From NCBI RefSeq assembly GCF_900250075.1, contig NZ_LT977071.1, positions 558,001-622,000 of the forward strand: a stretch of 64,000 nt of DNA. Direction: 5' to 3'. How positions within the stretch are numbered: position 1 is the first letter of the stretch; each line of letters begins with the position of its first letter. The notes beneath the pieces are model-generated. The model was not told where the DNA came from and ran no database searches. It saw only the letters and a list, made by a program, of their open reading frames with translations. Of the stretch, positions 1 through 64,000 are shown in pieces. A program made the translations under genes and the position numbers. The DNA comes from Cupriavidus taiwanensis. GTDB lineage: Bacteria; Pseudomonadota; Gammaproteobacteria; Burkholderiales; Burkholderiaceae.

Positions 1-1325
1 TGATGACCAGCCTGGGCGAGCTGGCGGCGTACATGCCGGTGTCGGGCTCGTTCGCCACCTATGGCGCGCGCTATGTCGACGAGGGCTTCGGCTTCGCGCT
101 GGGCTGGAACTACTGGTACAACTGGGCCGTGACCATCGCGGTGGAACTGGCCGCGGCGCAGCTGGTGATGCAGTACTGGTTCCCGGACACGCCCGGCGTA
201 CTGTGGAGCGCGCTGTTCCTGGGCCTGATGTTCGCGCTCAATGCGATCTCGGTGCGCGGCTTCGGCGAGGCCGAATACTGGTGCGCGCTGGTCAAGGTGG
301 TGACGGTGGTGGCCTTTATCGGCATCGGCACGCTGATGATCTTCGGCATCCTGCGCGGCGACATGGCGGCCAGCCACGGCCTGGCCAACCTGACCACCGG
401 CGATGCCCCCTTCGTCGGCGGGCTGCCCGCGCTGATCGGCGTGGCCATGATCGCCGGCTTCTCGTTCCAGGGCACCGAGCTGATCGGCGTCGCCGCCGGC
501 GAATCGGCCGATCCGGCCAGGAACATCCCGCGCGCCGTGCGCCAGGTATTCTGGCGCATCCTGCTGTTCTATGTGCTGGCGATCCTGATCATCGGCATCC
601 TGATCCCCTACACCGACCCCAGCCTGCTCAAGAGCGACGTGCAAACCGTGGGCGTAAGCCCGTTCACGCTGGTGTTCCGCCATGCCGGCCTGGCCTTTGC
701 CGCCGGCGTGATGAACGCGGTGATCCTGACCGCGGTGCTGTCGGCCGGCAACTCCGGCATGTATGCCTCGACCCGCATGCTGTACAACCTGGCCACCGAG
801 GGCCGCGCGCCGCGCGTGTTTGCCCGGCTGACGCGCAACGGCGTGCCGCTGGTGGCGCTGCTGGCCACCACCGCGGTCGGCGCGCTGTGCTTTTTGACCT
901 CGCTGTTCGAAAGCAAGTCGGTGTATCTGTGGCTGCTGAACCTGTCGGGCATGACCGGGTTCATTGCCTGGCTCGGCATCGCCATCAGCCATTACCGCTT
1001 CCGCAAGGGCTTTGTCGCCCAGGGGCATGACCTGGACCGGCTGCCCTATCGCTCGCCGTTCTTTCCCTACGGGCCGATCTTTGCCTTCGGGCTGTGCCTG
1101 GTCGTGACGCTGGGCCAGAACTACCAGGCCTTTACCAGCGGCAGGATCGACTGGGTCAGCGTGGCCGCGACCTATATCGGCATTCCGATCTTCCTGCTGA
1201 TCTGGCTGGGCTACCGCATCGCGCGCAAGACGCGCTTCGTGCCCTATGCCGAGATGGAATTCCCCGCGCTGCCGGCCCGCGATGCCGCCGTAATGCGCAC
1301 CGTCGTGCCCGCGGCCGGTGAATAG
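1..1325 (+). CDS. Amino-acid permease, LysP-like (5' end outside window)
   Basis: This is an inner-membrane amino-acid/proton symporter of the APC superfamily (AAT family). The visible 440 residues open with MTSLGELAAYMPVSGSFATY, which in LysP-type lysine permeases lies after the second membrane segment. About 60-70 N-terminal residues and the true start are therefore upstream of the window. The remainder shows about ten hydrophobic segments, including the conserved stretch GFGFALGWNYWYNWAVT and the family region FSFQGTELIGVAAGES. The stop is TAG at 1323-1325. An exported amidohydrolase follows after about 70 bp. Lysine is the best guess from similarity to LysP; other cationic or aromatic amino acids are possible. 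Confidence 0.88.
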   Translation, partial: MTSLGELAAYMPVSGSFATYGARYVDEGFGFALGWNYWYNWAVTIAVELAAAQLVMQYWFPDTPGVLWSALFLGLMFALNAISVRGFGEAEYWCALVKVVTVVAFIGIGTLMIFGILRGDMAASHGLANLTTGDAPFVGGLPALIGVAMIAGFSFQGTELIGVAAGESADPARNIPRAVRQVFWRILLFYVLAILIIGILIPYTDPSLLKSDVQTVGVSPFTLVFRHAGLAFAAGVMNAVILTAVLSAGNSGMYASTRMLYNLATEGRAPRVFARLTRNGVPLVALLATTAVGALCFLTSLFESKSVYLWLLNLSGMTGFIAWLGIAISHYRFRKGFVAQGHDLDRLPYRSPFFPYGPIFAFGLCLVVTLGQNYQAFTSGRIDWVSVAATYIGIPIFLLIWLGYRIARKTRFVPYAEMEFPALPARDAAVMRTVVPAAGE

Positions 1326-1395
1326 GCGCCGTTCCCGGGCGCCTGGCAATCCGCAGCATCAAGCAAAAAAAAGCACAACAACAAGGAGCATCGCT

Positions 1396-3072
1396 TTGAA
1401 GAAAGCAATCCGTATCAGCCTGCTGGCGCTTGGCGCCGGCATGGCCCTGGGCCTGCCCGCGCACGCCGCGCCCACGCTGGTGGAATCGGTGCAGGGCTAT
1501 ACCCTGCAGCAGGACAAGGTCACCCGCTTCAGCGGGCTGGTGTTCGACCAGGGCAAGGTGCTGGCCACCGGCGACGCCGCCGCCCTGCGCACGCAGTATC
1601 CGGGCGCGCAGCGCATCGACGGCCAGGGCAAGACCCTGCTGCCGGGCCTGATCGATGCCCACGGCCACGTGTTCCGCCTGGGCTTCAAGACCACCGAGAT
1701 CTCGCTGTCGGGCACGCGCACGCTGGCCGAGGCGCAGGGCATGATCCGCGCCTATGGCGACAAGAACCCGCAGCGCAAATGGCTGCTGGGCTATGGCTGG
1801 AACCAGGTGAACTGGAAGCTGGGCCGCTTCCCGACGGCAGCCGAGCTTGACGCCGCCGTATCGGACCGCCCGGTGCGGCTGGTGCGCGTCGACGGCCACG
1901 CCGCGTGGCTGAACACCAAGGCGCTGCAGGCCGCCGGTATCACGCGCGACACCAAGGATCCGGCCGGCGGGCGCATCGAGCGCGATGCCAGCGGCAACCC
2001 CACCGGCGTGCTGGTCGACAAGGCCATGGCGCTGGTCAACAACGTGATCCCGCCGTACAGCGACGACGACCGCCGCGCCGCGCTGGCCGCCGCGCTGGCG
2101 CACATGAACGCGCTCGGCCTGACCGCCGCGGGCGACGCCGGCGTGACCGTCGCCGAAGACCGCATCTACCGCGAGTTCGCCGACCAGGGCAAGCTGACCA
2201 CCCGCATCTACGGCATGATCCGCGACACCGGGGACGACTTCAAGGCGCTGTCGGCCAAGGGGCCGCTGTCGGGCTACGGCAACGACCGCTACTACCTGCG
2301 CGCGGTCAAGCTGTACGGCGACGGCGCCCTCGGCAGCCGCGGCGCCGCGCTGATGGCACCGTACTCGGACGACCACGTGCACAGCGGCCTGCTGTTCATG
2401 AGCGATGCCGCGATGCAGGCCGCGGTCAAGACCGCGATCAAGGCCGGCTACCAGGTCAACATCCACGCTATCGGCGACGCCACCAACCACCAGGTGCTGG
2501 ACGCCATGGAAGCGGCGTACAAGGACGTGGGCGGGCGCGAACTGCGCAACCGCGTCGAGCACGCACAGGTGATCGCGCTGCCGGACATCCCGCGCTTCAA
2601 GTCGCTGGACCTGATCGCGTCGATGCAGCCCACCCACGCGACCAGCGACATGAACATGGCCGAAGACCGCGTCGGCAAGGACCGCATCAAGGGCGCCTAT
2701 GCCTGGCAGACGCTGCTCAGGCAAGGCACCGTGATCGCGGGCGGCTCGGACTTCCCGGTGGAATCGGCCAATCCGTTCTACGGCCTGCACGCGGCGGTGA
2801 CCCGCACCGACCATGAAGGCCGCCCGATCAAGGGCTGGCATGCGGAGGAAGCCATGACCCTGCCTCAGGCCTTCCGCGCCTTCACGCTGGACGCGGCCTA
2901 CGCCCAGCACCAGGAGAAGACGCTGGGCTCGCTCGAGCCGGGCAAGTGGGCGGACTTTATCCTGGTCGACCAGGACCTGTTCAAGGTCAAGCCTGCCGAT
3001 ATCTGGAAGACGCAGGTGCTGCAGACGTGGGTGGCCGGAGAGCGCGTGTACGCGAAGGACGGCAAGCGGTAA
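1396..3072 (+). CDS. Exported amidohydrolase, YtcJ/Amidohydro_3 family
   Basis: This is a predicted secreted metal-dependent hydrolase of 558 residues. I place the start at TTG 1396 because AAGGAG lies seven bases upstream (1383-1388) and the encoded protein then begins with a clean signal peptide (KKAIRISLLALGAGMALG, cleavage near AHA-AP). Upstream in-frame codons lack a ribosome site and would bury the signal. The metal-binding HxH is at His89 and His91 (GLIDAHGHV). Further family motifs are NIHAIGDATNHQVL and GGSDFPVESANPFYGL. The natural substrate is unknown; the family hydrolyses C-N bonds in amides and N-formyl compounds. It may belong with the upstream permease, since the two genes are close and co-directional. 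Confidence 0.85.
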   Translation: MKKAIRISLLALGAGMALGLPAHAAPTLVESVQGYTLQQDKVTRFSGLVFDQGKVLATGDAAALRTQYPGAQRIDGQGKTLLPGLIDAHGHVFRLGFKTTEISLSGTRTLAEAQGMIRAYGDKNPQRKWLLGYGWNQVNWKLGRFPTAAELDAAVSDRPVRLVRVDGHAAWLNTKALQAAGITRDTKDPAGGRIERDASGNPTGVLVDKAMALVNNVIPPYSDDDRRAALAAALAHMNALGLTAAGDAGVTVAEDRIYREFADQGKLTTRIYGMIRDTGDDFKALSAKGPLSGYGNDRYYLRAVKLYGDGALGSRGAALMAPYSDDHVHSGLLFMSDAAMQAAVKTAIKAGYQVNIHAIGDATNHQVLDAMEAAYKDVGGRELRNRVEHAQVIALPDIPRFKSLDLIASMQPTHATSDMNMAEDRVGKDRIKGAYAWQTLLRQGTVIAGGSDFPVESANPFYGLHAAVTRTDHEGRPIKGWHAEEAMTLPQAFRAFTLDAAYAQHQEKTLGSLEPGKWADFILVDQDLFKVKPADIWKTQVLQTWVAGERVYAKDGKR

Positions 3073-3092
3073 GCACGCGGTAGTGCACCAGT

Positions 3093-3114
3093 GGCCTGCC
3101 CGTACGGGCAGGCC
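3093..3114. terminator. Perfect 22-bp palindrome between convergent genes
   Basis: The arms GGCCTGCC and GGCAGGCC flank the self-complementary core CGTACG. It lies 20 bp after the amidohydrolase stop and before the end of the opposing dioxygenase gene, where a bidirectional terminator would be expected. There is no T-run directly after it, so the function is inferred from position and stem stability. Confidence 0.5.
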
Positions 3115-3307
3115 GGGGGTGACAAGCGCGGCGCCGCAAGGGTGTCGCTTTTTTTTGAAGACGACGCGCGGTTGGCAGTGCACGGCACGCGGCCAGATAG
3201 TCGCCCCGGGACCGCCGCGCGGGTGTGCCGGCGACGACGGCCAGCGCATGCGCCAGGTCGGCCTCATCGCTTTGCCAGCGGTCCTGCCCCGTCCGAAAGT
3301 ACCGCCC

Positions 3308-4228
3308 TCACGGCAGCGGCGGCTTGGGCAGGCGCGTCTCGCCCGGCTCCAGCTTCAGCTCGACATCGAGGCGGAAGCCCCCGTTGCCATCCGGTTCGAA
3401 ATCGCGCAGCAGCGAGCCGACCGCACCGAACGCGGCGTCGCTGAAGGCATAAGGATCGAGCGCATCGAAGATCTGCGTGGTCAGCACCTTGTGCCCCGGC
3501 GCGATGGCGATGAAGTGCAGGTGCGCCGGGCGCATGTGGTCGCGGTTCTGCAGCTTCAGCAGTTCGCCGCAGGGGCCGTCGATCGGCACGCCATAGCCCG
3601 ACGGCCGCACGCTGTCGAACCAGAAATGCCCTTCGGCATCGGTCTCGAACACGGCACGCAGGTTCATGTCTTCCTGGTGTTCGTCCTGGTTTTCGTAGAG
3701 GCCGCTCGGCGCCGCCTGCCAGGTCTCGATGCGCGCGCCGGCGATGGGTGTGCCGTCGATCGACACCACGCGGCCCCGCACCGTCAGCGGGTCGCCAGTG
3801 GTGTCAGGGGTGGCGATATGTGCGCCGTTGGGCCGCACCGGCTGGTTGGCGCGCCAGAACGGGCCGATCAGCGCGGGCTCGGTGCCGCCGGCGGCCAGCA
3901 CGGCCTTGGCGTCCATCAGCAGCACCAGCGTGGCAAGCCCGAGGATATCCGCGAGCAGGATGCCCTCGTGCTTCTTCGGGCCGGTGGCCTGGCCGATGCG
4001 GACCATGAAGTCCAGGCCGGCGTGGAGTTCTTCATAAGTCAGCTGCACCTCTGACGCGAACGCGTGCGCATGCCGGATCAGGGCATCGAGTATGGTGCGG
4101 GTACGCGCGTCGGCGGTGCCGGCATTGGCCTTGAGCACGGCTTCCAGCAGCGCCTCGGGGGTGGCGGGAATCGATTGAGGGGCCGCCGTGGAAACGGCGC
4201 TGGCGCCGCCTGCGGAAGCAGAAGTCAT
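3308..4228 (-). CDS. Intradiol ring-cleavage dioxygenase (catechol/hydroxyquinol 1,2-dioxygenase family)
   Basis: This cytosolic non-haem Fe(III) enzyme should cleave a catechol-type ring between the two hydroxyl-bearing carbons to a muconate or maleylacetate-type product. The 306-residue protein has an N-terminal helical linker domain (about 25-115) and a beta-sandwich catalytic domain. All four iron ligands are visible: Tyr178 (SGLYENQ), Tyr212 (PSGYGVP), His236 and His238 (RPAHLHF). The stretch TEPALIGPFWRA is typical of the family. Which catechol it uses cannot be told from sequence alone; the general form fits catechol, chlorocatechol or hydroxyquinol enzymes. A cupin gene lies 124 bp upstream on the same strand, so the two probably share a catabolic operon. 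No muconate cycloisomerase or maleylacetate reductase is nearby. Confidence 0.88.
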   Translation of the reverse strand: MTSASAGGASAVSTAAPQSIPATPEALLEAVLKANAGTADARTRTILDALIRHAHAFASEVQLTYEELHAGLDFMVRIGQATGPKKHEGILLADILGLATLVLLMDAKAVLAAGGTEPALIGPFWRANQPVRPNGAHIATPDTTGDPLTVRGRVVSIDGTPIAGARIETWQAAPSGLYENQDEHQEDMNLRAVFETDAEGHFWFDSVRPSGYGVPIDGPCGELLKLQNRDHMRPAHLHFIAIAPGHKVLTTQIFDALDPYAFSDAAFGAVGSLLRDFEPDGNGGFRLDVELKLEPGETRLPKPPLP

Positions 4229-4352
4229 GGTGTGGTCAGCTCCTGTGGAAAGTGGGAATGGATATGGCGCGGAGCGGGGCGTCGCTGTGACGCCCCGCTC
4301 GATGCCGCAGGCGCCTGCTCGCCGGCCACGCGTCCGCGCGCCGCGAACGTGG

Positions 4353-4907
4353 TCAGCCTTCGGTGCGCGGCTGCGCCGGGTCCGCTCCGCCTTCCTTGAT
4401 GTAGCCGTCGTCGCCGTAGACCAGGCCGGTGGACTCGGCCGCCTTGACCACGTCCGGGTGCCAGGCGATGCGGCCGCATTCTTCGTCGGTGCCGCCCACC
4501 ACTGAGTAGACCACCAGCGCGTGGTCGTTGGGGTTGCGGAAGCCGCGCATCACGCCGATCGGGCAGGAGATCACGTCCCACTGGTTCAGCATCAGCGAGT
4601 ACTGGCCCTTTTCGCCCCAGATCACTTCCATCTGGCCGTTCAGCGGGCAGAACACTTCCTCGGTCTTGTGCGCGTGCAGGCTGGCGCCCTGGCCGACGGG
4701 GATTTCGATGAAGGTCACGCCGAAGCGGTGGTTGCCGGGGATCGCGGGCTCGACGCCTTTGTTCTCGAGCACGCCGCGGTTCATGATCTTGTAGATGTTC
4801 TTCTTCATCCCGGGCAGGCGGCTTTCGATGAAGGTCTCGCCGTAAGGCTTGACCTTGCCCCAGCGCGCGATGCGGGTGGCTTCCATTTCCTGTGGGGTGG
4901 GATCCAT
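4353..4907 (-). CDS. Cupin-domain protein
   Basis: This is a single-domain cupin of 184 residues. The first cupin motif is at about 72-92, with candidate metal ligands His78, His80 and Glu84 (ASLHAHKTEEVF followed by PLNGQMEV). The second motif is weaker (residues 108-130, QWDVISCPIGVMRGF), so one ligand may be missing. The gene precedes the ring-cleavage dioxygenase on the same strand, which suggests a role in the same aromatic pathway, either as enzyme or sensor. I do not recognise a characterised orthologue and give no reaction. The start ATG at 4907-4905 faces the long intergenic region shared with the TonB receptor. Confidence 0.75.
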   Translation of the reverse strand: MDPTPQEMEATRIARWGKVKPYGETFIESRLPGMKKNIYKIMNRGVLENKGVEPAIPGNHRFGVTFIEIPVGQGASLHAHKTEEVFCPLNGQMEVIWGEKGQYSLMLNQWDVISCPIGVMRGFRNPNDHALVVYSVVGGTDEECGRIAWHPDVVKAAESTGLVYGDDGYIKEGGADPAQPRTEG

Positions 4908-5288
4908 ATGGCTTCCTCGGTGTCATGAAGTTGGGAAAACGAGAGGGCGTGCGCCTCTGTTCGTGCAACTTTAAGAAGCGCCAACAGGGCCGTCCAACAC
5001 CATTTTTCGCAGGCCGCGATAACAATCCGGTATCGGGTTTTGCGCCGAGCGACCGTCCGCGCGGGCCGCGACCCAGCCCACCCAAGCGGCATTACGCGCG
5101 CAGTGACCGCCCCACGGCCGCCCCACGGAACGGCGCCCGTCCGTCGTTGCTTTCACCACAAACCCGGTCCTGCCGCCTTGACGCCATGGCCCACGCGTGG
5201 GCATCATTCGGTCTTTTCCGAAATGCGAATTATTCGCATTTGTATTGACATTTACATACAGGCCTGCCTGTCTTCCTGCTGTTCCATC
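4908..5288. other. Divergent intergenic region (381 bp), cupin operon / TonB receptor
   Basis: No credible gene is present. The left part should hold the promoter of the minus-strand cupin-dioxygenase pair. The right end (5215-5290) is markedly AT-richer and carries the Fur box and promoter of the TonB receptor. The middle (5040-5200) is GC-rich sequence in which I see nothing functional. Confidence 0.6.
5221..5241. promoter_or_regulatory. Fur box upstream of TonB-dependent receptor
   Basis: This is a perfect 21-bp inverted repeat whose centre reads TGCGAATTATTCGCA, the 7-1-7 form of a Fur site in which TGCGAAT and ATTCGCA flank a single T. It ends 47 bp before the receptor start. A TTGACA at 5245-5250 follows directly, so bound Fur would overlap the promoter. 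Iron-dependent repression of the receptor is the expected result. Confidence 0.85.
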
Positions 5289-7451
5289 ATGAGCCGCCAA
5301 GTCCTTCGCGCCGCGCGAGCGCGCGCACCCCAACCTCGCCATCTCGCCGTGCTGGCGCAACTTGCCGTGCTCGCCGGTTTTCCGGCGACGGCCGCGCTGG
5401 CGCAGCAGGCCGCGGCGCCGGCCGATGCGGCATCGCTGCCGGCGGTGACCGTGAGCGCCTCGGCGGCGGACGATTCCGGCCTGCAGCTTGAGAAAAAGGC
5501 CAGCGCCGGCGCGCTGGGCTCGCGCACGCAACTGGACACGCCCTACTCCACCACCATCGTCACCGGCGAGGACCTGGCCGAGCGCCAGGTGGCCAAGCTG
5601 GGCGATGTATTCACCATGGACGCGTCGGTCAGCGACAACGGCAACGGCTACAACAGCTGGTCCAGCTACCTGAGCGTGCGCGGCCTGCAGATCGACTGGC
5701 AGAACGGCTTCAAGATCAACGGCCTGCCGTTCGTGGCCTACGGCATCACGCTGCCGTACGAGCACATGGAACAGGTGGAGTTGCTCAAGGGCCTGCCGGG
5801 CTTCATGTACGGCTTCGCCACGCCGGGCGGCATCGTCAACTACGTCACCAAGAAGCCGACCGACACCTTCACGGCATCGTTCGAGCTGGGCTACCGTGCC
5901 GCCAATGTCTGGAGCGAGCACGTCGACCTGGGCGGCCGCGCCGGCCCGGACAATATGTTCGGCTACCGCCTGAACGCGACGCACGAAGAAGGCACCCCGT
6001 ACAACGCGCGCAATATCCGGCGCGACAGCGTGTCGCTGGGGCTGGACGCGCGCCTGACCAGGGACCTGACCTGGACCTTCGACTCGATCTACCAGGACCG
6101 CCGCGCCACGGGCCAGATGCCGTCGTTCAGCCTGTGGAGCTATGGCGATACGGCGCTGCCGGGCGCGGTGTCCGGGCGCATCCGCAACTTCGCCGGCGCC
6201 GACCAGCACCTGAACACCAACCTGCAGCTGTACAGCACCGGCCTGCGCTACCAGATCAATCCGGACTGGGCGGTCAGCACCAGCTACAGCTTTACCAAGG
6301 TCAACCGCAGCCGCAACGAAAGCACCTACAACCTGCTGAACCAGGCCGGCGACTACATCGACCAGCGCTACGACACCGCGCAGAACCAGCAGGTGGGCCA
6401 ATGGCAGGCGATGCTGGAGGGCAAGTTCCGCACCGGCCCGTTCGGCCACCAGCTGGTGGCGGGCCTGTCGTGGCAGAAGCAGATCGACCGCTATGACAAC
6501 AACGGCTTCGGCGCGGTCATCGGCACCGGCAATATCTTTGTGCCGAACACCAACACGTATTACAGCTCGACCGCCTTCAGCAAGGTGCGCAACAGCGACA
6601 TCACGCAGAAGTCGGTGTTCGCCAGCGACACCGTGCAGCTGACCGAGCGCTGGTCGGTGCTGGCCGGCCTGCGCGTGACCAATTTCGAGCAGAACGGCTA
6701 TGTGCCGGTCACCTCCAGCTACAGCAAGAACGGCGTGGTCACGCCGACGCTGGCGCTGATGTTCAAGCCGGTGCCCACCGCCACGGTCTATGCCAGCTAT
6801 GTCGAAGCGCTGGAGCCCGGCTCGATCGTGCCGGACGGCTACACCAACGCGCGCCAGCTGCTCAGCCCGATCCGCAGCAAGCAGTATGAAATCGGCGTCA
6901 AGGCCGACCAGGCCGCGTGGAGCGCGACTGCCGCGGCCTTCCGCATCGAGCGCGGCGCCGAGTACGACAGCATCAGCGGCGGCGTGCCGACGCGCCAGCA
7001 GGACGGCACCTCGATCTACCAGGGCCTGGAGCTGGCGGGCGTGTACCGCCTGGGCTCGCAATGGGAGTTCGGCGCCAGCGCGATGTATCTCGATTCGTAC
7101 TACGACAAGGGCGTCGCCAACAGCGGCAACCGCGTGGCCGGCGCGCCCGGCTTCATCATGGCCGGCCGCGTCAGCTACCGCGTGCCGTTTGTGCCGGGAT
7201 TGCGCCTTGGCTTCGACGGCAAGTACACCGGCAGCACCAAGCTCAATGCGGGGAATACGCTCGAGGCCGGCGGCTATACGGTGTTCAATCTCGGGGCCAG
7301 CTACAGCACGCGCGTTGCGGGCAAGGACCTGACGTTGCGGGCGGCTCTGAACAACGTGACCAACAAGCGCTATTGGGGCTTCCAGTACGAGAACTACATC
7401 CAGCCGGCGGATCCGCGGAGCATCAGTTTGACGGCGAGGATTGCGTATTGA
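5289..7451 (+). CDS. TonB-dependent siderophore receptor
   Basis: This outer-membrane receptor imports a ferric siderophore, powered by TonB-ExbBD. I take ATG 5289 as the start, giving 720 residues. It is followed by a signal peptide ending near AALA-QQ, whereas frames further upstream run through the promoter and Fur box. The plug domain includes the TonB-box-like LPAVTVSAS, then DTPYSTTIVTGEDLAERQ and a typical ...GLPGFMYGFATPGGIVNYVTKKP segment. The remainder is the 22-strand barrel, ending ISLTARIAY. A Fur box (5221-5241) indicates iron repression. No siderophore synthesis or ABC uptake genes are adjacent, so it may serve xenosiderophores. The ligand is unknown. Confidence 0.92.
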   Translation: MSRQVLRAARARAPQPRHLAVLAQLAVLAGFPATAALAQQAAAPADAASLPAVTVSASAADDSGLQLEKKASAGALGSRTQLDTPYSTTIVTGEDLAERQVAKLGDVFTMDASVSDNGNGYNSWSSYLSVRGLQIDWQNGFKINGLPFVAYGITLPYEHMEQVELLKGLPGFMYGFATPGGIVNYVTKKPTDTFTASFELGYRAANVWSEHVDLGGRAGPDNMFGYRLNATHEEGTPYNARNIRRDSVSLGLDARLTRDLTWTFDSIYQDRRATGQMPSFSLWSYGDTALPGAVSGRIRNFAGADQHLNTNLQLYSTGLRYQINPDWAVSTSYSFTKVNRSRNESTYNLLNQAGDYIDQRYDTAQNQQVGQWQAMLEGKFRTGPFGHQLVAGLSWQKQIDRYDNNGFGAVIGTGNIFVPNTNTYYSSTAFSKVRNSDITQKSVFASDTVQLTERWSVLAGLRVTNFEQNGYVPVTSSYSKNGVVTPTLALMFKPVPTATVYASYVEALEPGSIVPDGYTNARQLLSPIRSKQYEIGVKADQAAWSATAAAFRIERGAEYDSISGGVPTRQQDGTSIYQGLELAGVYRLGSQWEFGASAMYLDSYYDKGVANSGNRVAGAPGFIMAGRVSYRVPFVPGLRLGFDGKYTGSTKLNAGNTLEAGGYTVFNLGASYSTRVAGKDLTLRAALNNVTNKRYWGFQYENYIQPADPRSISLTARIAY

Positions 7452-7477
7452 GGTTTTGCCGCATGTGCGCGATGACA

Positions 7478-7502
7478 CCCGCTCTCTGTGAGCGGGTTTT
7501 TT
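7478..7502 (+). terminator. Rho-independent terminator of the TonB receptor gene
   Basis: The stem CCCGCTC / GAGCGGG with loop TCTGT is followed by six T residues, 27 bp after the receptor stop codon. Confidence 0.9.
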
Positions 7503-7588
7503 GTTGGTTCTCGCTGCGCTTGGGGTGTGGAAGTTGGGTGGGTTGTCGTGCTTGGCGGGCGTGGCTGTTTCGCCGGCGCAGCCGGCGA

Positions 7589-7619
7589 CCTACTTCTTGG
7601 CCGAGCGCCAAGAAGTAGG
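7589..7619. repeat. Intergenic hairpin repeat, 12-bp perfect arms
   Basis: The arms CCTACTTCTTGG and CCAAGAAGTAGG are separated by the 7-nt loop CCGAGCG. There is no T-run, and it lies well beyond the terminator. It looks like a member of a dispersed intergenic repeat family, though only one copy is visible in this window. Confidence 0.6.
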
Positions 7620-8057
7620 CAAGAAACGCGTCGCCTATGCGGCTGGCAATCAATTCCGCGGCGTTGGTGGTTCGGGGGGTGGTGATTTCCGTTTGGCGTG
7701 GGTGCCCGTTCGAACCTGCTAACGCTATGTGAGTCAGGGGCGGTGCCTTCGACCACTGACTTTTGAACGATCCCAACAGGGTGTAGGCAGCCTGCTGCTG
7801 GCGCTATCGGTGGGACGCCTTCGGCTGCGCTGCGCGCGCTCCCTATCTCAGGTGTGCTGCTCGGGCACGGAGTGCGTCGCTGCGCTCGCACGGCGCTGTC
7901 GCGGGCGAGCCCAAAGGACTTCTCCCTTCCGCCTGTTTGCTTCCCTCGTCCGCTTGCGGGAGAGGGCCGTGGGAGAGGGCCGGAGCATCCACGAAGTCAC
8001 CCGCATCAATCCCCACCCCTCACATCCCCCGCCTCCCACCTTCAGGGAAAACGAATG

Positions 8058-8086
8058 TTGACAATCACAAATCCGTGATCTACAAC
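8058..8086 (+). promoter_or_regulatory. Sigma-70 promoter for the NCS1 permease
   Basis: The -35 TTGACA (8058-8063) and -10 TACAAC (8081-8086) are separated by exactly 17 bp. Transcription would begin near 8093, inside the first operator-like site, about 117 bp before the permease start. Confidence 0.7.
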
Positions 8087-8087
8087 A

Positions 8088-8131
8088 TCGTCTACACACT
8101 CAATCAATTTTGTAGACAATTTAGTAGACAC
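8088..8131. promoter_or_regulatory. Triple operator-like sites, probable GntR/FCD binding
   Basis: Three copies of a GTAGAC-core site occur: TCGTCTACAC (8088-8097, inverted), TTGTAGACAA (8110-8119) and TAGTAGACAC (8122-8131). All fit TNGTNNACNA, a form usual for GntR-FCD operators. They lie over and just after the predicted transcription start, consistent with repression. The GntR gene at 11675 has a related site in its own upstream region. Confidence 0.6.
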
Positions 8132-8209
8132 ATAAACACCCTCCCGCACAGAGCCCCGAAGGGCCGCGCGTCGCCTATCGTCAAGACACACATCTGCCAG
8201 GAGACTCAG

Positions 8210-9733
8210 ATGCTGCAAACCACCGCAACACCCGCCGACGCAGCGCAGGCGCAGGCCGGGCATGCCGCACACGGCAACGCCCTGATCAAGCCCAGCTATG
8301 ACGAACGCCTGACCAACGAGGACCTGGCGCCGCTGCGCAAGCAGACCTGGGGCACCTACAACATCTTTGCGTTCTGGATGTCCGATGTGCACAGCGTCGG
8401 TGGCTATATCACCGCGGGCAGCCTGTTCGCGCTGGGGCTGACCAGCTGGCAGGTGCTGGTGTCGCTGCTGGTGGGCATTGTCATCGTGCAATATTTCTGC
8501 AACCTGGTGGCCAAGCCCAGCCAGGTGACCGGCACGCCTTATCCGGTGATCTGCCGGGCCTCCTTCGGCGTGCTCGGCGCCAATATCCCGGCCATCATCC
8601 GCGGGCTGATCGCGGTGGCGTGGTACGGCATCCAGACCTACCTGGCATCCAGCGCATTCCTGGTGCTGGCGCTGCACTTCTTCCCGTCGCTGGCGCCGTA
8701 TGCCGACGTCAAGCTGCACGGCTTCGCCGGGCTGTCGACACTGGGCTGGGCCGCGTTCATGGTGCTGTGGGTGCTGCAGGCGCTGGTGTTCTGGACCGGC
8801 ATGGAGACCATCCGCAAGTTCATCGACTGGGCCGGCCCGGCGGTGTACGTGGTGATGATCGCGCTGGCGATCTGGCTGGTGAACAAGGCCGGCTGGGAGA
8901 ACGTCAACTTCACGCTGAGCTTCGTCAAGTACACCGGCTGGGAAGCGGTGCCGGTGATGCTGAGCGCGATCGCGCTGGTGGTGTCGTACTTCTCCGGGCC
9001 GATGCTGAACTTCGGCGACTTCTCGCGCTATGCCAAGGATTTCAAGTCGGTCAAGCGCGGCAACTTCTGGGGCCTGCCGGTCAACTTCCTGGGCTTCTCG
9101 CTGCTGACCGTGATCACCACCTCGGCCACGCTGCCGGTGTTCGGCAAGCTGATCACCGATCCGGTGGAGACGGTGAGCCATATCGACAGCACCTTCGCCA
9201 TGCTGCTGGGCGCGTTCACCTTCATGACCGCGACCATCGGCATCAACATCGTCGCCAACTTCGTGTCGCCGGCGTTCGACTTCTCCAACGTGTCGCCCAA
9301 GCACATCAGCTGGCGCACCGGCGGCATGATTGCCGCGGTGGCCTCGATCTTCATCACGCCCTGGAACCTGTACAACAACCCGCAGGTGATCCACTACACG
9401 CTGGATGTGCTGGGCGCCTTCATCGGCCCGCTGTTCGGCATCCTGATCGCCGACTATTACCTGGTGCGGCGCCAGCACGTGGAAGTCGACGACCTGTACA
9501 CGCTGAACCCGCGCGGCCGCTACTGGTACCGCAATGGCTTCAACCCGGCGGCGGTGGCCACCATGATTCCCGCGGCCATCATCCCGATCCTGTGCGTGGT
9601 GGTGCCGGCCTGGCAGGCAGCGGCGAACTACAGCTGGTTTATCGGCATGGGCATTGCGCTGGTGCTGTACCGGCAGCTGGCGCCGCGCATGATGCCCGGG
9701 CACCTGGGCAGCCGCGCCGCCACCCAGGCGTGA
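8210..9733 (+). CDS. NCS1-family nucleobase/allantoin permease
   Basis: This is an inner-membrane cation symporter of 507 residues with about twelve hydrophobic segments. NCS1 features include the N-terminal LAPLRKQTWGTYNIFAFWMSDVHSVGGY, a conserved region before the first membrane segment and in TM1, and the QVTGTPYPVICRASFGVLGANIPAI segment. The start ATG 8210 has CCAGGAGA upstream. It is followed within 60 bp by a hydantoin/allantoin racemase and then an allantoinase, so allantoin or a related hydantoin is the probable cargo. Cytosine, uracil and hydantoin are other known NCS1 substrates. Promoter and operators are at 8058-8131. Confidence 0.87.
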   Translation: MLQTTATPADAAQAQAGHAAHGNALIKPSYDERLTNEDLAPLRKQTWGTYNIFAFWMSDVHSVGGYITAGSLFALGLTSWQVLVSLLVGIVIVQYFCNLVAKPSQVTGTPYPVICRASFGVLGANIPAIIRGLIAVAWYGIQTYLASSAFLVLALHFFPSLAPYADVKLHGFAGLSTLGWAAFMVLWVLQALVFWTGMETIRKFIDWAGPAVYVVMIALAIWLVNKAGWENVNFTLSFVKYTGWEAVPVMLSAIALVVSYFSGPMLNFGDFSRYAKDFKSVKRGNFWGLPVNFLGFSLLTVITTSATLPVFGKLITDPVETVSHIDSTFAMLLGAFTFMTATIGINIVANFVSPAFDFSNVSPKHISWRTGGMIAAVASIFITPWNLYNNPQVIHYTLDVLGAFIGPLFGILIADYYLVRRQHVEVDDLYTLNPRGRYWYRNGFNPAAVATMIPAAIIPILCVVVPAWQAAANYSWFIGMGIALVLYRQLAPRMMPGHLGSRAATQA

Positions 9734-9790
9734 TGCCGCCCATCCTTGAACCGACCCACGATTCCGACCGCACCGAACCGAGCCGTGTCC

Positions 9791-10525
9791 ATGAAGCTGA
9801 AGATTATCAATCCCAATACCACCCAGAGCATGACCGACAAGATCGGGCAGTGCGCCGCCGCCGTGGCGGCCCCCGGCACGCGCATCAGCGCGGTCAGCCC
9901 GCGCATGGGCCCGGCTTCGATCGAAAGCCACTATGACGAAGCGCTGTCGGTGCCGGGCATCCTCGACGAGATCCTGGCCGGCGAGCAGGAAGGCGTGGAT
10001 GGCTACGTCATCGCCTGCTTCGGCGACCCGGGCCTGTACGCCGCGCGCGAAGTGGCGCGCGGGCCGGTGATCGGCATCGCCGAGGCCGCCATGCACATGG
10101 CCAGCGTGGTCGGCAGCAGCTTCAGCGTGGTCACCACGCTGGCGCGCACCTGCAATATCGCCTGGCACCTGGCCGAGCGCTACGGCATGAAGCGCTTCTG
10201 CAACAACGTGCGCGCCTGCGACCTGCCGGTGCTGGAGCTGGAGCGCCCCGGCTCGGACGCGCGTCGCATCATCACCGAGGCCTGTCGCCGCGCGCTGGTG
10301 GAAGACCGCAGCGAATGCATCGTGCTCGGCTGCGCCGGCATGACCGACCTGTGCGACGAGATCGCCGACGCCATCGGCGCGCCGGTGATCGACGGCGTCT
10401 CGTGCGCGGTCAAGCTGGCCGAGGCGCTGGTCTCGGTGCGCCTGGGCACCAGCAAGCGCGGCGACTGGGCGCGGCCGCTGCCCAAGGCGTATGCCGGCAT
10501 GCTGGCGCCCTATGCACTGAACTGA
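9791..10525 (+). CDS. hpxA: Asp/Glu/hydantoin racemase family, probable allantoin racemase
   Basis: The predicted reaction is interconversion of R- and S-allantoin (or another 5-substituted hydantoin) in the cytosol. The 244-residue protein starts at ATG 9791 with MKLKIINPNTT, the usual family N-terminus. Both catalytic cysteines of the two-base mechanism are present: Cys76 (YVIACFGDPG) and Cys181 (IVLGCAGM). It lies between an NCS1 permease and a PuuE-type allantoinase, which favours allantoin over hydantoin derivatives. The stop codon lies in the first unit of a four-copy 12-bp repeat that runs to the start of the next gene. The symbol follows that context. Confidence 0.78.
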   Translation: MKLKIINPNTTQSMTDKIGQCAAAVAAPGTRISAVSPRMGPASIESHYDEALSVPGILDEILAGEQEGVDGYVIACFGDPGLYAAREVARGPVIGIAEAAMHMASVVGSSFSVVTTLARTCNIAWHLAERYGMKRFCNNVRACDLPVLELERPGSDARRIITEACRRALVEDRSECIVLGCAGMTDLCDEIADAIGAPVIDGVSCAVKLAEALVSVRLGTSKRGDWARPLPKAYAGMLAPYALN

Positions 10526-10561
10526 GCACTGAACTGAGCACTGAACTGAGCGCTGAACTGA
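10514..10561 (+). repeat. 12-bp tandem repeat, four copies, linking racemase stop to allantoinase start
   Basis: The unit GCACTGAACTGA occurs at 10514-10525, 10526-10537 and 10538-10549, and with one mismatch (GCGCTGAACTGA) at 10550-10561. The first copy carries the racemase stop codon and the last base of the fourth is the A of the next ATG. Being a multiple of three, copy number changes would keep all reading frames aligned while changing the distance between the two genes. Confidence 0.95.
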
Positions 10562-11583
10562 TGTTTCCAGACCCACTTACCTTATCGCGCAACATGCTCC
10601 ACACACGTTATCCCCGCGACCTGACCGGATACGGTGCCCAGCCGCCCCACGCACGCTGGCCTGGCGGCGCGCGCATCGCCGTGCAGTTCGTCCTCAATTA
10701 CGAAGAAGGCGGCGAAAACTGCGTGCTGCACGGCGACGCCGGCTCCGAGCAGTTCCTCTCCGAGATCGTCGGCGCCGCGGCCTACCCGGACCGCCACATG
10801 AGCATGGAGGGCATCTACGAATACGGCTCGCGCGCCGGCGTCTGGCGCATCCTGCGCGAATTCGAAAAACGCGGCCTGCCGCTGACCATCTTCGGCGTGT
10901 CGATGGCGCTGCAGCGCCATCCGGAACTGACCCGGGCCTTCGTCGAACTGGGCCACGAGATCGCCTGCCACGGCTGGCGCTGGATCCACTACCAGAACAT
11001 CGACGAAGCCACCGAGCGCGAGCACATGCGCATCGGCATGCAGATCATCAAGGACCTGACCGGCGCGCTGCCGCTGGGCTGGTACACCGGCCGCGACAGT
11101 CCCAACACGCGCCGGCTGGTGGTCGAGCATGGCGGCTTCCTGTACGACTCGGACTACTACGGCGACGACCTGCCGTTCTGGACCGAGGTCGAAGTCAGCG
11201 GCGGCGAGAGGAAGCCGCACCTGGTGGTGCCGTACACGCTGGATTCGAACGACATGCGCTTCGCCACGCCGCAGGGCTTCAACACCGGCGAGCAGTTCTT
11301 CCAGTACCTGAAGGATGCGTTCGACGTGCTGTATGAAGAAGGCGATCCCGCGGGACAGGACAGCCCCAAGATGCTGTCGGTCGGCATGCACTGCCGCCTG
11401 CTCGGCCGCCCGGGCCGCTTCCGCGCGCTGCAGCGTTTCCTCGATTACGTGCAGGGACACGACAAGGTGTGGATCTGCCGCCGTGTCGATATCGCCCGGC
11501 ACTGGGCGCAGGTGCATCCGTTCCAGGCGCGGGACGCGGCTGCCCAGGCGCGCACCGCCTGCCAGGAAACCGCCGCCGCCTGA
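10561..11583 (+). CDS. puuE: Allantoinase, PuuE type (polysaccharide-deacetylase fold)
   Basis: Cofactor-independent allantoinase should hydrolyse allantoin to allantoate in the cytosol. The 340 residues contain the family hallmarks YPRDLTGYG, ARIAVQFVLNYEEGGENC, EIACHGWRWIHYQ and LPLGWYTGRDSPNTRRLV. The start is uncertain: ATG 10561 directly follows the tandem repeat, while ATG 10594 gives MLHTRYPRDL, closer to the usual length. Neither has a strong ribosome site, so coupling to the racemase is plausible. No allantoate-degrading gene is present here, so the pathway must continue elsewhere. Confidence 0.85.
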   Translation: MFPDPLTLSRNMLHTRYPRDLTGYGAQPPHARWPGGARIAVQFVLNYEEGGENCVLHGDAGSEQFLSEIVGAAAYPDRHMSMEGIYEYGSRAGVWRILREFEKRGLPLTIFGVSMALQRHPELTRAFVELGHEIACHGWRWIHYQNIDEATEREHMRIGMQIIKDLTGALPLGWYTGRDSPNTRRLVVEHGGFLYDSDYYGDDLPFWTEVEVSGGERKPHLVVPYTLDSNDMRFATPQGFNTGEQFFQYLKDAFDVLYEEGDPAGQDSPKMLSVGMHCRLLGRPGRFRALQRFLDYVQGHDKVWICRRVDIARHWAQVHPFQARDAAAQARTACQETAAA

Positions 11584-11609
11584 CCCCCGCGGCCTCGCTG
11601 TCGCCATAG

Positions 11610-11619
11610 TTGTGTACGA
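11610..11619. promoter_or_regulatory. Possible GntR operator upstream of its own gene
   Basis: TTGTGTACGA fits the TTGTNNACNA pattern of the site TTGTAGACAA found upstream of the permease. It lies 56 bp before the regulator start, as expected for autoregulation. Confidence 0.45.
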
Positions 11620-11674
11620 TATAGCCGTGTTTCGTCGCCAGTTCCGGCGACGGGCTCAATGTCCGTACCCTGAT

Positions 11675-12505
11675 ATGGCAACCACATCGAAAAAGGCGGC
11701 GTCCGGCGCCGCCGCCAAAACCCCGCGCCGCGCCGCCGCCAAGGCTGCCCCCGGAGCCTCGCAGAAGACCATGCAAAAGGCCTCGGCCAATACCGCCCCG
11801 GACGACGAGAGCGGCCAGGAAGGCGCCGGCAGCGAGGCCTCTGCCACCGAGGCGATCTACCTGAGCCTGCTCTACGCCATCATGGAGCACCGCCTGCTGG
11901 CGGGCACCAAGCTGGTCGAGGAGCGGCTGTGCGAAGTGACCGGCGCCAGCCGGGCGCGCATCCGCCAGGTGTTCGCGCGCCTGGCGCACGAGAAGCTGGT
12001 CACGCTGGTGCCCAACCGCGGCGCCTTTGTCTCCAGCCCGACTGTGGACGAAGCGCGCGAGGTGTTCCAGGCGCGCCGCGTGGTCGAGCCCGCGCTGGCC
12101 GCCGAACTCGCCCAACGCGCCACGCCGGCCAAGGTGCGCAGCCTGCGCCGCCATGCCATGGAAGAAGACAACGCGCGCGCCCGCGGCGACCGCGCGGCGA
12201 TGATCCGCCTGTCGGGCGAGTTCCATATCCTGCTGGCCGAGATGGCCGGCAACGCCATCCTGGAAAAGCTGATCCGCGAGATGGTGTCGCTGACCTGCCT
12301 GATCATCACGCTGTACGACCGCCCCGGCGCCCCCGCCTGCGCCGAGCACGAGCACCGGCAGCTGATCGACGCCATCGAACAGCGCGATGCCGCGCGCGCC
12401 AGCGCGCTGATGGCGGAACACCTGGAACACATCGAAGGCTCGCTCGACCTGAGCATGCCGGACAGCGGCGCTCCGGACTTCTACAGCATCTTCAGCAAGG
12501 GCTGA
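11675..12505 (+). CDS. GntR family regulator, FCD subfamily
   Basis: This is a DNA-binding repressor or activator of 276 residues, starting at ATG 11675. The first 55 residues are an Ala/Lys-rich, low-complexity tail (ATTSKKAASGAAAKTPRRAA). The winged helix-turn-helix follows at about 58-120 (LVEERLCEVTGASRARIRQV), then an all-helical FCD ligand domain with the usual metal-ligand pattern (EFHILLAEMAGN, HRQLIDAI, LMAEHLEHIE). It lies directly after the allantoinase and probably controls the permease-racemase-allantoinase genes through the sites at 8088-8131, with an allantoin-pathway intermediate as ligand. Confidence 0.85.
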   Translation: MATTSKKAASGAAAKTPRRAAAKAAPGASQKTMQKASANTAPDDESGQEGAGSEASATEAIYLSLLYAIMEHRLLAGTKLVEERLCEVTGASRARIRQVFARLAHEKLVTLVPNRGAFVSSPTVDEAREVFQARRVVEPALAAELAQRATPAKVRSLRRHAMEEDNARARGDRAAMIRLSGEFHILLAEMAGNAILEKLIREMVSLTCLIITLYDRPGAPACAEHEHRQLIDAIEQRDAARASALMAEHLEHIEGSLDLSMPDSGAPDFYSIFSKG

Positions 12506-12605
12506 AGCGGGCCACGCCAGCCCGGGCCGGCATTGCACTCCGCGTCCGGCAGCCTAGACTGGCTGCATGACAAGGCGGCGCCCCTGCGCCGCAGGGAGGT
12601 CCATC

Positions 12606-13025
12606 ATGGACACCATCGAGCCGCCCGCCGCGACCGGGCGAGCGCCGCTGGCGTTTGCGCGGCTGTATGCGGATGCGGCCGGCGAATCGCACTTCGCGCC
12701 GCTTGCCGTTGCCGTCACCGAGCGCCTGTTCGCGCCGCCTGCGCGCGCGTTCTGGGTATCGCCGCTGGAGGAAGCCGCCCGGCAAGGCTTCCTGGTCGTG
12801 CCCGCTGGCTGGGTCGGCGAACCACACCCGTCGCCACTGCGCATGTGGGTCTTCGTGCTGGGTGGCGCGATGGAATTCGAGGCGAGCGATGGCGAACGCC
12901 GCGCGCTGCCGACAGGCAGCGCACTGCTGCTCGAAGACACCACCGGCAAGGGCCACGCCAGCAAGGTGGTCGGCCCCGCCGACGCCACGCTGGCCGTGGT
13001 GCAGATGCCGGTGCCGCCGGCCTGA
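12606..13025 (+). CDS. Small cupin-like hypothetical protein
   Basis: The 139-residue protein begins at ATG 12606, behind a strong AGGGAGGT. The middle reads like the second half of a cupin barrel (MWVFVLGGAMEFEASDGERRALPTGSALLLEDTTGKGHASKV), in which the GDVVLVED-type turn and a histidine are recognisable. The canonical first-motif histidines are absent, so metal binding is doubtful. It is followed within 6 bp by a small membrane-protein gene, suggesting co-expression. No function can be assigned. Confidence 0.65.
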   Translation: MDTIEPPAATGRAPLAFARLYADAAGESHFAPLAVAVTERLFAPPARAFWVSPLEEAARQGFLVVPAGWVGEPHPSPLRMWVFVLGGAMEFEASDGERRALPTGSALLLEDTTGKGHASKVVGPADATLAVVQMPVPPA

Positions 13026-13030
13026 AGCCC

Positions 13031-13381
13031 ATGACCGCGCCCGAGCCAGCGGCACCCTCCAAGCCAGCCCCGCAGGTGGTGCCGACCGGCTACCGCCAGG
13101 GCATCATCACCGCGATCACCGTGCTGCTGGGCTTCTCGCTGGGATTCTGGCGCTTCTGGGGCTTCGAAAGCCCGGGCGAATGGGACTGGCGCTCGCTGCT
13201 GGCGGCGGTGGCGCTGCTGGCCGCGGTGGTGCTGCAGATCGTCGCGCTGTTCCGCGCGCTGCGCGTCGAGGACGATGCGGTGCCGGAGTATCGCAAGACG
13301 GTGCGCTGCTTTATCGCCTCGGCCATTGCGCTGGTGATCGGCCTGGCCGCGGCGATGATCGATGCGGCGCTCGAAACCTAG
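13031..13381 (+). CDS. Small inner-membrane protein
   Basis: The 116-residue protein starts at ATG 13031, 6 bp after the cupin-like gene. A Pro/Ala-rich N-terminus precedes three hydrophobic segments: GIITAITVLLGFSLGFWRF, LLAAVALLAAVVLQIVALF and CFIASAIALVIGLAAAMI. I know of many similar unnamed proteins in Burkholderiaceae, but no function. Its TAG stop shares the palindrome CTAG (13378-13381) with the stop of the opposing DUF427 gene. Confidence 0.7.
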   Translation: MTAPEPAAPSKPAPQVVPTGYRQGIITAITVLLGFSLGFWRFWGFESPGEWDWRSLLAAVALLAAVVLQIVALFRALRVEDDAVPEYRKTVRCFIASAIALVIGLAAAMIDAALET

Positions 13382-13761
13382 GGTCCGATGATTTCGATGC
13401 TGTCGACACGGTCCGGATAGAACGCCAGGTACGCGCCGATGGCGGCAACGGCGGCATACGGCGCCTCATAGCTCCACACCGCATTGCGCCCGCGCTCGCC
13501 GCCGGCCGGAATGGAGAAGTAGCTGCAGTCGCCCTTGTACGGGCAGTAGGTGGCATGCGCGCTGCGCTCGAGCCGCGCCATGTCGACGTGCGCGCGGGGG
13601 ATGTACTGCACCGGCGCATAGTTTGCCTCCTGCAGGGTCAGCGCCCCATCGCTGTCGGCAATCGTGATGCCGGCCACCTTGACCACCACCCTGCCGGCGG
13701 TCGGCGTGATGGAGATGGGATGGTCGGGGCCGGGGATCCTGACGGGCTTGCCTGGCATCAT
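13378..13761 (-). CDS. DUF427 family protein
   Basis: The 127-residue protein is recognisable from RVVVKVAGITIADSDGAL, YIPRAHVDMARLERSAHATY and the signature CPYKGDCSYFSI. The family is widespread and cytosolic with a small beta-rich fold and no settled function. The start at 13761 is chosen because AGGAGCACG precedes it. A second ATG follows immediately. Convergent with the upstream membrane-protein gene, with a 4-nt overlap. Confidence 0.85.
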   Translation of the reverse strand: MMPGKPVRIPGPDHPISITPTAGRVVVKVAGITIADSDGALTLQEANYAPVQYIPRAHVDMARLERSAHATYCPYKGDCSYFSIPAGGERGRNAVWSYEAPYAAVAAIGAYLAFYPDRVDSIEIIGP

Positions 13762-13835
13762 CGTGCTCCTGCATGGCGGGATGCAGGACATTCTAGGCGC
13801 TTGCCGGTCAATGTGCCGCGTGTGTCGTCGCCGGC

Positions 13836-14825
13836 CTATTCGACCTTTACGTTGGCCTTCTTCACCAGCGCGGCGTAGCGTGCGGCTTCGCTGCGGAAGA
13901 AGGCGGCGGCGGCCTCGGGCGTGCCGGGCTCGATCACCGTGCCCTGCTTCTTCATCGCTTCCAGCACTTCGGGAGACGTGAAGGCTTTGGCAAAGGCATC
14001 GTGCGTGCGTTTGACTTCGGCCGCCGGCATGCCGGCAGGGCCGATGACCGCGAACCAGCCGGCGACGTTGTAGCGCGGCAGGCCCTGTTCGGCGATGGTG
14101 GCAATGTCCGGCGCGGCGGCGCTGCGCTGGTCGCCGCACAGGCCGATGGCGCGCAGCGTGCCTGCCTTCAGGTGCGGCGCCACTGCGTTGAGCGCGACCA
14201 CGCCCATTTCCACCTGTCCGGCCAGCAGGTCGTTGACCATCGGACCGGTGCCCTTGTACGGCACGTGACGTGCCGTCACGCCGGCCTCGTCCAGGAACAT
14301 CTCGCCCGCCAGGTGGATGATGGTGCCGTTGCCCGACGAGGCGTAGTTGTAGCTGTCGGGCCTGGCCTTGAGCAACGCCACCAGTTCCTTCACGTTCTTC
14401 GCCGGCACCTTGGGGTTGACCACCAGCACCAGCGGCGTGGTGCCGATCACGCTGATCGGCGTAATGTCCTTGAGCGCGTCGAACGGCATCGCGCGGAACA
14501 CGCTGGGGTTGATCACGTGGTTGTTCGATACCAGCCCGAGCGTGCTGCCGTCAGGCTGGGCCTTGACCACCGCGGCGGCTCCGGTGATGCCGCCGGCCCC
14601 TGGCAGGTTCTCGATCACCACCGGCTGGCCGAAGGCCTTGCCCAGCGCCGGCCCGGCCGCGCGCGCGATGTTGTCGACGCCGGAGCCGGCGCTGATCGGC
14701 AGGATCAGGCGCACGGGCTTGCCCGATCCGCCCTGGGCCAGCGCTTCGAGGCCGGGCACGGCGAGGATGACCGCCAGCATGGCGGGAAGCGCCAGCGCGG
14801 ACTTGAGCAGGATGCGACGTTGCAT
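13836..14825 (-). CDS. Bug/TctC-type tripartite tricarboxylate receptor
   Basis: This is a periplasmic solute-binding protein of 329 residues. The signal peptide is near MQRRILLKSALALPAMLAVI (cleavage around residue 30), followed by the family start PVRLILPISAGSGVDNIARA and the loop VVIENLPGAGGITGAAAV, which contacts the ligand carboxylate. No TctA or TctB membrane genes accompany it, as is usual for the expanded Bug family in Bordetella and Cupriavidus. It is the last gene after an HMG-CoA-lyase-like gene and a CoA-transferase on the same strand, so its ligand is probably the dicarboxylic acid that those enzymes degrade. Confidence 0.9.
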   Translation of the reverse strand: MQRRILLKSALALPAMLAVILAVPGLEALAQGGSGKPVRLILPISAGSGVDNIARAAGPALGKAFGQPVVIENLPGAGGITGAAAVVKAQPDGSTLGLVSNNHVINPSVFRAMPFDALKDITPISVIGTTPLVLVVNPKVPAKNVKELVALLKARPDSYNYASSGNGTIIHLAGEMFLDEAGVTARHVPYKGTGPMVNDLLAGQVEMGVVALNAVAPHLKAGTLRAIGLCGDQRSAAAPDIATIAEQGLPRYNVAGWFAVIGPAGMPAAEVKRTHDAFAKAFTSPEVLEAMKKQGTVIEPGTPEAAAAFFRSEAARYAALVKKANVKVE

Positions 14826-14887
14826 GCTTTGTCTCCGTAATCGTTATCGTAGGGCGTGGCGGTTGCCGCTGTGCCGCGGCATACCCC

Positions 14888-16051
14888 TCAGGCGCTTGCG
14901 CGGCGTTCCGTGCAGAGCCGCGCCAGGATTTCTTCGTTGTGCTCGCCGGCGCGGGGCAGCGGGCTGCGCACCCCCGGGCGGCGGCCGCCCATCAGCAGCG
15001 GCAGCAGCACCGTGGGCGTGGTCGAGCCGTCGTCGGCCTGCATCGGCACCAGTCCGCCACTGGCGAGCAGGTGCGGATCGTCGAGCAGCTGGTCCGGGCG
15101 CACGATCGGCGCATAGGGAATGCCGGCCGCTTCGAGCTTCGGCGCCAGTTCCGCGCAGCGATGGTGGCGCAGGATCGCGCCCAGCTCTTCCAGCAGTTGC
15201 GGGCGCACCGCGACGCGCGCCGCGTTGCTGGCGTACTCGGGCTTGCCGATCAGTTCCGGATGCTCGAGCACGTGGCACAGCGTGACGAACTGCTTGTCGC
15301 TGACCGCGCCGATAAAGAGCTGCTCGTCCTGTGCCAGCATGAACACGTCATACACGCTCCACGCCGACACGCGCGACGGCATCGGCGGCGGCGGCTCGCC
15401 GGTCATCGCGTATTGCTGCATGTGCTGCGAGGCCAGGAACACGCAGTTCTCGAACAGCGCGCTCTGGATCTCCTGTCCCTTGCCGGTGCGGTCGCGTTCG
15501 CGCAGCGCGGCCAGCACGCCGATCGCGCCGAACATGCCGCCCATGATGTCGTTGACCGAGGTGCCGGCGCGCAGCGGCCGGCCGCTCGGACCGGTCATGT
15601 ACGACAGGCCGCCCATCATCTGCACCACTTCATCGAGCGCCAGCCGGTGCTCGTAGGGACCGGGCAGGAAGCCCTTGTGCGACACGTAGATCAGGTGCGG
15701 GTAGTCGCGCGACAGCGTGGCGTAGTCCAGCCCCAGCTTCTGCATCAGGCCGGGACGGAAGTTCTCCAGCAGGATGTCGCTCTGGCCCGCCAGTTCGGCA
15801 GCGGCGGCGCGGCCTTCATCGGTGGTGATGTCGAGCACCACGCTTTTCTTGTTGCGGTTGAAGGCGCGGAAGAAGCCGATGCCCAGGCCCGGCAGGTTGC
15901 GCGTCTTGTCGCCGCCGGGCGGTTCGACCTTGATCACCTCGGCGCCCAGGTCGGCCAGGATCATGCCGCAGGTGGGGCCCATCACCATGTGCGTGAATTC
16001 GACCACGCGCACGCCGGCGAGCGGCAGGGAGTTGCTGTTGTCTTGGGTCAT
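14888..16051 (-). CDS. Family III CoA-transferase (CaiB/BaiF)
   Basis: This enzyme moves CoA from a donor such as succinyl-CoA to an organic acid. The 387 residues include the N-terminal PLAGVRVVEFTHMVMGPTCG and the probable catalytic aspartate Asp140 (EHRLALDEVVQMMGG), which forms the acyl-enzyme in this family. The start ATG 16051 is preceded by ACAAGAG. It is 8 bp downstream of the HMG-CoA-lyase-like gene and 62 bp upstream of the Bug receptor gene, forming one operon. Acting before a 3-hydroxy-3-methylglutaryl-CoA-type lyase, it would activate a branched dicarboxylate such as 3-hydroxy-3-methylglutarate or citramalate. Confidence 0.87.
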   Translation of the reverse strand: MTQDNSNSLPLAGVRVVEFTHMVMGPTCGMILADLGAEVIKVEPPGGDKTRNLPGLGIGFFRAFNRNKKSVVLDITTDEGRAAAAELAGQSDILLENFRPGLMQKLGLDYATLSRDYPHLIYVSHKGFLPGPYEHRLALDEVVQMMGGLSYMTGPSGRPLRAGTSVNDIMGGMFGAIGVLAALRERDRTGKGQEIQSALFENCVFLASQHMQQYAMTGEPPPPMPSRVSAWSVYDVFMLAQDEQLFIGAVSDKQFVTLCHVLEHPELIGKPEYASNAARVAVRPQLLEELGAILRHHRCAELAPKLEAAGIPYAPIVRPDQLLDDPHLLASGGLVPMQADDGSTTPTVLLPLLMGGRRPGVRSPLPRAGEHNEEILARLCTERRASA

Positions 16052-16059
16052 CTCTTGTC

Positions 16060-17007
16060 TCAGGCAGCGATGGCCGCGGGGCGCGCCGCGTAGGTCTTGG
16101 GCAGGCCGGCGCGCCACAGCGTGCCGTGCAGGGTCTCGTCGCGCAGCCAGCCGGCCACGTCTTCGCGCAGCGCCAGCAGGCGCCCGATGTCGATACCGGT
16201 CTCGATGCCCATGCTGCCGAGCAGGTAGGCCAGGTCTTCGGTGGCCACGTTGCCGCTGGCGCCGGGCGCATGCGGGCAGCCGCCGATGCCGGCCAGGCAG
16301 GCGTCGAAGCGGGTCACGCCGGCTTCGAGCGCGGCACAGACATTGGCCAGCCCGAGCCCGCGCGTGTCGTGGAAATGGCCGCACCAGAAGCGCTCGCCGG
16401 CGATGGCGATGGCGCGCGCAAACAGCTCGCGCACCATGGCCGGATCGGCATAGCCGACGGTGTCGGCGAGGCTGACGCGGTCGGCGCCGGCATCGAGCAG
16501 CGCCTGCATCAGCCGCAGCACTTCATCGGCCTCGACATGGCCCTGCAGCGTGCAGCCGAAGGCCGTGCCGACGCCGCCTTCGATCAGCGTCTTCGCGCCG
16601 CTGGCATCGCGCGCGGCGCGGATGCGCGCCACTTCGGCAACCACTTCATCGGGCGTCTTGCGCAGGTTGGCAAGGCTGTGCGCGTGGCTGGCCGAGAGCG
16701 GCACGATCATCAGGTCGGCGCCGCATTCCAGCGCGTCCTGCGCGCCGCGCAGGTTGGGCACCAGCACCGACGTGAACAGGCCCGGCAGCGTGCGCGCGAA
16801 CGCGACCAGTTCGGCGGTATCGGCCAGTTGCGGCAACAGGCGCGCGGGGACGAACGAACCGACCTCCAGTTCGCGCAGCCCGGCAGCGTGGGCGCCGCGG
16901 ATCCATGCAAGCTTGCTGGCGGTGGGCAGGATGGTGCGGAGGCTTTGCAGGCCATCGCGCAGACCGACTTCGCGGATCACGGCCTGGCTGGGAAAGGAGT
17001 GCGTCAT
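16060..17007 (-). CDS. Hydroxymethylglutaryl-CoA lyase family enzyme
   Basis: This is a DRE-TIM metallolyase of 315 residues that should cleave a 3-hydroxy-3-methyl-acyl-CoA (HMG-CoA to acetyl-CoA and acetoacetate, or citramalyl-CoA-like substrates). The metal and substrate site REVGLRDGLQ is at 12-21 and the catalytic-loop signature GIGGCPHAPGASGN has its reactive cysteine at Cys244. The metal-binding GHFHDTRGLG is also present. It is the first gene of an operon with a CoA-transferase and a Bug receptor and is transcribed away from a LysR gene that probably controls it. Which 3-hydroxyacyl-CoA is used cannot be decided here. Confidence 0.87.
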   Translation of the reverse strand: MTHSFPSQAVIREVGLRDGLQSLRTILPTASKLAWIRGAHAAGLRELEVGSFVPARLLPQLADTAELVAFARTLPGLFTSVLVPNLRGAQDALECGADLMIVPLSASHAHSLANLRKTPDEVVAEVARIRAARDASGAKTLIEGGVGTAFGCTLQGHVEADEVLRLMQALLDAGADRVSLADTVGYADPAMVRELFARAIAIAGERFWCGHFHDTRGLGLANVCAALEAGVTRFDACLAGIGGCPHAPGASGNVATEDLAYLLGSMGIETGIDIGRLLALREDVAGWLRDETLHGTLWRAGLPKTYAARPAAIAA

Positions 17008-17131
17008 GGCGGATTGATGAGGCTGGGGGGCGACCGTCCAACTCTATGAGTTTCTTCGGACAAGCTGAAGCGATGATTTGCGCATCCAGGCATGCCGAAA
17101 CGGAAAGTCATCCGCGCCCGTCGTTCATGCT

Positions 17132-17143
17132 CGGGATTTCCCG
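17132..17143. promoter_or_regulatory. Inverted repeat in LysR / HMG-CoA-lyase intergenic region
   Basis: CGGGA-TT-TCCCG lies 65 bp before the LysR start, in the 201-bp divergent region. It could be the regulator's binding site, although it does not give a perfect T-N11-A. Confidence 0.3.
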
Positions 17144-17208
17144 GATGCGATGTCACCGGCCGACGCTGGCGGGTAACATTCCCGGCAGGAAAGCCAGCCG
17201 CCCCCGCC

Positions 17209-18159
17209 ATGCGAGACCTCGACCTCACCACGCTGCGCCTGTTCGTCGCCGTCTGCGAAACCCGCAACATGGCGCGCGCGGGCGAACAGGAACACATCGT
17301 CGCTTCGGCCATCAGCAAGCGCCTGGCGCAACTGGAGGAAACCGTCGGCGCCACGCTGCTGGAACGCCGCCGCCACGGCGTCATCCCCACGCCCGCCGGC
17401 GAGATCGTGCTGGGGCATGCGCGCGCCATGCTGGCTGCGGCCGACCGCGTGACGCGCGACATGGCCGATTACGGCTCCGGCGTGCGCGGGCAGGTGCGCC
17501 TGCTCGCCACGGTGTCGACCATGGCGGAATCGCTGCCTGACGACATCGCCGCCTTCATGCAGTTGCCGGCGCACCGCGACGTGCGCGTGACCATCGAGGA
17601 GAGCCTGAGCAGCGAAGTGGTCAGCGCGCTGCGCGACGGCACCGCGCCGCTGGGCATCTGCTGGGACGCGGCCGACCTGGAAGGCTTCCAGACCCGCCCC
17701 TACCGCAGCGACCACCTCGCCGCCGTGGTCTACGCGGGGCATCCGCTGGCGCAGTCGGATAGCTGCCTGTTCGAAGACACGCTGGACTACGACCAGATCG
17801 CCATGCCGGCGCAGACCGCGGTGCAGATCATGCTGGCACGCTACGCCGCCATCCAGGGGCGGCGCATCGCGCACCGCGCCGTGGTGTCGACCTTCGACGC
17901 CGCGCTGCGCTGCGTGCGTGCGCAACTCGGCATCGTCATCATCCCGGCCGAGATCGCCACGCTGATTGCCACGGCCTTCGGCCTGCGCGTGATCCCGCTG
18001 CGCGACGACTGGGCGCGGCGGCGCTTTGCCATCTGCTGCCGCGACTTCTCGCTGCTGTCGCCCGCGGCGCAGCTGCTGGTGCAGTTCCTGGAAGACGCCG
18101 CGGCGAAGGAAGCGGCGGGTGCCGTGCCTGCGCCGGCCCGGTCACGGCGCAGGCGGTAA
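17209..18159 (+). CDS. LysR family regulator
   Basis: This is a 316-residue transcription factor. The N-terminal helix-turn-helix is at about 1-62 (LRLFVAVCETRNMARAGEQE, then SAISKRLAQLEETVGATLLE), followed by the periplasmic-binding-like effector domain. It is transcribed divergently from the lyase/CoA-transferase/Bug operon with 201 bp between them, the standard arrangement for a LysR activator responding to the operon's substrate. The start ATG 17209 gives the usual N-terminus. The C-terminal tail is Arg-rich. Confidence 0.9.
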   Translation: MRDLDLTTLRLFVAVCETRNMARAGEQEHIVASAISKRLAQLEETVGATLLERRRHGVIPTPAGEIVLGHARAMLAAADRVTRDMADYGSGVRGQVRLLATVSTMAESLPDDIAAFMQLPAHRDVRVTIEESLSSEVVSALRDGTAPLGICWDAADLEGFQTRPYRSDHLAAVVYAGHPLAQSDSCLFEDTLDYDQIAMPAQTAVQIMLARYAAIQGRRIAHRAVVSTFDAALRCVRAQLGIVIIPAEIATLIATAFGLRVIPLRDDWARRRFAICCRDFSLLSPAAQLLVQFLEDAAAKEAAGAVPAPARSRRRR

Positions 18160-18341
18160 GTCGCCGCGCAACTTCCTGTTCGTTTCGAGGGTTAGCCCGA
18201 GGCGTTTTCGCAAGCTTATGTTGCGTGCCGTTGCGTAGACTGGCTTGCGTTTTTCGCCGCCGGCCACGATGGTTGGATAGGAAAGGCCGGGCGAAGCCTG
18301 AATCACGACAATGCGCGCCGGCACGGCGCAGGAGCACGCAA

Positions 18342-19034
18342 ATGAACTTCAACGGCAAGAACGTACTGGTCACCGGCGCACGCGGCAACCTCGGGCGCGC
18401 GGTCGCGCACGCCTTCGCGCAGGCAGGCGCGCGCGTGGTACTGCTGGACCGTCACGACGCACCATTGCCGGAAATCGGCAGCGGCCACCTGGCGCTGCAG
18501 GCCGACCTGCTCGACGCGGACAGTCTCGGCAAGGCCATCGACCAGGCCGTGCAGGCATGCGGACGCATCGACGTGGTGTGCAACCTGGCCGGCGGCTTTG
18601 CCATGGGCACGGGCATCCACGAGACCAGCGCGGCCGACTGGAACCGCCTGTTCGACATGAACGTGGGCACGGTGCTGAACATGGCGCGCGCGGTGGTGCC
18701 GCATATGCTGTCCGCGGGCGGCGGCGCCATCGTCAACATCGGCGCCAATTCGGCGGCGCGCGGCCTGGCGCAGATGGGCGCCTACTGCGCATCGAAGGAC
18801 GCGCTGGCGCGCGTGACCGAATCGATGTCGGCCGAGCTGCGCGACCAGGGCATCCGCGTCAACGCGGTGCTGCCCAGCATCCTCGACACGCCCGAGAACC
18901 GCCAGGCCATGCCGGATGCCGACACCTCCCGCTGGGTCGCCCTCGATGCGCTGGCCGACGTGATCCTGTTCCTCGCCTCCGACGCCGCGCGCGCGGTGCA
19001 CGGCGCGCTGGTGCCGGTGGTCAACCGCGCCTGA
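18342..19034 (+). CDS. Short-chain dehydrogenase/reductase
   Basis: This is a cytosolic NAD(P)-dependent oxidoreductase of 230 residues. The cofactor motif is a slightly unusual TGARGNLGRAVA near residues 11-22, followed by CNLAGG (NNAG position) and the catalytic YCASK. The start ATG 18342 has GCAGGAGC upstream. The C-terminus (FLASDAARAVHGALVPVVNRA) is shorter than in FabG proteins. It is convergent with the following LysR gene, overlapping by 14 nt. Substrate unknown. Confidence 0.87.
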   Translation: MNFNGKNVLVTGARGNLGRAVAHAFAQAGARVVLLDRHDAPLPEIGSGHLALQADLLDADSLGKAIDQAVQACGRIDVVCNLAGGFAMGTGIHETSAADWNRLFDMNVGTVLNMARAVVPHMLSAGGGAIVNIGANSAARGLAQMGAYCASKDALARVTESMSAELRDQGIRVNAVLPSILDTPENRQAMPDADTSRWVALDALADVILFLASDAARAVHGALVPVVNRA

Positions 19035-19977
19035 CGCGCGGCCGGCGCGCCGCGGGTGCGGCGGCGCCGATGGCGCTGGCCGCTTCCTGGATCTGCTGGC
19101 GCAGCCAGCGCCGCAGCCGGTCGGCATCGGTGCGCGCGTGCCAGATCTGCATCATGTCGACCCGCGGCAGCGCGAACGGCACCGGCAGCATCACCAGGTC
19201 CGGATCGCGCGCCACCGCTTCCTGCGCGACCGAGCGCAGGCAGGTCAGCAACAGCGCCGAACCGCGCACCAGCCGGCTCGGCGCCAGGAAGCTCGACAAA
19301 CCCGCCACCACCGTGCGCCGGTGCCCCAGCCGCGCCAGCGCGCGATCGACCACGCCGTTGAGATCGCCGGTCAGCGTGGTCAGCAGGTGCTCGCACGCCA
19401 GGAACGCGTCCAGGTCCAGGCCATCCGCGATGCGTCGATTGGTGCGCGAGGCCAGCACCACGAAATCCTCGCTGCCCAGCCGCTGCTGGTGGAAGGTGTC
19501 GGGCAGGTTCTCATAGAAGCCGGCGATCGCCAGGTCGCAGGTGCCCTTCTCCAGTTCCTCGCGCGGCAGCTCGCCGCGCGTGTTGTGCGTGACCAGCACC
19601 ACCCCCGGCGCGTCGCGGCGCAGCCGCGGCAACAGCGCCGGCAGCAGCAGCTGCTCCATGTAGTCGGTGGTGTAGATGTGGACGGCCTCGCTGCGTGCCA
19701 GGAAATCGCGGCCGTCGCAGGCGTCGTAGAACGCATCCAGGTCCGCCACCAGCCGCTGCACCTGCGGCGCCAGCACATGCGCGCGCGGCGTCGGCGTCAG
19801 GCCGCGCGGCGCGCGCACGAACAGCGGGTCGCCCAGTTCGTCGCGCAGCCGGTTGAGCTTGTGGCTCAGCGCCGGCTGGCTCAGCGCCATGCGCGCCGCC
19901 GCGCGCGAGGCGTTGCCTTCCTGGTACAGCACATGGAAGACGTAGAGCAGGTTCAGGTCCTTGCCGGCGATATTCAT
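19021..19977 (-). CDS. LysR family regulator (NahR/NodD-like N-terminus)
   Basis: The 318-residue regulator starts MNIAGKDLNLLYVFHVLYQE; the LNLL-type opening and REELGDPLFVRAPRGLTPT region are typical of the NodD/NahR branch. An alternative ATG at 19995 adds six residues but would put the coding start within 5 bp of the palindromic LysR box (20000-20018), so I prefer 19977. It faces a DJ-1/PfpI gene, which is its likely target, and overlaps the upstream SDR gene end by 14 nt. Confidence 0.88.
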   Translation of the reverse strand: MNIAGKDLNLLYVFHVLYQEGNASRAAARMALSQPALSHKLNRLRDELGDPLFVRAPRGLTPTPRAHVLAPQVQRLVADLDAFYDACDGRDFLARSEAVHIYTTDYMEQLLLPALLPRLRRDAPGVVLVTHNTRGELPREELEKGTCDLAIAGFYENLPDTFHQQRLGSEDFVVLASRTNRRIADGLDLDAFLACEHLLTTLTGDLNGVVDRALARLGHRRTVVAGLSSFLAPSRLVRGSALLLTCLRSVAQEAVARDPDLVMLPVPFALPRVDMMQIWHARTDADRLRRWLRQQIQEAASAIGAAAPAARRPRVRRG

Positions 19978-19999
19978 TTTTTGGATGGCAGGCATCGAA

Positions 20000-20018
20000 G
20001 ATTCGAAGTTTTCGAATC
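20000..20018. promoter_or_regulatory. LysR T-N11-A operator between divergent LysR and DJ-1 genes
   Basis: The perfect 8-bp arms GATTCGAA and TTCGAATC are separated by GTT. T20003 and A20015 are spaced by 11 bases, matching the T-N11-A rule. It sits 75 bp before the DJ-1/PfpI start and just outside the LysR gene. Confidence 0.75.
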
Positions 20019-20092
20019 ATAGCCAGCTGCGTAGGATGTTGCCAATGCCGGGGCTGCCCCGGCCGACCGTGGACGCAAACCGGAGAACCAAC

Positions 20093-20770
20093 ATGAAAAT
20101 CCTGATGGTGCTGACCTCGCACGACCAGCTTGGCAATACGGGCAAGAAGACCGGCTTCTGGCTGGAGGAATTCGCCGCGCCCTACTACGTCTTCAAGGAC
20201 GCCGGCGTTGACCTGACGCTGGCCTCGCCCAAGGGCGGCCAGCCGCCGATCGATCCCAAGAGCGACGATCCGGATGCGCAGACCGATGCGACCCGCCGCT
20301 TCCGCGCCGACACCGCCGCGCAGCAGGCACTGGCCAGCACGCTGACGCTGGACCAGGTGAAGGCCGACGACTTCGACGCCGTGTTCTATCCCGGCGGCCA
20401 TGGCCCGCTGTGGGACCTGGCGGAAGACAAGCGGTCGATCGCGCTGATCGAGCAGTTCGACCGGCTCGGCAAGCCGGTGGGCGCCGTGTGCCATGCGCCG
20501 GGGGTGCTGCGGCACGTCAAGGGCGCGGACGGGCAGCCGCTGGTCAAGGGCAAGGAAGTCACCGGCTTTACCAACAGCGAGGAAGAGGCGGTGCAGCTGA
20601 CCGAGGTGGTGCCGTTCCTGGTGGAGGATGTGCTGAAGGCCAGCGGCGGGCGGTTTACGCGCGGGGATGACTGGGCCAGCCACGTTGCGGTGGCGGGACG
20701 GCTGGTGACGGGGCAGAACCCGGCGTCGTCGGAGGCGGGGGCCGAGGCGGTGTTGAGGTTGTTGAAGTAA
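20093..20770 (+). CDS. DJ-1/PfpI family protein (type 1 glutamine amidotransferase-like)
   Basis: The 225-residue protein carries the nucleophilic-elbow cysteine Cys133 (GAVCHAPGVL), an acidic residue near 25-26 (WLEEFAAPYY) and GGHGPLWDL, the pattern of the Hsp31/glyoxalase III-like branch. Members act as glyoxalases, deglycases or chaperones. The start ATG 20093 follows CGGAGAACCAAC. Divergent from a LysR gene with a clear operator, so it is probably induced by a specific signal such as reactive aldehydes or electrophiles, although the sequence does not show which. Confidence 0.85.
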   Translation: MKILMVLTSHDQLGNTGKKTGFWLEEFAAPYYVFKDAGVDLTLASPKGGQPPIDPKSDDPDAQTDATRRFRADTAAQQALASTLTLDQVKADDFDAVFYPGGHGPLWDLAEDKRSIALIEQFDRLGKPVGAVCHAPGVLRHVKGADGQPLVKGKEVTGFTNSEEEAVQLTEVVPFLVEDVLKASGGRFTRGDDWASHVAVAGRLVTGQNPASSEAGAEAVLRLLK

Positions 20771-20811
20771 GGTCTACGGCGAATCGCGGCGTTCGATCCG
20801 CTGCCGGTTTG

Positions 20812-20839
20812 CTCCCTCTCCCGCGCGCGGGAGAGGGAG
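20812..20839. repeat. Perfect 28-bp GC-rich palindrome between convergent genes
   Basis: The arms CTCCCTCTCCCGC (20812-20824) and GCGGGAGAGGGAG (20827-20839) surround GC. It lies between the ends of the DJ-1 gene and the opposing acylase gene, where it could stop transcription from both sides. A related GCGGGAGAGGGC half occurs at 7957-7968, suggesting a dispersed repeat family. Confidence 0.65.
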
Positions 20840-20869
20840 TACACCAGCGGGAGTTACGAGGCTAGAGAA

Positions 20870-23308
20870 TCACTGCGGCACCAGCTCCACCCTCTCCCTG
20901 CTCGCCTTCTCCACCGCCTTGCGCGTATAAACCAGCGGGAAATACTCCCCCTTGGCCCACAACGGCGCCAGGTCGCGGTAATGCGGGCTGGCCGGATTGC
21001 CAGACTGCCCCGGCGTGTTGATCACGCGCGAGGCATCCCAGTTGCCGACGTCCAGCACCATGCGGAACGACGCGCCCGCAGTCAGCCGGAAATCCGTATT
21101 GCGGTAGCTGGTGTTCATCGGCGTGAAGGCCGAGCCGCCGATCGGGCCCGCGTTGACGTTGAACTGCTGGCGTTCGGCATCGCTCAGGATCGGGTCCATC
21201 GGATGCGTGAACACGGCGGTGTGGAGCTTGCCCCATTGCCAGGCGCGCGGGTCGGGGCCGAGCTTGGCTTCGACCTCGGCCATCGCGGCCTTCAGCGATT
21301 CCAGCATGACGGCATTGCGGCGCTCCGGCGGCATCCATGGCCCGGGCTGCTCCAGCACCGCGACCACGCGCGCGGCATCGCCGGCGCCGACCAGGCGCGC
21401 GGCTTCGGGCGGCAGCGCGGCACGCACCACGGCCTGGCGCAGGTGCTTGCTGAACCAGACTTCGAACAACGCCGCGGCGGCGCTGTCGGCGCGTTCGTTG
21501 CCGTTCCAGCCGCGCAGCAGCTCCAGGCCGCGGGCCAGCTGCGGGTCGTCGCTGCGCAGGTCCTGCAGCAGCGCGACCACGCGCTGCGCCGGCAGCGACA
21601 CGGTGTCGTTCTGCCACGCCATCGAATCCTGCACCGAGCTGCGCGGATTGGCGCCGACCACCGCCTTCAGCCGGCGCGCGCGCGAACTGTCGCTCCATTC
21701 ATATCCCACGCCCAGCTTGGCGGCCGGGTGCTCGGGCGGGATGTTGTTTTCATTGGCGGTGACGATATAGCCCGGCGCGGGGTTATAGGCCCACGGCAGC
21801 TCGTCCATGTTGCGGTAGCCGGCCCATTCATAGCGGCCGTCGCCGGCCACCGGCGTCAGGCCGTCCCAGTTGGGACGCTTGACGGTCAGCCCGCCCGGGA
21901 TCCAGCCGATATTGCCGCCGGTGTCGGCATAGACCTGGTTCTCGCCCGGCGCGCCCCAGCGGTTCATGGCGGCGCGGAACTGGTCCCAGTTGCGCGCGCG
22001 CATGTAGTCCATCGAACCGAAGTACGGCGCCATGCCGTGGTCCAGCCACGCCGCGCGCAGCGCCCAGGCGTGCCCGGCGCCGGACACCAGCACCGGGCCA
22101 TGGCGGGTGAAGTCGAGGGTGACCTTGCGCGGCGCGGGCTCGCCCTTGACCGCGATCTCTTCGGTGATGGTCTCCATCGGCTCCCAGCGGCCCTTGTACT
22201 TGTACTCGCGCGGGTTGGCCGGGTTCAGCTCGTAGCCGTACAGGTCTTCCTGGTCCATGTAGAAGCGCGTCAGGCCAAAGGCAATGGTGCCGTTATGCCC
22301 GATCGAGATGCCCGGCAGGAACGGCTCGCCGGCGCCGATCACCGACATCCCGGGCGCGTTGAGATGGCTGATGTAGCGCAGGCTGGGCGCGCCATGCGAG
22401 CGGTGCGGGTCGTTGGCCAGGATCGGGCGGCCGGTGGTGGTGCGCTTGCCGCCGATGACCCAGTTGTTCGAGCCCAGGCTGCGGCCGGTATCACTGTTGG
22501 CATCGACCACGGCGTAGAGCTGGTCCAGCGGGATGCCGGCGGCCCGGGCGTCGCCCCAGGCTTCCTTCGGGAAGCGCGCGGGGGCGGTGGCCAGTTCGTA
22601 GGCGCGGCGCAGTTCGGCCGCGGGCACGGTGCAGGGGTCGATGCCGGGGTTGAGGCTGGGTTCGACCTGCGGGTCGAGCTCGCGCCGCAGCCAGTCGGCG
22701 CGCGCGGCGTGGGTCTTGGCCTCGCAGTAGAGGCGGGCGCGATCGATCTCGCCGGTGAAGTTCAGCGTCAGGCCGTGGTGGCGGATGCGCACGATGTCTT
22801 CGGCCTGCCAGCGCGACGGCTTGTAGTCGAGCTTGCGGAATTCAGGCGGCAGCAGCTCGGGCTTCTGCTCGGTCAGCGCGACGTAGGCGTTCACCCCCGC
22901 GACAAAGGCCTCGGCCACGCGCTTGGCGTCGGAGCCGTAGGCCAGCCATTCGCGGTACATGTCGCCGCGGAACAGCACCGCGCGCGCCATGCGGTCGCCC
23001 TCGGCATAGGCCGGGCCGAAGTCCCTGGCCATCTCGCCGAGCCCGCGCTTGCGCCACAGGTCGATCTGCCACAGGCGGTCACGCGCGGCCATGAAGCCCT
23101 GCGCATAGAAGGCGTCGTAGAGCGTGCCGGCATAGATATGCGGCACGCCCCAGCGGTCGACCAGCACGCTGGCGGGTTTTTCCAGGCCGGGCACGGCAAA
23201 GAGGTTCTGGCGGGCAGGCGCTTCGGCCATGGCGGCCGGGATGGCGACGGGGCTGGCGGTGGCGAGCAGGGCCAGCGCAGCGGCCAGGCGGCGGGGGGTG
23301 CGTAACAT
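20870..23308 (-). CDS. Penicillin-acylase family Ntn hydrolase
   Basis: This periplasmic autoprocessed amidohydrolase has an 812-residue precursor with signal peptide (RRLAAALALLATASPVAIPA, cleavage near AMA-EA), alpha chain, spacer and beta chain. The nucleophile is Ser280 at the self-cleavage point (GRSLGSNNWVIGG). Conserved beta-chain stretches ILANDPHR and SIGHNGTIAFGLT follow. The start at 23308 is supported by AGGAGACCTG. The family includes beta-lactam, acyl-homoserine-lactone and siderophore-precursor acylases. It lies 121 bp downstream of the Fur-linked flavoprotein operon on the same strand; whether it is part of it is unknown. Confidence 0.87.
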   Translation of the reverse strand: MLRTPRRLAAALALLATASPVAIPAAMAEAPARQNLFAVPGLEKPASVLVDRWGVPHIYAGTLYDAFYAQGFMAARDRLWQIDLWRKRGLGEMARDFGPAYAEGDRMARAVLFRGDMYREWLAYGSDAKRVAEAFVAGVNAYVALTEQKPELLPPEFRKLDYKPSRWQAEDIVRIRHHGLTLNFTGEIDRARLYCEAKTHAARADWLRRELDPQVEPSLNPGIDPCTVPAAELRRAYELATAPARFPKEAWGDARAAGIPLDQLYAVVDANSDTGRSLGSNNWVIGGKRTTTGRPILANDPHRSHGAPSLRYISHLNAPGMSVIGAGEPFLPGISIGHNGTIAFGLTRFYMDQEDLYGYELNPANPREYKYKGRWEPMETITEEIAVKGEPAPRKVTLDFTRHGPVLVSGAGHAWALRAAWLDHGMAPYFGSMDYMRARNWDQFRAAMNRWGAPGENQVYADTGGNIGWIPGGLTVKRPNWDGLTPVAGDGRYEWAGYRNMDELPWAYNPAPGYIVTANENNIPPEHPAAKLGVGYEWSDSSRARRLKAVVGANPRSSVQDSMAWQNDTVSLPAQRVVALLQDLRSDDPQLARGLELLRGWNGNERADSAAAALFEVWFSKHLRQAVVRAALPPEAARLVGAGDAARVVAVLEQPGPWMPPERRNAVMLESLKAAMAEVEAKLGPDPRAWQWGKLHTAVFTHPMDPILSDAERQQFNVNAGPIGGSAFTPMNTSYRNTDFRLTAGASFRMVLDVGNWDASRVINTPGQSGNPASPHYRDLAPLWAKGEYFPLVYTRKAVEKASRERVELVPQ

Positions 23309-23429
23309 CAGGTCTCCTCGTGTTGTGATGGCTGCAGATGTCTTGCAGTTCACACCGAAGATAGTGCATGGCCGGCCCGGGCGCGAGCGTGGCGGCCGAT
23401 CTCCGCACGCCGCGTGGTGGGCCGCGGGC

Positions 23430-25028
23430 TCAATAGACGTCGCGCCGGTAGCCGCCGTCGTCGGCCAGGCGGCGCAATGCCTCCTCGCCCAGGATCTCGG
23501 CCAGCGCGTCATGGACGCCGCCGGCCATGCCCTGCAGGCTGCCGCAGACATAAATGGCGGCGCCGTCGGCCACCCATTGCCGCACGCCATCCGCCTGCAG
23601 GCGCAGCGCGTCCTGCACGTAGCGCGGCGCGCCAACGTCGCGCGACCAGGCGTGGTCCACGCGGGCCAGCGTGCCGTCCGCGCGCCAGCGCGCCAGTTCC
23701 CCGGCGAAGAAGGCGTCATGCTGCGCCGAGCGCTCGCCGAACAGCAGCCAGTTGCGCCGCCGCCCGGCCGCAGCGCGGGCCTTGAGCTGGGCCCGCAGCC
23801 CGGCCAGCCCGGTGCCGTTGCCGACCAGGATCAGCGGCCGCTCGTCCGCCGGCGGATGGAAACCGCGATTGGCGCGGATGCGCAGCGCGATGCGGTTGCC
23901 AAGCGCGGCGTGTTCGGTCAGCCAGCCCGAGGCCAGGCCCAGGCGGCCATCGTCGTGACGGGTCTGGCGCACCAGCAACTCGAGCCGGCCGTCGCGCGGC
24001 AGCGAAGCGATCGAATATTCGCGATGCGGCAGCGGCGCCAGCGCATCCACCAGCTGCTGCGGCGCAACGCCCTGCATCGCGGCGAGATGCGGTGCGGGCA
24101 GCGGCATGCGCGTGGCCATGGCCGCGGCCAGGGTGGTGTCGGCGCCATCGCAGCGCACCGGGGTAGCGCCGTCCAGGCCAAGCTGCGCCAGCAACCGGTC
24201 GACTTCGGCCGGCGCGTGGCACGGGCCGATCTCGGCAATGTCGCCGGCCTGCCAGCCCGGCGCCGCGCCGTCCGGCGGCACCAGCACCAGATGGAAGGCC
24301 GGCGCGCCCTGGCTGCCGGGATTCAGGTGATGGCGCTGCGCCAGCCGCCAGTGTTCATAGCGCGGACGTTCCCAGTCGGCGATCTCGGCGCCGCCGCTGA
24401 GCGCCGACAGGTGGTTCTGCCAGTGGCGCAGCGCGCCGGCGTCGCCGTTGTCGACTTCGATCAGGTCGAACAGCGGCTGCGCGCGCTGGCGCTGCAGCCA
24501 GCCCTCCAGCGCATGGCCGAAGGCGCAGAAGCGCGCGTAGCTGCTGTCGCCGAGCGCGAGGATGCCGTAGCGCAACCGGTGCAGGCCATCGGCGCCCGCC
24601 AGCAGGCGGCGGGCGAAGCCCGACGCGCTGTCGGGTGCGTCGCCCTCGCCGGTGGTGCTGACCACGAACAGGGCCTGGCGGCATGCCCGCAGGCGGCGGC
24701 CATCGGCCTCGGCCAGCGACAGCAGCTGCACCGGCAGGCCCGCGCCCTGCAGCGCGGTAGCGGTCTGCAGCGCCAGCTGTTCGGCAAACCCGGTCTGGCT
24801 GGCATAGACCACCAGCGTCGCGCCGTCTTCCGAGCCGGCCAGCGCCGCCACCCGCGCGCGCCGCTGGCGGTGATGCGCCACCACCGCGCCGCAAAACCCC
24901 GCGTACGCGGCGACCACCCCAGCGGCCATGGCCATGCGCGACGGCCCCAGCACGGACAACGCCGCGCCGCCGGCCGCGGCAAGCCAGCCAGCGCCGGCGA
25001 TGGCCCACGACCTGGTGCGGCCGCTCAT
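23430..25028 (-). CDS. Membrane-anchored CysJ-like flavodoxin/FAD/NAD(P) reductase
   Basis: This protein should pass electrons from cytosolic NAD(P)H through FAD and FMN. The 532 residues begin with two membrane segments (residues 8-27 and 33-52, WAIAGAGWLAAAGGAALSVL and AAGVVAAYAGFCGAVVAHH). A flavodoxin-like domain follows (VVYASQTGFAEQLA near 73, STTGEGDAPDSASG near 125), then an FAD domain (HREYSIASLP, LASGWL) and NAD(P)-binding end (LILVGNGTGLAGLRA, YVCGSLQGMAGGVHDAL). The start overlaps the ApbE stop as ATGA, so the two are coupled. It differs from CysJ in its membrane anchor and shorter connecting domain. It is the likely electron entry point for the PepSY/DUF2271 system. Confidence 0.85.
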   Translation of the reverse strand: MSGRTRSWAIAGAGWLAAAGGAALSVLGPSRMAMAAGVVAAYAGFCGAVVAHHRQRRARVAALAGSEDGATLVVYASQTGFAEQLALQTATALQGAGLPVQLLSLAEADGRRLRACRQALFVVSTTGEGDAPDSASGFARRLLAGADGLHRLRYGILALGDSSYARFCAFGHALEGWLQRQRAQPLFDLIEVDNGDAGALRHWQNHLSALSGGAEIADWERPRYEHWRLAQRHHLNPGSQGAPAFHLVLVPPDGAAPGWQAGDIAEIGPCHAPAEVDRLLAQLGLDGATPVRCDGADTTLAAAMATRMPLPAPHLAAMQGVAPQQLVDALAPLPHREYSIASLPRDGRLELLVRQTRHDDGRLGLASGWLTEHAALGNRIALRIRANRGFHPPADERPLILVGNGTGLAGLRAQLKARAAAGRRRNWLLFGERSAQHDAFFAGELARWRADGTLARVDHAWSRDVGAPRYVQDALRLQADGVRQWVADGAAIYVCGSLQGMAGGVHDALAEILGEEALRRLADDGGYRRDVY

Positions 25029-26047
25029 GCCAGCATCGCGGCAAACGCCGGTGAAAGATGTTCGAGAAAACCGTTTGCGGTGCGCACCAGGAAGCGCGCG
25101 GCAATGCCGTGGCGGCGCGCGTGCGCCATGCCGGCGTCGGGGCCCAGCACGGTCAGCGCGGTGGACAGCGCATCGGCCAGCATGCACTGCGGGTGGATCA
25201 CCGTGACCGAGGCCAGCGCGTGGCTGGCCGGATAGCCGGTGCGCGGATCGATGGTATGGGCAAAGCGGCGGCCCTCGCTGTCGAAGTAGCGCCGGTAGTC
25301 GCCGGAGGTGGCCACCGACAGCCCGTGCAGCGCCACCAGCGTTTGCTGCGCGGCATCGCTGCCAGGCCCCGGCGGCGCTTCCAGCGCGACCCACCACGGC
25401 ATGCCGTCGGGCTTGACACCATGGCCGCGCAGTTCGCCGCCGATCTCGGTCAGGTGGTGCTCCAGGCCCTGTTCGCACAGGTAGCGCGCCACCGCGTCGA
25501 CGGCGAAGCCCTTGGCGATGGCGCACAAGTCCAGCGCCACGCCGCCCGGCTGGCGGGCACGCCTGCCGGCTACATCGACTTCGATGCGGGCCCAGCCGCA
25601 ACGGCCGCGCGCGGCCTGGACCTGGTCTGGCGACGGCGGTGCGCGGCGTGCCGGCCCCGGGGCCGGGCCGAAGCCCCACAGGTCGACCAGCGGCCCCGCG
25701 CTTGGGTCATAGGCGCCGCCGCTGTCGCGTGCCACCTGCAGCGCGGTCTGCAGCACCGCAAAGCAATCCCCCGGCAAGGCGTGCCAGCTGCCCGGCGGCG
25801 CGCGGTTGAACCGGCTCAGGTCCGAATCCGCGTCCCAGTTGCTCATCTGCGCGATCACGCGCGCGAGCACGGCCCGGATGCCGGCGCCGATGGCACCGAT
25901 GGCGCCGGCATCCGCTTGCGGCGGCAGCAGCGCCGCCACCGACCAGCTGGTGCCCATGGTGGGCCCGCCCCAGCGCTGCAGGCGCGCCCCGGCGGCGGGC
26001 GGACTGGGCGGCGCGCTCAGCGCAACGGGTACCAGGACGCGATTCAC
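25025..26047 (-). CDS. apbE: ApbE-type FAD:protein FMN transferase
   Basis: This enzyme attaches FMN from FAD to a threonine or serine in target proteins. The 340-residue reading begins at GTG 26047 (start uncertain; TTG 26056 is possible). Family motifs are GPTMGTSWSV near residue 25, SNWDADSDLSRFN, GVALDLCAIAKGFAVDAVARYL, EIGGELRGHG and the metal-site DALSTALTVLG. Unlike most bacterial ApbE proteins I see neither a clear signal peptide nor a lipobox cysteine, only a short hydrophobic start (VLVPVALSAPPSPPAAGA). It lies 14 bp after the DUF4198 gene. The DUF2271 protein encoded upstream carries a matching target motif. Confidence 0.88.
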   Translation of the reverse strand: MNRVLVPVALSAPPSPPAAGARLQRWGGPTMGTSWSVAALLPPQADAGAIGAIGAGIRAVLARVIAQMSNWDADSDLSRFNRAPPGSWHALPGDCFAVLQTALQVARDSGGAYDPSAGPLVDLWGFGPAPGPARRAPPSPDQVQAARGRCGWARIEVDVAGRRARQPGGVALDLCAIAKGFAVDAVARYLCEQGLEHHLTEIGGELRGHGVKPDGMPWWVALEAPPGPGSDAAQQTLVALHGLSVATSGDYRRYFDSEGRRFAHTIDPRTGYPASHALASVTVIHPQCMLADALSTALTVLGPDAGMAHARRHGIAARFLVRTANGFLEHLSPAFAAMLA

Positions 26048-26061
26048 CTCGTGCAACCGGC

Positions 26062-26901
26062 TTATTGCGGCAGCACTTCCACCGTCACCGCATAGACGGC
26101 GCGGCGCGACCTGGCCTGCTTGAAGGTGGTCTTGTCGTCCTTGACCTCGGCTTCCATCCAGTACATGCCCGCGGCCGGCCACTTGACGCTGAACTTGCCG
26201 TCGGCGTCGGTGGTGGCGCTGAATTCCTGCAGCTGGTCGCGGTAGCGGATGCCGCCCGGCACCACCGCCACCTTCAGGTTGCTGGCGGGCTTGCCGTCGA
26301 GCAGCAGGCGGAAGCTGGCGGTGTCGCCGGCGACCAGGTCGTTCGGGTGCGTGATCGGCGCCAGCTCCAGGCCGCGGCCGACGGTGCGCAGGCCCTTGTC
26401 GCTGGGCTTGCCGGCGGTGACGAAGGATTCGATGCGGCCCTCGGCCTGCGTGACCTGCAGGTCCTGCGCGTTGGCCGGGACTTCCCTGGCGAAGTTCTCG
26501 GCGCTGCCGCGCCAGCGCTTGGCCTGGCCGTCGATCTTGTAGCTGGCGAACAGGCCGTTGTTGACCACCGCCACGCGGTACGTGCCGGGCTGGGTCAGGT
26601 GCAGGTCGAAGGTGCTGCGGTACTTGCCGGTGGCCGCGTTCTCGGCCTTGACGGCGCTGCCGTCGGGGGCGGTCACCTGCAGGTTGTCGAGCCGCATCGG
26701 CACGTGCTCGAAGTAGAACAGGTCGTTGGAGACTGCGGCGTCGACGGTCACCCACGGATCGCTGCCGGACAGCACGGTCGCCGACGGCAGCAGCCACTGG
26801 CGGTGCGCGTGCGCGGCCAGCGGCGCGAGCGCGGCCAGCGCCAGGACAGCGGCGCGCACTGCCAGGCGGGAAGATGCGGCGGACATCAGGGAAGGTTTCA
26901 T
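26062..26901 (-). CDS. DUF4198 domain periplasmic protein
   Basis: The 279-residue exported protein has a signal peptide ending LAPLAAHA-HR. The mature sequence opens HRQWLLPSATVLSGSDPWVTVDAA, a typical DUF4198 start in which the first His would become the N-terminus after cleavage. Two Ig-like beta domains follow, the second around 190-279 (GKPASNLKVAVVPGG, DADGKFSVKWPAAGMYWMEA). DUF4198 proteins often accompany metal uptake systems. Here it is fourth from the distal end of a Fur-linked PepSY/DUF2271/ApbE cluster, with 18 bp and 14 bp spacers, so a metal- or redox-related periplasmic role is likely. An N-terminal His could help bind metal. Confidence 0.82.
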   Translation of the reverse strand: MKPSLMSAASSRLAVRAAVLALAALAPLAAHAHRQWLLPSATVLSGSDPWVTVDAAVSNDLFYFEHVPMRLDNLQVTAPDGSAVKAENAATGKYRSTFDLHLTQPGTYRVAVVNNGLFASYKIDGQAKRWRGSAENFAREVPANAQDLQVTQAEGRIESFVTAGKPSDKGLRTVGRGLELAPITHPNDLVAGDTASFRLLLDGKPASNLKVAVVPGGIRYRDQLQEFSATTDADGKFSVKWPAAGMYWMEAEVKDDKTTFKQARSRRAVYAVTVEVLPQ

Positions 26902-26919
26902 GGTCGGGCTCCGGGAAGG

Positions 26920-27444
26920 TTAAGGCTTCAGGTCGACGGTGACGCCGCCGAGTTCGTGTTCGCCCTTGGCGCGGGCGGTCTGTGCCGATTGCGGCGGCCA
27001 CGTGAACGGCACGCGCAGCAGCTCGCGCCCGCCGACTTCACGCGCGGCCTCCACCACCAGCTGGTAGTTGCCCGCGGGCAGCTTGCCCAGCGGGGCCTTG
27101 CCGTCGCTGAAGCTGACGCTGTGCTCGCCCGGCGCGCGCGTGGCGCCGGAGATGCCGTCGGCCGGCATGTGCAGGTCGCGGCCGGCCTTGCGCCACCACT
27201 GGCGCATGTCCTTGAGCCACTTGGTGCCCTCGCCGTCCTTGAGCTTGCCGTCGTACCAGACCGCCAGCGTCTGCACCGGGCTCTGGTCGGCGCGCTCGAC
27301 CCACAGCGCCACATAGGGCCGGTGGTATTCGGCCACGCTCAGGCGCGGGATATCGACCTTGACGTTCAGGTCCGCGGCCAGCGCGGGGCCGGCCAGCGGC
27401 ACGGCGGCCATGCCGGTCAGGGAGACGGAGAGCAGTCGGCGCAT
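26920..27444 (-). CDS. DUF2271 periplasmic protein, predicted FMN carrier
   Basis: The 174-residue protein has a signal peptide cleaved near GPALA-AD. The mature part is a compact beta-rich DUF2271 domain. Residues 96-102 read DGISGAT, which matches the motif ApbE modifies in NqrC/RnfG-type FMN proteins (D-x-x-S-G-A-T); Thr102 (codon 27139-27141) would carry FMN in phosphoester linkage. ApbE is encoded two genes downstream. I therefore infer a periplasmic flavoprotein that accepts electrons across the membrane. The first part of the evidence is seen; flavinylation is inference. Confidence 0.82.
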   Translation of the reverse strand: MRRLLSVSLTGMAAVPLAGPALAADLNVKVDIPRLSVAEYHRPYVALWVERADQSPVQTLAVWYDGKLKDGEGTKWLKDMRQWWRKAGRDLHMPADGISGATRAPGEHSVSFSDGKAPLGKLPAGNYQLVVEAAREVGGRELLRVPFTWPPQSAQTARAKGEHELGGVTVDLKP

Positions 27445-27500
27445 ATCGGAGAAACCTCGTCAGTGAGATGCAGGAAGAAGATCGGCGCGAGCGCGACCGA

Positions 27501-28157
27501 TCAGTGGATAAACAGGATCGCCAGCAGCACCGGCACTACCAGCCCCAGCCCCACCAGCGGCCAGGTCGCCACGCGCCCGCCGGCATGCAGCTTGAGCAGG
27601 AACAGGCCGGTCACGCAGAACACCAGGCACGCCAGCGCGAACGCGTCCAGGAACAGGCTCCACGCCGCGCCGGTGTTGCGGCCCTTGTGCAGGTCGTTCA
27701 GGTACGAGATGGCCCCGCGCGAGGTGCTCTCGTACTGCGCCTCACCGCTGTCGAGGGCGATGCTGACCCAGGCGTCGCCGCCCGGGCGCGGCAGCGCCAC
27801 GTAGATTTCATCGGCGGACCATTCCGCCTCGCGCCCGCTGGCGTCGATATCCAGCGCCTGCGCCAGCCAGTCGGCCAGCACCGCCGGCACCGGCGCCCTG
27901 GTCTCGCTTGCCTGGGCGGTCTCAGCCGGGGCCGCGCTCCGGACCTGTTCGAGCACGCGCATGGGCAGCGTCGCGTGACGGGTCTGCACTGCGGGCCTGG
28001 CCTCGATCTGGCCCGCGTGGTTCAGCGTGAAGCCGGTGACCGCGAACAGCATCATCCCGACCAGGCAGATCGCGGAACTGATCCAGTGCCACTGATGGAG
28101 ATGCTTGAGCCAGAAGGCGCGGCGCTGCTGGCCGGCGGCCGGCTGGGTGTCGGTCAT
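27501..28157 (-). CDS. PepSY-associated transmembrane protein
   Basis: This inner-membrane protein of 218 residues has one N-terminal membrane helix (WISSAICLVGMMLFAVTGFTLNHA), a periplasmic PepSY-like domain (about 70-150) and two C-terminal helices. His-rich stretches HLHQWHW (19-25) and NDLHKGRNTG near the membrane surface are typical of PepSY_TM proteins such as PiuB and may hold haem or metal. It is the first gene of the cluster leading to DUF2271, DUF4198, ApbE and the flavoreductase, with a Fur box 72 bp upstream. It probably relays electrons across the membrane to the flavinylated periplasmic protein. Confidence 0.85.
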   Translation of the reverse strand: MTDTQPAAGQQRRAFWLKHLHQWHWISSAICLVGMMLFAVTGFTLNHAGQIEARPAVQTRHATLPMRVLEQVRSAAPAETAQASETRAPVPAVLADWLAQALDIDASGREAEWSADEIYVALPRPGGDAWVSIALDSGEAQYESTSRGAISYLNDLHKGRNTGAAWSLFLDAFALACLVFCVTGLFLLKLHAGGRVATWPLVGLGLVVPVLLAILFIH

Positions 28158-28190
28158 TGCGGTGGATGGGCGGCGCTGGCCGCCAAAGGC

Positions 28191-28212
28191 ATTGTGACAT
28201 TTAAGTCACAAT
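28191..28212. promoter_or_regulatory. 8-bp inverted repeat in the PepSY leader
   Basis: The arms ATTGTGAC and GTCACAAT are separated by ATTTAA, 34 bp before the PepSY start. It resembles a CRP site (TGTGA/TCACA) but the spacing is 8 rather than 6, so the cognate regulator is unknown. Confidence 0.45.
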
Positions 28213-28228
28213 AAGATCAAAAACAAAA

Positions 28229-28243
28229 GGATAATCGTTCTCA
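28229..28243 (-). promoter_or_regulatory. Fur box of the PepSY-DUF2271-DUF4198-ApbE-flavoreductase operon
   Basis: On the minus strand the site reads TGAGAACGATTATCC, a good 7-1-7 Fur match within a locally AT-rich stretch. It lies 72 bp before the PepSY start and so predicts iron repression of the five-gene cluster. Confidence 0.7.
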
Positions 28244-28373
28244 TTTGAATTCGCAACGAGACGTCGGTCGCGACTGTTTACAGTCCGTTACAGCCCCCGG
28301 CTGAGGCACCGGGCTCGCAAATACTTACGATACGACTCGCACGTAACTCGTTTACCCCAATGCCCATTAACTT

Positions 28374-28387
28374 GCGGTGCGTACCGC
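28374..28387. promoter_or_regulatory. Short inverted repeat before TetR gene
   Basis: GCGGT-GCGT-ACCGC lies 21 bp before the preferred TetR start. Position and symmetry fit an autoregulatory TetR operator, but the arms are short. Confidence 0.35.
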
Positions 28388-28407
28388 TTGTAAATAGAAT
28401 GCGCTGC

Positions 28408-29094
28408 ATGATGAAAAAGTTTGCTGCTATCTCTTTGACCCAAGAGGCCGCAAATGCGTCCTCCCAGGCGAAGCGCCCACGTCGAACGCAGGCCGAACGC
28501 GTCGCGGAATCTGATCGCCGCCTCCTGGAAGCGGCAACCCGCCTGGTCGCCGAGCGTGGCTACACCCATACAACGCTCGAGGCCACAGGCATTGAAGCGG
28601 GCTATAGCCGAGGCCTGGTACAGCACCGCTTCGGTACCAAAGACGGTCTGCTCGAAGAGCTCATCAAGCACATCGCAGACACCCACCGCGAGCGCTTGCT
28701 GGCGCGCATGCGCGGGCTCAGGGGTCTGGATGCCATCTTTTGCGAAATCGACTGCTATCTGGAAGGCATGGACAACCCGTCCGTCAATTCCCGCGCGTTC
28801 TTTGTGCTGATGCTCGAATCCATCGGGCCGGCGCCACATATCCGACCGACTTTCGCAGCCATCAGTGCACGCTGGCACCGCGCTATCACGCGGCACATCG
28901 AAGCCGGCCAGCGAGCCGGCGAGATTCGCCCTGACATCGACGCAGCAAATGAAGCGCAGTTGCTGATCGCCACCGTACGCGGTCTGCGCACGCAATCCAT
29001 GCTGAGTCCGACGACCAGCAATGTCGCGGTCGCCATCCAGGCGCTGAAGAACAGCCTGAGCGCCCGGCTGCGCGTGCCACTACAACAAGACTAG
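28408..29094 (+). CDS. TetR family regulator
   Basis: This is a 228-residue regulator. The helix-turn-helix is at about 25-70 (RLLEAATRLVAERGYTHTTL, then GYSRGLVQHRFGTKDGLLEEL), followed by an all-helical ligand domain. The start is uncertain: ATG 28408 gives a normal short N-terminus, while ATG 28360 adds 16 residues and would run through a candidate operator. It precedes a Bug receptor gene by 117 bp on the same strand and may regulate it. Third codon positions are less GC-rich than in neighbouring genes, hinting at later acquisition. Confidence 0.85.
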   Translation: MMKKFAAISLTQEAANASSQAKRPRRTQAERVAESDRRLLEAATRLVAERGYTHTTLEATGIEAGYSRGLVQHRFGTKDGLLEELIKHIADTHRERLLARMRGLRGLDAIFCEIDCYLEGMDNPSVNSRAFFVLMLESIGPAPHIRPTFAAISARWHRAITRHIEAGQRAGEIRPDIDAANEAQLLIATVRGLRTQSMLSPTTSNVAVAIQALKNSLSARLRVPLQQD

Positions 29095-29211
29095 ATCCTA
29101 CCTTTTTGATTCCGCCCCAACGCCGGCGTTGCAACGCCCGGTGCGGCAGCGCTCGTCCTGAGGCCGCCGGCGAGCCGGCGCCGCGAAATTCATATCAGAA
29201 GGAGACAACCG

Positions 29212-30177
29212 GTGAAGGTCATCGCAACCATGCTGCTTGGGGCGGCAAGTTTGATTGCTTCGGCGACATCTGCACAGCCGGCTTATCCAGCCCGGCCGAT
29301 CCGTTTGATAGTAGGCTTCGCCGCCGGCAGCATCACTGACATCACGGCGCGGCAGATTGCCGTCGGAATGGGTAAAGAGCTGGGCCAGCCTGTCGTGGTG
29401 GACAACCGCACCGGCGCCGGCGGCAATATCGCCAGCGCCGAGCTGGCGCGGGCTCGCCCCGACGGCTACACGCTAATGGCGACTACACCCGGGCAGCTGG
29501 TGGTGAATCCGTTGACCCAGAAAGCCATCGGCTTCGACCCTGAGACCAGGTTCACGCTCATCAGCCTCGTCAATGAGGGTCCCTTCGTCTTGGTGGTGCC
29601 AGCAAATTCCAGATTCCAAAGCGTGCCGCAGCTGGTAGCGTGGGGCAAGACCAATGGGGGCAAGCTCACCTACGCCTCGGCCGGCATCGGCACAACCTCG
29701 CACATCGCTGCCGAGATGTTGCAGGTATTCGGCGGCATCAAGGCCGTGCATGTGCCCTATCGCGGAGGCTCGCAGGCGACCAACGACCTCATTGCGGGGC
29801 GTGTCGATTTCATGGTCGACAGTCTCGGCTCCGTCGCGCAGCAAGTGCAGGCAGGTCAGATCCGGGTTCTGGCAACGGGTGGCGCCAGCCGCCTGCCTCA
29901 GTTTCCGGACATACCGACGCTATCGGAAACGTACCCGGACTTCATCGCTTCGTCCTGGCTAGGCGTGACAGGGCCGCCAGGTCTTGCGCCGGCTGTCGTC
30001 ACCGCCCTGGCCAGGGCGGTCGAACGCAGCGCACGCGATCCACATTTCGTGGCAAGCCTCGAGCAGCGCGGCGGCCGTGTCGCCAAGCCGGGACCGGAGG
30101 CGTTCTCGGCGCTGGTGGACAAGGAACGCGCTCGCGTCGAGCGCACTATCCTGAGGGCGGGAATCACGCTTGAATGA
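29212..30177 (+). CDS. Bug/TctC-type tripartite tricarboxylate receptor
   Basis: This 321-residue periplasmic receptor starts at GTG 29212, behind AGAAGGAGACAACC. The signal peptide ends near ATSA-QP, followed by PIRLIVGFAAGSITDITARQ and VVVDNRTGAGGNIASAELA, the ligand loops of the family. It stands alone apart from the TetR gene upstream. No TctA/B or enzyme genes suggest the ligand. Its 3' end overlaps the opposing chrA gene by 14 nt. Confidence 0.9.
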   Translation: MKVIATMLLGAASLIASATSAQPAYPARPIRLIVGFAAGSITDITARQIAVGMGKELGQPVVVDNRTGAGGNIASAELARARPDGYTLMATTPGQLVVNPLTQKAIGFDPETRFTLISLVNEGPFVLVVPANSRFQSVPQLVAWGKTNGGKLTYASAGIGTTSHIAAEMLQVFGGIKAVHVPYRGGSQATNDLIAGRVDFMVDSLGSVAQQVQAGQIRVLATGGASRLPQFPDIPTLSETYPDFIASSWLGVTGPPGLAPAVVTALARAVERSARDPHFVASLEQRGGRVAKPGPEAFSALVDKERARVERTILRAGITLE

Positions 30178-31381
30178 GCCATCCCGCCACAGCCGCCACC
30201 ACCACCACCAGCCACGGCGGCAGCTTCCAGCGCATCAGCGCCACCAGTGCCAGCGCCACCAGCACGATGTCCAGCGGGCCCTGCACCGCGCTGGTCCACA
30301 CCGGATGCCATAGCGCCGCCAGCAGCAGCCCGACCACGCCGGCGTTGATGCCGGCCAGCGCCGCCTGGGCGCGCTGGTTGCGGCGCAGGCTTTCCCAGAA
30401 AGGCAGCGCGCCCAGCACCAGCAGCGCGCCGGGCAGGAAGATGGCAAGCGTGCACAGCAGTCCGCCGGCCAGGCCGGTGGGCGGGTTCTGCATGGCCGCT
30501 CCGAGGAACGCGGAGAAGGAAAACAGCGGCCCCGGCATCGCCTGTGCCGCGCCGTAGCCGGCCAGGAAGGCTTCCTTCCCGACCCAGCCAGGGGTCACCA
30601 CGGCCGCATCCAGCAGTGGCAAAACCACGTGTCCGCCGCCGAAGACCAGGGCGCCGGCGCGGTAAAAGGCATCGAACACCCGCACGGCCGGATCGGCGGC
30701 CCACTGCGCCAGCAGCGGCAGGCCGGCCAGCAGCGCGGCAAACAGCGCCAGCGCCAGCACGCCGCCGCGATGCGCCACCGGCAGGCGCAGCGGTTCATGC
30801 GCGCCGCCCAGCGCCGGTCGCAACAGGGCCATGCCGGCGACCGCGGCGGCGGCCATCAGGGCCACCTGCGCCCACGGCCCCGGCCACGCCAGCACGGTGC
30901 CGGCGGCCACCAGCATGATGGCGATGCGCACCGGACCGACGCACAGCGTCCGCGCCATGCCCCACACCGCCTGCGCCACCACCGCCACCGCCACCAGCTT
31001 GAGCCCGTGCAGCACGCCCGGCGCCGCCGCCATGCCGTAATGGGTCACCCCCAGCGCGAACACGATCATGGCCAGCGCCGACGGCAGCGTAAAGCCCACC
31101 CATGCCGCCAGCGCGCCGCCATAGCCGGCGCGCGCCAGCCCCAGCGCGATGCCGGTCTGGCTGCTGGCCGGTCCGGGCAGGCACTGGCACAGCGCAACCA
31201 CATCGGCATAGGCGGCCTCGCTGAGCCAGCCGCGCCGGCGCACCAGTTCCTCGCGGAAAAACGCCAGGTGGGCCACCGGGCCGCCGAACGAGGTCAGGCC
31301 GAGCCGCAGGAAGATCAGGAACACGGCTAGCGGCCCGTCGTGGCCGCGGGTGTCGTCGGAGGGGCTGGGCAAGGAAGCCAT
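30164..31381 (-). CDS. chrA: Chromate transporter, long-chain ChrA
   Basis: This inner-membrane transporter of the CHR family exports chromate driven by the proton gradient. The 405 residues form the duplicated two-domain version, each half beginning with a glycine-rich motif: LGLTSFGGPVAHLAFF near 30 and GALVFGGGHVVLPLL near 245. The conserved QCLPGPASSQTGIALG and QAMPGPLFSFSAFLG follow each. About ten hydrophobic segments are visible. No chrB or chrF regulator lies nearby, unlike plasmid resistance operons, so it may be a housekeeping paralogue, possibly with sulfate or other oxyanions as cargo. Confidence 0.87.
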   Translation of the reverse strand: MASLPSPSDDTRGHDGPLAVFLIFLRLGLTSFGGPVAHLAFFREELVRRRGWLSEAAYADVVALCQCLPGPASSQTGIALGLARAGYGGALAAWVGFTLPSALAMIVFALGVTHYGMAAAPGVLHGLKLVAVAVVAQAVWGMARTLCVGPVRIAIMLVAAGTVLAWPGPWAQVALMAAAAVAGMALLRPALGGAHEPLRLPVAHRGGVLALALFAALLAGLPLLAQWAADPAVRVFDAFYRAGALVFGGGHVVLPLLDAAVVTPGWVGKEAFLAGYGAAQAMPGPLFSFSAFLGAAMQNPPTGLAGGLLCTLAIFLPGALLVLGALPFWESLRRNQRAQAALAGINAGVVGLLLAALWHPVWTSAVQGPLDIVLVALALVALMRWKLPPWLVVVVAAVAGWLIQA

Positions 31382-31745
31382 GGGGCGGTTCGGGCGCAAA
31401 CGGAAACGTGTGGAGGCAGGCGGAGGACAGCGCAGATTCTGACCGATTTTGCCGGTCCGGGGTGACAAAGCGACGGTGGCAGCACGCGCACTATGACGTA
31501 CGAGGTGAAGAAGCGTTGCATAGCGCACAGCGCCGATCCAAGCTCGTGAAACCAAACAACCACACTGCCTGTGTGGCGGCTCTACCTCAATCAAGTTACG
31601 CCCGTTTTGCGCCGTTATGCCGCAGACGCATGCGCCGTTGGCCCTTGTTTCCAGCAGGCGGTCAAGCGCGCCCACCGGCGTGGCACGGCGATGCGCATCA
31701 CCGATTACAAGCGTAAAGCGCAAAGAAGATGGAGGAGTGGAAGCG
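31382..31745. other. Divergent intergenic region (364 bp), chrA / chemotaxis receptor
   Basis: No credible gene is present. It contains a possible sigma-28 promoter at 31591-31618 for the chemotaxis receptor and, near the right edge, the ribosome site GGAGG (31731-31735). The chrA-proximal half shows nothing I can name. Confidence 0.5.
31591..31618 (+). promoter_or_regulatory. Possible sigma-28 (FliA) promoter of the chemotaxis receptor
   Basis: TCAAGTTA and GCCGTTAT resemble the flagellar consensus TAAAGTTT/GCCGATAA (6/8 each). The spacer is 12, one longer than the usual 11. The match suits a chemoreceptor gene starting 128 bp downstream. Confidence 0.45.
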
Positions 31746-33299
31746 ATGCTGCACAACCTGAGCCTGAAGAAAAAACTGCTGTTGCCGCTGGTGCTGAGCT
31801 GGGTCTGCCTGCTCGGCATCACGCTGTGGAACGCGTGGCACAGCCGCACGCTGCGCATGGACGAGCGCCGGCTCGACCTGGCCCATGTCACCGACACCGC
31901 GGTCTCGGTGGTGGCCGAGTACGAGGCGCTGGCCAAGGCCGGCAAGCTGCCCGCCGAGGAAGCGAAGCAGCAGGCGATCGAGCGCGTGCGCGCGATGCGC
32001 TTCGGCGCCGACGGCTATTTCACGCTGATGCGCTCCGACACCGTGGTGCTGATGCACCCGTTCAAGCCGGAGATGAACGGCAAGGCGATGGAGGGCATGA
32101 AGGACCCTAACGGCGTCTACCTGTTCCGCGACATCGCCGCGATCGGCAAGGGCCCGGGCAAGGGCTTCGTCGAATACCTGTGGCCCAAGCCGGGCGCCGA
32201 GGCGCCGCAGCCGAAGCTGAGCTACGTTGCCAACTTCCGTCCCTGGGACTGGAACTTCATCGCCGGGCTGTACCTCGATGACATCGAAGCGGCGTTCCGC
32301 CAGGAGCTGTGGAAGGCGCTGGGGCTGCTGCTGGCGGTGGGCGTGCTGATGTCGCTGGTGATGGTGCGGGTCGCGGCCAGCCTGCAGCGCCAGCTGGGCG
32401 GCGAGCCGGCCACCACCGCGCAGATCGCCGGGCGCATTGCCGAAGGCGACCTCGCCAGCCAGGTCGAGCTGCGCGCCGGCGACCAGCACAGCGTGCTCCA
32501 TGCCATGCACCGCATGCAGTCACGCCTGACCGGCGCGATCGGCAGCATCCGCGGCTCGGCCGATTCGATTGCCGGCGCGGCCAAGCAGATTGCAGCGGGC
32601 AATGCCGACCTGTCGCGCCGCAGCGAGGAGCAGGCCGCGTCGCTGCAGGAAACCGCCGCCAGCATGGAGCAGCTCACCAGCACCGTGCGCCAGAGCGCCG
32701 AGAACGCGCGCCAGGCCAGCCACCTGGCCGAGGGTGCGTCGGACATCGCCGTGCGCGGCGGGGCCATCGTCAGCCAGGTGGTGGACACCATGGGCGAGAT
32801 CAAGAGCGCCTCGGGCAAGGTGGTCGACATCATCGGCGTGATCGAGGGCATTGCCTTCCAGACCAATATCCTGGCGCTCAACGCGGCGGTCGAGGCGGCT
32901 CGCGCCGGCGACCAGGGCCGCGGCTTCGCGGTGGTGGCCGGCGAGGTGCGCACGCTGGCCCAGCGCAGCGCCACCGCGGCCAAGGAGATCAAGGCGCTGA
33001 TCGGCAACTCGGCACAGCGCGTGGAAGACGGCGCGGTGCTGGTGGAGAACGCCGGCAAGGCGATGGACGAGATCGTCGACGCGGTCAAGCGGGTGACCGA
33101 CCTGATGGGCGAAATGCGCGCCGCCACCGAGGAGCAGACCGGCGGCATCGAGCAGGTCAACCAGGCGGTGTCGCAGATGGACCAGATGGCGCAGCAGAAC
33201 GCCGCGCTGGTGGAACAGGCCGCCGCGGCCGCCGCGTCGCTGGAAGACCAGGCCGAGGCGCTGCACCGCGCCGTGGGCCAGTTCCGCCTGGCGGCCTGA
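31746..33299 (+). CDS. Methyl-accepting chemotaxis protein with Cache sensor
   Basis: This 517-residue receptor starts at ATG 31746 behind GGAGG. It has TM1 ([18 protein letters not shown]), a periplasmic single-Cache domain (about 40-190, with [20 protein letters not shown] and [13 protein letters not shown]), TM2 ([17 protein letters not shown]), a HAMP region and the cytoplasmic signalling hairpin. The strongly conserved tip is [21 protein letters not shown], followed by methylation helices. The final residues are LAA with no CheR-tether pentapeptide. Cache domains of this type usually sense small carboxylates. A possible FliA promoter lies upstream. Confidence 0.92.
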
Positions 33300-33431
33300 G
33301 CACGCCCCACTCCCCCCTGCGCGCGCCTTCCGCCCGGCGTGCCTGCGTGTATGATGAAGCGAAGCCGGCCGCACAGGCGGCCGGCTCAGTGCATCAGACC
33401 GTTACCGCAGACCCACTGACAGGAGCGCACC

Positions 33432-33683
33432 ATGATGGCATTCATTGGCACCGTGTTCGTTGGCCTTATCGTCGGCCTGATCGCCAGGGCGGTAAAGCCC
33501 GGCGACGACAAGCTGGGCTGGATCATGACCATCATCCTGGGCATCCTGGGCTCGGTGGTCGCGGGCTACGTCGGCCGCGCGCTGGGCTGGTACCAGCCTG
33601 GCGAACCCGCGGGCTGGGTCGCCTCGGTGCTCGGCGCGATCGTGCTGCTGGTGATCTACGGCATGGTGCGCCGCAAGGCCTGA
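33432..33683 (+). CDS. GlsB/YeaQ/YmgE family small membrane protein
   Basis: The 83-residue protein has three hydrophobic segments and the family pattern FIGTVFVGLIVGLIARAVKPGDD, GWIMTIILGILGSVVAGYVG and SVLGAIVLLVIYGMV. This transglycosylase-associated (TAG) family is linked to stress, although its biochemistry is unknown. AGGAGCGCACC precedes ATG 33432. Its 3' end overlaps the end of the opposing PBP gene by 28 nt. Confidence 0.88.
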   Translation: MMAFIGTVFVGLIVGLIARAVKPGDDKLGWIMTIILGILGSVVAGYVGRALGWYQPGEPAGWVASVLGAIVLLVIYGMVRRKA

Positions 33684-36600
33684 CTGGCGCGGCGCACGCC
33701 GGCCGCGTCGTTGTCGGCCAGGCCCGGCGCCTGGGGCGCTGGCGGCGGCGGCATCGCCGCCACCTCCTGCCGCGCCGGCGGCTGCAGCGCGGCTTCCAGT
33801 CCCGCGCCCAAGCCATCGGCCAGGACCGTGCCGGGCATGCCGTCGGCGGGTGACGCCATGGTCGGCGCGCGCGGCGTGCGCAGGCCCGGGGCCGCGTCGC
33901 GGCAGCGCAGCAGCGCGCGGTCGCCGCCCGGCGCCATCGCCGACACCTGCGGCGCGATCGCGCGCAGTACCCGCACCGCCAGTGCGCTGGTAAAGCTGTA
34001 GCGCGCCGCGTACGGTTCGCGCACATTGACCACCACGGTGCCGAAGAAGCGCTCGCCCAGCGTGAACACGAAGGTGGCCGAGCGGTTCACCGAGCGCGAC
34101 GAGATCAGCCGCCCGCCCGGCCCGTAGACCTGGAAGCGCTGGTCGCCGGTGCCGGTCTTGCCGGCCACGGTCAGGGTGGCGCCATTGCGCCCCGGCACCG
34201 TGAACGCGCCGCGGATCGACTTGGCGGTGCCGCGCTCCACCACGTCCAGCATCGACCGGCGCGCCAGCTCGGCTACCTCGGCCGGCAGCACGCGCTTGCC
34301 CGGGCCGGGCTGCAGCACGTAGCGGGTGGCGTACGGGGTGCCGTCGGCGAACGCCAGGCTGCGCACCGCCGCGTTCTGCGTGACCACGCCGCCCGACAGC
34401 AGGATGCCGGCCAGCTCGGCCAGCGCCGCGGGGCGATCGCCGGCGGCGCCGATGGCGCTGGCATACGACGGCGTCAGCGAGTCGAACGGATAGCCCAGCC
34501 GCTGCCAGCGCCGCGCGATGCGCACGAAGGCGTCCTGCTCCAGCAGCGTGCGGATGCGGTTGTCCTGGCCGGCCTTGCTGCGCGTCTTGAACAGCCACTT
34601 GTACACCTCCTGGCGCTCGGCGCTGCTGGCGCGCAGGATCTCGGCCAGCGTCGCGTCGGGGTGCTGGTCCAGGTATTCCACCATCCACAGTTCCAGCGGA
34701 TGCACCCGCGACAGGTAGCCGCGGTCGTTCAGGTTGAACTTGTCCTTGCCGTACTTGCGGTACAGCGCCGGCAGGTCCTCCTTGGCCAGCTGCTTGTCGC
34801 CCAGACGCGCGCGCATGATGCGGATATAACTGTCTTCGTCCAGCGCGGGCCGCGCGCTCAGCAGCGTCACCGACATGCGCACCGCGTTCAGGTGCGGCGT
34901 GGTCATGCGCACCCGCCCCAGCAGCGTGGCCAGGCGCTGCTCGGAAGTCTTGCCGCGGTAGCGCTGGTAGAAGTTGGTCATGTAGGCGCTGCCTTCCTGG
35001 TCGGCAAAGCGCTCCAGGTAGGCGCGCCGGCCGGGCGCATCGCGGTCTTCGAACAGGTTGCCGATATCCGGGCTGGCGTGGAAGGTCTCGTAGCGCACGA
35101 TGTCGCGCATCATGCGGATGAACACCAGGTTGACCGAGTGCTGGAACGCGGTGCGCACCGTCAGGTTGCGCAGGCCCGACTCGCGCTCGAAGTTGGTGAA
35201 GCTCTGCAGCCCGCCGCCGGTGTAGAAGGCTTCGCCGGCACCGCCGGCATACTTGCGCTCCATCGCCGCCTCGAGCATCGCCATCAGCTCGCGCTCGGCC
35301 GGCTTGCGCGCCTTGGCCAGGTAGTCGACCGCCCAGCGGCTGAGCGCGTCCTGGCGCGCCAGCGGCACGGCGGCCAGTTCGGCGCTGGTCATGCCGGCAT
35401 AGCGCGCGTGCAGTTCGCTGATGATCTCGAGGTAGGTCACCAGCGTGCGCAGCTTGGCGGTGGAGCCCAGGTTCAGGCGCGCGCCGCTGTTGATGTCGAA
35501 CGGCTGGTCGATATTGTCGGCCTGGATCCGCACCACGCTGGCATTGCCGACGCGCTCGTACAGCGTGAAGCTGGCCATCAGCCTGGACGGATCGTCGTTA
35601 TCGCGCAGCAGGTTGTGGCCATACAGGCCCATGGCGCGCGCGTCGGCCTTGTTGTTCACGCGCTGCAGCGTGTCGACGACGATGCGCTGGGCCTCGCGAT
35701 TGATGGTGCTGTCCACGGTCAGGTCGAGCCGGTCCATGTCGTAGCGGCTCTCGACTCCGGTCAGCCGGGTGATGTCGGCGCGCACGCGGTTGACGGCCTT
35801 GCGCGTGACAAAGGGCTCCTGCGGCGGGCGCTGCGGCGCCGACGCCTTGTCCAGCGGCTGCGCCAGCGCCGCGTCGCGCAGCTCGGCGGTGATGATGTTG
35901 TTGGCCGCCATCAGGCGCAGGTAGCTGCCGGTCAGCGCGTCCAGGTTGGTGTCGTCGCGGCGCAGGTGGTACGACGGGCGGCGCTGCGAGATGATCAGCG
36001 ACAGCGCCCGCTTGAAGGCCTGGGCCTGGCGCGGGTCGGGCGCGCGCTGGTCCATCTCCTTGAGCAGGCGGTTGACGTCGCCGAAATCCTCGCCGTACCA
36101 GACCCACAGCGCATCGCCGATGCCGTTGATCTCGCCGAAGCCGGCGCGCGCCGACAGCGGCACCGTGTTCAGGTAGTCGACCACGATGCGCTCGCGCGCG
36201 CGCTGGGTATCCGGGCCGTCCAGGTAGGCGCGCAGCGATGCAGACGCCATCTGCCGGAATTTTTCCGGGATCGAGGCGGTACGGCCCTCGGGCGAGTGCC
36301 GGTATTTCTCGATCTGCGTCGCCAGCGTGCTGCCGCCGGGCGCGTCGTGCGACTTGTCGGCCAGCCGGATCACCTGGTCCAGCACCGCGCGCGACAGCCG
36401 GCGCCAGTCCAGCGCCGGGTTCATGTTGGGGTATTCCGGATTGAGCAGGCCCTGGTTCTCGACGTACAGCAACGCGCTCACCAGCACCGGCGGCACCGCG
36501 CCGAAATCGGCGTACTGGCGCTGCGGGTAGCGCTCGAACGCCAGCGTCAGCCCGTTGCAGTCGCGCAGCAGCAGGCCCGCCTGGTTCTTTTCGCGATAGG

Positions 36601-36931
36601 GCGTGAACAGGCCTTCGTCGATCAGCCGCACCATGTCGGGCGACATGCGCGCCTGTTCGGCCGGCACGTAGCCGCGCTGCTCCAGCCGCTGCGCGAACAG
36701 CGGCAGCCTGCCGTAGCCCATGCGGGCGTCATAGGGGCCGGAATGCGGGAAGCGGATGCTGTCGCTGGCACCCGGCTGGATCTCGAACGTCAGCCGCTGG
36801 CCCAGGCTGCCGATCAGCCGCGCCTGCCAGTGCGAGTTGCGCACCTCGCTTGCGACAACGCTATACACGACATAGGCGCCGCCCGTCAGGGCGACCGCCA
36901 AGCCAGCGAAAATCCAGGCACGACGCGACAC
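33656..36931 (-). CDS. Class A penicillin-binding protein with divergent glycosyltransferase domain
   Basis: This is a cell-wall synthase-like protein of 1,091 residues with one N-terminal anchor (IFAGLAVALTGGAYVVYSVV). The GT51 domain spans about 140-330: Glu158 of the first motif is present (VENQGLL in place of EDxxF), as is GGSTLATQ (199-206), but the RKxxE motif reads EKFRQ, placing Gln227 where the second essential Glu is expected. The transpeptidase keeps the SxxK serine (LGSTAKL), SVN (HSVNLVF) and KTGTG. The C-terminal 100 residues are Pro/Ala-rich. It may be mainly a transpeptidase. Ends inside the opposing GlsB gene. Confidence 0.85.
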   Translation of the reverse strand: MSRRAWIFAGLAVALTGGAYVVYSVVASEVRNSHWQARLIGSLGQRLTFEIQPGASDSIRFPHSGPYDARMGYGRLPLFAQRLEQRGYVPAEQARMSPDMVRLIDEGLFTPYREKNQAGLLLRDCNGLTLAFERYPQRQYADFGAVPPVLVSALLYVENQGLLNPEYPNMNPALDWRRLSRAVLDQVIRLADKSHDAPGGSTLATQIEKYRHSPEGRTASIPEKFRQMASASLRAYLDGPDTQRARERIVVDYLNTVPLSARAGFGEINGIGDALWVWYGEDFGDVNRLLKEMDQRAPDPRQAQAFKRALSLIISQRRPSYHLRRDDTNLDALTGSYLRLMAANNIITAELRDAALAQPLDKASAPQRPPQEPFVTRKAVNRVRADITRLTGVESRYDMDRLDLTVDSTINREAQRIVVDTLQRVNNKADARAMGLYGHNLLRDNDDPSRLMASFTLYERVGNASVVRIQADNIDQPFDINSGARLNLGSTAKLRTLVTYLEIISELHARYAGMTSAELAAVPLARQDALSRWAVDYLAKARKPAERELMAMLEAAMERKYAGGAGEAFYTGGGLQSFTNFERESGLRNLTVRTAFQHSVNLVFIRMMRDIVRYETFHASPDIGNLFEDRDAPGRRAYLERFADQEGSAYMTNFYQRYRGKTSEQRLATLLGRVRMTTPHLNAVRMSVTLLSARPALDEDSYIRIMRARLGDKQLAKEDLPALYRKYGKDKFNLNDRGYLSRVHPLELWMVEYLDQHPDATLAEILRASSAERQEVYKWLFKTRSKAGQDNRIRTLLEQDAFVRIARRWQRLGYPFDSLTPSYASAIGAAGDRPAALAELAGILLSGGVVTQNAAVRSLAFADGTPYATRYVLQPGPGKRVLPAEVAELARRSMLDVVERGTAKSIRGAFTVPGRNGATLTVAGKTGTGDQRFQVYGPGGRLISSRSVNRSATFVFTLGERFFGTVVVNVREPYAARYSFTSALAVRVLRAIAPQVSAMAPGGDRALLRCRDAAPGLRTPRAPTMASPADGMPGTVLADGLGAGLEAALQPPARQEVAAMPPPPAPQAPGLADNDAAGVRRASQALRRTMP

Positions 36932-37160
36932 GTTTGGGCTTCCTTGGTGGGCCGGCGCAGCGCGCAGAATGGTTCATGCGCCGGCTCGAAGCGCGATGTT
37001 TTCGCAGTGCGCGCCGCACGCGCGCCTGCCTGTATTGATATTAGTAGGAGTCGCGCCCGGGTGCATCATGCTCGCGCGCCGGCCGCGTGCCGTTGTGAAC
37101 GGACGTCACTCCAGGCAGCGCGAGCGCCACTTGCAGTGCGTCCGAAAGGCGGGGCCGAAA

Positions 37161-38198
37161 TTATCGGCCAGCCTCGGCGCGCCTCACGGGCCGTCCGATC
37201 AGCGGATACCCCGGATCGTTGTAGCCGGGCGTAGAGGCATGGCCCGGCGACACCAGCGCGTCGATCATGGCCTCTTCCTCGGGCGTGATCGCGGCACCGA
37301 GCGCGCCGAAGTAATCCTTGAACTGGGCCAGCGTGCGCGGGCCGGCGATCACCGACGAGACGATCGGGTTGGCCAGCACCCACGCCGTGGCGAACTGGCC
37401 GGGAGTCAGCCCGCGCGCCTCGGCATGGGTCTTGAGCTGCTGGGCGATGACCAGCGATTCCTCGCGGAACTCGGTCTCCATCATGCGGCGGTCGGCGCGG
37501 CCCGCGCGCGTGCCTTCGGCCGGCGCCTGGCCGGGCGCGTACTTGCCGGTCAGCACGCCGCGCGCGACCGGGCTGTAGGGCACCACACCCAGGCCGTAGT
37601 GCTCGCACGCGGGCAGGATCTCTACCTCGGGCAGCCGGTTCAGCAGGTTGTAGTACGGCTGGCACGCCACCGGACGCGGCACGCCCAGCTCACCGCACAG
37701 CCGCGCGATCTCGGCGATGCGCCAGCCGCGGAAGTTCGACACCGCCCAGTAGCGGATCTTGCCGCTGCGCACCAGGTCGCCCATGGCGCGCACCGGCTCT
37801 TCCAGGTTGGCGCCGGGATAGTCGCGATGCAGGTAGAGGATGTCGATGTAGTCGGTCGCCAGCCGGTGCAGGCTGTCCTCGACCGCGCGCGTGATCCACG
37901 TGCGCGAGTAGTGGCCGTGGTTGGGCGCCGCCTGCATGGCGTTGCCAAGCTTGGTGGCCAGCACCCAGTCGTGGCGGTTGGCGGTCAGCAGGCGCCCGAC
38001 CATCTGCTCGGACGCGCCCTTGCTGTACACGTCGGCGGTATCGATGAAGTTCACGCCGTGGTCGCGCGCGCTGGCGACGATGCGCCCGGCCTCGGCCTCG
38101 TCGGTCTGGTCGGCGAACATCATGGTGCCCAGGCACAGCGCCGAGACGCGCAGGTTGCTGGCGCCGAGGCGGCGGTACGGCATGGAGAGGTCTGGCAT
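37161..38198 (-). CDS. Aldo/keto reductase
   Basis: This is an NADPH-dependent TIM-barrel oxidoreductase of 345 residues, of the YghZ/YajO-like branch. The catalytic tetrad is visible: Asp and Tyr in FIDTADVYSKGASE, Lys in ATKLGN and His in YLHRDYPG. Cofactor-binding IAGPRTLAQFKDYFGAL lies near the end. The start at 38198 is preceded by AAGGAGCCGCC. Monocistronic by appearance, with SURF1 64 bp upstream on the same strand. Substrate unknown; the family reduces aldehydes and ketones. Confidence 0.9.
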   Translation of the reverse strand: MPDLSMPYRRLGASNLRVSALCLGTMMFADQTDEAEAGRIVASARDHGVNFIDTADVYSKGASEQMVGRLLTANRHDWVLATKLGNAMQAAPNHGHYSRTWITRAVEDSLHRLATDYIDILYLHRDYPGANLEEPVRAMGDLVRSGKIRYWAVSNFRGWRIAEIARLCGELGVPRPVACQPYYNLLNRLPEVEILPACEHYGLGVVPYSPVARGVLTGKYAPGQAPAEGTRAGRADRRMMETEFREESLVIAQQLKTHAEARGLTPGQFATAWVLANPIVSSVIAGPRTLAQFKDYFGALGAAITPEEEAMIDALVSPGHASTPGYNDPGYPLIGRPVRRAEAGR

Positions 38199-38262
38199 GG
38201 CGGCTCCTTGGTTGGGACAGCCCACATTGTGCCGCCACCCGGCCAGGCTTGCCGGCGCGGTC

Positions 38263-39111
38263 TCAGGCGCGCGGGCCGGAATGGGCCGCGGTGGCGCGGG
38301 CGCGGCGGCGCTTGCGGTATTCCTCGCGCCCCACGTAGGCCGCGGCGGCCGCCACCATCAGCGCCAGCCCGTACCAGGTCAGCGCGTAGCCGAGGTGGTT
38401 GTTGGTAAAGGCCGTCACCGTCAGCCCGCCCGCGGGCCAGGCCTTGGGATCCGCCCCGGCCGGCGGCGGCACCGCCGCGGCGTCGATGAAATACGGCGCG
38501 ACCTCGCCCAGGCCGCGGTGCGCGGCGATCGCCGCGACGTCGCGCGAGAACCACTGGTCGCGCGACGCGTCGTTGTGGCGCAGCAGGCCGGCGCCCGGCT
38601 CGCTCATGCGCAGCAGGCCGACCACTTCGCTGGGGCCGCTGCCGGCGGGCGCCACGCGCGCGCGGAACGGCTCGGCGACAAAACCGCGGTTGACCAGCAC
38701 GGTGCTGCCGTCAGCCAGCCGCAGCGGCGTCATCACCCAGTAGCCGCCGCCCTGCTCGGTCACGGCCTGCACCAGGGTCTGGCGCTCGTCGAGGAAAGTG
38801 CCGCTGGCGCGCACGCGCCGGTACTCGGCATTGGCCCTGGTCAGCCCCGCCCATTGCGCGGGCGCGGGCGCCGCCACCGGCGCCGCATGGACGCGCTCGG
38901 CCACCTGGGCGATCAGGCCGAGCTTCCAGGCGCGGCGCTCGACCTGCCAGTTGCCCAGCGCCACCAGGCCGGCGATGGCCGCGGCGGCGAACAGGGCCAG
39001 TGCGGTCAGCCAGACTGTCGACAGCGGGCGCGGGGATTCAGGGGCGCCTTGGTTGGCGTGGGCGGTGCGCAATTTTTCGACCGGCGCGCGGTCGTCGGTG
39101 GAACCGGTCAA
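38263..39111 (-). CDS. SURF1 family oxidase assembly protein
   Basis: This inner-membrane assembly factor has 282 residues from a TTG at 39111. That codon overlaps the cyoD stop as TTGA, indicating coupling; longer readings would begin inside cyoD. It has the SURF1 topology: TM1 (TVWLTALALFAAAAIAGLVALG) followed by NWQVERRAWKLGLI, a periplasmic domain with YWVMTPLRLADGSTVLVNRGF, and TM2 (ALTWYGLALMVAAAAAYV) preceded by NNHLGYA. SURF1 is best known for haem delivery to aa3 oxidases; here it closes a cyo (bo3-type) operon. Confidence 0.85.
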   Translation of the reverse strand: MTGSTDDRAPVEKLRTAHANQGAPESPRPLSTVWLTALALFAAAAIAGLVALGNWQVERRAWKLGLIAQVAERVHAAPVAAPAPAQWAGLTRANAEYRRVRASGTFLDERQTLVQAVTEQGGGYWVMTPLRLADGSTVLVNRGFVAEPFRARVAPAGSGPSEVVGLLRMSEPGAGLLRHNDASRDQWFSRDVAAIAAHRGLGEVAPYFIDAAAVPPPAGADPKAWPAGGLTVTAFTNNHLGYALTWYGLALMVAAAAAYVGREEYRKRRRARATAAHSGPRA

Positions 39112-39506
39112 GGCAGGGTCTTGGTGGTATGCATGCCCGGCATCATATTGGAATTCAGGTGGAACATCACCCACAGCGTGCCGGTCAGCGTGATCACCAC
39201 CAGCACCAGCGTGAAGATCAGCGCCAGCATGTTCCAGCCGCCCTCGGACCTGGCGTTCAGGTGCAGGAAGTAGATCATGTGCACCACGATCTGCACCGCG
39301 CCCAGCGCCAGCAGCACCATCGCGGTGGTGGAGGACTGCTCGAACACCTTGCCCATCACCAGCCAGAACGGGATCGCGGTCAGGATCACCGACAGCACGA
39401 AGCCGGTCACGTAGCCGCCGAGCGAGATGTGGATCTCGCTTTCGCCGTGGCCATGGCCATGTCCGTCTCCATGGCCGTGGGCCAGCGTGTCGTCGTGCGC
39501 GCTCAT
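39108..39506 (-). CDS. cyoD: Cytochrome o ubiquinol oxidase subunit IV
   Basis: The 132-residue subunit has three membrane helices (YVTGFVLSVILTAIPFWLVM, MVLLALGAVQIVVHMIYFLHL, LALIFTLVLVVITLTGTLWVM). The N-terminal tail is a His/Gly run (LAHGHGDGHGHGHGE), longer and more His-rich than in E. coli CyoD and possibly a copper-holding tail. Start overlaps the cyoC stop by ATGA, and its stop overlaps the SURF1 start, so the three are translationally linked. Confidence 0.92.
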   Translation of the reverse strand: MSAHDDTLAHGHGDGHGHGHGESEIHISLGGYVTGFVLSVILTAIPFWLVMGKVFEQSSTTAMVLLALGAVQIVVHMIYFLHLNARSEGGWNMLALIFTLVLVVITLTGTLWVMFHLNSNMMPGMHTTKTLP

Positions 39507-40183
39507 GGCAGCACTCCCATCAGGTAGACAAAGGTAAAGACACCGATCCAGACCACGTCCAGGAAGTGCCAGAACATCGACAGGCACATCAGGCGGCGCT
39601 TGTTCTCGGGGATCAGCCCGTGGCGGCGCAACTGCGCCACCAGCGTGACCAGCCACACGATGCCGAAGGTCACATGCAGGCCGTGGGTGCCGACCAGCGC
39701 GAAGAACGAGGTCAGGAAGCCGCTGCGCTGCGGCCCGGCGCCCTCGCCCACCAGGTGCGCGAACTCGTAGATCTCGACGGCGAGGAAGGCAGCGCCCAGC
39801 AGGCCGGTCACGGCGAGCCAGCCCTGCGTCGGCCCCAGCCGGCCGCGCTGCGTCTCCAGCATGGCAAAGCCATAGGTGATCGACGACAGCAGCAGGAACG
39901 AGGTGTTCAGCGCCACCAGCGGCAGGTCGAACAGCTCGGCGCCGGACGGCCCGCCCGCGTAGTTGCGGCCCAGCACGCCGTAGGCGGCGAACAGGCACGC
40001 AAAGATCAGGCAGTCGCTCATCAGGTAGAGCCAGAAGCCGAGCAGCGTGCCGTTGGGCGCGTGGTATTCCTCGGTCAGGTAAAAACGCAGCTCGGCCGGC
40101 TGCGCGGGCACGGGCGCGCGTTGCGGCGGGGCCTCGTGCGGGCGCGCGCCCTCGGCGGTAAAGGGAGCGACGGTATCAGCCAT
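39503..40183 (-). CDS. cyoC: Cytochrome o ubiquinol oxidase subunit III
   Basis: This is a 226-residue five-helix subunit of the bo3 quinol oxidase. Conserved sequence includes [61 protein letters not shown] and [20 protein letters not shown]. The gene overlaps the end of cyoB by 8 nt and the start of cyoD by 4 nt. It supports the stability of subunit I and has no redox centre. Confidence 0.95.
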
Positions 40184-42179
40184 GGCTCGCCAGCAGCGCG
40201 TTGCGCTCTGCCTCGGTGCGGTGGACCGTGTCGGCCGGGATGTAGAAATCCCGCTGGTAATTGAAGGTATGGCCGATCGCCGTGATCAGCGTGGCGGCGA
40301 AGGCCAGCGCCGCCAGCCACCAGATATGCCAGATCAGCGCGAAGCCGCACAGCGTGCTGAGCCCGGCCAGGATGATGCCGGCGCCCGTATTCTTTGGCAT
40401 ATGGATCGGGATGAAGCCCTGCGCCGGGCGCTGGTAGCCGTGCGCCTTCATCTGCCACCAGGCGTCGGTGTCATGTACCAGCGGCGTGAAGGCAAAGTTG
40501 TACGGCGGCGGCGGCGACGAGGTCGACCACTCCAGCGTGCGGCCGTCCCAGGGGTCGCCGGTGACATCGCGCAGCGACTCGCGGCGCAGGAAGCTCACCA
40601 CCAGCTGCACCAGGAAGCAGCCGATGCCCAGCGCGATCAGCAGCGCGCCCACGCCCGCCAGCTGGAACCAGATCTGCAGCGAGTGGTCCTCGAAATGGCT
40701 GACGCGCCGGGTCACCCCCATCAGCCCCAGCACGTAGAGCGGCATGAACGCCACGTAGAAGCCGACCAGCCAGAACCAGAACGAGCATTTGCCCCAGAAC
40801 GGCTCCAGCTGGTAGCCGAAGGCCTTGGGGAACCAGTAGGTGATGCCGGCCATCAGCCCGAACAGCACGCCGCCGATGATCACGTTATGGAAATGCGCGA
40901 CCAGGAACAGGCTGTTGTGCAGCGAGAAGTCCGCCGGCGGCACCGCCAGCAGCACCCCGGTCATGCCGCCGATCACGAACGTCACCATGAAGCCCACGGT
41001 CCACAGCATCGGCACCTCGAAGCGGATGCGCCCGTGGTACATGGTGAAGAGCCAGTTGAACAGCTTGGCACCCGTGGGGATCGAGATGATCATGGTGGTG
41101 ATGCCGAAGAACGAATTCACGCTGGCGCCCGAGCCCATCGTGAAGAAGTGATGCAGCCACACCAGGTACGACAGCACCGTGATCACCACCGTGGCATAGA
41201 CCATCGAGGCATAACCGAACAGGCGCTTGCGGCAGAAGGTGGCGACCACCTCCGAGAACACGCCGAACACCGGCAGGATCAGGATGTAGACCTCGGGGTG
41301 GCCCCAGATCCAGATCAGGTTCACGTACATCATGGCGCTGCCGCCGAGGTCGCTGGTGAAGAAGTTCATGCCCAGGTAGCGATCGACCGCCAGCATCGCC
41401 AGCGCCGCGGTCAGTACCGGGAACGCGGCGATGATCAGCACGTTGGTGCACAGCGCGGTCCAGGTGAAGATCGGCATGCGCATCAGTGTCATGCCGGGCG
41501 CGCGCATCTTGACGATGGTGACCAGCAGGTTGATGCCGGACAACAGCGTGCCCACCCCCGCCACCTGCAACGACCACAGGTAGTAATCCACGCCCACGTC
41601 CGGACTCTGCAGGATGCCGGACAACGGCGGATAGGCCAGCCAGCCGGTGCGCGCGAATTCGCCGACGAACAGCGACATCATCACCAGCACGGCGCCGCCC
41701 ACCGTCATCCAGAAGCTGAAGTTGTTCAGGAACGGAAACGCCACGTCGCGCGCGCCGATCTGCAGCGGCACGACAAAGTTCATCAGGCCGGTGACCAGCG
41801 GCATGGCGACGAAGAAGATCATGATCACGCCGTGCGCGGTGAAGATCTGGTCATAGTGGTGCGGCGGCAGGTAGCCCAGGTTGTCGCCAAAGGCAATGGC
41901 CTGCTGGATGCGCATCATGATGGCATCGGCAAAGCCGCGCAGCAGCATCACGATGCCGAGGATCATGTACATGATGCCGATGCGCTTGTGGTCGATGCTG
42001 GTGAACCACTCGCGCCACAGGTAGCCCCACTTGCCGTAATACGTGACACCGCCGGCCAGCGCCAGCCCGCCGAGCACCACCACCGCGAAGGTGGCGATCA
42101 GGATGGGCTCATGCAGCGGGATGGCCTCCCAGCTCAGGCGGCCGAAGAGTTGCGTGGCGAGTTCGGATCGCTCCGGCAT
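40176..42179 (-). CDS. cyoB: Cytochrome o ubiquinol oxidase subunit I
   Basis: This catalytic subunit has 667 residues and fifteen expected membrane helices. It reduces oxygen to water with quinol electrons and pumps protons. Haem and CuB regions are visible: [19 protein letters not shown] (haem b ligand), [15 protein letters not shown] (CuB His and cross-linked Tyr region), WLHHFFTMG (two CuB His) and [16 protein letters not shown] (haem o and b ligands). It lies 94 bp after cyoA; that spacer contains a 12-bp imperfect tandem repeat. Confidence 0.96.
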
Positions 42180-42212
42180 GTGGGTCTCCAGGACAACAAC
42201 GGCGTACTAGGT

Positions 42213-42248
42213 CACGGTCTTTCGCACAGTCTTGCGCACGGTCCTGCG
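42213..42248. repeat. 12-bp imperfect tandem repeat between cyoA and cyoB
   Basis: The units CACGGTCTTTCG, CACAGTCTTGCG and CACGGTCCTGCG follow one another without gaps in the cyoA-cyoB spacer, about 34-70 bp upstream of the cyoB start. Confidence 0.75.
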
Positions 42249-42273
42249 CAGCGCCTGCCACCGATGCGGGGCG

Positions 42274-43323
42274 CTAGCGCAGCACCTGGCCGGGACCGGA
42301 CGCGCCGGTCCCGAACAGGGGTTCACCCAGCGTGTTGCTGGCCGTGCAGACGGCCGCGCCCAGACCTGCGGCGCGCTGCGCATCGCGGACCATCAGGTCC
42401 TTCTGGCAGACCTGCCCGGCCTGCACGCAACGGTTCACGATGGCATCGAACAGGTTCGCGTCGACACTGCCGTAGCGCCGCACCGGCTCGCGTTCGCTGG
42501 GCTGCGCCAGCTGCGTATAGGTGGCCCGGCTCAGCGGCGCGCCGGCGGCCCGCACGGTCTGCACCCAGCGGCCGAATTCATCGTCGCTCAGGCCATGGAA
42601 GCGGAAGCGCATGTGCGAAAAGCCCGCGCCGCTGTAGTTGGCTGAAAAGCCCTCGTAGACGCCCGCCCGGTTGACCACCGCATGCAGGCGCGTTTCCATG
42701 CCGGGCATGGCGTAGACCTGGCCGGCCAGCGCGGGGATGAAGAACGAATTCATCATGGTGGTGGACGTGATCTTGAAGCGGATCGGCCGGTCGACCGGGG
42801 CGGCCAGCTCGTTGACGGTGGCGATGCCGTGCTCGGGGTAGACGAACAACCACTTCCAGTCCATCGCCACCACCTCCACCGTCAGGGGCTGCGTGCCCGG
42901 CGGCAGCGGGCGGCTTTCGTCGAGCCGGGTCAGCGGCTGGTAGGGATCGAGCTTGTGGGTGCTGACCCAGGTGATGGCCCCGAGCGCGATGATGATCAGC
43001 AGCGGCGCCGACCAGATCAGCAGCTCCAGCACCGTGGAGTGGTCCCAGTCGGGGTTGTAGTGCGCATCGGCGTTGGCGGCGCGGTAGCGCCACGCGAACA
43101 CCAGCGTCAGCACGATCACCGGCACGATGATCAGCAGCATCAGGCCGGTGGAAATGATGATCAGGTCACGTTGCCGGACCGCAAGATCGCCGGCAGGCGA
43201 CAGCAGCACGGCGCTGCAGCCGGCCAGCGACAGCAGGACTGGCAGCACGACTGGCAGCACGACTGGCAGCAATAACCAGCGCATCGGGCGGTGCATTGAC
43301 ATTGTCTGACCGGAAGATCGCAT
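42274..43323 (-). CDS. cyoA: Cytochrome o ubiquinol oxidase subunit II (lipoprotein)
   Basis: This 349-residue subunit anchors near the quinol site and lacks CuA, as expected for a quinol oxidase. The signal peptide is of lipoprotein type with lipobox LAGC; mature part starts CSAVLLSPAGDLAVRQRDLI. Two membrane helices and the cupredoxin domain follow (VVAMDWKWLFVYPEHGIATVNELA, TSTTMMNSFFIPALAGQVYAMPGM). Several ATG codons are possible starts (43323, 43302, 43296, 43284), none with a strong ribosome site. The hydrophobic core of the signal peptide is encoded by a 12-bp tandem repeat. First gene of cyoABCD-surf1. Confidence 0.93.
   Translation of the reverse strand: MRSSGQTMSMHRPMRWLLLPVVLPVVLPVLLSLAGCSAVLLSPAGDLAVRQRDLIIISTGLMLLIIVPVIVLTLVFAWRYRAANADAHYNPDWDHSTVLELLIWSAPLLIIIALGAITWVSTHKLDPYQPLTRLDESRPLPPGTQPLTVEVVAMDWKWLFVYPEHGIATVNELAAPVDRPIRFKITSTTMMNSFFIPALAGQVYAMPGMETRLHAVVNRAGVYEGFSANYSGAGFSHMRFRFHGLSDDEFGRWVQTVRAAGAPLSRATYTQLAQPSEREPVRRYGSVDANLFDAIVNRCVQAGQVCQKDLMVRDAQRAAGLGAAVCTASNTLGEPLFGTGASGPGQVLR
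43237..43272. repeat. 12-bp tandem repeat in the cyoA signal-peptide coding region
   Basis: The unit GACTGGCAGCAC occurs twice (43237-43248, 43249-43260), with a third copy ending in A (43261-43272). On the coding strand it specifies repeated VLPV, the hydrophobic core of the lipoprotein signal. Gain or loss of one unit would change the core by four residues in frame. Confidence 0.9.
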
Positions 43324-43464
43324 AGCTTTCGGGCCGCGCCATTTGTACGCCGCGGCGCAAGTGACTTAGACTGGTCTGAGCAACTATGGCAGTGTAGGCG
43401 CTCAAGTGCCATTCTTCATGGTGCAATTTGCAGCGCCCTCGCCCACAGACAGGGAGGTATGCCG

Positions 43465-44781
43465 ATGACCACCGCGACCCACCAGCACCGGGCGTCTCCT
43501 ACAGCACCTCCCGCACCCGGCGCCGCGCATGTCGCGCCCGCGGAAATCGCCACTGGCGTGGTCATCGGCCGCGCCTCGGAGTACTTCGATTTCTTCGTCT
43601 ACGGCATCGCCTCGGTGCTGGTGTTCCCGGCGGTCTATTTTCCGTTCGCCGACCGGCTCGACGCGCTGCTCTATGCCTTCGCCATCTTCGCGCTGGCCTT
43701 TATCGGCCGGCCCTTCGGCACGGCGCTGTTCATGCGCATCCAGCGCCGCTGGGGCCGGGGCGTCAAGCTGACCGCGTCGCTGTTCCTGCTCGGCACCGCC
43801 ACCGTCGGCATCGCCTTCCTGCCCGGCTATGCCGCGCTCGGCCCGGCCGCCATCGTGCTGCTGGCGGTGTTCCGCACGCTGCAGGGCGTGGCCTTCGGCG
43901 GCTCGTGGGACGGGCTGCCCTCGCTGCTGGCGCTGAACGCGCCCGCGCAGCGGCGCGGCTGGTACGCGATGCTGGGGCAGCTGGGCGCGCCCACCGGCTT
44001 TATCGTCGCCGGTTCGCTGTTCCTGTTCCTCAACCTCAGCCTCGAGCCGCGCGAGTTCCTGGCCTGGGGCTGGCGCTATCCCTTCTATGTCGCGTTCGCC
44101 ATCAACGTGGTGGCGCTGTTCGCGCGCCTGCGCCTGGTGGTGACGCACGAATACACGCAGCTGCTCGACGAGGACGAGCTCGAACCCATCAGCACCGCCG
44201 AGATCGTCAGGAAACAGGGCTACAACCTGCTGCTGGGCGCGTTCGCCGCGCTGGCGAGCTTTGCGCTGTTCCACCTGGTGACGGTGTTTCCGCTGTCGTG
44301 GGTCGCGCTCAACGGCTCGCAACCGGTCACGGACGTGCTTGCGGTGCAGATTGCCGGCGCCTTCATCGGCATCCTCGGCACCATTGCCTCGGGCGTGATC
44401 GCGGACCGGATCGGGCGGCGCACCACGCTGGCGCTGATGGCCATCCTGATCGGCATCTTCAGCCTGTTCGCGCCCTGGCTGATGGGCGGCGGCCCGCTCG
44501 CGCAGGACCTGTTCATCCTGCTCGGCTTCGGCCTGCTGGGCCTGTCCTACGGGCAGGCCGCCGGTGCCGTCACCTCCAACTTCGAGCGGCGTTTCCGCTA
44601 CACCGGCGCGGCGCTGACCACCGACATGGCGTGGCTGTTCGGCGCGGGTTTCGCGCCGCTGGTGGCGCTCGGGCTATCGGCGGAATTCGGCCTGGTCGCG
44701 GTGAGCGGCTACCTGCTTTCCGGCGTCGCCTGCACGCTGCTGGCGCTGCGGATCAACCGGGCGCTGGGCACGCATGTCTGA
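43465..44781 (+). CDS. MFS transporter, metabolite:H+ symporter (MHS) type
   Basis: This is an inner-membrane transporter of 438 residues with twelve predicted helices. MHS-family marks include GRASEYFDFFVYGIASVLVF in helix 1 and the following FIGRPFGTALFMRIQRRWGRG, and RTLQGVAFGGSWDGLPSLLAL. I choose ATG 43465 because GGGAGGT ends at 43458 with a 6-base spacer; the ATG at 43459 directly abuts it. It is divergent from cyoA. Transported substrate unknown; relatives carry citrate, shikimate, proline/betaine or 2-oxoglutarate. Confidence 0.87.
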   Translation: MTTATHQHRASPTAPPAPGAAHVAPAEIATGVVIGRASEYFDFFVYGIASVLVFPAVYFPFADRLDALLYAFAIFALAFIGRPFGTALFMRIQRRWGRGVKLTASLFLLGTATVGIAFLPGYAALGPAAIVLLAVFRTLQGVAFGGSWDGLPSLLALNAPAQRRGWYAMLGQLGAPTGFIVAGSLFLFLNLSLEPREFLAWGWRYPFYVAFAINVVALFARLRLVVTHEYTQLLDEDELEPISTAEIVRKQGYNLLLGAFAALASFALFHLVTVFPLSWVALNGSQPVTDVLAVQIAGAFIGILGTIASGVIADRIGRRTTLALMAILIGIFSLFAPWLMGGGPLAQDLFILLGFGLLGLSYGQAAGAVTSNFERRFRYTGAALTTDMAWLFGAGFAPLVALGLSAEFGLVAVSGYLLSGVACTLLALRINRALGTHV

Positions 44782-44923
44782 CGGGCGCGCCGCGCCCGCG
44801 CAGCGATCGCCGTGAGTCCCGAACAGTGCCGGGCCGGTTTTGCCGGTGCCAGGCAGTGTTCTGAGTACAATTGACGCCCGCCAAATTCCCGTCGTTCCGG
44901 ATGTGATTCCGGAGCCGAAGCTT

Positions 44924-46153
44924 ATGAGAACGGAAACCACGGACGTCGTCATCATCGGCGCAGGGCCTGCGGGCTCGGTCGCTGCCGGCCTGCTGCGCAA
45001 GCACGGCATTCCGGTGCTGGTGATCGAGAAAGAAACCTTCCCGCGCTTCTCCATCGGCGAAAGCCTGCTGCCGCAAAGCATGGCCTATCTCGAGGAAGCC
45101 GGCATGCTGCGCGCGGTGGTGGAAGCCGGCTTCCAGTACAAGAACGGCGCCGCCTTCGCGCGCGGCACGCAGCGCACCGCTTTCGACTTCCGCCAGAAGT
45201 ATTCGCCCGGCTGGGGCACCACCTACCAGGTGCAGCGCGCGCAGTTCGACCACGTGCTGATCCGCGAGGCCGAGCGCCAGGGCGCCGAGGTGCGTTTCTC
45301 GCATGTGGTGGAGAACGTCGATGTCAGCGGCGCGCAGCCAGAAGTCACCGTGCGCGCGCCCGACGGCAGCCAGTACACGGTACGTGCGAAGTTCCTGCTC
45401 GATGCCTCCGGCTTCGGCCGCATCCTGCCGCGCCTGCTGCAGCTGGAAACGCCGTCGGGCTTCCCGGTGCGCAGCGCGATCTTCACGCATGTGGAAGACC
45501 GCATTCCGACCGGCACCTTCGACCGCAACAAGATCCTGATCAGCGTGCATCCGCATCACCAGGACGTCTGGTACTGGACCATCCCGTTCTCCGACGGGCG
45601 CTGCTCGCAGGGCGTGGTGGCCGAGAAGGCGTTCCTGGACCGCTACACCGGCACCGAGACCGAGCGCCTGCAGGCGCTGGTCGCGGAAGAGCCGGGCCTG
45701 GCCATGTTGCTGGCCGGCGCGCAATGGGACACCCCGGCGCGCCAGATCGCGGGCTACTCGGCCAACGTGAAGTCGCTGTGGGGCAATGGCTATGCGCTGC
45801 TCGGCAATGCCGGCGAGTTCCTCGACCCGGTGTTCTCGTCCGGCGTGACCATCGCGTTCAAGTCGGCCAGCCTGGCGGCGCAGTGCCTGGTGCGCCAGCT
45901 GCGCGGCGAGCCGGTGGACTGGGAACACGAGTTCGCGCGGCCGCTCAAGGCCGGCGTCGACTGCTTCCGCGTATTCGTCGAAGCCTGGTATGAAGGCCGC
46001 TTCCAGAAGCTGATCTTCCATCCCAACGCCACCTCGGAAATCCGCGACATGATCGCGGCGATCCTGGCCGGCTATGCCTGGGACCGCGACAATCCCTTCG
46101 TCACCGAGCCGCGCCGCCGGCTGGCGGTGCTGGAAGAGTTCTGCAAGGTCTGA
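44924..46153 (+). CDS. Flavin-dependent halogenase-like FAD oxidoreductase
   Basis: This is a 409-residue FAD enzyme. It has an N-terminal dinucleotide fold GAGPAGS (13-19) and FSIGESLLPQ (42-51). Residues 216-221 read WYWTIP, matching the WxWxIP signature of flavin-dependent halogenases, and Lys73 (GFQYKNGAAF) sits where the halogenase catalytic lysine is expected. Related proteins also occur in aryl-polyene and xanthomonadin-type pigment clusters, where a FabG reductase is usually nearby, as here (59 bp downstream). The start ATG 44924 has GGAG ten bases upstream. It could be a halogenase or a hydroxylase; no partner flavin reductase or carrier protein is adjacent. Confidence 0.78.
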   Translation: MRTETTDVVIIGAGPAGSVAAGLLRKHGIPVLVIEKETFPRFSIGESLLPQSMAYLEEAGMLRAVVEAGFQYKNGAAFARGTQRTAFDFRQKYSPGWGTTYQVQRAQFDHVLIREAERQGAEVRFSHVVENVDVSGAQPEVTVRAPDGSQYTVRAKFLLDASGFGRILPRLLQLETPSGFPVRSAIFTHVEDRIPTGTFDRNKILISVHPHHQDVWYWTIPFSDGRCSQGVVAEKAFLDRYTGTETERLQALVAEEPGLAMLLAGAQWDTPARQIAGYSANVKSLWGNGYALLGNAGEFLDPVFSSGVTIAFKSASLAAQCLVRQLRGEPVDWEHEFARPLKAGVDCFRVFVEAWYEGRFQKLIFHPNATSEIRDMIAAILAGYAWDRDNPFVTEPRRRLAVLEEFCKV

Positions 46154-46211
46154 TGCGCCTCACCGTATGCCAGCCTGCCTTGGCGCGGGCGGTTCTGCAA
46201 GGACAACAACC

Positions 46212-46943
46212 ATGAGCCATCCGACCGTGCTGATCACGGGTTCGTCGCGCGGCATCGGCCGCGCCATTGCCCTGCGGCTGGCCCGCGACGGCTATGACGT
46301 GGTGGTGCACTGCCGCTCGCGCCGCGACGAGGCCGACTCGGTCGCCGACGCCGTGCGCGCGTGCGGACGCAAGTCGCGCGTGCTGTGCTTCGATGTGTCC
46401 CGGCGCGAAGACGCCGCCGGCGCGCTGCTGACCGATATCGCCGCGCATGGCTGCTACTACGGCGTGGTCTGCAACGCCGGCCTGGCACGCGATGCCGCCT
46501 TCCCCGCCATGACCGGCGCCGAGTGGGACGAGGTGGTGCACACCAACCTCGATGCCTTCTACAACGTGCTCAACCCGGTGGTGATGCCGATGGTGCAGCG
46601 CCGCCAGCCGGGCCGCATCGTCACGCTGTCGTCGGTGTCGGGGCTGGTGGGCAACCGCGGCCAGGCCAACTACAGCGCGGCCAAGGCCGGCATCATCGGC
46701 GCCACCAAGGCGCTGGCGATCGAACTGGCCAAGCGCGCCATCACCGTCAACTGCGTCGCGCCGGGCCTGATCGACACCGACATGGTCGAGCCGCACGTGC
46801 GCGACGAAGCGCTGCGGCTGATTCCGGCGCGGCGCATGGGCACGCCCGAGGAAGTCGCCGCCACCGTGGCCTTCCTGCTGTCGCCGGACGCGGGCTATAT
46901 CACGCGCCAGGTGATCTCGGTCAACGGGGGCATGTTCGGGTGA
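46212..46943 (+). CDS. FabG-like 3-ketoacyl-ACP reductase (SDR)
   Basis: This 243-residue SDR has the cofactor motif TGSSRGIGRAIA, CNAGLARDAAF, and the catalytic SSVSGLVGNRGQANYSAAKAG (Ser, Tyr and Lys). The end CVAPGLIDTDMVE to ISVNGGMFG is typical of FabG. It is closer to the second-copy FabGs of secondary lipid and polyene clusters than to the housekeeping enzyme, judging from RDEADSVADAVRACGRKSRV. It follows the halogenase-like gene and precedes an antiporter by 49 bp; no acyl carrier protein or ketosynthase is present. Confidence 0.87.
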   Translation: MSHPTVLITGSSRGIGRAIALRLARDGYDVVVHCRSRRDEADSVADAVRACGRKSRVLCFDVSRREDAAGALLTDIAAHGCYYGVVCNAGLARDAAFPAMTGAEWDEVVHTNLDAFYNVLNPVVMPMVQRRQPGRIVTLSSVSGLVGNRGQANYSAAKAGIIGATKALAIELAKRAITVNCVAPGLIDTDMVEPHVRDEALRLIPARRMGTPEEVAATVAFLLSPDAGYITRQVISVNGGMFG

Positions 46944-46992
46944 CCCACGTCGTCATGACCGGGTCCGGCGCCATCAGCGCGCGGGTGGTCCC

Positions 46993-48210
46993 ATGAACGG
47001 GGTCAGCATTTTCTTCCTGCAGGCGATGCTGGTGGTGGCGCTGCCCTATCTGCTGTGGCGCGGGGCGGGCCTGCGCTCGGTGTTTCCGCTGGTCGGCGTG
47101 CAGGTGCTCGCCGGCATCGTACTGGGGCCATCGGTCTTCGGTACGCTGGCGCCGCAGGGCTGGACCGCGCTGTTCGGGCCCGAGCGCCTGCCGATGCTGT
47201 CCGGCCTGCAGTGGCTGGCCGTGACGCTGTTCTGCTTCCTGACCGGGCTGCACCTGCGCGAAGGCGGCATGCCCGCGCAGTGGCGCGCCACCATGCAGAT
47301 CTCGCTGGGCAGCATTGCGGCGCCGTTCGCGCTAGGCGCCGCCGCGGGCTGGTGGATGGTCACGGTCGGCTGGCCGGTTGCCGGCGAGCTGGCCAGTCCT
47401 GGCTGGTTCGCCTGCGCCCTGGGCATCTGTACCGCCGTCACGGCGCTGCCGGTGCTGGGTGCCCTGCTGCGCGAGATGCGCCTGACCGGCACGCCCCTGG
47501 GCCAGCTGGCGCTGCGCTGCGCGGCCGTCAACGATGCCTGGGTCTGGCTGTTCCTGACGCTGGTGCTGCTGCAGCATGGCGGCCACGACAGCGCCAGCGC
47601 GGTCACGGTGGCGGCCCGTGCCGCCGCCTACCTGGGGCTCATGTTCCTGGCGGTGCGCCCTTCCCTGGCATGGCTGCTGCGCCGGCTTGCGCCGGAGATC
47701 GAGCTGCTGCTGGCGATCGCCTTGTGCCTGGTGCTGGTATCGGCATTCCTGGGCGAGCTGGCCGGCCTGCACCATGTGATGGGTGGCTTTGTGGCCGGAC
47801 TGGTATGGCCCGCGCGCGAAGCGCAGCGCGTGCGCGGGCAGCTCGAACCGGTCACGGTGGTAGCACTGCTGCCCTTCTTCTTCCTGGCCGCCGGACTTCG
47901 CACCGAAATCTCGCTGAATCACCCCATGACGCTCTGGATCGCCGCGCTGTCGTTAGCGGTCGCCATCGCCGGCAAGATGGCCGGCGTCGTGCTGCCGGCA
48001 CGCCGCGCCGGCCTGGACTGGCGCGATGCGCTGGCACTGGGCACGCTGCTGCAGACCAAGGGCCTGGTCGAGGTGGTGGTCCTCACCGTACTGCTGGACG
48101 CGCGCATCATCAGCACCGCGGCGTTTTCCGGCCTGCTGCTGATGGCGCTGGCCAGTACCCTGCTGGCGCGGCCGTTGACGATGCTGGTGGCGCGGGACCG
48201 GCTGCCCTGA
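46993..48210 (+). CDS. CPA2-type cation:proton antiporter (Kef-like)
   Basis: This is an inner-membrane antiporter of 405 residues with about twelve hydrophobic segments. Family features include VLAGIVLGPSVFG, the unwound-helix motif FLTGLHLREG, and the transport-site aspartate in CAAVNDAWVWLFL. GFVAGLVWPA and LLQTKGLVEVVVLTVLLDA follow. It lacks the C-terminal TrkA-N nucleotide domain of KefB/C. Co-directional with the halogenase-FabG pair; similar antiporters occur in some pigment and polyene clusters, but that link is inference. Confidence 0.83.
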   Translation: MNGVSIFFLQAMLVVALPYLLWRGAGLRSVFPLVGVQVLAGIVLGPSVFGTLAPQGWTALFGPERLPMLSGLQWLAVTLFCFLTGLHLREGGMPAQWRATMQISLGSIAAPFALGAAAGWWMVTVGWPVAGELASPGWFACALGICTAVTALPVLGALLREMRLTGTPLGQLALRCAAVNDAWVWLFLTLVLLQHGGHDSASAVTVAARAAAYLGLMFLAVRPSLAWLLRRLAPEIELLLAIALCLVLVSAFLGELAGLHHVMGGFVAGLVWPAREAQRVRGQLEPVTVVALLPFFFLAAGLRTEISLNHPMTLWIAALSLAVAIAGKMAGVVLPARRAGLDWRDALALGTLLQTKGLVEVVVLTVLLDARIISTAAFSGLLLMALASTLLARPLTMLVARDRLP

Positions 48211-48237
48211 CCGCCGGGCCGCCGGGCCGCTGGGGCA

Positions 48238-49143
48238 TCACACCCGCGCAAATCCCGGCAGCTCCGCAATCGCCTGCGCCAGGAACTCCAGCAGCACCCG
48301 CACCGGCGCCGGCTGGTAGCGCCGCGTCGGGCAGACCAGGAACGCTTCCTGCGCCGGGCCCTGCCAGCGCGGCAGCACCCGCCGCAGCGCGCCGCTGTCG
48401 AGCAGGTCCTGCACCAGCCACGCCGGCGTCATGCCGAAGCCGGCACCGGCCAGGAAGCTCTCGCGCATCGCCAGCGAGTTGTTGACGCGGTAGCGGCACG
48501 GCGCATTCACCAGCGCCTGCCCGCCCGGCCCGTCGAGCACGATGTCGTCGCCGCTGGCGAGCCAGGTAAAGCGCAGGATCTGATGGCGCGCCAGGTCCGC
48601 CGGCTGCCGGATCCTCGGATGCCGCGCCAGGTAGTCCGGCGCGGCCACCAGCAGTCGCGGCGACACCGCGATACGGCGTGCCACCACATGCGGCGGCAGC
48701 GTGGCGCCCAGGCGCACCGCCACGTCGACCCCGGCTTCGACCAGGTCGACGAAGCGGTCGTCGAACAGCAATTCCACCTCGACCTCCGGATAGCGCTGCT
48801 GGAACGCCAGCACCAGCGCGTTGAGCCGCAGCACGCCGAAGCTGGCGGGCGCGCTCATGCGCACGCGGCCCGCCGGCTGGCCGGTCTTGCCGCGCGCGTC
48901 GCTGACGGCCTCGCCGTATTCGTCCAGCACCCGCCGCGCGCGCTCGTAGAAGCGCCGCCCGGCCTCGGTCGGCAACAGGCTGGTAGTGCTGCGCGCCAGC
49001 AGCCGCACGCCCAGCTCGCGCTCCAGCGCGGCCACGATCTTGCTGACGGTCGGCTGCGTCGACTGCTGCTCGCGCGCCACTGCCGACAGGCTGCCAAGCT
49101 CCACCGCGCGCACGAAAACCTGCATTGCCCGAATGGTGTCCAT
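48238..49143 (-). CDS. LysR family regulator
   Basis: This 301-residue regulator of the CrgA/DsdC-like group starts MDTIRAMQVFVRAVELGSLS, with GGGAGAAGC before ATG 49143. The helix-turn-helix is in SAVAREQQSTQPTVSKIVAALE; the effector domain follows (VRMSAPASFGVLRL). It is divergent from a GDSL esterase gene with 144 bp between them, containing a perfect T-N11-A palindrome, so it probably controls that gene and itself. Confidence 0.9.
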   Translation of the reverse strand: MDTIRAMQVFVRAVELGSLSAVAREQQSTQPTVSKIVAALERELGVRLLARSTTSLLPTEAGRRFYERARRVLDEYGEAVSDARGKTGQPAGRVRMSAPASFGVLRLNALVLAFQQRYPEVEVELLFDDRFVDLVEAGVDVAVRLGATLPPHVVARRIAVSPRLLVAAPDYLARHPRIRQPADLARHQILRFTWLASGDDIVLDGPGGQALVNAPCRYRVNNSLAMRESFLAGAGFGMTPAWLVQDLLDSGALRRVLPRWQGPAQEAFLVCPTRRYQPAPVRVLLEFLAQAIAELPGFARV

Positions 49144-49171
49144 GCTTCTCCCTTGCCTTACGTCATTCCCT

Positions 49172-49190
49172 TCATTCCGGATTGGAATGA
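49172..49190. promoter_or_regulatory. LysR T-N11-A operator, GDSL esterase / LysR
   Basis: The perfect 7-bp arms TCATTCC and GGAATGA are separated by GGATT. T49175 and A49187 are 11 bases apart. A further half-site CATTCC occurs at 49163-49168, and a GGAATGG half-site further right. Centred in the divergent region. Confidence 0.75.
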
Positions 49191-49287
49191 GCAATATGCC
49201 ATTTTGCCTGCTACCTGGCATGAGTGGAATGGCCTAACTTTGGCCCCATGCCGGCAACGTTGCCGGTCCACCTGACAGGACCCATCC

Positions 49288-50595
49288 ATGTTTTCCGATC
49301 TTCGTTTCCTGCGCCGCGTCGCGGCATTGACCCTTGCCGGCGCCATCGCCGGCAGCGCAGCGCTCGCCAGCCCCGTGCAGGACCGGGCCTGGCTGACCAG
49401 CTGGATGGCCAGCCAGCAGCCGGTGTGGCAACCGGATGCGCTGCCGCTGCCGACCGGCATGCCCGCGGTGCTGGCGGACCAGACGGTGCGCCAGGTGGTG
49501 CGGCTGAGCGTGGGCGGTCAACGGCTGCGCGTGGTGCTGTCGAACCCCTATGGCCGGCAACCACTCGTGGTGGGCGCGACGCAACTGGCACCCCATGCCG
49601 GCGGTGGCCGCATCGACCTCGCTGACAGCCGCGCCGTGACCTTCGGGGGCAGCGCAACGGTGACCATTCCGGCTGGCCAGTCGGTGGCCAGCGATGCGGT
49701 CGTCCTCGATGCGCCGGCACTCGGTGAACTCGCGCTCAGCCTCTACCTGCCGCAGCGCACCGCGATCGAATCGTTCCATTGGGATGGCCGCCAGACCGCG
49801 TGGCTGGCTGCGGGCAACGCGATCGCGCAGGCCATGCTGGCTGCGCCGCAGGCGTTCAGCGCGCGGGTCCTGCTGAGCGAGGTGCAGGTCGAAGCCGCGA
49901 CGGGGGCCGGTGCCGTAGTCGCGATCGGCGATTCGATCACCGAAGGCAACGGCTCCACGCCCGACACCAACCGGCGCTGGCCGGACTTGCTGGCGCAGCG
50001 GCTGGCCGGCGACGGTGTGGCCGTGCTCAACGCCGGCATCTCCGGCGGCCGGCTGCTGCGCGACGGCATGGGCGTGTCCGCGCTGGCGCGGCTGGACCGC
50101 GACGTGCTGAGCCAGCCGCATGTCCGCACCGTGATCGCGGCCATCGGCATCAACGATATCGCCTGGCCGGGCTCGACCTTCGCGCCACACGACGCCGTGC
50201 CGCAGGCCGGCGAACTGATCGAGGGCTACCGGCGCCTGATCGCCCGCGCGCATGCGCGCGGCGTGCGCGTGATCGGCGCCACCATCACGCCGTTTGCCGG
50301 CGCGTTACGCGACACGCCGATCCGCGGCTATGACAGCGCGGGCAAGGAAGCCGTGCGGCTGGCGGTCAACCACTGGATCCGCCATGGCGGCGCGTTCGAC
50401 GCGGTGGTGGATTTCGACGCGGCCGTGCGCGACCCTGCCCGCCCGCAGGCGCTGCTGCCGACCTTCGACAGCGGCGACCACCTGCATCCCGGCGACGCCG
50501 GCTATCGCGCCATGGCGGCGCAGTTCGACCTGAGCCTGCCCGCGCTTGCCGGTCAGTCGCGCTCCGGCGCGCCCGGCGGGAACAGCGGGCGATAG
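49288..50595 (+). CDS. Exported GDSL/SGNH-type esterase
   Basis: This secreted hydrolase of 435 residues has a signal peptide (RRVAALTLAGAIAGSAALA-SP). An N-terminal beta domain (about 40-200) precedes the SGNH domain. Catalytic residues are Ser216 (AIGDSITEGNGS), Gly in NAGISGGRLL, Asn in IAAIGINDI, and Asp397/His400 (GDHLHPGDAGY). The layout matches rhamnogalacturonan-acetylesterase-like and LipB-type SGNH esterases. The substrate is probably an acylated carbohydrate or small ester. Its 3' end overlaps the opposing GST gene by 43 nt. Confidence 0.87.
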   Translation: MFSDLRFLRRVAALTLAGAIAGSAALASPVQDRAWLTSWMASQQPVWQPDALPLPTGMPAVLADQTVRQVVRLSVGGQRLRVVLSNPYGRQPLVVGATQLAPHAGGGRIDLADSRAVTFGGSATVTIPAGQSVASDAVVLDAPALGELALSLYLPQRTAIESFHWDGRQTAWLAAGNAIAQAMLAAPQAFSARVLLSEVQVEAATGAGAVVAIGDSITEGNGSTPDTNRRWPDLLAQRLAGDGVAVLNAGISGGRLLRDGMGVSALARLDRDVLSQPHVRTVIAAIGINDIAWPGSTFAPHDAVPQAGELIEGYRRLIARAHARGVRVIGATITPFAGALRDTPIRGYDSAGKEAVRLAVNHWIRHGGAFDAVVDFDAAVRDPARPQALLPTFDSGDHLHPGDAGYRAMAAQFDLSLPALAGQSRSGAPGGNSGR

Positions 50596-51206
50596 GGCCG
50601 CGCCTCGTCCACCGCGCGCGCAAACGACGGCCGCGCCAGCAGCCGTTGGCGATAGGCGCGCACGTTGCCGCATGACGGCGGAATCGGCTGCACCCAGTCC
50701 GCATAGAACAGCGATGGCGCAGCGGCGCAGTCCGCCAGCGTGAAGGCATCGCCCGCGGCCCATTGCCGCGCCGCCAGTTCGGTCTCCAGCCACGCATAGG
50801 CCGAGTCCAGCAGCTTGCGGTACTCGGCCACGCCATAGGGATCGCGGTTCGCTTCGGGACGCAAGTAATCGGCCACGATACGCTGCATCGGCGTCATCAC
50901 GTACTGGTCGAAGAAGCGGTCGAGCAGGCGCACCCGCAGCGCGGCGTCGGGCGACTCCGGCAGCCAGCGCACCGGGCCGCGGTGATGCTGGTCCAGGTAT
51001 TCGATGATGATGCTGGACTCGAACACCGCGCGGCCGTCATCGACCAGCATCGGCATGCGCCGCAGCGGCCAGTGCCTGCCGAGCTCGTCCATGTGCTGCG
51101 CGTGGTCGGGCGACAGCATGCGGAATTCGAAAGGAATCGCGTTCTCGTACAACGCCACGATAACCTTCTGGCAATAGGACGAAAACGGGTGCGCGTACAG
51201 CTCCAT
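50553..51206 (-). CDS. Glutathione S-transferase
   Basis: This 217-residue cytosolic enzyme has an N-terminal thioredoxin fold (MELYAHPFSSYCQKVIVALYEN, with Ser9/Ser10 or Cys12 as possible catalytic residue). RMPMLVDDGRAVFESSIIIEYLD binds the glutathione gamma-Glu, and an all-helical C-terminal domain contains FTLADCAAAPSLFYAD. Substrate unknown. It is 54 bp downstream of the proline iminopeptidase gene, so the two may be co-transcribed. Confidence 0.9.
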   Translation of the reverse strand: MELYAHPFSSYCQKVIVALYENAIPFEFRMLSPDHAQHMDELGRHWPLRRMPMLVDDGRAVFESSIIIEYLDQHHRGPVRWLPESPDAALRVRLLDRFFDQYVMTPMQRIVADYLRPEANRDPYGVAEYRKLLDSAYAWLETELAARQWAAGDAFTLADCAAAPSLFYADWVQPIPPSCGNVRAYRQRLLARPSFARAVDEARPYRPLFPPGAPERD

Positions 51207-51260
51207 CGTGATCTCCGGTGGTGAACATGTGCGGTAAGGCTGGAGCCCCGGCGAGCGGGG

Positions 51261-52283
<1,023 letters not shown>

Positions 52284-53171
52284 CTAGCGCGCAAACACCC
52301 CCATCACCCAATCCCGCAGCAACCGCGTAGCCGGACGCTGCGCCGCCCGCTCGCTGTAGACCAGGTCATAGCGAAAGCTCTCCAGCGACAGTTCAAAAGG
52401 CTGCACCAGCGCGCCGGACGCCAGTTCCTCGGCCACCAGCGTAAGGCTGAGCAGGCCCACGCCCTGTCCGGCGATGGTGGCCTGCACGGCGTGGATCTCG
52501 TCGGTAAAGCGCAGGCCGGCCTGCGAATCGGCCACGTCGACGCCGGCCTGCGCCAGCCACCGGTGCCATACCGGCGCGCGCGCGTCATCGCGCGCGGCGG
52601 CGCCCCATTCGAAGTGGATCAGCGTGGCGTGCTCCAGGTCATGCATGGATGCCAGTTTCAGGGCGGGGCTGCAAACCGGCGCAAAGCGGTCGCGGAACAG
52701 CGGCTCGACCACCAGGCCCGGATAGCTGCCGCTGCCGTAGCGGATCGCCGCGTCCGCATCGTGGTCCAGGTCGACGATCTGGTCCGAGGCATCGAGGCGC
52801 AGCGTCCAGTCCGGATGCGCTGTGCGGAACTGGCCGGCAAGCGGTGCCAGCCGCCTGGCCATGAACGCCACTGTCGACGTCAGCGTCGCCACGTGCGGGC
52901 GGCCGCTGCGCTGCACCGCCTGCACGGCGCGCTCCATGCCATCGAGGCCGTCCCGCACCGCGGGGAACAGCTGGTGCCCGGCCGCCGTCAGCCGCACCTT
53001 GCGGGTCTGGCGCTCGAACAGACGCACGCCCAGGCTCTCTTCCAGCGCGCGCATCTGGTGGCTGATGGCCGTCGGCGTGACGTGCAGTTCGTCGGCGGCG
53101 TGCTTGAAGCTGGCGCGGCGGGCGGCGGCTTCGAAGGCGCGCAGGGCGCCGAGCGGAGGCAGTTTGCGCAA
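52284..53171 (-). CDS. LysR family regulator (GcvA-like)
   Basis: This 295-residue regulator starts MRKLPPLGALRAFEAAARRA, the standard GcvA/AmpR-type opening, with SFKHAADELHVTPTAISHQMRALEE as helix-turn-helix and ERQTRKVRLTAAGHQL as wing. It is divergent from the RidA-Old Yellow Enzyme operon with 154 bp between them, so it probably regulates these genes. Inverted repeats lie in the gap (ATGGAT-GA-ATCCAT at 53181-53194; GCGAC-CATTT-GTCGC at 53214-53228). Confidence 0.9.
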   Translation of the reverse strand: MRKLPPLGALRAFEAAARRASFKHAADELHVTPTAISHQMRALEESLGVRLFERQTRKVRLTAAGHQLFPAVRDGLDGMERAVQAVQRSGRPHVATLTSTVAFMARRLAPLAGQFRTAHPDWTLRLDASDQIVDLDHDADAAIRYGSGSYPGLVVEPLFRDRFAPVCSPALKLASMHDLEHATLIHFEWGAAARDDARAPVWHRWLAQAGVDVADSQAGLRFTDEIHAVQATIAGQGVGLLSLTLVAEELASGALVQPFELSLESFRYDLVYSERAAQRPATRLLRDWVMGVFAR

Positions 53172-53180
53172 GGGTTCTCC

Positions 53181-53228
53181 ATGGATGAATCCATCTCATG
53201 CATCGACTGAAAAGCGACCATTTGTCGC
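53181..53228. promoter_or_regulatory. Two inverted repeats in LysR / RidA intergenic region
   Basis: ATGGAT-GA-ATCCAT (53181-53194) and GCGAC-CATTT-GTCGC (53214-53228) are candidate LysR binding sites between the divergent genes. Neither gives a textbook T-N11-A. Confidence 0.4.
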
Positions 53229-53325
53229 GGTCGATGCCGGCTCCGATACTTGGCATGCCGGCTGACCCGAAAGACGATCAGCCGAAAACAAGGTGAATTT
53301 TACTAAATCACTACCGGAGTCCGCG

Positions 53326-53724
53326 ATGCACCTGCAACAAGTCCACACCCAACCCGATCCCTATGCCCCCTACCTGCTGTCGCAAGCCATCCGGGCTGGC
53401 AACCTGCTGTTCGTATCCGGCCAGGCCGGGGTTGGCGACGACGGCGCCATCGTCGGCCGCTGCGACTTCGACGCGCAGGCCGAGCAGGCGTTCAGCAACC
53501 TCAGGCGTGCCCTGCAGGCGGGCGGCTCGGGGCTGGACCGCGTAGCCAAGGTCACGATCTTCCTGACGTCGATGGAATACTTCCCGAAGATCGTCGCGCT
53601 GCGGCGCAAGTGGTTTTCCGCGCCCTATCCGGCCGATACCATCGTCGAGGTCTCGGCCCTGTATTCGCCGGACGCGATGATCGAGATCGAAGCCATCGCG
53701 CTGACGGCGGAGGGCGCGCAATGA
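53326..53724 (+). CDS. RidA family deaminase (YjgF/YER057c/UK114)
   Basis: RidA-type enzymes hydrolyse reactive enamines and imines to ketones. The 132 residues start at ATG 53326, with CCGGAGTCC before it. The conserved core runs from LSQAIRAGNLLFVSGQAGVG to the C-terminal IVEVSALYSPDAMIEIEAIA. The usual Arg of archetypal RidA (RxxV) is not apparent at ADTIVEVS, so it may belong to one of the Rid2-7 groups. The stop overlaps the next start by ATGA, coupling it to an Old Yellow Enzyme. Confidence 0.88.
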   Translation: MHLQQVHTQPDPYAPYLLSQAIRAGNLLFVSGQAGVGDDGAIVGRCDFDAQAEQAFSNLRRALQAGGSGLDRVAKVTIFLTSMEYFPKIVALRRKWFSAPYPADTIVEVSALYSPDAMIEIEAIALTAEGAQ

Positions 53725-54935
53725 CCACGCCCGCCGCGTCTTCGCTGTTCGATACGCCGGCGCTGAACGGCGTGCCGCTGCGCAACCGCCTGGTGGTGGC
53801 GCCGATGACGCGCATCAGCGCAACCGATGGCGGCGTCCCCACCGGGGCCATGTGCCGCTACTACGAGGGCTTTGCCCGCGGCGGCTTTGGCCTGATCGTC
53901 AGCGAGGGCATCTATACCGACCGCGCCTATGCGCAGGGCTATGCCGGCCAGCCGGGGCTGACCGACGCGCAGCAGGCGCAGGGCTGGCGCGGGATCGTGG
54001 CCGCGGTCCACCAGGCCGGCGGGCGCATGGTCGCGCAACTGATGCATGCGGGGGCGCTGTCGCAGGCCAACCGCTTCCGCGACGATACGGTGGGGCCCTC
54101 GGCCGTGCAGCCCAGGGGCCGGCAGCTGACAGCGTATGGCGGCACGGGCGCCTTCCGCGTGCCGCGCGCGATGGACGAGTCAGAGATCCTGCAGGCCATC
54201 GACGGCTTTGCGCAAGCGGCGCGGCGCGCGCGCGAGGCCGGCTTCGACGGCGTGGAGATCCACGGCGCCAACGGCTACCTGCTCGACCAGTTCCTCAACG
54301 GCCATACCAACCAGCGCCAGGATGCCTGGGGCGGCGGCATCGCGCAGCGCATGCGCCTGCTGCTGGAAACGATCCGCGCGGTGCGCGCGGCGGTGGGGAG
54401 CGATGTCGTCGTCGGCGTGCGCATCTCGCAGGCCAAGGTCAATGACTTCACCTACCAGTGGCCCGAAAGCACAGAGGGTGCGGCCGCGGTGTTTGCCGGC
54501 ATTGCGGCCAGCGGCGTCGACTACCTTCATGTGACCGAGCATGAAGCCTGGCAGCCTGCCTTCGCTGACGGCGACGCGTCGCTGGTGCAGCACGCCCGGC
54601 GCGCGGCGCCGGGCCTGGCCATCGTCGCCAACGGCGGCCTGGCGGATCCGGTGCGCGCGGCCGGCATGCTCGAACAAGGCGCGACGCTGGTCGCGCTCGG
54701 ACGCGGGGCGCTGGCGAATCCGGACTGGCCGGCGCGGGTGCGTGCGGGAGAACCGGTGCGGCCGTTCGATGCCGCGGTACTGGCGCCGCTGGCCGGCATC
54801 AAGGACGCGGAACTGGCGCTGCGCGAAGCACCGGCAGCGTTGGCGGGGCTGACGCCTGACCGCCCTACCGCCCCGCGTGGTCCCGGCGCCAGTTGGCCGG
54901 CGCGGTGCCGAACTGCGCCGAGAACCAGCGCGTGA
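53721..54935 (+). CDS. Old Yellow Enzyme family NADH:flavin oxidoreductase
   Basis: This FMN-dependent ene-reductase-like TIM barrel has 404 residues. Conserved parts include NRLVVAPMTRISA, GLIVSEGIYTD, AQLMHAGA, and the substrate-anchoring pair in FDGVEIHGANGYLLDQFLN, followed by NQRQDAWGGG. The FMN phosphate region is IVANGGLAD and ALGRGALANPDWP. The last 25 residues (TAPRGPGASWPARC...) are low-complexity, and their coding sequence overlaps the opposing AraC gene by 71 nt, so the natural end may be elongated. Coupled by ATGA to RidA; together they probably process an unsaturated amine or imine. Confidence 0.88.
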   Translation: MTTPAASSLFDTPALNGVPLRNRLVVAPMTRISATDGGVPTGAMCRYYEGFARGGFGLIVSEGIYTDRAYAQGYAGQPGLTDAQQAQGWRGIVAAVHQAGGRMVAQLMHAGALSQANRFRDDTVGPSAVQPRGRQLTAYGGTGAFRVPRAMDESEILQAIDGFAQAARRAREAGFDGVEIHGANGYLLDQFLNGHTNQRQDAWGGGIAQRMRLLLETIRAVRAAVGSDVVVGVRISQAKVNDFTYQWPESTEGAAAVFAGIAASGVDYLHVTEHEAWQPAFADGDASLVQHARRAAPGLAIVANGGLADPVRAAGMLEQGATLVALGRGALANPDWPARVRAGEPVRPFDAAVLAPLAGIKDAELALREAPAALAGLTPDRPTAPRGPGASWPARCRTAPRTSA

Positions 54936-55863
54936 AGGCACTGGCCGAGCCATAGCCGAGCAGCTGCGACACGCGCAGCAGTGAGTAGCGCGGATTCTCG
55001 ACATAGCGTCGCGCCAGCTCGCGCCGCACGTCGTTGAGGATGCCCGTGAAGGTCTCGCCCGCGTCGTCGAGCTGGCGCTGCATGGTGCGCAGGCTCAGGC
55101 CCAGGCCCTCGGCCACGGCATCGCAGGTGGCGCGGCCCATCGGCAGCATCAGGTAGATGGCGGCGCGCACTTCGTGGCCGATGGATTGGGGGTTGGCGCG
55201 CGGCAGGGTATCGATGAACTGCTGCGCATAACGCGCCATGACGGGATCCGCGCCCGGGTTGGGCGCGTCGAGGTCGGCGGCGCGGCAGACGATGCCATTG
55301 CAGTCCGCATTGAACTCCAGCGGGCAGCCGAACAGCCGGCGATGGACGCGCAGGTCGGCCGGCGCCGCATGCGTGAAGCTCACCCCGATCGGCTGCCAGC
55401 GCGGCCCCAGCAGCAGCGCGCACATGCGGAACACGACACCGATGGCCAGCTCGGTGGCCTGCCGCGAGGGCGCATCGCTCAGCACCTCCTGGCGGATCAG
55501 CACCGCGCTGCCGGCATCTTCGAGCAGCAGCGCCACCGAATCATTGACCAGGTGGCGATAGCGGATGGTGGTGGCCAGCGCGGCGCGCAGCGTGGGCTGC
55601 TGGCTGATCAGCAGGCTCATCACGCCAAAATCCGACAGCTGGCGCGACTCCGCCATGCGCAGCCCGAACGTCTCGCAGTCCGAGGCGTGCGCGGCGGCTT
55701 CCAGCAGCGCCACGCAGGCGCGCAGCGGCACCCGCTGGTCGGGATCGCCCAGCCAGGCGCGGCGCAACCGCGCCTGGCGCAGCAGCGGCAGCGGGTCCAG
55801 GCCGAGGTCGCGCGATACCTCCAGGAAGTTGGTCAGTGCGGCGGCACGTATGAGCGTTTCCAA
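54865..55863 (-). CDS. AraC family regulator (OruR/ArgR-like)
   Basis: This 332-residue regulator has an N-terminal arabinose-binding-like domain (LIRAAALTNFLEVSRDLGLD, then FGLRMAESRQLSDFGVMSLL) and a C-terminal double helix-turn-helix (DAVAEGLGLSLRTMQRQLDD and VSQLLGYGSASAFTRWFSAQFG). It faces the quinone oxidoreductase operon across a 203-bp region carrying 21-bp-spaced direct repeats. It is clearly related to the second AraC gene at 62062, residue by residue through much of its length (for instance FGLRMAE, VGVMFRM/GVVFRM). Confidence 0.9.
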   Translation of the reverse strand: METLIRAAALTNFLEVSRDLGLDPLPLLRQARLRRAWLGDPDQRVPLRACVALLEAAAHASDCETFGLRMAESRQLSDFGVMSLLISQQPTLRAALATTIRYRHLVNDSVALLLEDAGSAVLIRQEVLSDAPSRQATELAIGVVFRMCALLLGPRWQPIGVSFTHAAPADLRVHRRLFGCPLEFNADCNGIVCRAADLDAPNPGADPVMARYAQQFIDTLPRANPQSIGHEVRAAIYLMLPMGRATCDAVAEGLGLSLRTMQRQLDDAGETFTGILNDVRRELARRYVENPRYSLLRVSQLLGYGSASAFTRWFSAQFGTAPANWRRDHAGR

Positions 55864-55955
55864 ACCGGTCTTGCCTTGCGATGCGTTGGGATGTCCTGCG
55901 CCGTGGCGGGTAACCGACGGCCCGCCGCAGCAGGATCATAGGCCTCCTGGCATGA

Positions 55956-55985
55956 AATGCAAAGTCGTCGGTGGCCAATGCAAAG
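55956..55985. promoter_or_regulatory. AraC-type direct repeat operator and promoter of the qor operon
   Basis: AATGCAAAG occurs at 55956-55964 and 55977-55985, exactly 21 bp apart, and the similarity extends a few bases further (CG..CGG). A possible -10, TACAGT, lies at 56006-56011, placing the second repeat over the -35 region, as in activation by AraC proteins. Confidence 0.7.
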
Positions 55986-56066
55986 CCGGTCGGGGCCGCG
56001 CTCCCTACAGTAGCAGGCATGTGCAGCGCACTCTGCACCAACGCACATTCCAAGGAGAACAGAATC

Positions 56067-57047
56067 ATGGCAAATGTCGTCCGCATGTATGAGACCGGCG
56101 GCCCCGAAGTCCTGCGCTACGAACCGATGGAAGTCGGCGAGCCCGGGCCGGGACAGGTCCGCATCCGCCACGTCGCGGTGGGCCTGAACTACGCCGACAC
56201 CTATTTCCGCAACGGCACCTATTCCGTGCCGCTGCCCAGCGGCATGGGCGTGGAAGCCGCCGGCGTGGTGGTGTCCGTCGGCCCGGGCGTGACCAACGTG
56301 GCGCCGGGCGACCGCGTCACCTACACCGGCTTCGTCAACACGCTGGGCGCGTACAGCACCGAGCGCCTGGTACCCGCCGCGCCGCTGATCCGCCTGCCCG
56401 ACAGCATCGCCTTCGAAACCGCGGCGGCGATGACCATGCGCGGGCTGACCTCGGCCTACCTGATGCGCCGCATCCATCCGTTCCAGGCGGGCGACACCAT
56501 CCTGCTGCACGCGGCGGCGGGCGGGGTCGGGCTGATCGTGTCGCAGTGGGCCAAGCTGCTGGGCCTGACCGTGATCGGCACAGTGTCGACCGAGGCCAAG
56601 GCCGAGGTGGCGCGCGCGCACGGCTGCGACCACATCATCTACTACACCCGCGAGGACGTGGCCAAATGCGTGCGCGAGCTGACCGATGGCGTGGGCGTGG
56701 CGGTGGTGTTCGACAGCGTCGGCAAGACCACCTTCATGGGCTCGCTGGATTCGCTGCGCCGCCGCGGCACCATGGTGTGCGTGGGCACCGCCTCGGGCCC
56801 GGTGCCGCCGTTCGACCCGGCGCTGCTGGCGCGGAAGGGCTCGCTGTTCCTGACCCGCCCCGCGCTGGCCGACTACATCGCCGATCCGGCGGAAAAGCAG
56901 GCGCTGGCCGACGAAGTCTTCGGCCACGTCGCCGCGGGCCGCATCCATATCGGCATCAACCAGCGCTATGCGCTGGAAGACGCGGTGCAGGCGCACCAGG
57001 ACCTGGAAGCGCGCCGCACCACCGGATCATCGATCTTCGTCATCTGA
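56067..57047 (+). CDS. NADPH:quinone oxidoreductase, zinc-independent MDR (Qor)
   Basis: This 326-residue medium-chain reductase starts at ATG 56067, with AAGGAGAACAG upstream. The Rossmann motif is AAAGGVGLIVSQWAKLLG (about 151-168), after the QOR-type MTMRGLTSAYLMRR. Zinc-binding cysteines of alcohol dehydrogenases are absent. It should reduce quinones or enones with NADPH. It is the first gene of an operon with a TauD-type dioxygenase (26-bp spacer) and an acyl-CoA ligase (15-bp spacer), under probable AraC control. Confidence 0.9.
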   Translation: MANVVRMYETGGPEVLRYEPMEVGEPGPGQVRIRHVAVGLNYADTYFRNGTYSVPLPSGMGVEAAGVVVSVGPGVTNVAPGDRVTYTGFVNTLGAYSTERLVPAAPLIRLPDSIAFETAAAMTMRGLTSAYLMRRIHPFQAGDTILLHAAAGGVGLIVSQWAKLLGLTVIGTVSTEAKAEVARAHGCDHIIYYTREDVAKCVRELTDGVGVAVVFDSVGKTTFMGSLDSLRRRGTMVCVGTASGPVPPFDPALLARKGSLFLTRPALADYIADPAEKQALADEVFGHVAAGRIHIGINQRYALEDAVQAHQDLEARRTTGSSIFVI

Positions 57048-57073
57048 AACAACCAGGAAGGAGGAGACACCTC

Positions 57074-57922
57074 ATGCATGCGGAACCACTAACCTGCACC
57101 ATCGGCGCCGAGCTGACCGGCGTCAGCCTGGCCGATGCCTCGCGCGACGCCGGCCTGTTCGCCGAGATCAAGGCGCTGCTGCTGCAGTACAAGGTCCTGT
57201 TCCTGCGCGACCAGGACATCACCCGCGCCGAACACGTTGCCTTTGCCCGCCGCTTCGGCGAACTGGAAGACCACCCGGTGGTGGGCAGCGACCCGGAGCA
57301 TCCGGGGCTGGTGCAGATCTACAAGTCGCCCGACAGCAAGGTCGAGCACTACGAGAATTCTTTCCATTGCGACGCCACCTGGCGCCAGGCGCCGCCGATG
57401 GGCTGCGTGCTGCGCTGCGTGGAAACCCCGGCGGTCGGCGGCGACACCATCTGGGTCAACATGGGCGAAGCCTACCGGCGCCTGCCGCAGGACATCAAGG
57501 CGCGCATCGAAGGGCTGCGCGCCAAGCACAGCATCGAACACACCTTCGGCGCCAACATGGCGCCGGAGAAGCGCGCGGCGCTGGCGGCGCAATTCCCGAT
57601 GGTCGAGCACCCGGTGGTGCGCACCCATCCGGAAACGGGCGAGAAGATCCTGTTCGTCAACGCCTTCACCTCGCACTTCGCCAACTACCACCGCGGCGAC
57701 GTGATCCGCTTCGGCAAGGACTTCATGCCCGGCGCGGGAGACCTGCTGCACTACCTGTGCGCGCAGGCCGAGATCCCGGAGTACCAGGTGCGCTGGCGCT
57801 GGAAGAAGCACAGCGTGGCGATCTGGGACAACCGCTGCACGCAGCACTACGCGGTGCAGGACTATGCGCCCACGGTACGCAAGATGGAGCGTGCCGGCAT
57901 CATCGGCGACGTGCCGTTCTGA
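57074..57922 (+). CDS. TauD/TfdA family 2-oxoglutarate-dependent dioxygenase
   Basis: This is an Fe(II)/2-oxoglutarate hydroxylase of 282 residues. The iron facial triad is His98 and Asp100 (FHCDATW) with distal His258 (CTQHYAV); the 2-oxoglutarate-binding Arg is probably in TVRKMERAG. Start ATG 57074 has AGGAGGAGACACC before it. Family members hydroxylate taurine, alkyl sulfates or phenoxyacetates, releasing the leaving group. The company of an acyl-CoA ligase and a quinone oxidoreductase suggests attack on a carboxylated, ether- or sulfo-substituted substrate, but I cannot name it. Confidence 0.9.
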   Translation: MHAEPLTCTIGAELTGVSLADASRDAGLFAEIKALLLQYKVLFLRDQDITRAEHVAFARRFGELEDHPVVGSDPEHPGLVQIYKSPDSKVEHYENSFHCDATWRQAPPMGCVLRCVETPAVGGDTIWVNMGEAYRRLPQDIKARIEGLRAKHSIEHTFGANMAPEKRAALAAQFPMVEHPVVRTHPETGEKILFVNAFTSHFANYHRGDVIRFGKDFMPGAGDLLHYLCAQAEIPEYQVRWRWKKHSVAIWDNRCTQHYAVQDYAPTVRKMERAGIIGDVPF

Positions 57923-57937
57923 CGGAGGAAGACACAA

Positions 57938-59584
57938 ATGCAATCACACCTTGTGCCTGCGGCCCCGCAGGCCTATGCCTATCCCCTGCTGGTCCGCCAG
58001 CTGCTGCTCAATTCGCTGTCGCTGTACGGCGACCAGCAGATCACGTACCGCGGACAACTGCGCCACAGCTATCGCGAGTTCCGCCAGCGCGTTGGCCGGC
58101 TGGCTTCCGCGCTGGCTGCGCAGGGCGTGGCGCACGGCACCACCGTGGCGGTGATGGACTGGGACAGCCATCGCTACCTGGAGTGCTATTTCGGCGTGCC
58201 GATGATGGGCGCGACGCTGTTCACGGTCAACGTGCGGCTGTCGGCGCAGCAGATCCTGTACACGCTGAACGATTCCGGCGCCGAGGTGGTGCTGCTCCAT
58301 CCGGACTTCCTGCCCGTGGTGGAAGAGATCCGCGACCAGCTGACCAGCGTGCGCGGTTTTGTCCTGCTGGCCGACGGCCAGCCGATGCCGCCGACCTCGC
58401 TGCCGCTGCGCGGCGAGTACGAGGCGCTGCTGCAAGCGGCCTCGCCCGACTTCGATTTCCCCGAGTTCGACGAGAACACCCGCGCCGCCACCTTCTACAC
58501 CACCGGCACCACCGGCGACCCCAAGGGCGTGTGCTACAGCCATCGCGACATCGTGCTGCATGCGCTGGCCTCGGCCACCAGCCTGTGCGCGCCGCGCGAA
58601 GGGCAGCGCCTGCACCGGGAAGACGTCTACATGCCGATCACGCCGATGTTCCACGTGCTGGCCTGGGGCATCCCCTATGTCGCGGTCATGCTCGGGCTGC
58701 GCATCGTGCTGCCGGGACGCTACGCGCCGGATGTCTTGCTGCAGTTGCGCGAGACCGAGGGGGTCACGTTCTCGCACTGCGTGCCGACCTTGCTGCAGAT
58801 GCTGCTGCAGGCGGCGCAGGCAAGCGGCCAGGACTTGTCGGGCTGGAAGCTCATCATCGGCGGCTCGGCGCTGCCGCCGGCGTTGTGCGAGGCCGCGCTC
58901 GAGCGCGGCATGGACGTGTTTGCCGGCTATGGCATGTCGGAGACCGGCCCCATCGTCGCGCTGGCGCAGTTGCCCCCGGGGCACGCCAATGCCGATCGCG
59001 AGACCGAGGTGCGCATGCGCTGCTCGACGGGCCGTCCGGTGGCGATGGTGGACTTCCGCCTGGTGGACGAGTCCATGCACGACGTGCCACGCGACGGCAC
59101 GGCGCGCGGCGAGATCGTGCTGCGCGCGCCGTTCCTGACCCGCGCCTACCACGGCAAACCCGAGGCATCGGCCGAGCTGTGGGCCGGCGGCTACCTGCAT
59201 ACGCAGGACATCGCGGTGATGGGCGCCGACGGCTTCGTGCAGATCGTCGACCGGATCAAGGACGTGATCAAGACCGGCGGCGAGTGGGTCTCGTCGATCG
59301 AGGTCGAGGGCCTGGTCACCCAGGTGCCGGGCGTGCAGGAGTGCGCGGTCATCGGCGTGCCGGACGCCCGCTGGGGCGAGCGGCCGGTGGCATACGTGGT
59401 GCGCAAGCCTGGCGCCACCGTCACCGCGGAAGCGATTCGCGCGTCGCTGCTGGCGCGCGTCGAGGCCAACCGGCTCAGCAAGTATGCGGTGCCGGAACCT
59501 GAGCGCATCCTGTTTGTCGACGGGATCCCGAAGACCAGCGTCGGCAAGATCGACAAGAAGCGCTTGCGCGCCACCGGCGCCTGA
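57938..59584 (+). CDS. AMP-dependent acyl-CoA ligase
   Basis: This cytosolic ANL-family enzyme has 548 residues. It activates a carboxylic acid with ATP and CoA. The phosphate-binding loop is TFYTTGTTGDPKGV (about 185-198), followed by PMFHVLAWGIPY and the adenine motif FAGYGMSETGPI. The hinge and C-terminal domain follow (DRIKDVIKTGGEWVSSIEVEG and the AMP-forming lysine in PKTSVGKIDKKRLRA). It is of the medium/long-chain fatty acyl type by its overall pattern. Third gene of the AraC-linked operon; a strong terminator follows. Confidence 0.92.
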   Translation: MQSHLVPAAPQAYAYPLLVRQLLLNSLSLYGDQQITYRGQLRHSYREFRQRVGRLASALAAQGVAHGTTVAVMDWDSHRYLECYFGVPMMGATLFTVNVRLSAQQILYTLNDSGAEVVLLHPDFLPVVEEIRDQLTSVRGFVLLADGQPMPPTSLPLRGEYEALLQAASPDFDFPEFDENTRAATFYTTGTTGDPKGVCYSHRDIVLHALASATSLCAPREGQRLHREDVYMPITPMFHVLAWGIPYVAVMLGLRIVLPGRYAPDVLLQLRETEGVTFSHCVPTLLQMLLQAAQASGQDLSGWKLIIGGSALPPALCEAALERGMDVFAGYGMSETGPIVALAQLPPGHANADRETEVRMRCSTGRPVAMVDFRLVDESMHDVPRDGTARGEIVLRAPFLTRAYHGKPEASAELWAGGYLHTQDIAVMGADGFVQIVDRIKDVIKTGGEWVSSIEVEGLVTQVPGVQECAVIGVPDARWGERPVAYVVRKPGATVTAEAIRASLLARVEANRLSKYAVPEPERILFVDGIPKTSVGKIDKKRLRATGA

Positions 59585-59602
59585 ACGGGCGGCAGGAAAG
59601 CG

Positions 59603-59633
59603 AAAGGGCAGCCTCTTCCGAGGCTGCCCTTTT
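59603..59633. terminator. Bidirectional rho-independent terminator
   Basis: The stem GGGCAGCCTC / GAGGCTGCCC with loop TTCC is flanked by AAA on the left and TTTT on the right. It separates the acyl-CoA ligase gene from the opposing Bug receptor gene and can serve both. Confidence 0.92.
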
Positions 59634-59651
59634 GCATTGCCAGGCAGGGCT

Positions 59652-60626
59652 TTACTGCTGGATATTGAACGCCTTGACAATGCCGGCATTGCGCTCGAAC
59701 TCCGTGCGCACGGATTCGCTCAGTTGCGGCAGGGGCTGCGCCGGCAGCGGCTCATAGCCGAGCGCCTCCATCCGGTCACGCACCTTGGCAGAAGCCGCAG
59801 CCTTGTAGGCCGCCGCGTGGATCTTCTCGGCCAGTTCGGGCGACAGCTTCGACGACGCAATCACGCCCACCCAGTTGCTGAACTCCATGTCGGGGTAACC
59901 CATTTCCGCGAACGTCGGCACCTGCGGCAGCAGCGCCGAGCGGCTCTTCGATGCCACGGCATAGACCTGCACCTTGCCGGCGCGGATCATCGGCAGCGAG
60001 GTCACCATGCCGTCGTACATCACCGCGATCTGGTTGCCCATCACCTGCGCCAGCGCCGGCGCCGAGCCGGCGAAGGGCACATGCTGCAGGTCCAGCCCGG
60101 CCTTCTGGTTCATGATCATGCCGGCGTAGTGCGAGGCGGTGCCGGCGCTGTACGAGGCAAAGCTGAGCTTGCCCGGATTGGCCCGGGCATAGCTGACCAG
60201 GCCCTTCAGGTCCTTGGCCGGCAGGCCAGGCGCGCCAATCATCACCATGCGCGAACGCGCCACGGCGGCGACGGGCCTGACGTCTTTCAGCGGGTCGAAC
60301 GGCTGCTTGAGCACATGCGGGATCTCGGTCAACACATTGCTGGCGGTGACCATGATGGTCTGGCCATCAGCGGGCGCGGCCAGCATGTTGGTGATGGCAA
60401 TGCCACCGCCGGCGCCAGGCTTGTTGTCGACCACCACGGGGTGGCCAAGGTCCGCGGACAGCTGGTCCGCCAGCAGCCGCGCTAGCACGTCCATGGTGCC
60501 GCCGGCCGGAGCCGGCACCAGCATGCGGACCGGCTTGCTGGTCCAGGCCATGGCAGAGGGCGCGGCCAGCGCGAGGGTGGCCGCCGCGGCGGCGATGCGC
60601 AGCAGGAAGGCGGGTCGGGTGGTCAT
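59652..60626 (-). CDS. Bug/TctC-type tripartite tricarboxylate receptor
   Basis: This 324-residue periplasmic receptor has a signal peptide (LLRIAAAAATLALAAPSAMA-WT) followed by PVRMLVPAPAGGTMDVLARL and VVVDNKPGAGGGIAITNML. It is the last gene after DUF1289 and BKACE genes on the same strand, so it may bind the keto- or amino-acid degraded by the BKACE enzyme. No TctAB genes are nearby. This is the third such receptor in the window; all differ considerably in sequence. Confidence 0.9.
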   Translation of the reverse strand: MTTRPAFLLRIAAAAATLALAAPSAMAWTSKPVRMLVPAPAGGTMDVLARLLADQLSADLGHPVVVDNKPGAGGGIAITNMLAAPADGQTIMVTASNVLTEIPHVLKQPFDPLKDVRPVAAVARSRMVMIGAPGLPAKDLKGLVSYARANPGKLSFASYSAGTASHYAGMIMNQKAGLDLQHVPFAGSAPALAQVMGNQIAVMYDGMVTSLPMIRAGKVQVYAVASKSRSALLPQVPTFAEMGYPDMEFSNWVGVIASSKLSPELAEKIHAAAYKAAASAKVRDRMEALGYEPLPAQPLPQLSESVRTEFERNAGIVKAFNIQQ

Positions 60627-60636
60627 GTTGTCTCCG

Positions 60637-60828
60637 TTATCTAGTATGGCTGCTGCTTGCGCGGCGTGCCGGCAGCGCGGCCAGCACTTGCGCGCGTTCG
60701 GCCTCGCTCATGCGCAGCCAGCGGCCGATTTCCAGCCGGGTCCGGCCGCAGCCCTGGCAATAGCGGTTGGCCAGGTCCATCCTGCAGATGTTGATGCAGG
60801 GATTGGCGAGGGCGTCGTGGTGATGCAT
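60637..60828 (-). CDS. DUF1289 small cysteine-rich protein
   Basis: This is a 63-residue protein with the family pattern NPCINICRMD...YCQGCGRTRLEIGRW. The four cysteines (Cys11, Cys15, Cys24, Cys27) probably bind a metal such as zinc or an iron-sulfur cluster. DUF1289 proteins are common in proteobacteria with no settled function. It lies 57 bp after the BKACE gene and 10 bp before the Bug receptor gene, within one apparent operon. Confidence 0.87.
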   Translation of the reverse strand: MHHHDALANPCINICRMDLANRYCQGCGRTRLEIGRWLRMSEAERAQVLAALPARRASSSHTR

Positions 60829-60885
60829 CGGCGGCTCCGGGTGGCTGGCGCGGGCCGGCCGCGTGGCCGGCCCCGCCCACGGCCG

Positions 60886-61944
60886 TCAGGCGGCCGCGCG
60901 CAGCGGCAGGTTCTTCTGCCCCGACTTGCGGTTGGGGGCCATGCCGTTGGCCTGCAGCGTGGCCTCGGCGCTGTCGTACCAGGTGCCGATGCGGTAGATC
61001 TCGCGCGCTTCCTGGCCCGAGGCAATCTCGCGGCCCAGCTCGCGCGCCACGCGCACGCACTGCTCGATCTGCTGCACCGAGGTCATGCGCTTGCCGTGCT
61101 GGTCGATGATGGTGTCCTCGATGCCGCAGCGCGGATGCAGGCCCATCGCCATCGCCATCATGTTGAACGGCAGCACGTTCTTCAGCAGCGACTCGGCGGT
61201 CAGCGTGCAGCCGTCCGGGGCGCGGTGCACGAAGTTGAAGAAGTTGAACGGGTTGGGGCCGTCAAAGCCGCCGCCGATGCCGATCCAGGTCAGGTTCAGC
61301 GGACCGGTGTAGACGCCCGCGCGCACCAGCCGCTCGAGCGTTTCCAGCGCATGCATGCCGGTCAGCTGGAAATGCGGCTGGATGCCCGACGCCTGCAGCC
61401 GGCGCAGGTGCTCTTCCACCCAGCCCGGGCCGGCCGGCACCGTCATCTCGCGGTAGGCGGCCTGGTAGGCCGGGTGCTCCAGCGAAGTCCCCTTCAGGTA
61501 CTCCGGATAGAGCAGCTCCATGATGTTCATCTGCGTGGTGTTGATGGCCACGGTGACCTGGTCGGGCTTGGGCTGCAGCTCCGCCAGCATGTGCCGGGTG
61601 TCGTCGGACAGCCACTTGGCCTCCTGGCCGTCATCCTCCGGCGCGAACGAGATCGAGCCGCCGACCTGGATGATCATGTCCGGCACCGCGGCGCGCACGC
61701 CGGCGATCAGCTCGTTGAACTTGGACAGGCGCTTGGAGCCCTTGCCGTCGAGTTCGCGCACATGCAGGTGCAGCACCGTGGCGCCGGCGTTGTAGCAATC
61801 GACCGCCTTCTGCACCTGTTCCTCCATGGTCACCGGGATGTCCTCGGGGAAGTCCTGCGGCATCCACTCGGGGCCATACGGGGCCACGGTGATCACCACC
61901 TTGTCCATGTTCTCGGGGTGCAGGGAATCGTCGAGGAATTGCAT
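60886..61944 (-). CDS. BKACE family enzyme (3-keto-5-aminohexanoate cleavage-like)
   Basis: BKACE enzymes condense a beta-keto acid with acetyl-CoA, giving acetoacetate and a new acyl-CoA. The 352-residue protein starts at ATG 61944, with GGAGCGATCT upstream. The zinc ligands His59 and His61 are in TVLHLHVREL; NTTQMNIMEL and GIGGGFDGPNPFNFF shape the active site. It is divergent from an AraC gene through a region with 21-bp direct repeats. The beta-keto acid used cannot be read from sequence. Confidence 0.88.
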   Translation of the reverse strand: MQFLDDSLHPENMDKVVITVAPYGPEWMPQDFPEDIPVTMEEQVQKAVDCYNAGATVLHLHVRELDGKGSKRLSKFNELIAGVRAAVPDMIIQVGGSISFAPEDDGQEAKWLSDDTRHMLAELQPKPDQVTVAINTTQMNIMELLYPEYLKGTSLEHPAYQAAYREMTVPAGPGWVEEHLRRLQASGIQPHFQLTGMHALETLERLVRAGVYTGPLNLTWIGIGGGFDGPNPFNFFNFVHRAPDGCTLTAESLLKNVLPFNMMAMAMGLHPRCGIEDTIIDQHGKRMTSVQQIEQCVRVARELGREIASGQEAREIYRIGTWYDSAEATLQANGMAPNRKSGQKNLPLRAAA

Positions 61945-62006
61945 AGATCGCTCCGGTTGGTTGGTGACTGGAGTATCGGTCAACGGACCGCCGCGATTTG
62001 ACGATC

Positions 62007-62034
62007 CGGGACAACCGATTTACATTTCGGGACA
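62007..62034. promoter_or_regulatory. AraC-type direct repeat operator of the BKACE operon
   Basis: CGGGACA occurs at 62007-62013 and 62028-62034, exactly 21 bp apart (two helical turns), between the AraC gene (start 62062) and the BKACE gene (start 61944). The period equals that of the operator at 55956-55985. Confidence 0.65.
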
Positions 62035-62061
62035 CTCAGGGAAAGCCCGGAAGCCGCTGTC

Positions 62062-63066
62062 ATGTCCTACTACCTGCGCAGTGCCAGCCTGACCAACTAC
62101 GTCGAAGTCGCGCGTGCGCTGGGGCTGGACCCGTACCAGCAGCTCAGGGCCGCGAAGATCAACCGCTCGGTGCTGCTCGACCCCGACATCCGCATCCCGG
62201 CGACCTCGGTGGGTCGCTTGCTGGATGCGTCGGCGCGCGCCGCCGGGGCCGAGGATTTCGGCCTGCGCATGGCCGAGCTGCGCGAGTTCTCCAATCTCGG
62301 CCCGCTGGCTTTCGTGGTGCGCGAGGAACCGACGCTGCGCCGGGCGCTGGAGTCGATGGTCCGCTACATGGGGCTGCAGAATGAAGCGCTGGCGATGCGC
62401 GTCGAAGACAGCGACGACCTGGTGATGATCCGGCTGCAGGTCCTCAGCGAAGCGCCGGGCACGTTGCGGCAGGCGACCGACCTGGCGGTGGGCGTGATGT
62501 TCCGCATGCTGAAGCTGTTCCTGGGGCCATCCTGGCGGCCGCGCAGCATCTGCTTCACGCACCCGGCGCCGGCCAGCACGGCGACGTACACGCGCGTGTT
62601 CGGCATGGCCGGCTCGTTCAACCAGGATTTCGACGGCATCGTCTGCCAGGCGGCGGACCTGGAAGCGCCCTTGCCGTCGTACGACCCGGTGATGGCGCAG
62701 CAGGTGAAGCAATATCTCGGCACGCTGCTGGCGCAGTCGACCGCGGCCACCATGCCGGACATGGTGCGCAAGCTGGTGTACGCGCTGCTGCCGACCGGGC
62801 TGTGCTCGGTGGAACGCGTGGCCCAGCATCTCAGCGTCGACCGCCGCACCGTGCACCGGCGCCTGGAGCAGGCGCACACCAGCTACTCCGACATCCTCGC
62901 CGAAGCCCGCGCCGACCTGGTGATCCGTTACCTGGAGAACCGCGAGCGGCCGCTTTCAGAAGTAGCGGCGCTGCTCGGCTTTTCGTCGCTGAGCGCGTTC
63001 TCGCGCTGGTTCAGCGCACGCTTCGGGCGCAGCGTGTCGGCTTGGCGGGCGCAGTCCGGACAGTAA
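62062..63066 (+). CDS. AraC family regulator, paralogue of the 54865 gene
   Basis: This 334-residue regulator has an N-terminal ligand domain (SASLTNYVEVARALGLDPYQQLRA, FGLRMAELREFSNLGPLAFV) and C-terminal helix-turn-helix pair (RVAQHLSVDRRTVHRRLEQ, EVAALLGFSSLSAFSRWFSARFG). It is closely similar in layout and sequence to the AraC protein encoded at 54865-55863. It faces the BKACE-DUF1289-Bug operon and probably activates it in response to its substrate. Confidence 0.9.
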   Translation: MSYYLRSASLTNYVEVARALGLDPYQQLRAAKINRSVLLDPDIRIPATSVGRLLDASARAAGAEDFGLRMAELREFSNLGPLAFVVREEPTLRRALESMVRYMGLQNEALAMRVEDSDDLVMIRLQVLSEAPGTLRQATDLAVGVMFRMLKLFLGPSWRPRSICFTHPAPASTATYTRVFGMAGSFNQDFDGIVCQAADLEAPLPSYDPVMAQQVKQYLGTLLAQSTAATMPDMVRKLVYALLPTGLCSVERVAQHLSVDRRTVHRRLEQAHTSYSDILAEARADLVIRYLENRERPLSEVAALLGFSSLSAFSRWFSARFGRSVSAWRAQSGQ

Positions 63067-63131
63067 AAAAAGCCGCCTGCGCAACCACGCGCGGCGGCCA
63101 TAACGAGCCCCGTCTGGCAGCAAGGCCCGGA

Positions 63132-64000
63132 TCAGAACTTGTGCCGGATCCCCAGCGCCACGCCCACCATGCTGCGTTGCCCGTTGGCCGCGGCATAGCT
63201 GTTGCTCAGCGACAGGCTGTTGGCATAGACCGTGGCCAGCGATTCCAGCATCAGCCCGGCATTGCGCGCATAGGCGGTGGACACGTACACGTCGGTGCGT
63301 TTCGAGAATGCATAGTTGGCGATAAAGGCCAGCTGCCACGGATTGGCCACGTGCGTGTCGCCGAACAGGCTCCTGACGTTGTCGTAGTTGTATTCGAGCG
63401 TCAGCCCCACGGCCGGAGTGACCTGGTAGTTGGCACCGATCCAGTAAAAGTCGTCGCGCTGGATCACCACGTCGGCGGCGTTCTTGTTCTGGCCCCAGCG
63501 ATAGCCGCCCATGATCTTGGCCGGGCCGAAGGTGTAGCTGGCGCCCACCACGGCCTTGCGCAGCGTGCCGCTGCTGGTGCCGATGGTTGGATTCCACTGG
63601 TCGTAGCCGACGGTGGCGCCGAAGGGTCCGGCGGCATACGCCAGCGAGGCGCCATAGGCGGTATCGCGGCGGAACTGCCCCGGCACTTCGCCGTTGCCCC
63701 CGATCGGCGTGGCGATGCCGACCGTCTGCGGCAGTGCCAGCCCGACGCCGAACGACCAGTGCGCGCGCGCCGTCAGCGGGCCGAACTGGCCGGTGTACTT
63801 GACGGTGTTGTCCTCGCGGAAGTTGGGGCCCGCCTGCAGCACCACCGGTTCGTATTGCGTGGCGTAGGCCGTGGGCGAGAAATTCGCCAGGGCTTCGAAG
63901 ATCGAGGTGTACTGGCGGCCCAGGCTGAGCTGGCCCATGTTGGCGTGGCGCACGGCGACAAAGGCCTGGCGACCGAACAGGCGCCCGGCTTGCTGCAACG
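63132..64000 (-). CDS. Outer-membrane porin, C-terminal part (5' end outside window)
   Basis: This is a general diffusion porin of the betaproteobacterial OmpC/Porin_4 type. At least 288 residues are visible, the gene entering from the right edge; the true start is not in the window. Alternating hydrophobic strands end in the typical terminal phenylalanine (ALGIRHKF), needed for BAM recognition. The stretch MGQLSLGRQYTSIFEALANFSP fits the region before the L3 loop. Next to the BKACE operon and AraC gene, it may admit their substrate. Confidence 0.9.
   Translation of the reverse strand, partial: LQQAGRLFGRQAFVAVRHANMGQLSLGRQYTSIFEALANFSPTAYATQYEPVVLQAGPNFREDNTVKYTGQFGPLTARAHWSFGVGLALPQTVGIATPIGGNGEVPGQFRRDTAYGASLAYAAGPFGATVGYDQWNPTIGTSSGTLRKAVVGASYTFGPAKIMGGYRWGQNKNAADVVIQRDDFYWIGANYQVTPAVGLTLEYNYDNVRSLFGDTHVANPWQLAFIANYAFSKRTDVYVSTAYARNAGLMLESLATVYANSLSLSNSYAAANGQRSMVGVALGIRHKF

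Follow-up and report, generated by a model that had tools for sequence, protein, structure and literature searches.

A Fur-linked five-gene operon of Cupriavidus taiwanensis, a probable iron reductase of the flavinylation-associated PepSY type

Several bacterial gene clusters combine a PepSY membrane protein with proteins that are modified by, or that transfer, flavin. The closest described operon is that of Caulobacter crescentus, CC3059-3063, which comprises the same five families as the locus presented here and is reported to be regulated by iron and Fur (PMC3751524). Insertions in this operon reduce fitness in the presence of EDTA (PMC11870441). Flavinylation clusters of the PepSY type were catalogued in 2021 by Meheust et al., and the DUF2271 protein of Amantichitinum ursilacus is described as being flavinylated by its ApbE at the threonine of the motif that is also found here (PMC8238504). 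A further report counts among the literature that supports a relay of this kind (PMC7190382). The original prediction for the present locus considered that its function was not established, which is an understatement given that DUF2271 flavinylation has been shown for a relative and that the Caulobacter operon is Fur-regulated and has an EDTA phenotype. Little is understood of how iron is released in the periplasm when siderophores and chelates are used, chiefly in cases for which no inner-membrane permease specific to the siderophore is known. This type of operon, which recurs across Pseudomonadota, packs the predicted parts of one relay into five genes.

The window is a stretch of 64,000 nucleotides of C. 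taiwanensis (NZ_LT977071.1, positions 558,001 to 622,000). It contains five intact genes on the minus strand which encode, in the order of transcription, a PepSY protein, DUF2271, DUF4198, ApbE and a CysJ-like flavoreductase (Table 1). They are separated by 56, 18, 14 and -4 bp, the last value corresponding to an ATGA overlap between apbE and the flavoreductase gene, and their third-position G+C is 0.87-0.94. All the assigned families score above the curated Pfam cut-offs, with 282.7 bits for PepSY_TM_like_2, 182.4 for DUF2271, 213.2 for DUF4198, 286.1 for ApbE, 85.4 for Flavodoxin_1 and 30.0 for NAD_binding_1. The corresponding E values are 2.4e-84 for PF16357 in the PepSY protein, 4.2e-54 for PF10029, 6e-63 for PF10670 and 3.8e-85 for PF02424; the additional PepSY match to PF03929 (E 7.1e-11) is partial, covering profile positions 172-291 of 295. 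No transporter gene is present among the five. The co-directional arrangement with short spacers, the Fur-like box at its head and the two-helix-anchored NAD(P)H flavoreductase had all been predicted, and all three are borne out.

Table 1. Coordinates of the operon genes and of the upstream elements in the window.
Feature	Position	Strand	Details
Direct repeat TGTAACGGACTGTAA (YGTAAYG-N3-YGTAA), candidate site for a second regulator	28278..28292	-	Conserved in Cupriavidus
Fur-like box ATGAGAACGATTATCCT	28228..28244	-	One mismatch to the Fur-like pattern
Perfect palindrome TTGTGAC-N6-GTCACAA, between Fur box and PepSY gene	28192..28211	.	Candidate operator or RNA hairpin
PepSY_TM_like_2 membrane protein, proposed haem electron carrier	27501..28157	-	218 aa; PF16357 + PF03929
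DUF2271 exported protein, proposed FMN-bearing electron carrier	26920..27444	-	174 aa; PF10029; motif ADGISGATR
DUF4198 exported protein, proposed metal-binding partner	26062..26901	-	279 aa; PF10670
ApbE FAD:protein FMN transferase	25025..26047	-	GTG start, 340 aa; PF02424
Membrane-anchored flavodoxin/FAD/NAD(P) reductase, proposed electron entry point	23430..25028	-	532 aa; Flavodoxin_1 + NAD_binding_1

The operon is probably switched on by iron shortage. The pattern used to search for Fur-like sites, ATGAKAAYNATTMTCAT, was composed from the Fur consensus after the box of this operon had been seen. Across the 6.77-Mb genome it gives 89 strand-matches at up to three mismatches, compared with one for a reversed control pattern, and the operon's box is one of the seven sites with no or one mismatch. 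Iron-uptake-type genes lie beside 12 of the 23 sites with at most two mismatches, namely seven TonB receptors, TonB, FeoB, two PepSY_TM genes and the operon itself. The FeoB site is found about 420 bp ahead of the FeoB match. An iron gene was assigned at none of the other 11 sites, nine of which were scanned for domains. The box is retained across the aligned Cupriavidus upstream regions, and 28 of the 72 relatives' upstream regions contain a match within two mismatches of the pattern, against 1 of 1440 shuffles. These 72 are drawn from 158 loci, the rest having no close PepSY gene upstream of DUF2271 according to the models used, or too little sequence.

Two additional upstream elements, a direct repeat and a palindrome, are conserved in Cupriavidus at the level of sequence and are candidate regulatory sites, both patterns having been fixed after inspection of the sequences or the alignment. 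The direct repeat is found ahead of 11 of the 57 PepSY genes examined, all of them from Cupriavidus, and in none of 1140 shuffles, with a single further site in the genome. The palindrome is the sole exact copy in the genome, where matches with two mismatches are no commoner than those of the control; its arms recur exactly, with an altered spacer, in four other Cupriavidus loci. A sigma-70-type promoter-like site was not detected between 23200 and 28700.

A search for the same five-gene order across genomes, which had been suggested along with the original prediction, shows that the order recurs. It is exact in 48 of the 80 nearest named loci, a sample biased to close kin as it comprises the best 80 of 592 relatives, and in 24 of 78 places sampled across the phylum, 17 of these 78 not being recognised by the DUF2271 model used.

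We consider it probable that the operon is controlled by Fur and encodes an assimilatory metal reductase belonging to the flavinylation-associated PepSY type, with iron as its substrate. Under iron shortage, Fur would leave its box and the five genes would be made. The diflavin reductase in the inner membrane would draw electrons from cytosolic NAD(P)H and pass them from FAD to FMN, and the haem of the PepSY protein would carry them across the inner membrane. In the periplasm, the covalent FMN placed by an ApbE on DUF2271 would receive these electrons and reduce Fe(III) or ferric chelates, while DUF4198 would bind the metal at its N-terminal histidine site and present it or hand it on, with Fe(II) entering via FeoB. 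The most likely electron order appears to be NAD(P)H, FAD/FMN, PepSY haem, FMN-DUF2271 and iron; we infer iron as the final substrate, a metal on the window DUF4198 and FeoB as the importer. The anatomy of the locus, its conservation and the literature support the central claim of the original prediction, namely that electron transfer linked to iron crosses the membrane and reaches a flavinylated protein in the periplasm.

Regarding the individual components, the flavoreductase consists of a flavodoxin and an FAD/NADPH module, with CysJ as the best relatives in the PDB (E 4.8e-44), preceded by two hydrophobic N-terminal helices, as judged by eye. DUF2271 carries the flavinylation motif [S/T]GA[S/T] as SGAT, and the acceptor position is a threonine in 141 of the 142 rows of the alignment and a serine in the remaining one. 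Its N-terminus, MRRLLSVSLTGMAAVPLAGPALA, is leader-like when judged by eye. By analogy with its relative from A. ursilacus, the window DUF2271 is a predicted carrier of covalent FMN.

The PepSY protein, which we infer to be a bis-His haem protein, keeps His24 and His157 in 133 of the 134 rows of an alignment of the window protein with 133 of 135 PepSY hits; His47 is kept in 125 rows, His218 in 122 and His191 in 109. Its structure model shows three long helices (7-46, 164-191 and 196-217) with a pTM of only 0.64. At a threshold of E 0.001 the model has no match among solved structures and FoxB (7ABW) is not among the matches listed, so that the likeness to FoxB seems to be without fold support here. 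The membrane cores of MsrQ-like and PepSY proteins are structurally alike (PMC11334425), which would suit a supply of electrons for periplasmic repair or peroxide defence similar to that of MsrPQ, induced together with iron starvation. This is highly improbable in our view: the domain scan finds no gene for MsrP or a peroxidase in the operon, the peroxidase activity reported for Ni-IsDUF4198 is only weak (PMC12537917), and the phenotype known for the operon in Caulobacter was seen with a chelator (PMC11870441).

The PepSY proteins FoxB, FhuB and HiuB are described as required for particular siderophores (PMC10866019; PMC13001220), raising the prospect of a relay dedicated to one imported ferric siderophore rather than to ferric iron at large, as for FoxB, FpvG or HiuB. 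We hold this to be unlikely. Ferric siderophores, which the original prediction named with a 'perhaps', are at most a candidate substrate. Of the 74 five-family loci, 29 do have a TonB receptor homologue in their stored flanks, a count that comes without a background rate, but the stored flanks of the other 45 have none. No such receptor adjoins the window operon, the nearest one found being about 16 kb away (5040-7451) with a box of its own. Moreover, the genome encodes four other, longer PepSY_TM proteins that are available for siderophore-specific tasks, and the EDTA fitness effect in Caulobacter suggests a general role (PMC11870441).

The role of DUF4198 in metal handling appears to be less explored. 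The original prediction listed two exported proteins of unknown function; DUF2271 and DUF4198 are indeed present, but the membership of DUF4198 in a fold family that binds metals was overlooked. The structure model (pLDDT 91.8) shares its fold with Zcp (PDB 9mhi-9mho) and the nickel-binding IsDUF4198 (9gcb), at 18-19% identity for the best chains in Foldseek. With the cleavage site placed by eye between AHA and HRQW, the mature chain starts with a histidine (26805) and also holds His34 and His153. The N-terminal histidine is found in 132 of 133 rows, the remaining row being a gap, in an alignment of the window protein with 132 of 139 hits from which longer ORFs were omitted. On this view, the relay may have its metal-binding terminus in DUF4198.

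Neither of the two solved relatives binds iron: IsDUF4198, which is encoded near NikR-type genes, binds nickel with an affinity of 18 nM (PMC12537917), and the titles of the Zcp entries name copper, zinc and cobalt, with His29, His31 and His142 named in a mutant entry. The metal that the relay reduces or delivers could then be copper, nickel or zinc, and regulation by Fur a matter of cross-talk, a view that also draws on CrpH, a PepSY_TM protein of Bordetella that supports haem-copper oxidases (PMC13038864). However, the second ligand of IsDUF4198 is His18 and the window protein has a tryptophan at this position, so the site differs from that of IsDUF4198 as numbered. The Fur-like box, the iron and Fur regulation of the Caulobacter operon (PMC3751524) and its iron-limited phenotype under EDTA (PMC11870441) also argue against a metal other than iron, which we regard as very unlikely.

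The second point that looks less explored is the ApbE of the operon. A crude hydropathy test and inspection of the N-terminus from the predicted start codon reveal no recognisable export signal, which the original prediction had missed and which, at the sequence level, seems at odds with flavinylation in the periplasm. An ApbE anchor was found in 67 of the 74 five-family loci, and the N-terminus is of the RVLxP type in 54 of these 67, as it is in the window ApbE, with a lipobox in one of the 67. The best 10-residue hydropathy reaches at least 1.8 in 12 of the 67 ApbEs, compared with 55 of 73 DUF2271s and all 72 DUF4198s, the hydropathy cut-offs and the RVLxP motif having been chosen after the sequences were viewed. 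A second ApbE encoded in the genome starts with a twin-Arg-like leader containing RRRR, and apbE is encoded elsewhere in all 19 genomes whose DUF2271 loci lack it.

With the relay otherwise as proposed, these observations could mean that the operon ApbE acts outside the periplasm, either attaching FMN in the cytosol, ahead of export, or modifying a cytosolic target while the second ApbE modifies DUF2271. Cytosolic ApbEs are known (PMC12052999). Nonetheless, the reading depends on crude hydropathy and predicted start codons, the A. ursilacus ApbE of the published flavinylation test is described with a signal peptide, and it is not apparent that a folded flavoprotein would be exported, given that no more than 3 of the 73 DUF2271 segments satisfied a loose twin-Arg criterion. 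An ApbE acting outside the periplasm is, in our view, rather unlikely. Similarly doubtful, and offered tentatively, is the joint proposal that DUF4198 is the terminal periplasmic iron binder, with His1, His34 and His153 forming an altered version of the IsDUF4198 nickel site. It would take electrons from FMN-DUF2271 at bound Fe(III) and pass Fe(II) to FeoB, and the leaderless ApbE would load FMN on DUF2271 before export. If so, an already flavinylated DUF2271 would cross the membrane. The seemingly leaderless ApbE poses a direct question as to where protein flavinylation happens, and the 2025 report of a DUF4198 metal at the N-terminal histidine, together with this operon, provides a concrete test of the role of the last component.

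Returning to the preferred reading of an iron reductase, the components resemble known systems to different degrees. The flavoreductase shares the flavodoxin and FAD/NADPH module of CysJ; however, it has two N-terminal membrane helices (by eye), the operon encodes no sulfite reductase for it to serve, and at 220 bits it misses the NCBIfam cysJ cut-off of 668. The PepSY protein has in common with the siderophore reductases FoxB and PiuB a PepSY-associated membrane region, conserved histidines and a link to iron, whereas proteins of the FoxB type contain PepSY domains in tandem along with four membrane helices (PMC10866019), unlike the 218 residues and three long helices found here. The systems described by Meheust et al. 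join a PepSY-like protein, ApbE, DUF2271 and DUF4198 in one cluster for which iron reduction was proposed, as in the window (PMC8238504). Their definition requires PF03929/PF16357 clustered with ApbE, DUF2271 or FMN-bind and three transmembrane helices in the PepSY protein, both found here (the helices in the model of pTM 0.64), and a signal peptide in at least one target gene, for which DUF2271 is leader-like by eye and ApbE shows none. NAD-binding domains are fused to some of their PepSY proteins, whereas the window has a separate membrane-anchored diflavin reductase. A locus of Caulobacter segnis (L102) has the exact five-gene order, with 48-62% identity to the window proteins in the aligned stretches, although its DUF2271 has TSPT in place of SGAT, the locus gave no match to the Cupriavidus direct repeat and the palindrome is not among the matches listed. 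In C. crescentus, CC3059-CC3063 (CCNA_03155-03159) are annotated as a transporter (COG3295/PepSY, the COG being the authors' assignment), DUF2271, DUF4198, ApbE and a sulfite-reductase-type flavoprotein, the same families in the same order and direction as in the window. The operon is not new, its type being known from Caulobacter, and it represents a clear but largely expected example.

The five genes share the minus strand of contig 2 of the 6.77 Mb assembly, and the closest named relatives of the window proteins are found in Cupriavidus. As the original prediction held, they are co-directional and tightly spaced, with successive gaps, from PepSY to the flavoreductase, of 56, 18, 14 and -4 bp. 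The next gene downstream, a co-directional member of the penicillin-amidase family about 120 bp past the flavoreductase, was not counted as part of the operon; its assignment as PvdQ was rejected because its match to the PvdQ model is weak (56 bits against a cut-off of 950). On the opposite side lie a divergent TetR-type regulator and a TctC-type receptor gene. The TetR-type gene is probably unrelated to the operon, since no homologue of it was found among the ORFs of 158 relative loci.

Operon genes, upstream elements and neighbouring features, in window positions
Feature	Positions	Strand	Remark
PepSY	28157-27501	-	family match above curated cut-off
DUF2271	27444-26920	-	family match above curated cut-off
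DUF4198	26901-26062	-	family match above curated cut-off
ApbE	26047-25025	-	family match above curated cut-off
Flavoreductase	25028-23430	-	family match above curated cut-off
Fur-like box ATGAGAACGATTATCCT	28228-28244		one of seven genome sites with 0-1 mismatch
Perfect palindrome TTGTGAC-N6-GTCACAA	28192-28211		between Fur box and PepSY start
TGTAACGGACTGTAA	28278-28292		upstream of Fur box
Penicillin-amidase family gene	23308-20870	-	
TetR-type regulator	28360-29094	+	
TctC-type receptor	29212-30177	+	
Second Fur-like site	5223-5239		2 mismatches
TonB-dependent receptor ORF	5040-7451	+	

The five-gene order is conserved across genomes. Searches with models built on the window proteins recover the exact order PepSY-2271-4198-ApbE-reductase at 48 of the 80 nearest named loci (the best 80 of 592 relatives) and at 24 of 78 places in the phylum sample, where 17 places were unrecognised by these models and the remainder presented partial or altered gene sets. 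DUF2271 scored above the cut-off in 21 of the 40 genomes of the relatives set, the window genome included (21/21 within the genus), and in 75 of 397 genomes sampled across the phylum. Some loci lack apbE, including those of the Pseudomonas/Stutzerimonas type (L078, L089, L091, L137, L140 and similar), which keep PepSY, DUF2271, DUF4198 and the reductase; ApbE is encoded elsewhere in all 19 such genomes tested.

With regard to regulation, the predicted Fur-like box is indeed present ahead of the operon. The search pattern, composed from a Fur consensus and after sight of this box, has 89 matches with up to three mismatches in the whole genome, against one for the reversed control. Upstream regions of relatives (n=72) contain a site with up to two mismatches in 28 cases and up to three in 38, compared with 1 and 6, respectively, among 1440 shuffled controls. 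The genome has 23 distinct sites at two mismatches or fewer, and 12 of them are beside iron-uptake-type genes, namely seven TonB receptors, TonB, FeoB, two PepSY_TM genes and the five-gene operon, while no iron gene was assigned to the other 11 (9 of them scanned). The second Fur-like site in the window falls near the 5' end of the ORF of a TonB-dependent receptor, whose true start is probably downstream of the site. Four longer PepSY_TM proteins are encoded elsewhere in the genome (G000:C2:809689, C2:1230233, C1:1707885 and C1:2962020); two have Fur-like sites within 700 bp, and a third is 2.4 kb from one that precedes a TonB receptor.

Two further upstream elements, whose patterns were both composed after sight of the sequences, suggest putative inputs besides Fur. 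The palindrome is the sole exact copy in the genome, and its arms are exact, with altered spacers, in four other Cupriavidus loci. In a further locus, L056, it has three mismatches; both end letters co-change and an inner position would pair as G-U, which makes an RNA hairpin as possible as a DNA operator. The TGTAACGGACTGTAA pattern, which we take to resemble a response-regulator direct repeat, occurs upstream of 11 of the 57 PepSY genes examined (11/11 Cupriavidus) and in 0 of 1140 shuffles. Its only further genome site is an identical 15-mer at 3904-3918 of locus L254, 140 bp upstream of an efflux operon of the HlyD/AcrB type, pointing to a second regulator that both operons may share.

The flavoreductase combines a flavodoxin domain with an FAD/NAD(P) module close to that of CysJ. 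By eye, its N-terminus shows two hydrophobic helices and then a basic stretch; under the positive-inside rule this would place the catalytic part on the cytosolic side. Five PepSY histidines are conserved among 134 rows (His24 and His157 in 133, His47 in 125, His218 in 122, His191 in 109). In the predicted PepSY model (pTM 0.64), which contains no haem, three long helices span residues 7-46, 164-191 and 196-217; these would put His24 and His191 on one side of the membrane and the other three, His47, His157 and His218, on the opposite side. Such an arrangement would suit two haems, although the model, compared with solved structures, gave no hit with an E-value of 0.001 or lower. The haem idea itself rests on FoxB as portrayed in the available part of PMC11334425.

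The DUF2271 motif reads ADGISGATR in the window protein. Its acceptor Thr is found in 141 of 142 aligned sequences, with Ser in one, while the surrounding letters drift: Caulobacter segnis (L102) has TSPT, and in L102, L142, L144, L136 and others, all with apbE in the locus, the published [S/T]GA[S/T] loosens to variants such as TSPT, TGPT and SAAT. The operon ApbE, with N-terminus MNRVLVPVALSAPPSPP, is without a clear leader, unlike the Amantichitinum ursilacus ApbE, for which a signal peptide is described; the second ApbE of the genome has a leader with consecutive Arg ahead of a hydrophobic stretch. Among the anchored ApbEs of the loci with all five families (n=67), 54 share its RVLxP type of N-terminus and one has a lipobox. 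By a crude test, a best 10-residue hydropathy of at least 1.8 is reached by ApbE in 12/67, DUF2271 in 55/73 and DUF4198 in 72/72.

Iron-linked transmembrane electron transfer, the role originally proposed for the operon, is supported, and the operon has known relatives. Caulobacter CC3059-3063 contains the same five families in the same order and is iron- and Fur-regulated, according to the promoter fusions and Fur sites reported in the accessible sections of PMC3751524. Insertions in CCNA_03155-03159 lower fitness under EDTA, in the excerpted results of PMC11870441, and Alteromonas expression under iron limitation agrees, as far as the extract of PMC7190382 goes. Furthermore, PepSY-like systems that include ApbE, DUF2271 and DUF4198 are named in the available portion of a 2021 survey, which proposes that they reduce iron. 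The window operon joins an already known operon type and is not new in kind.
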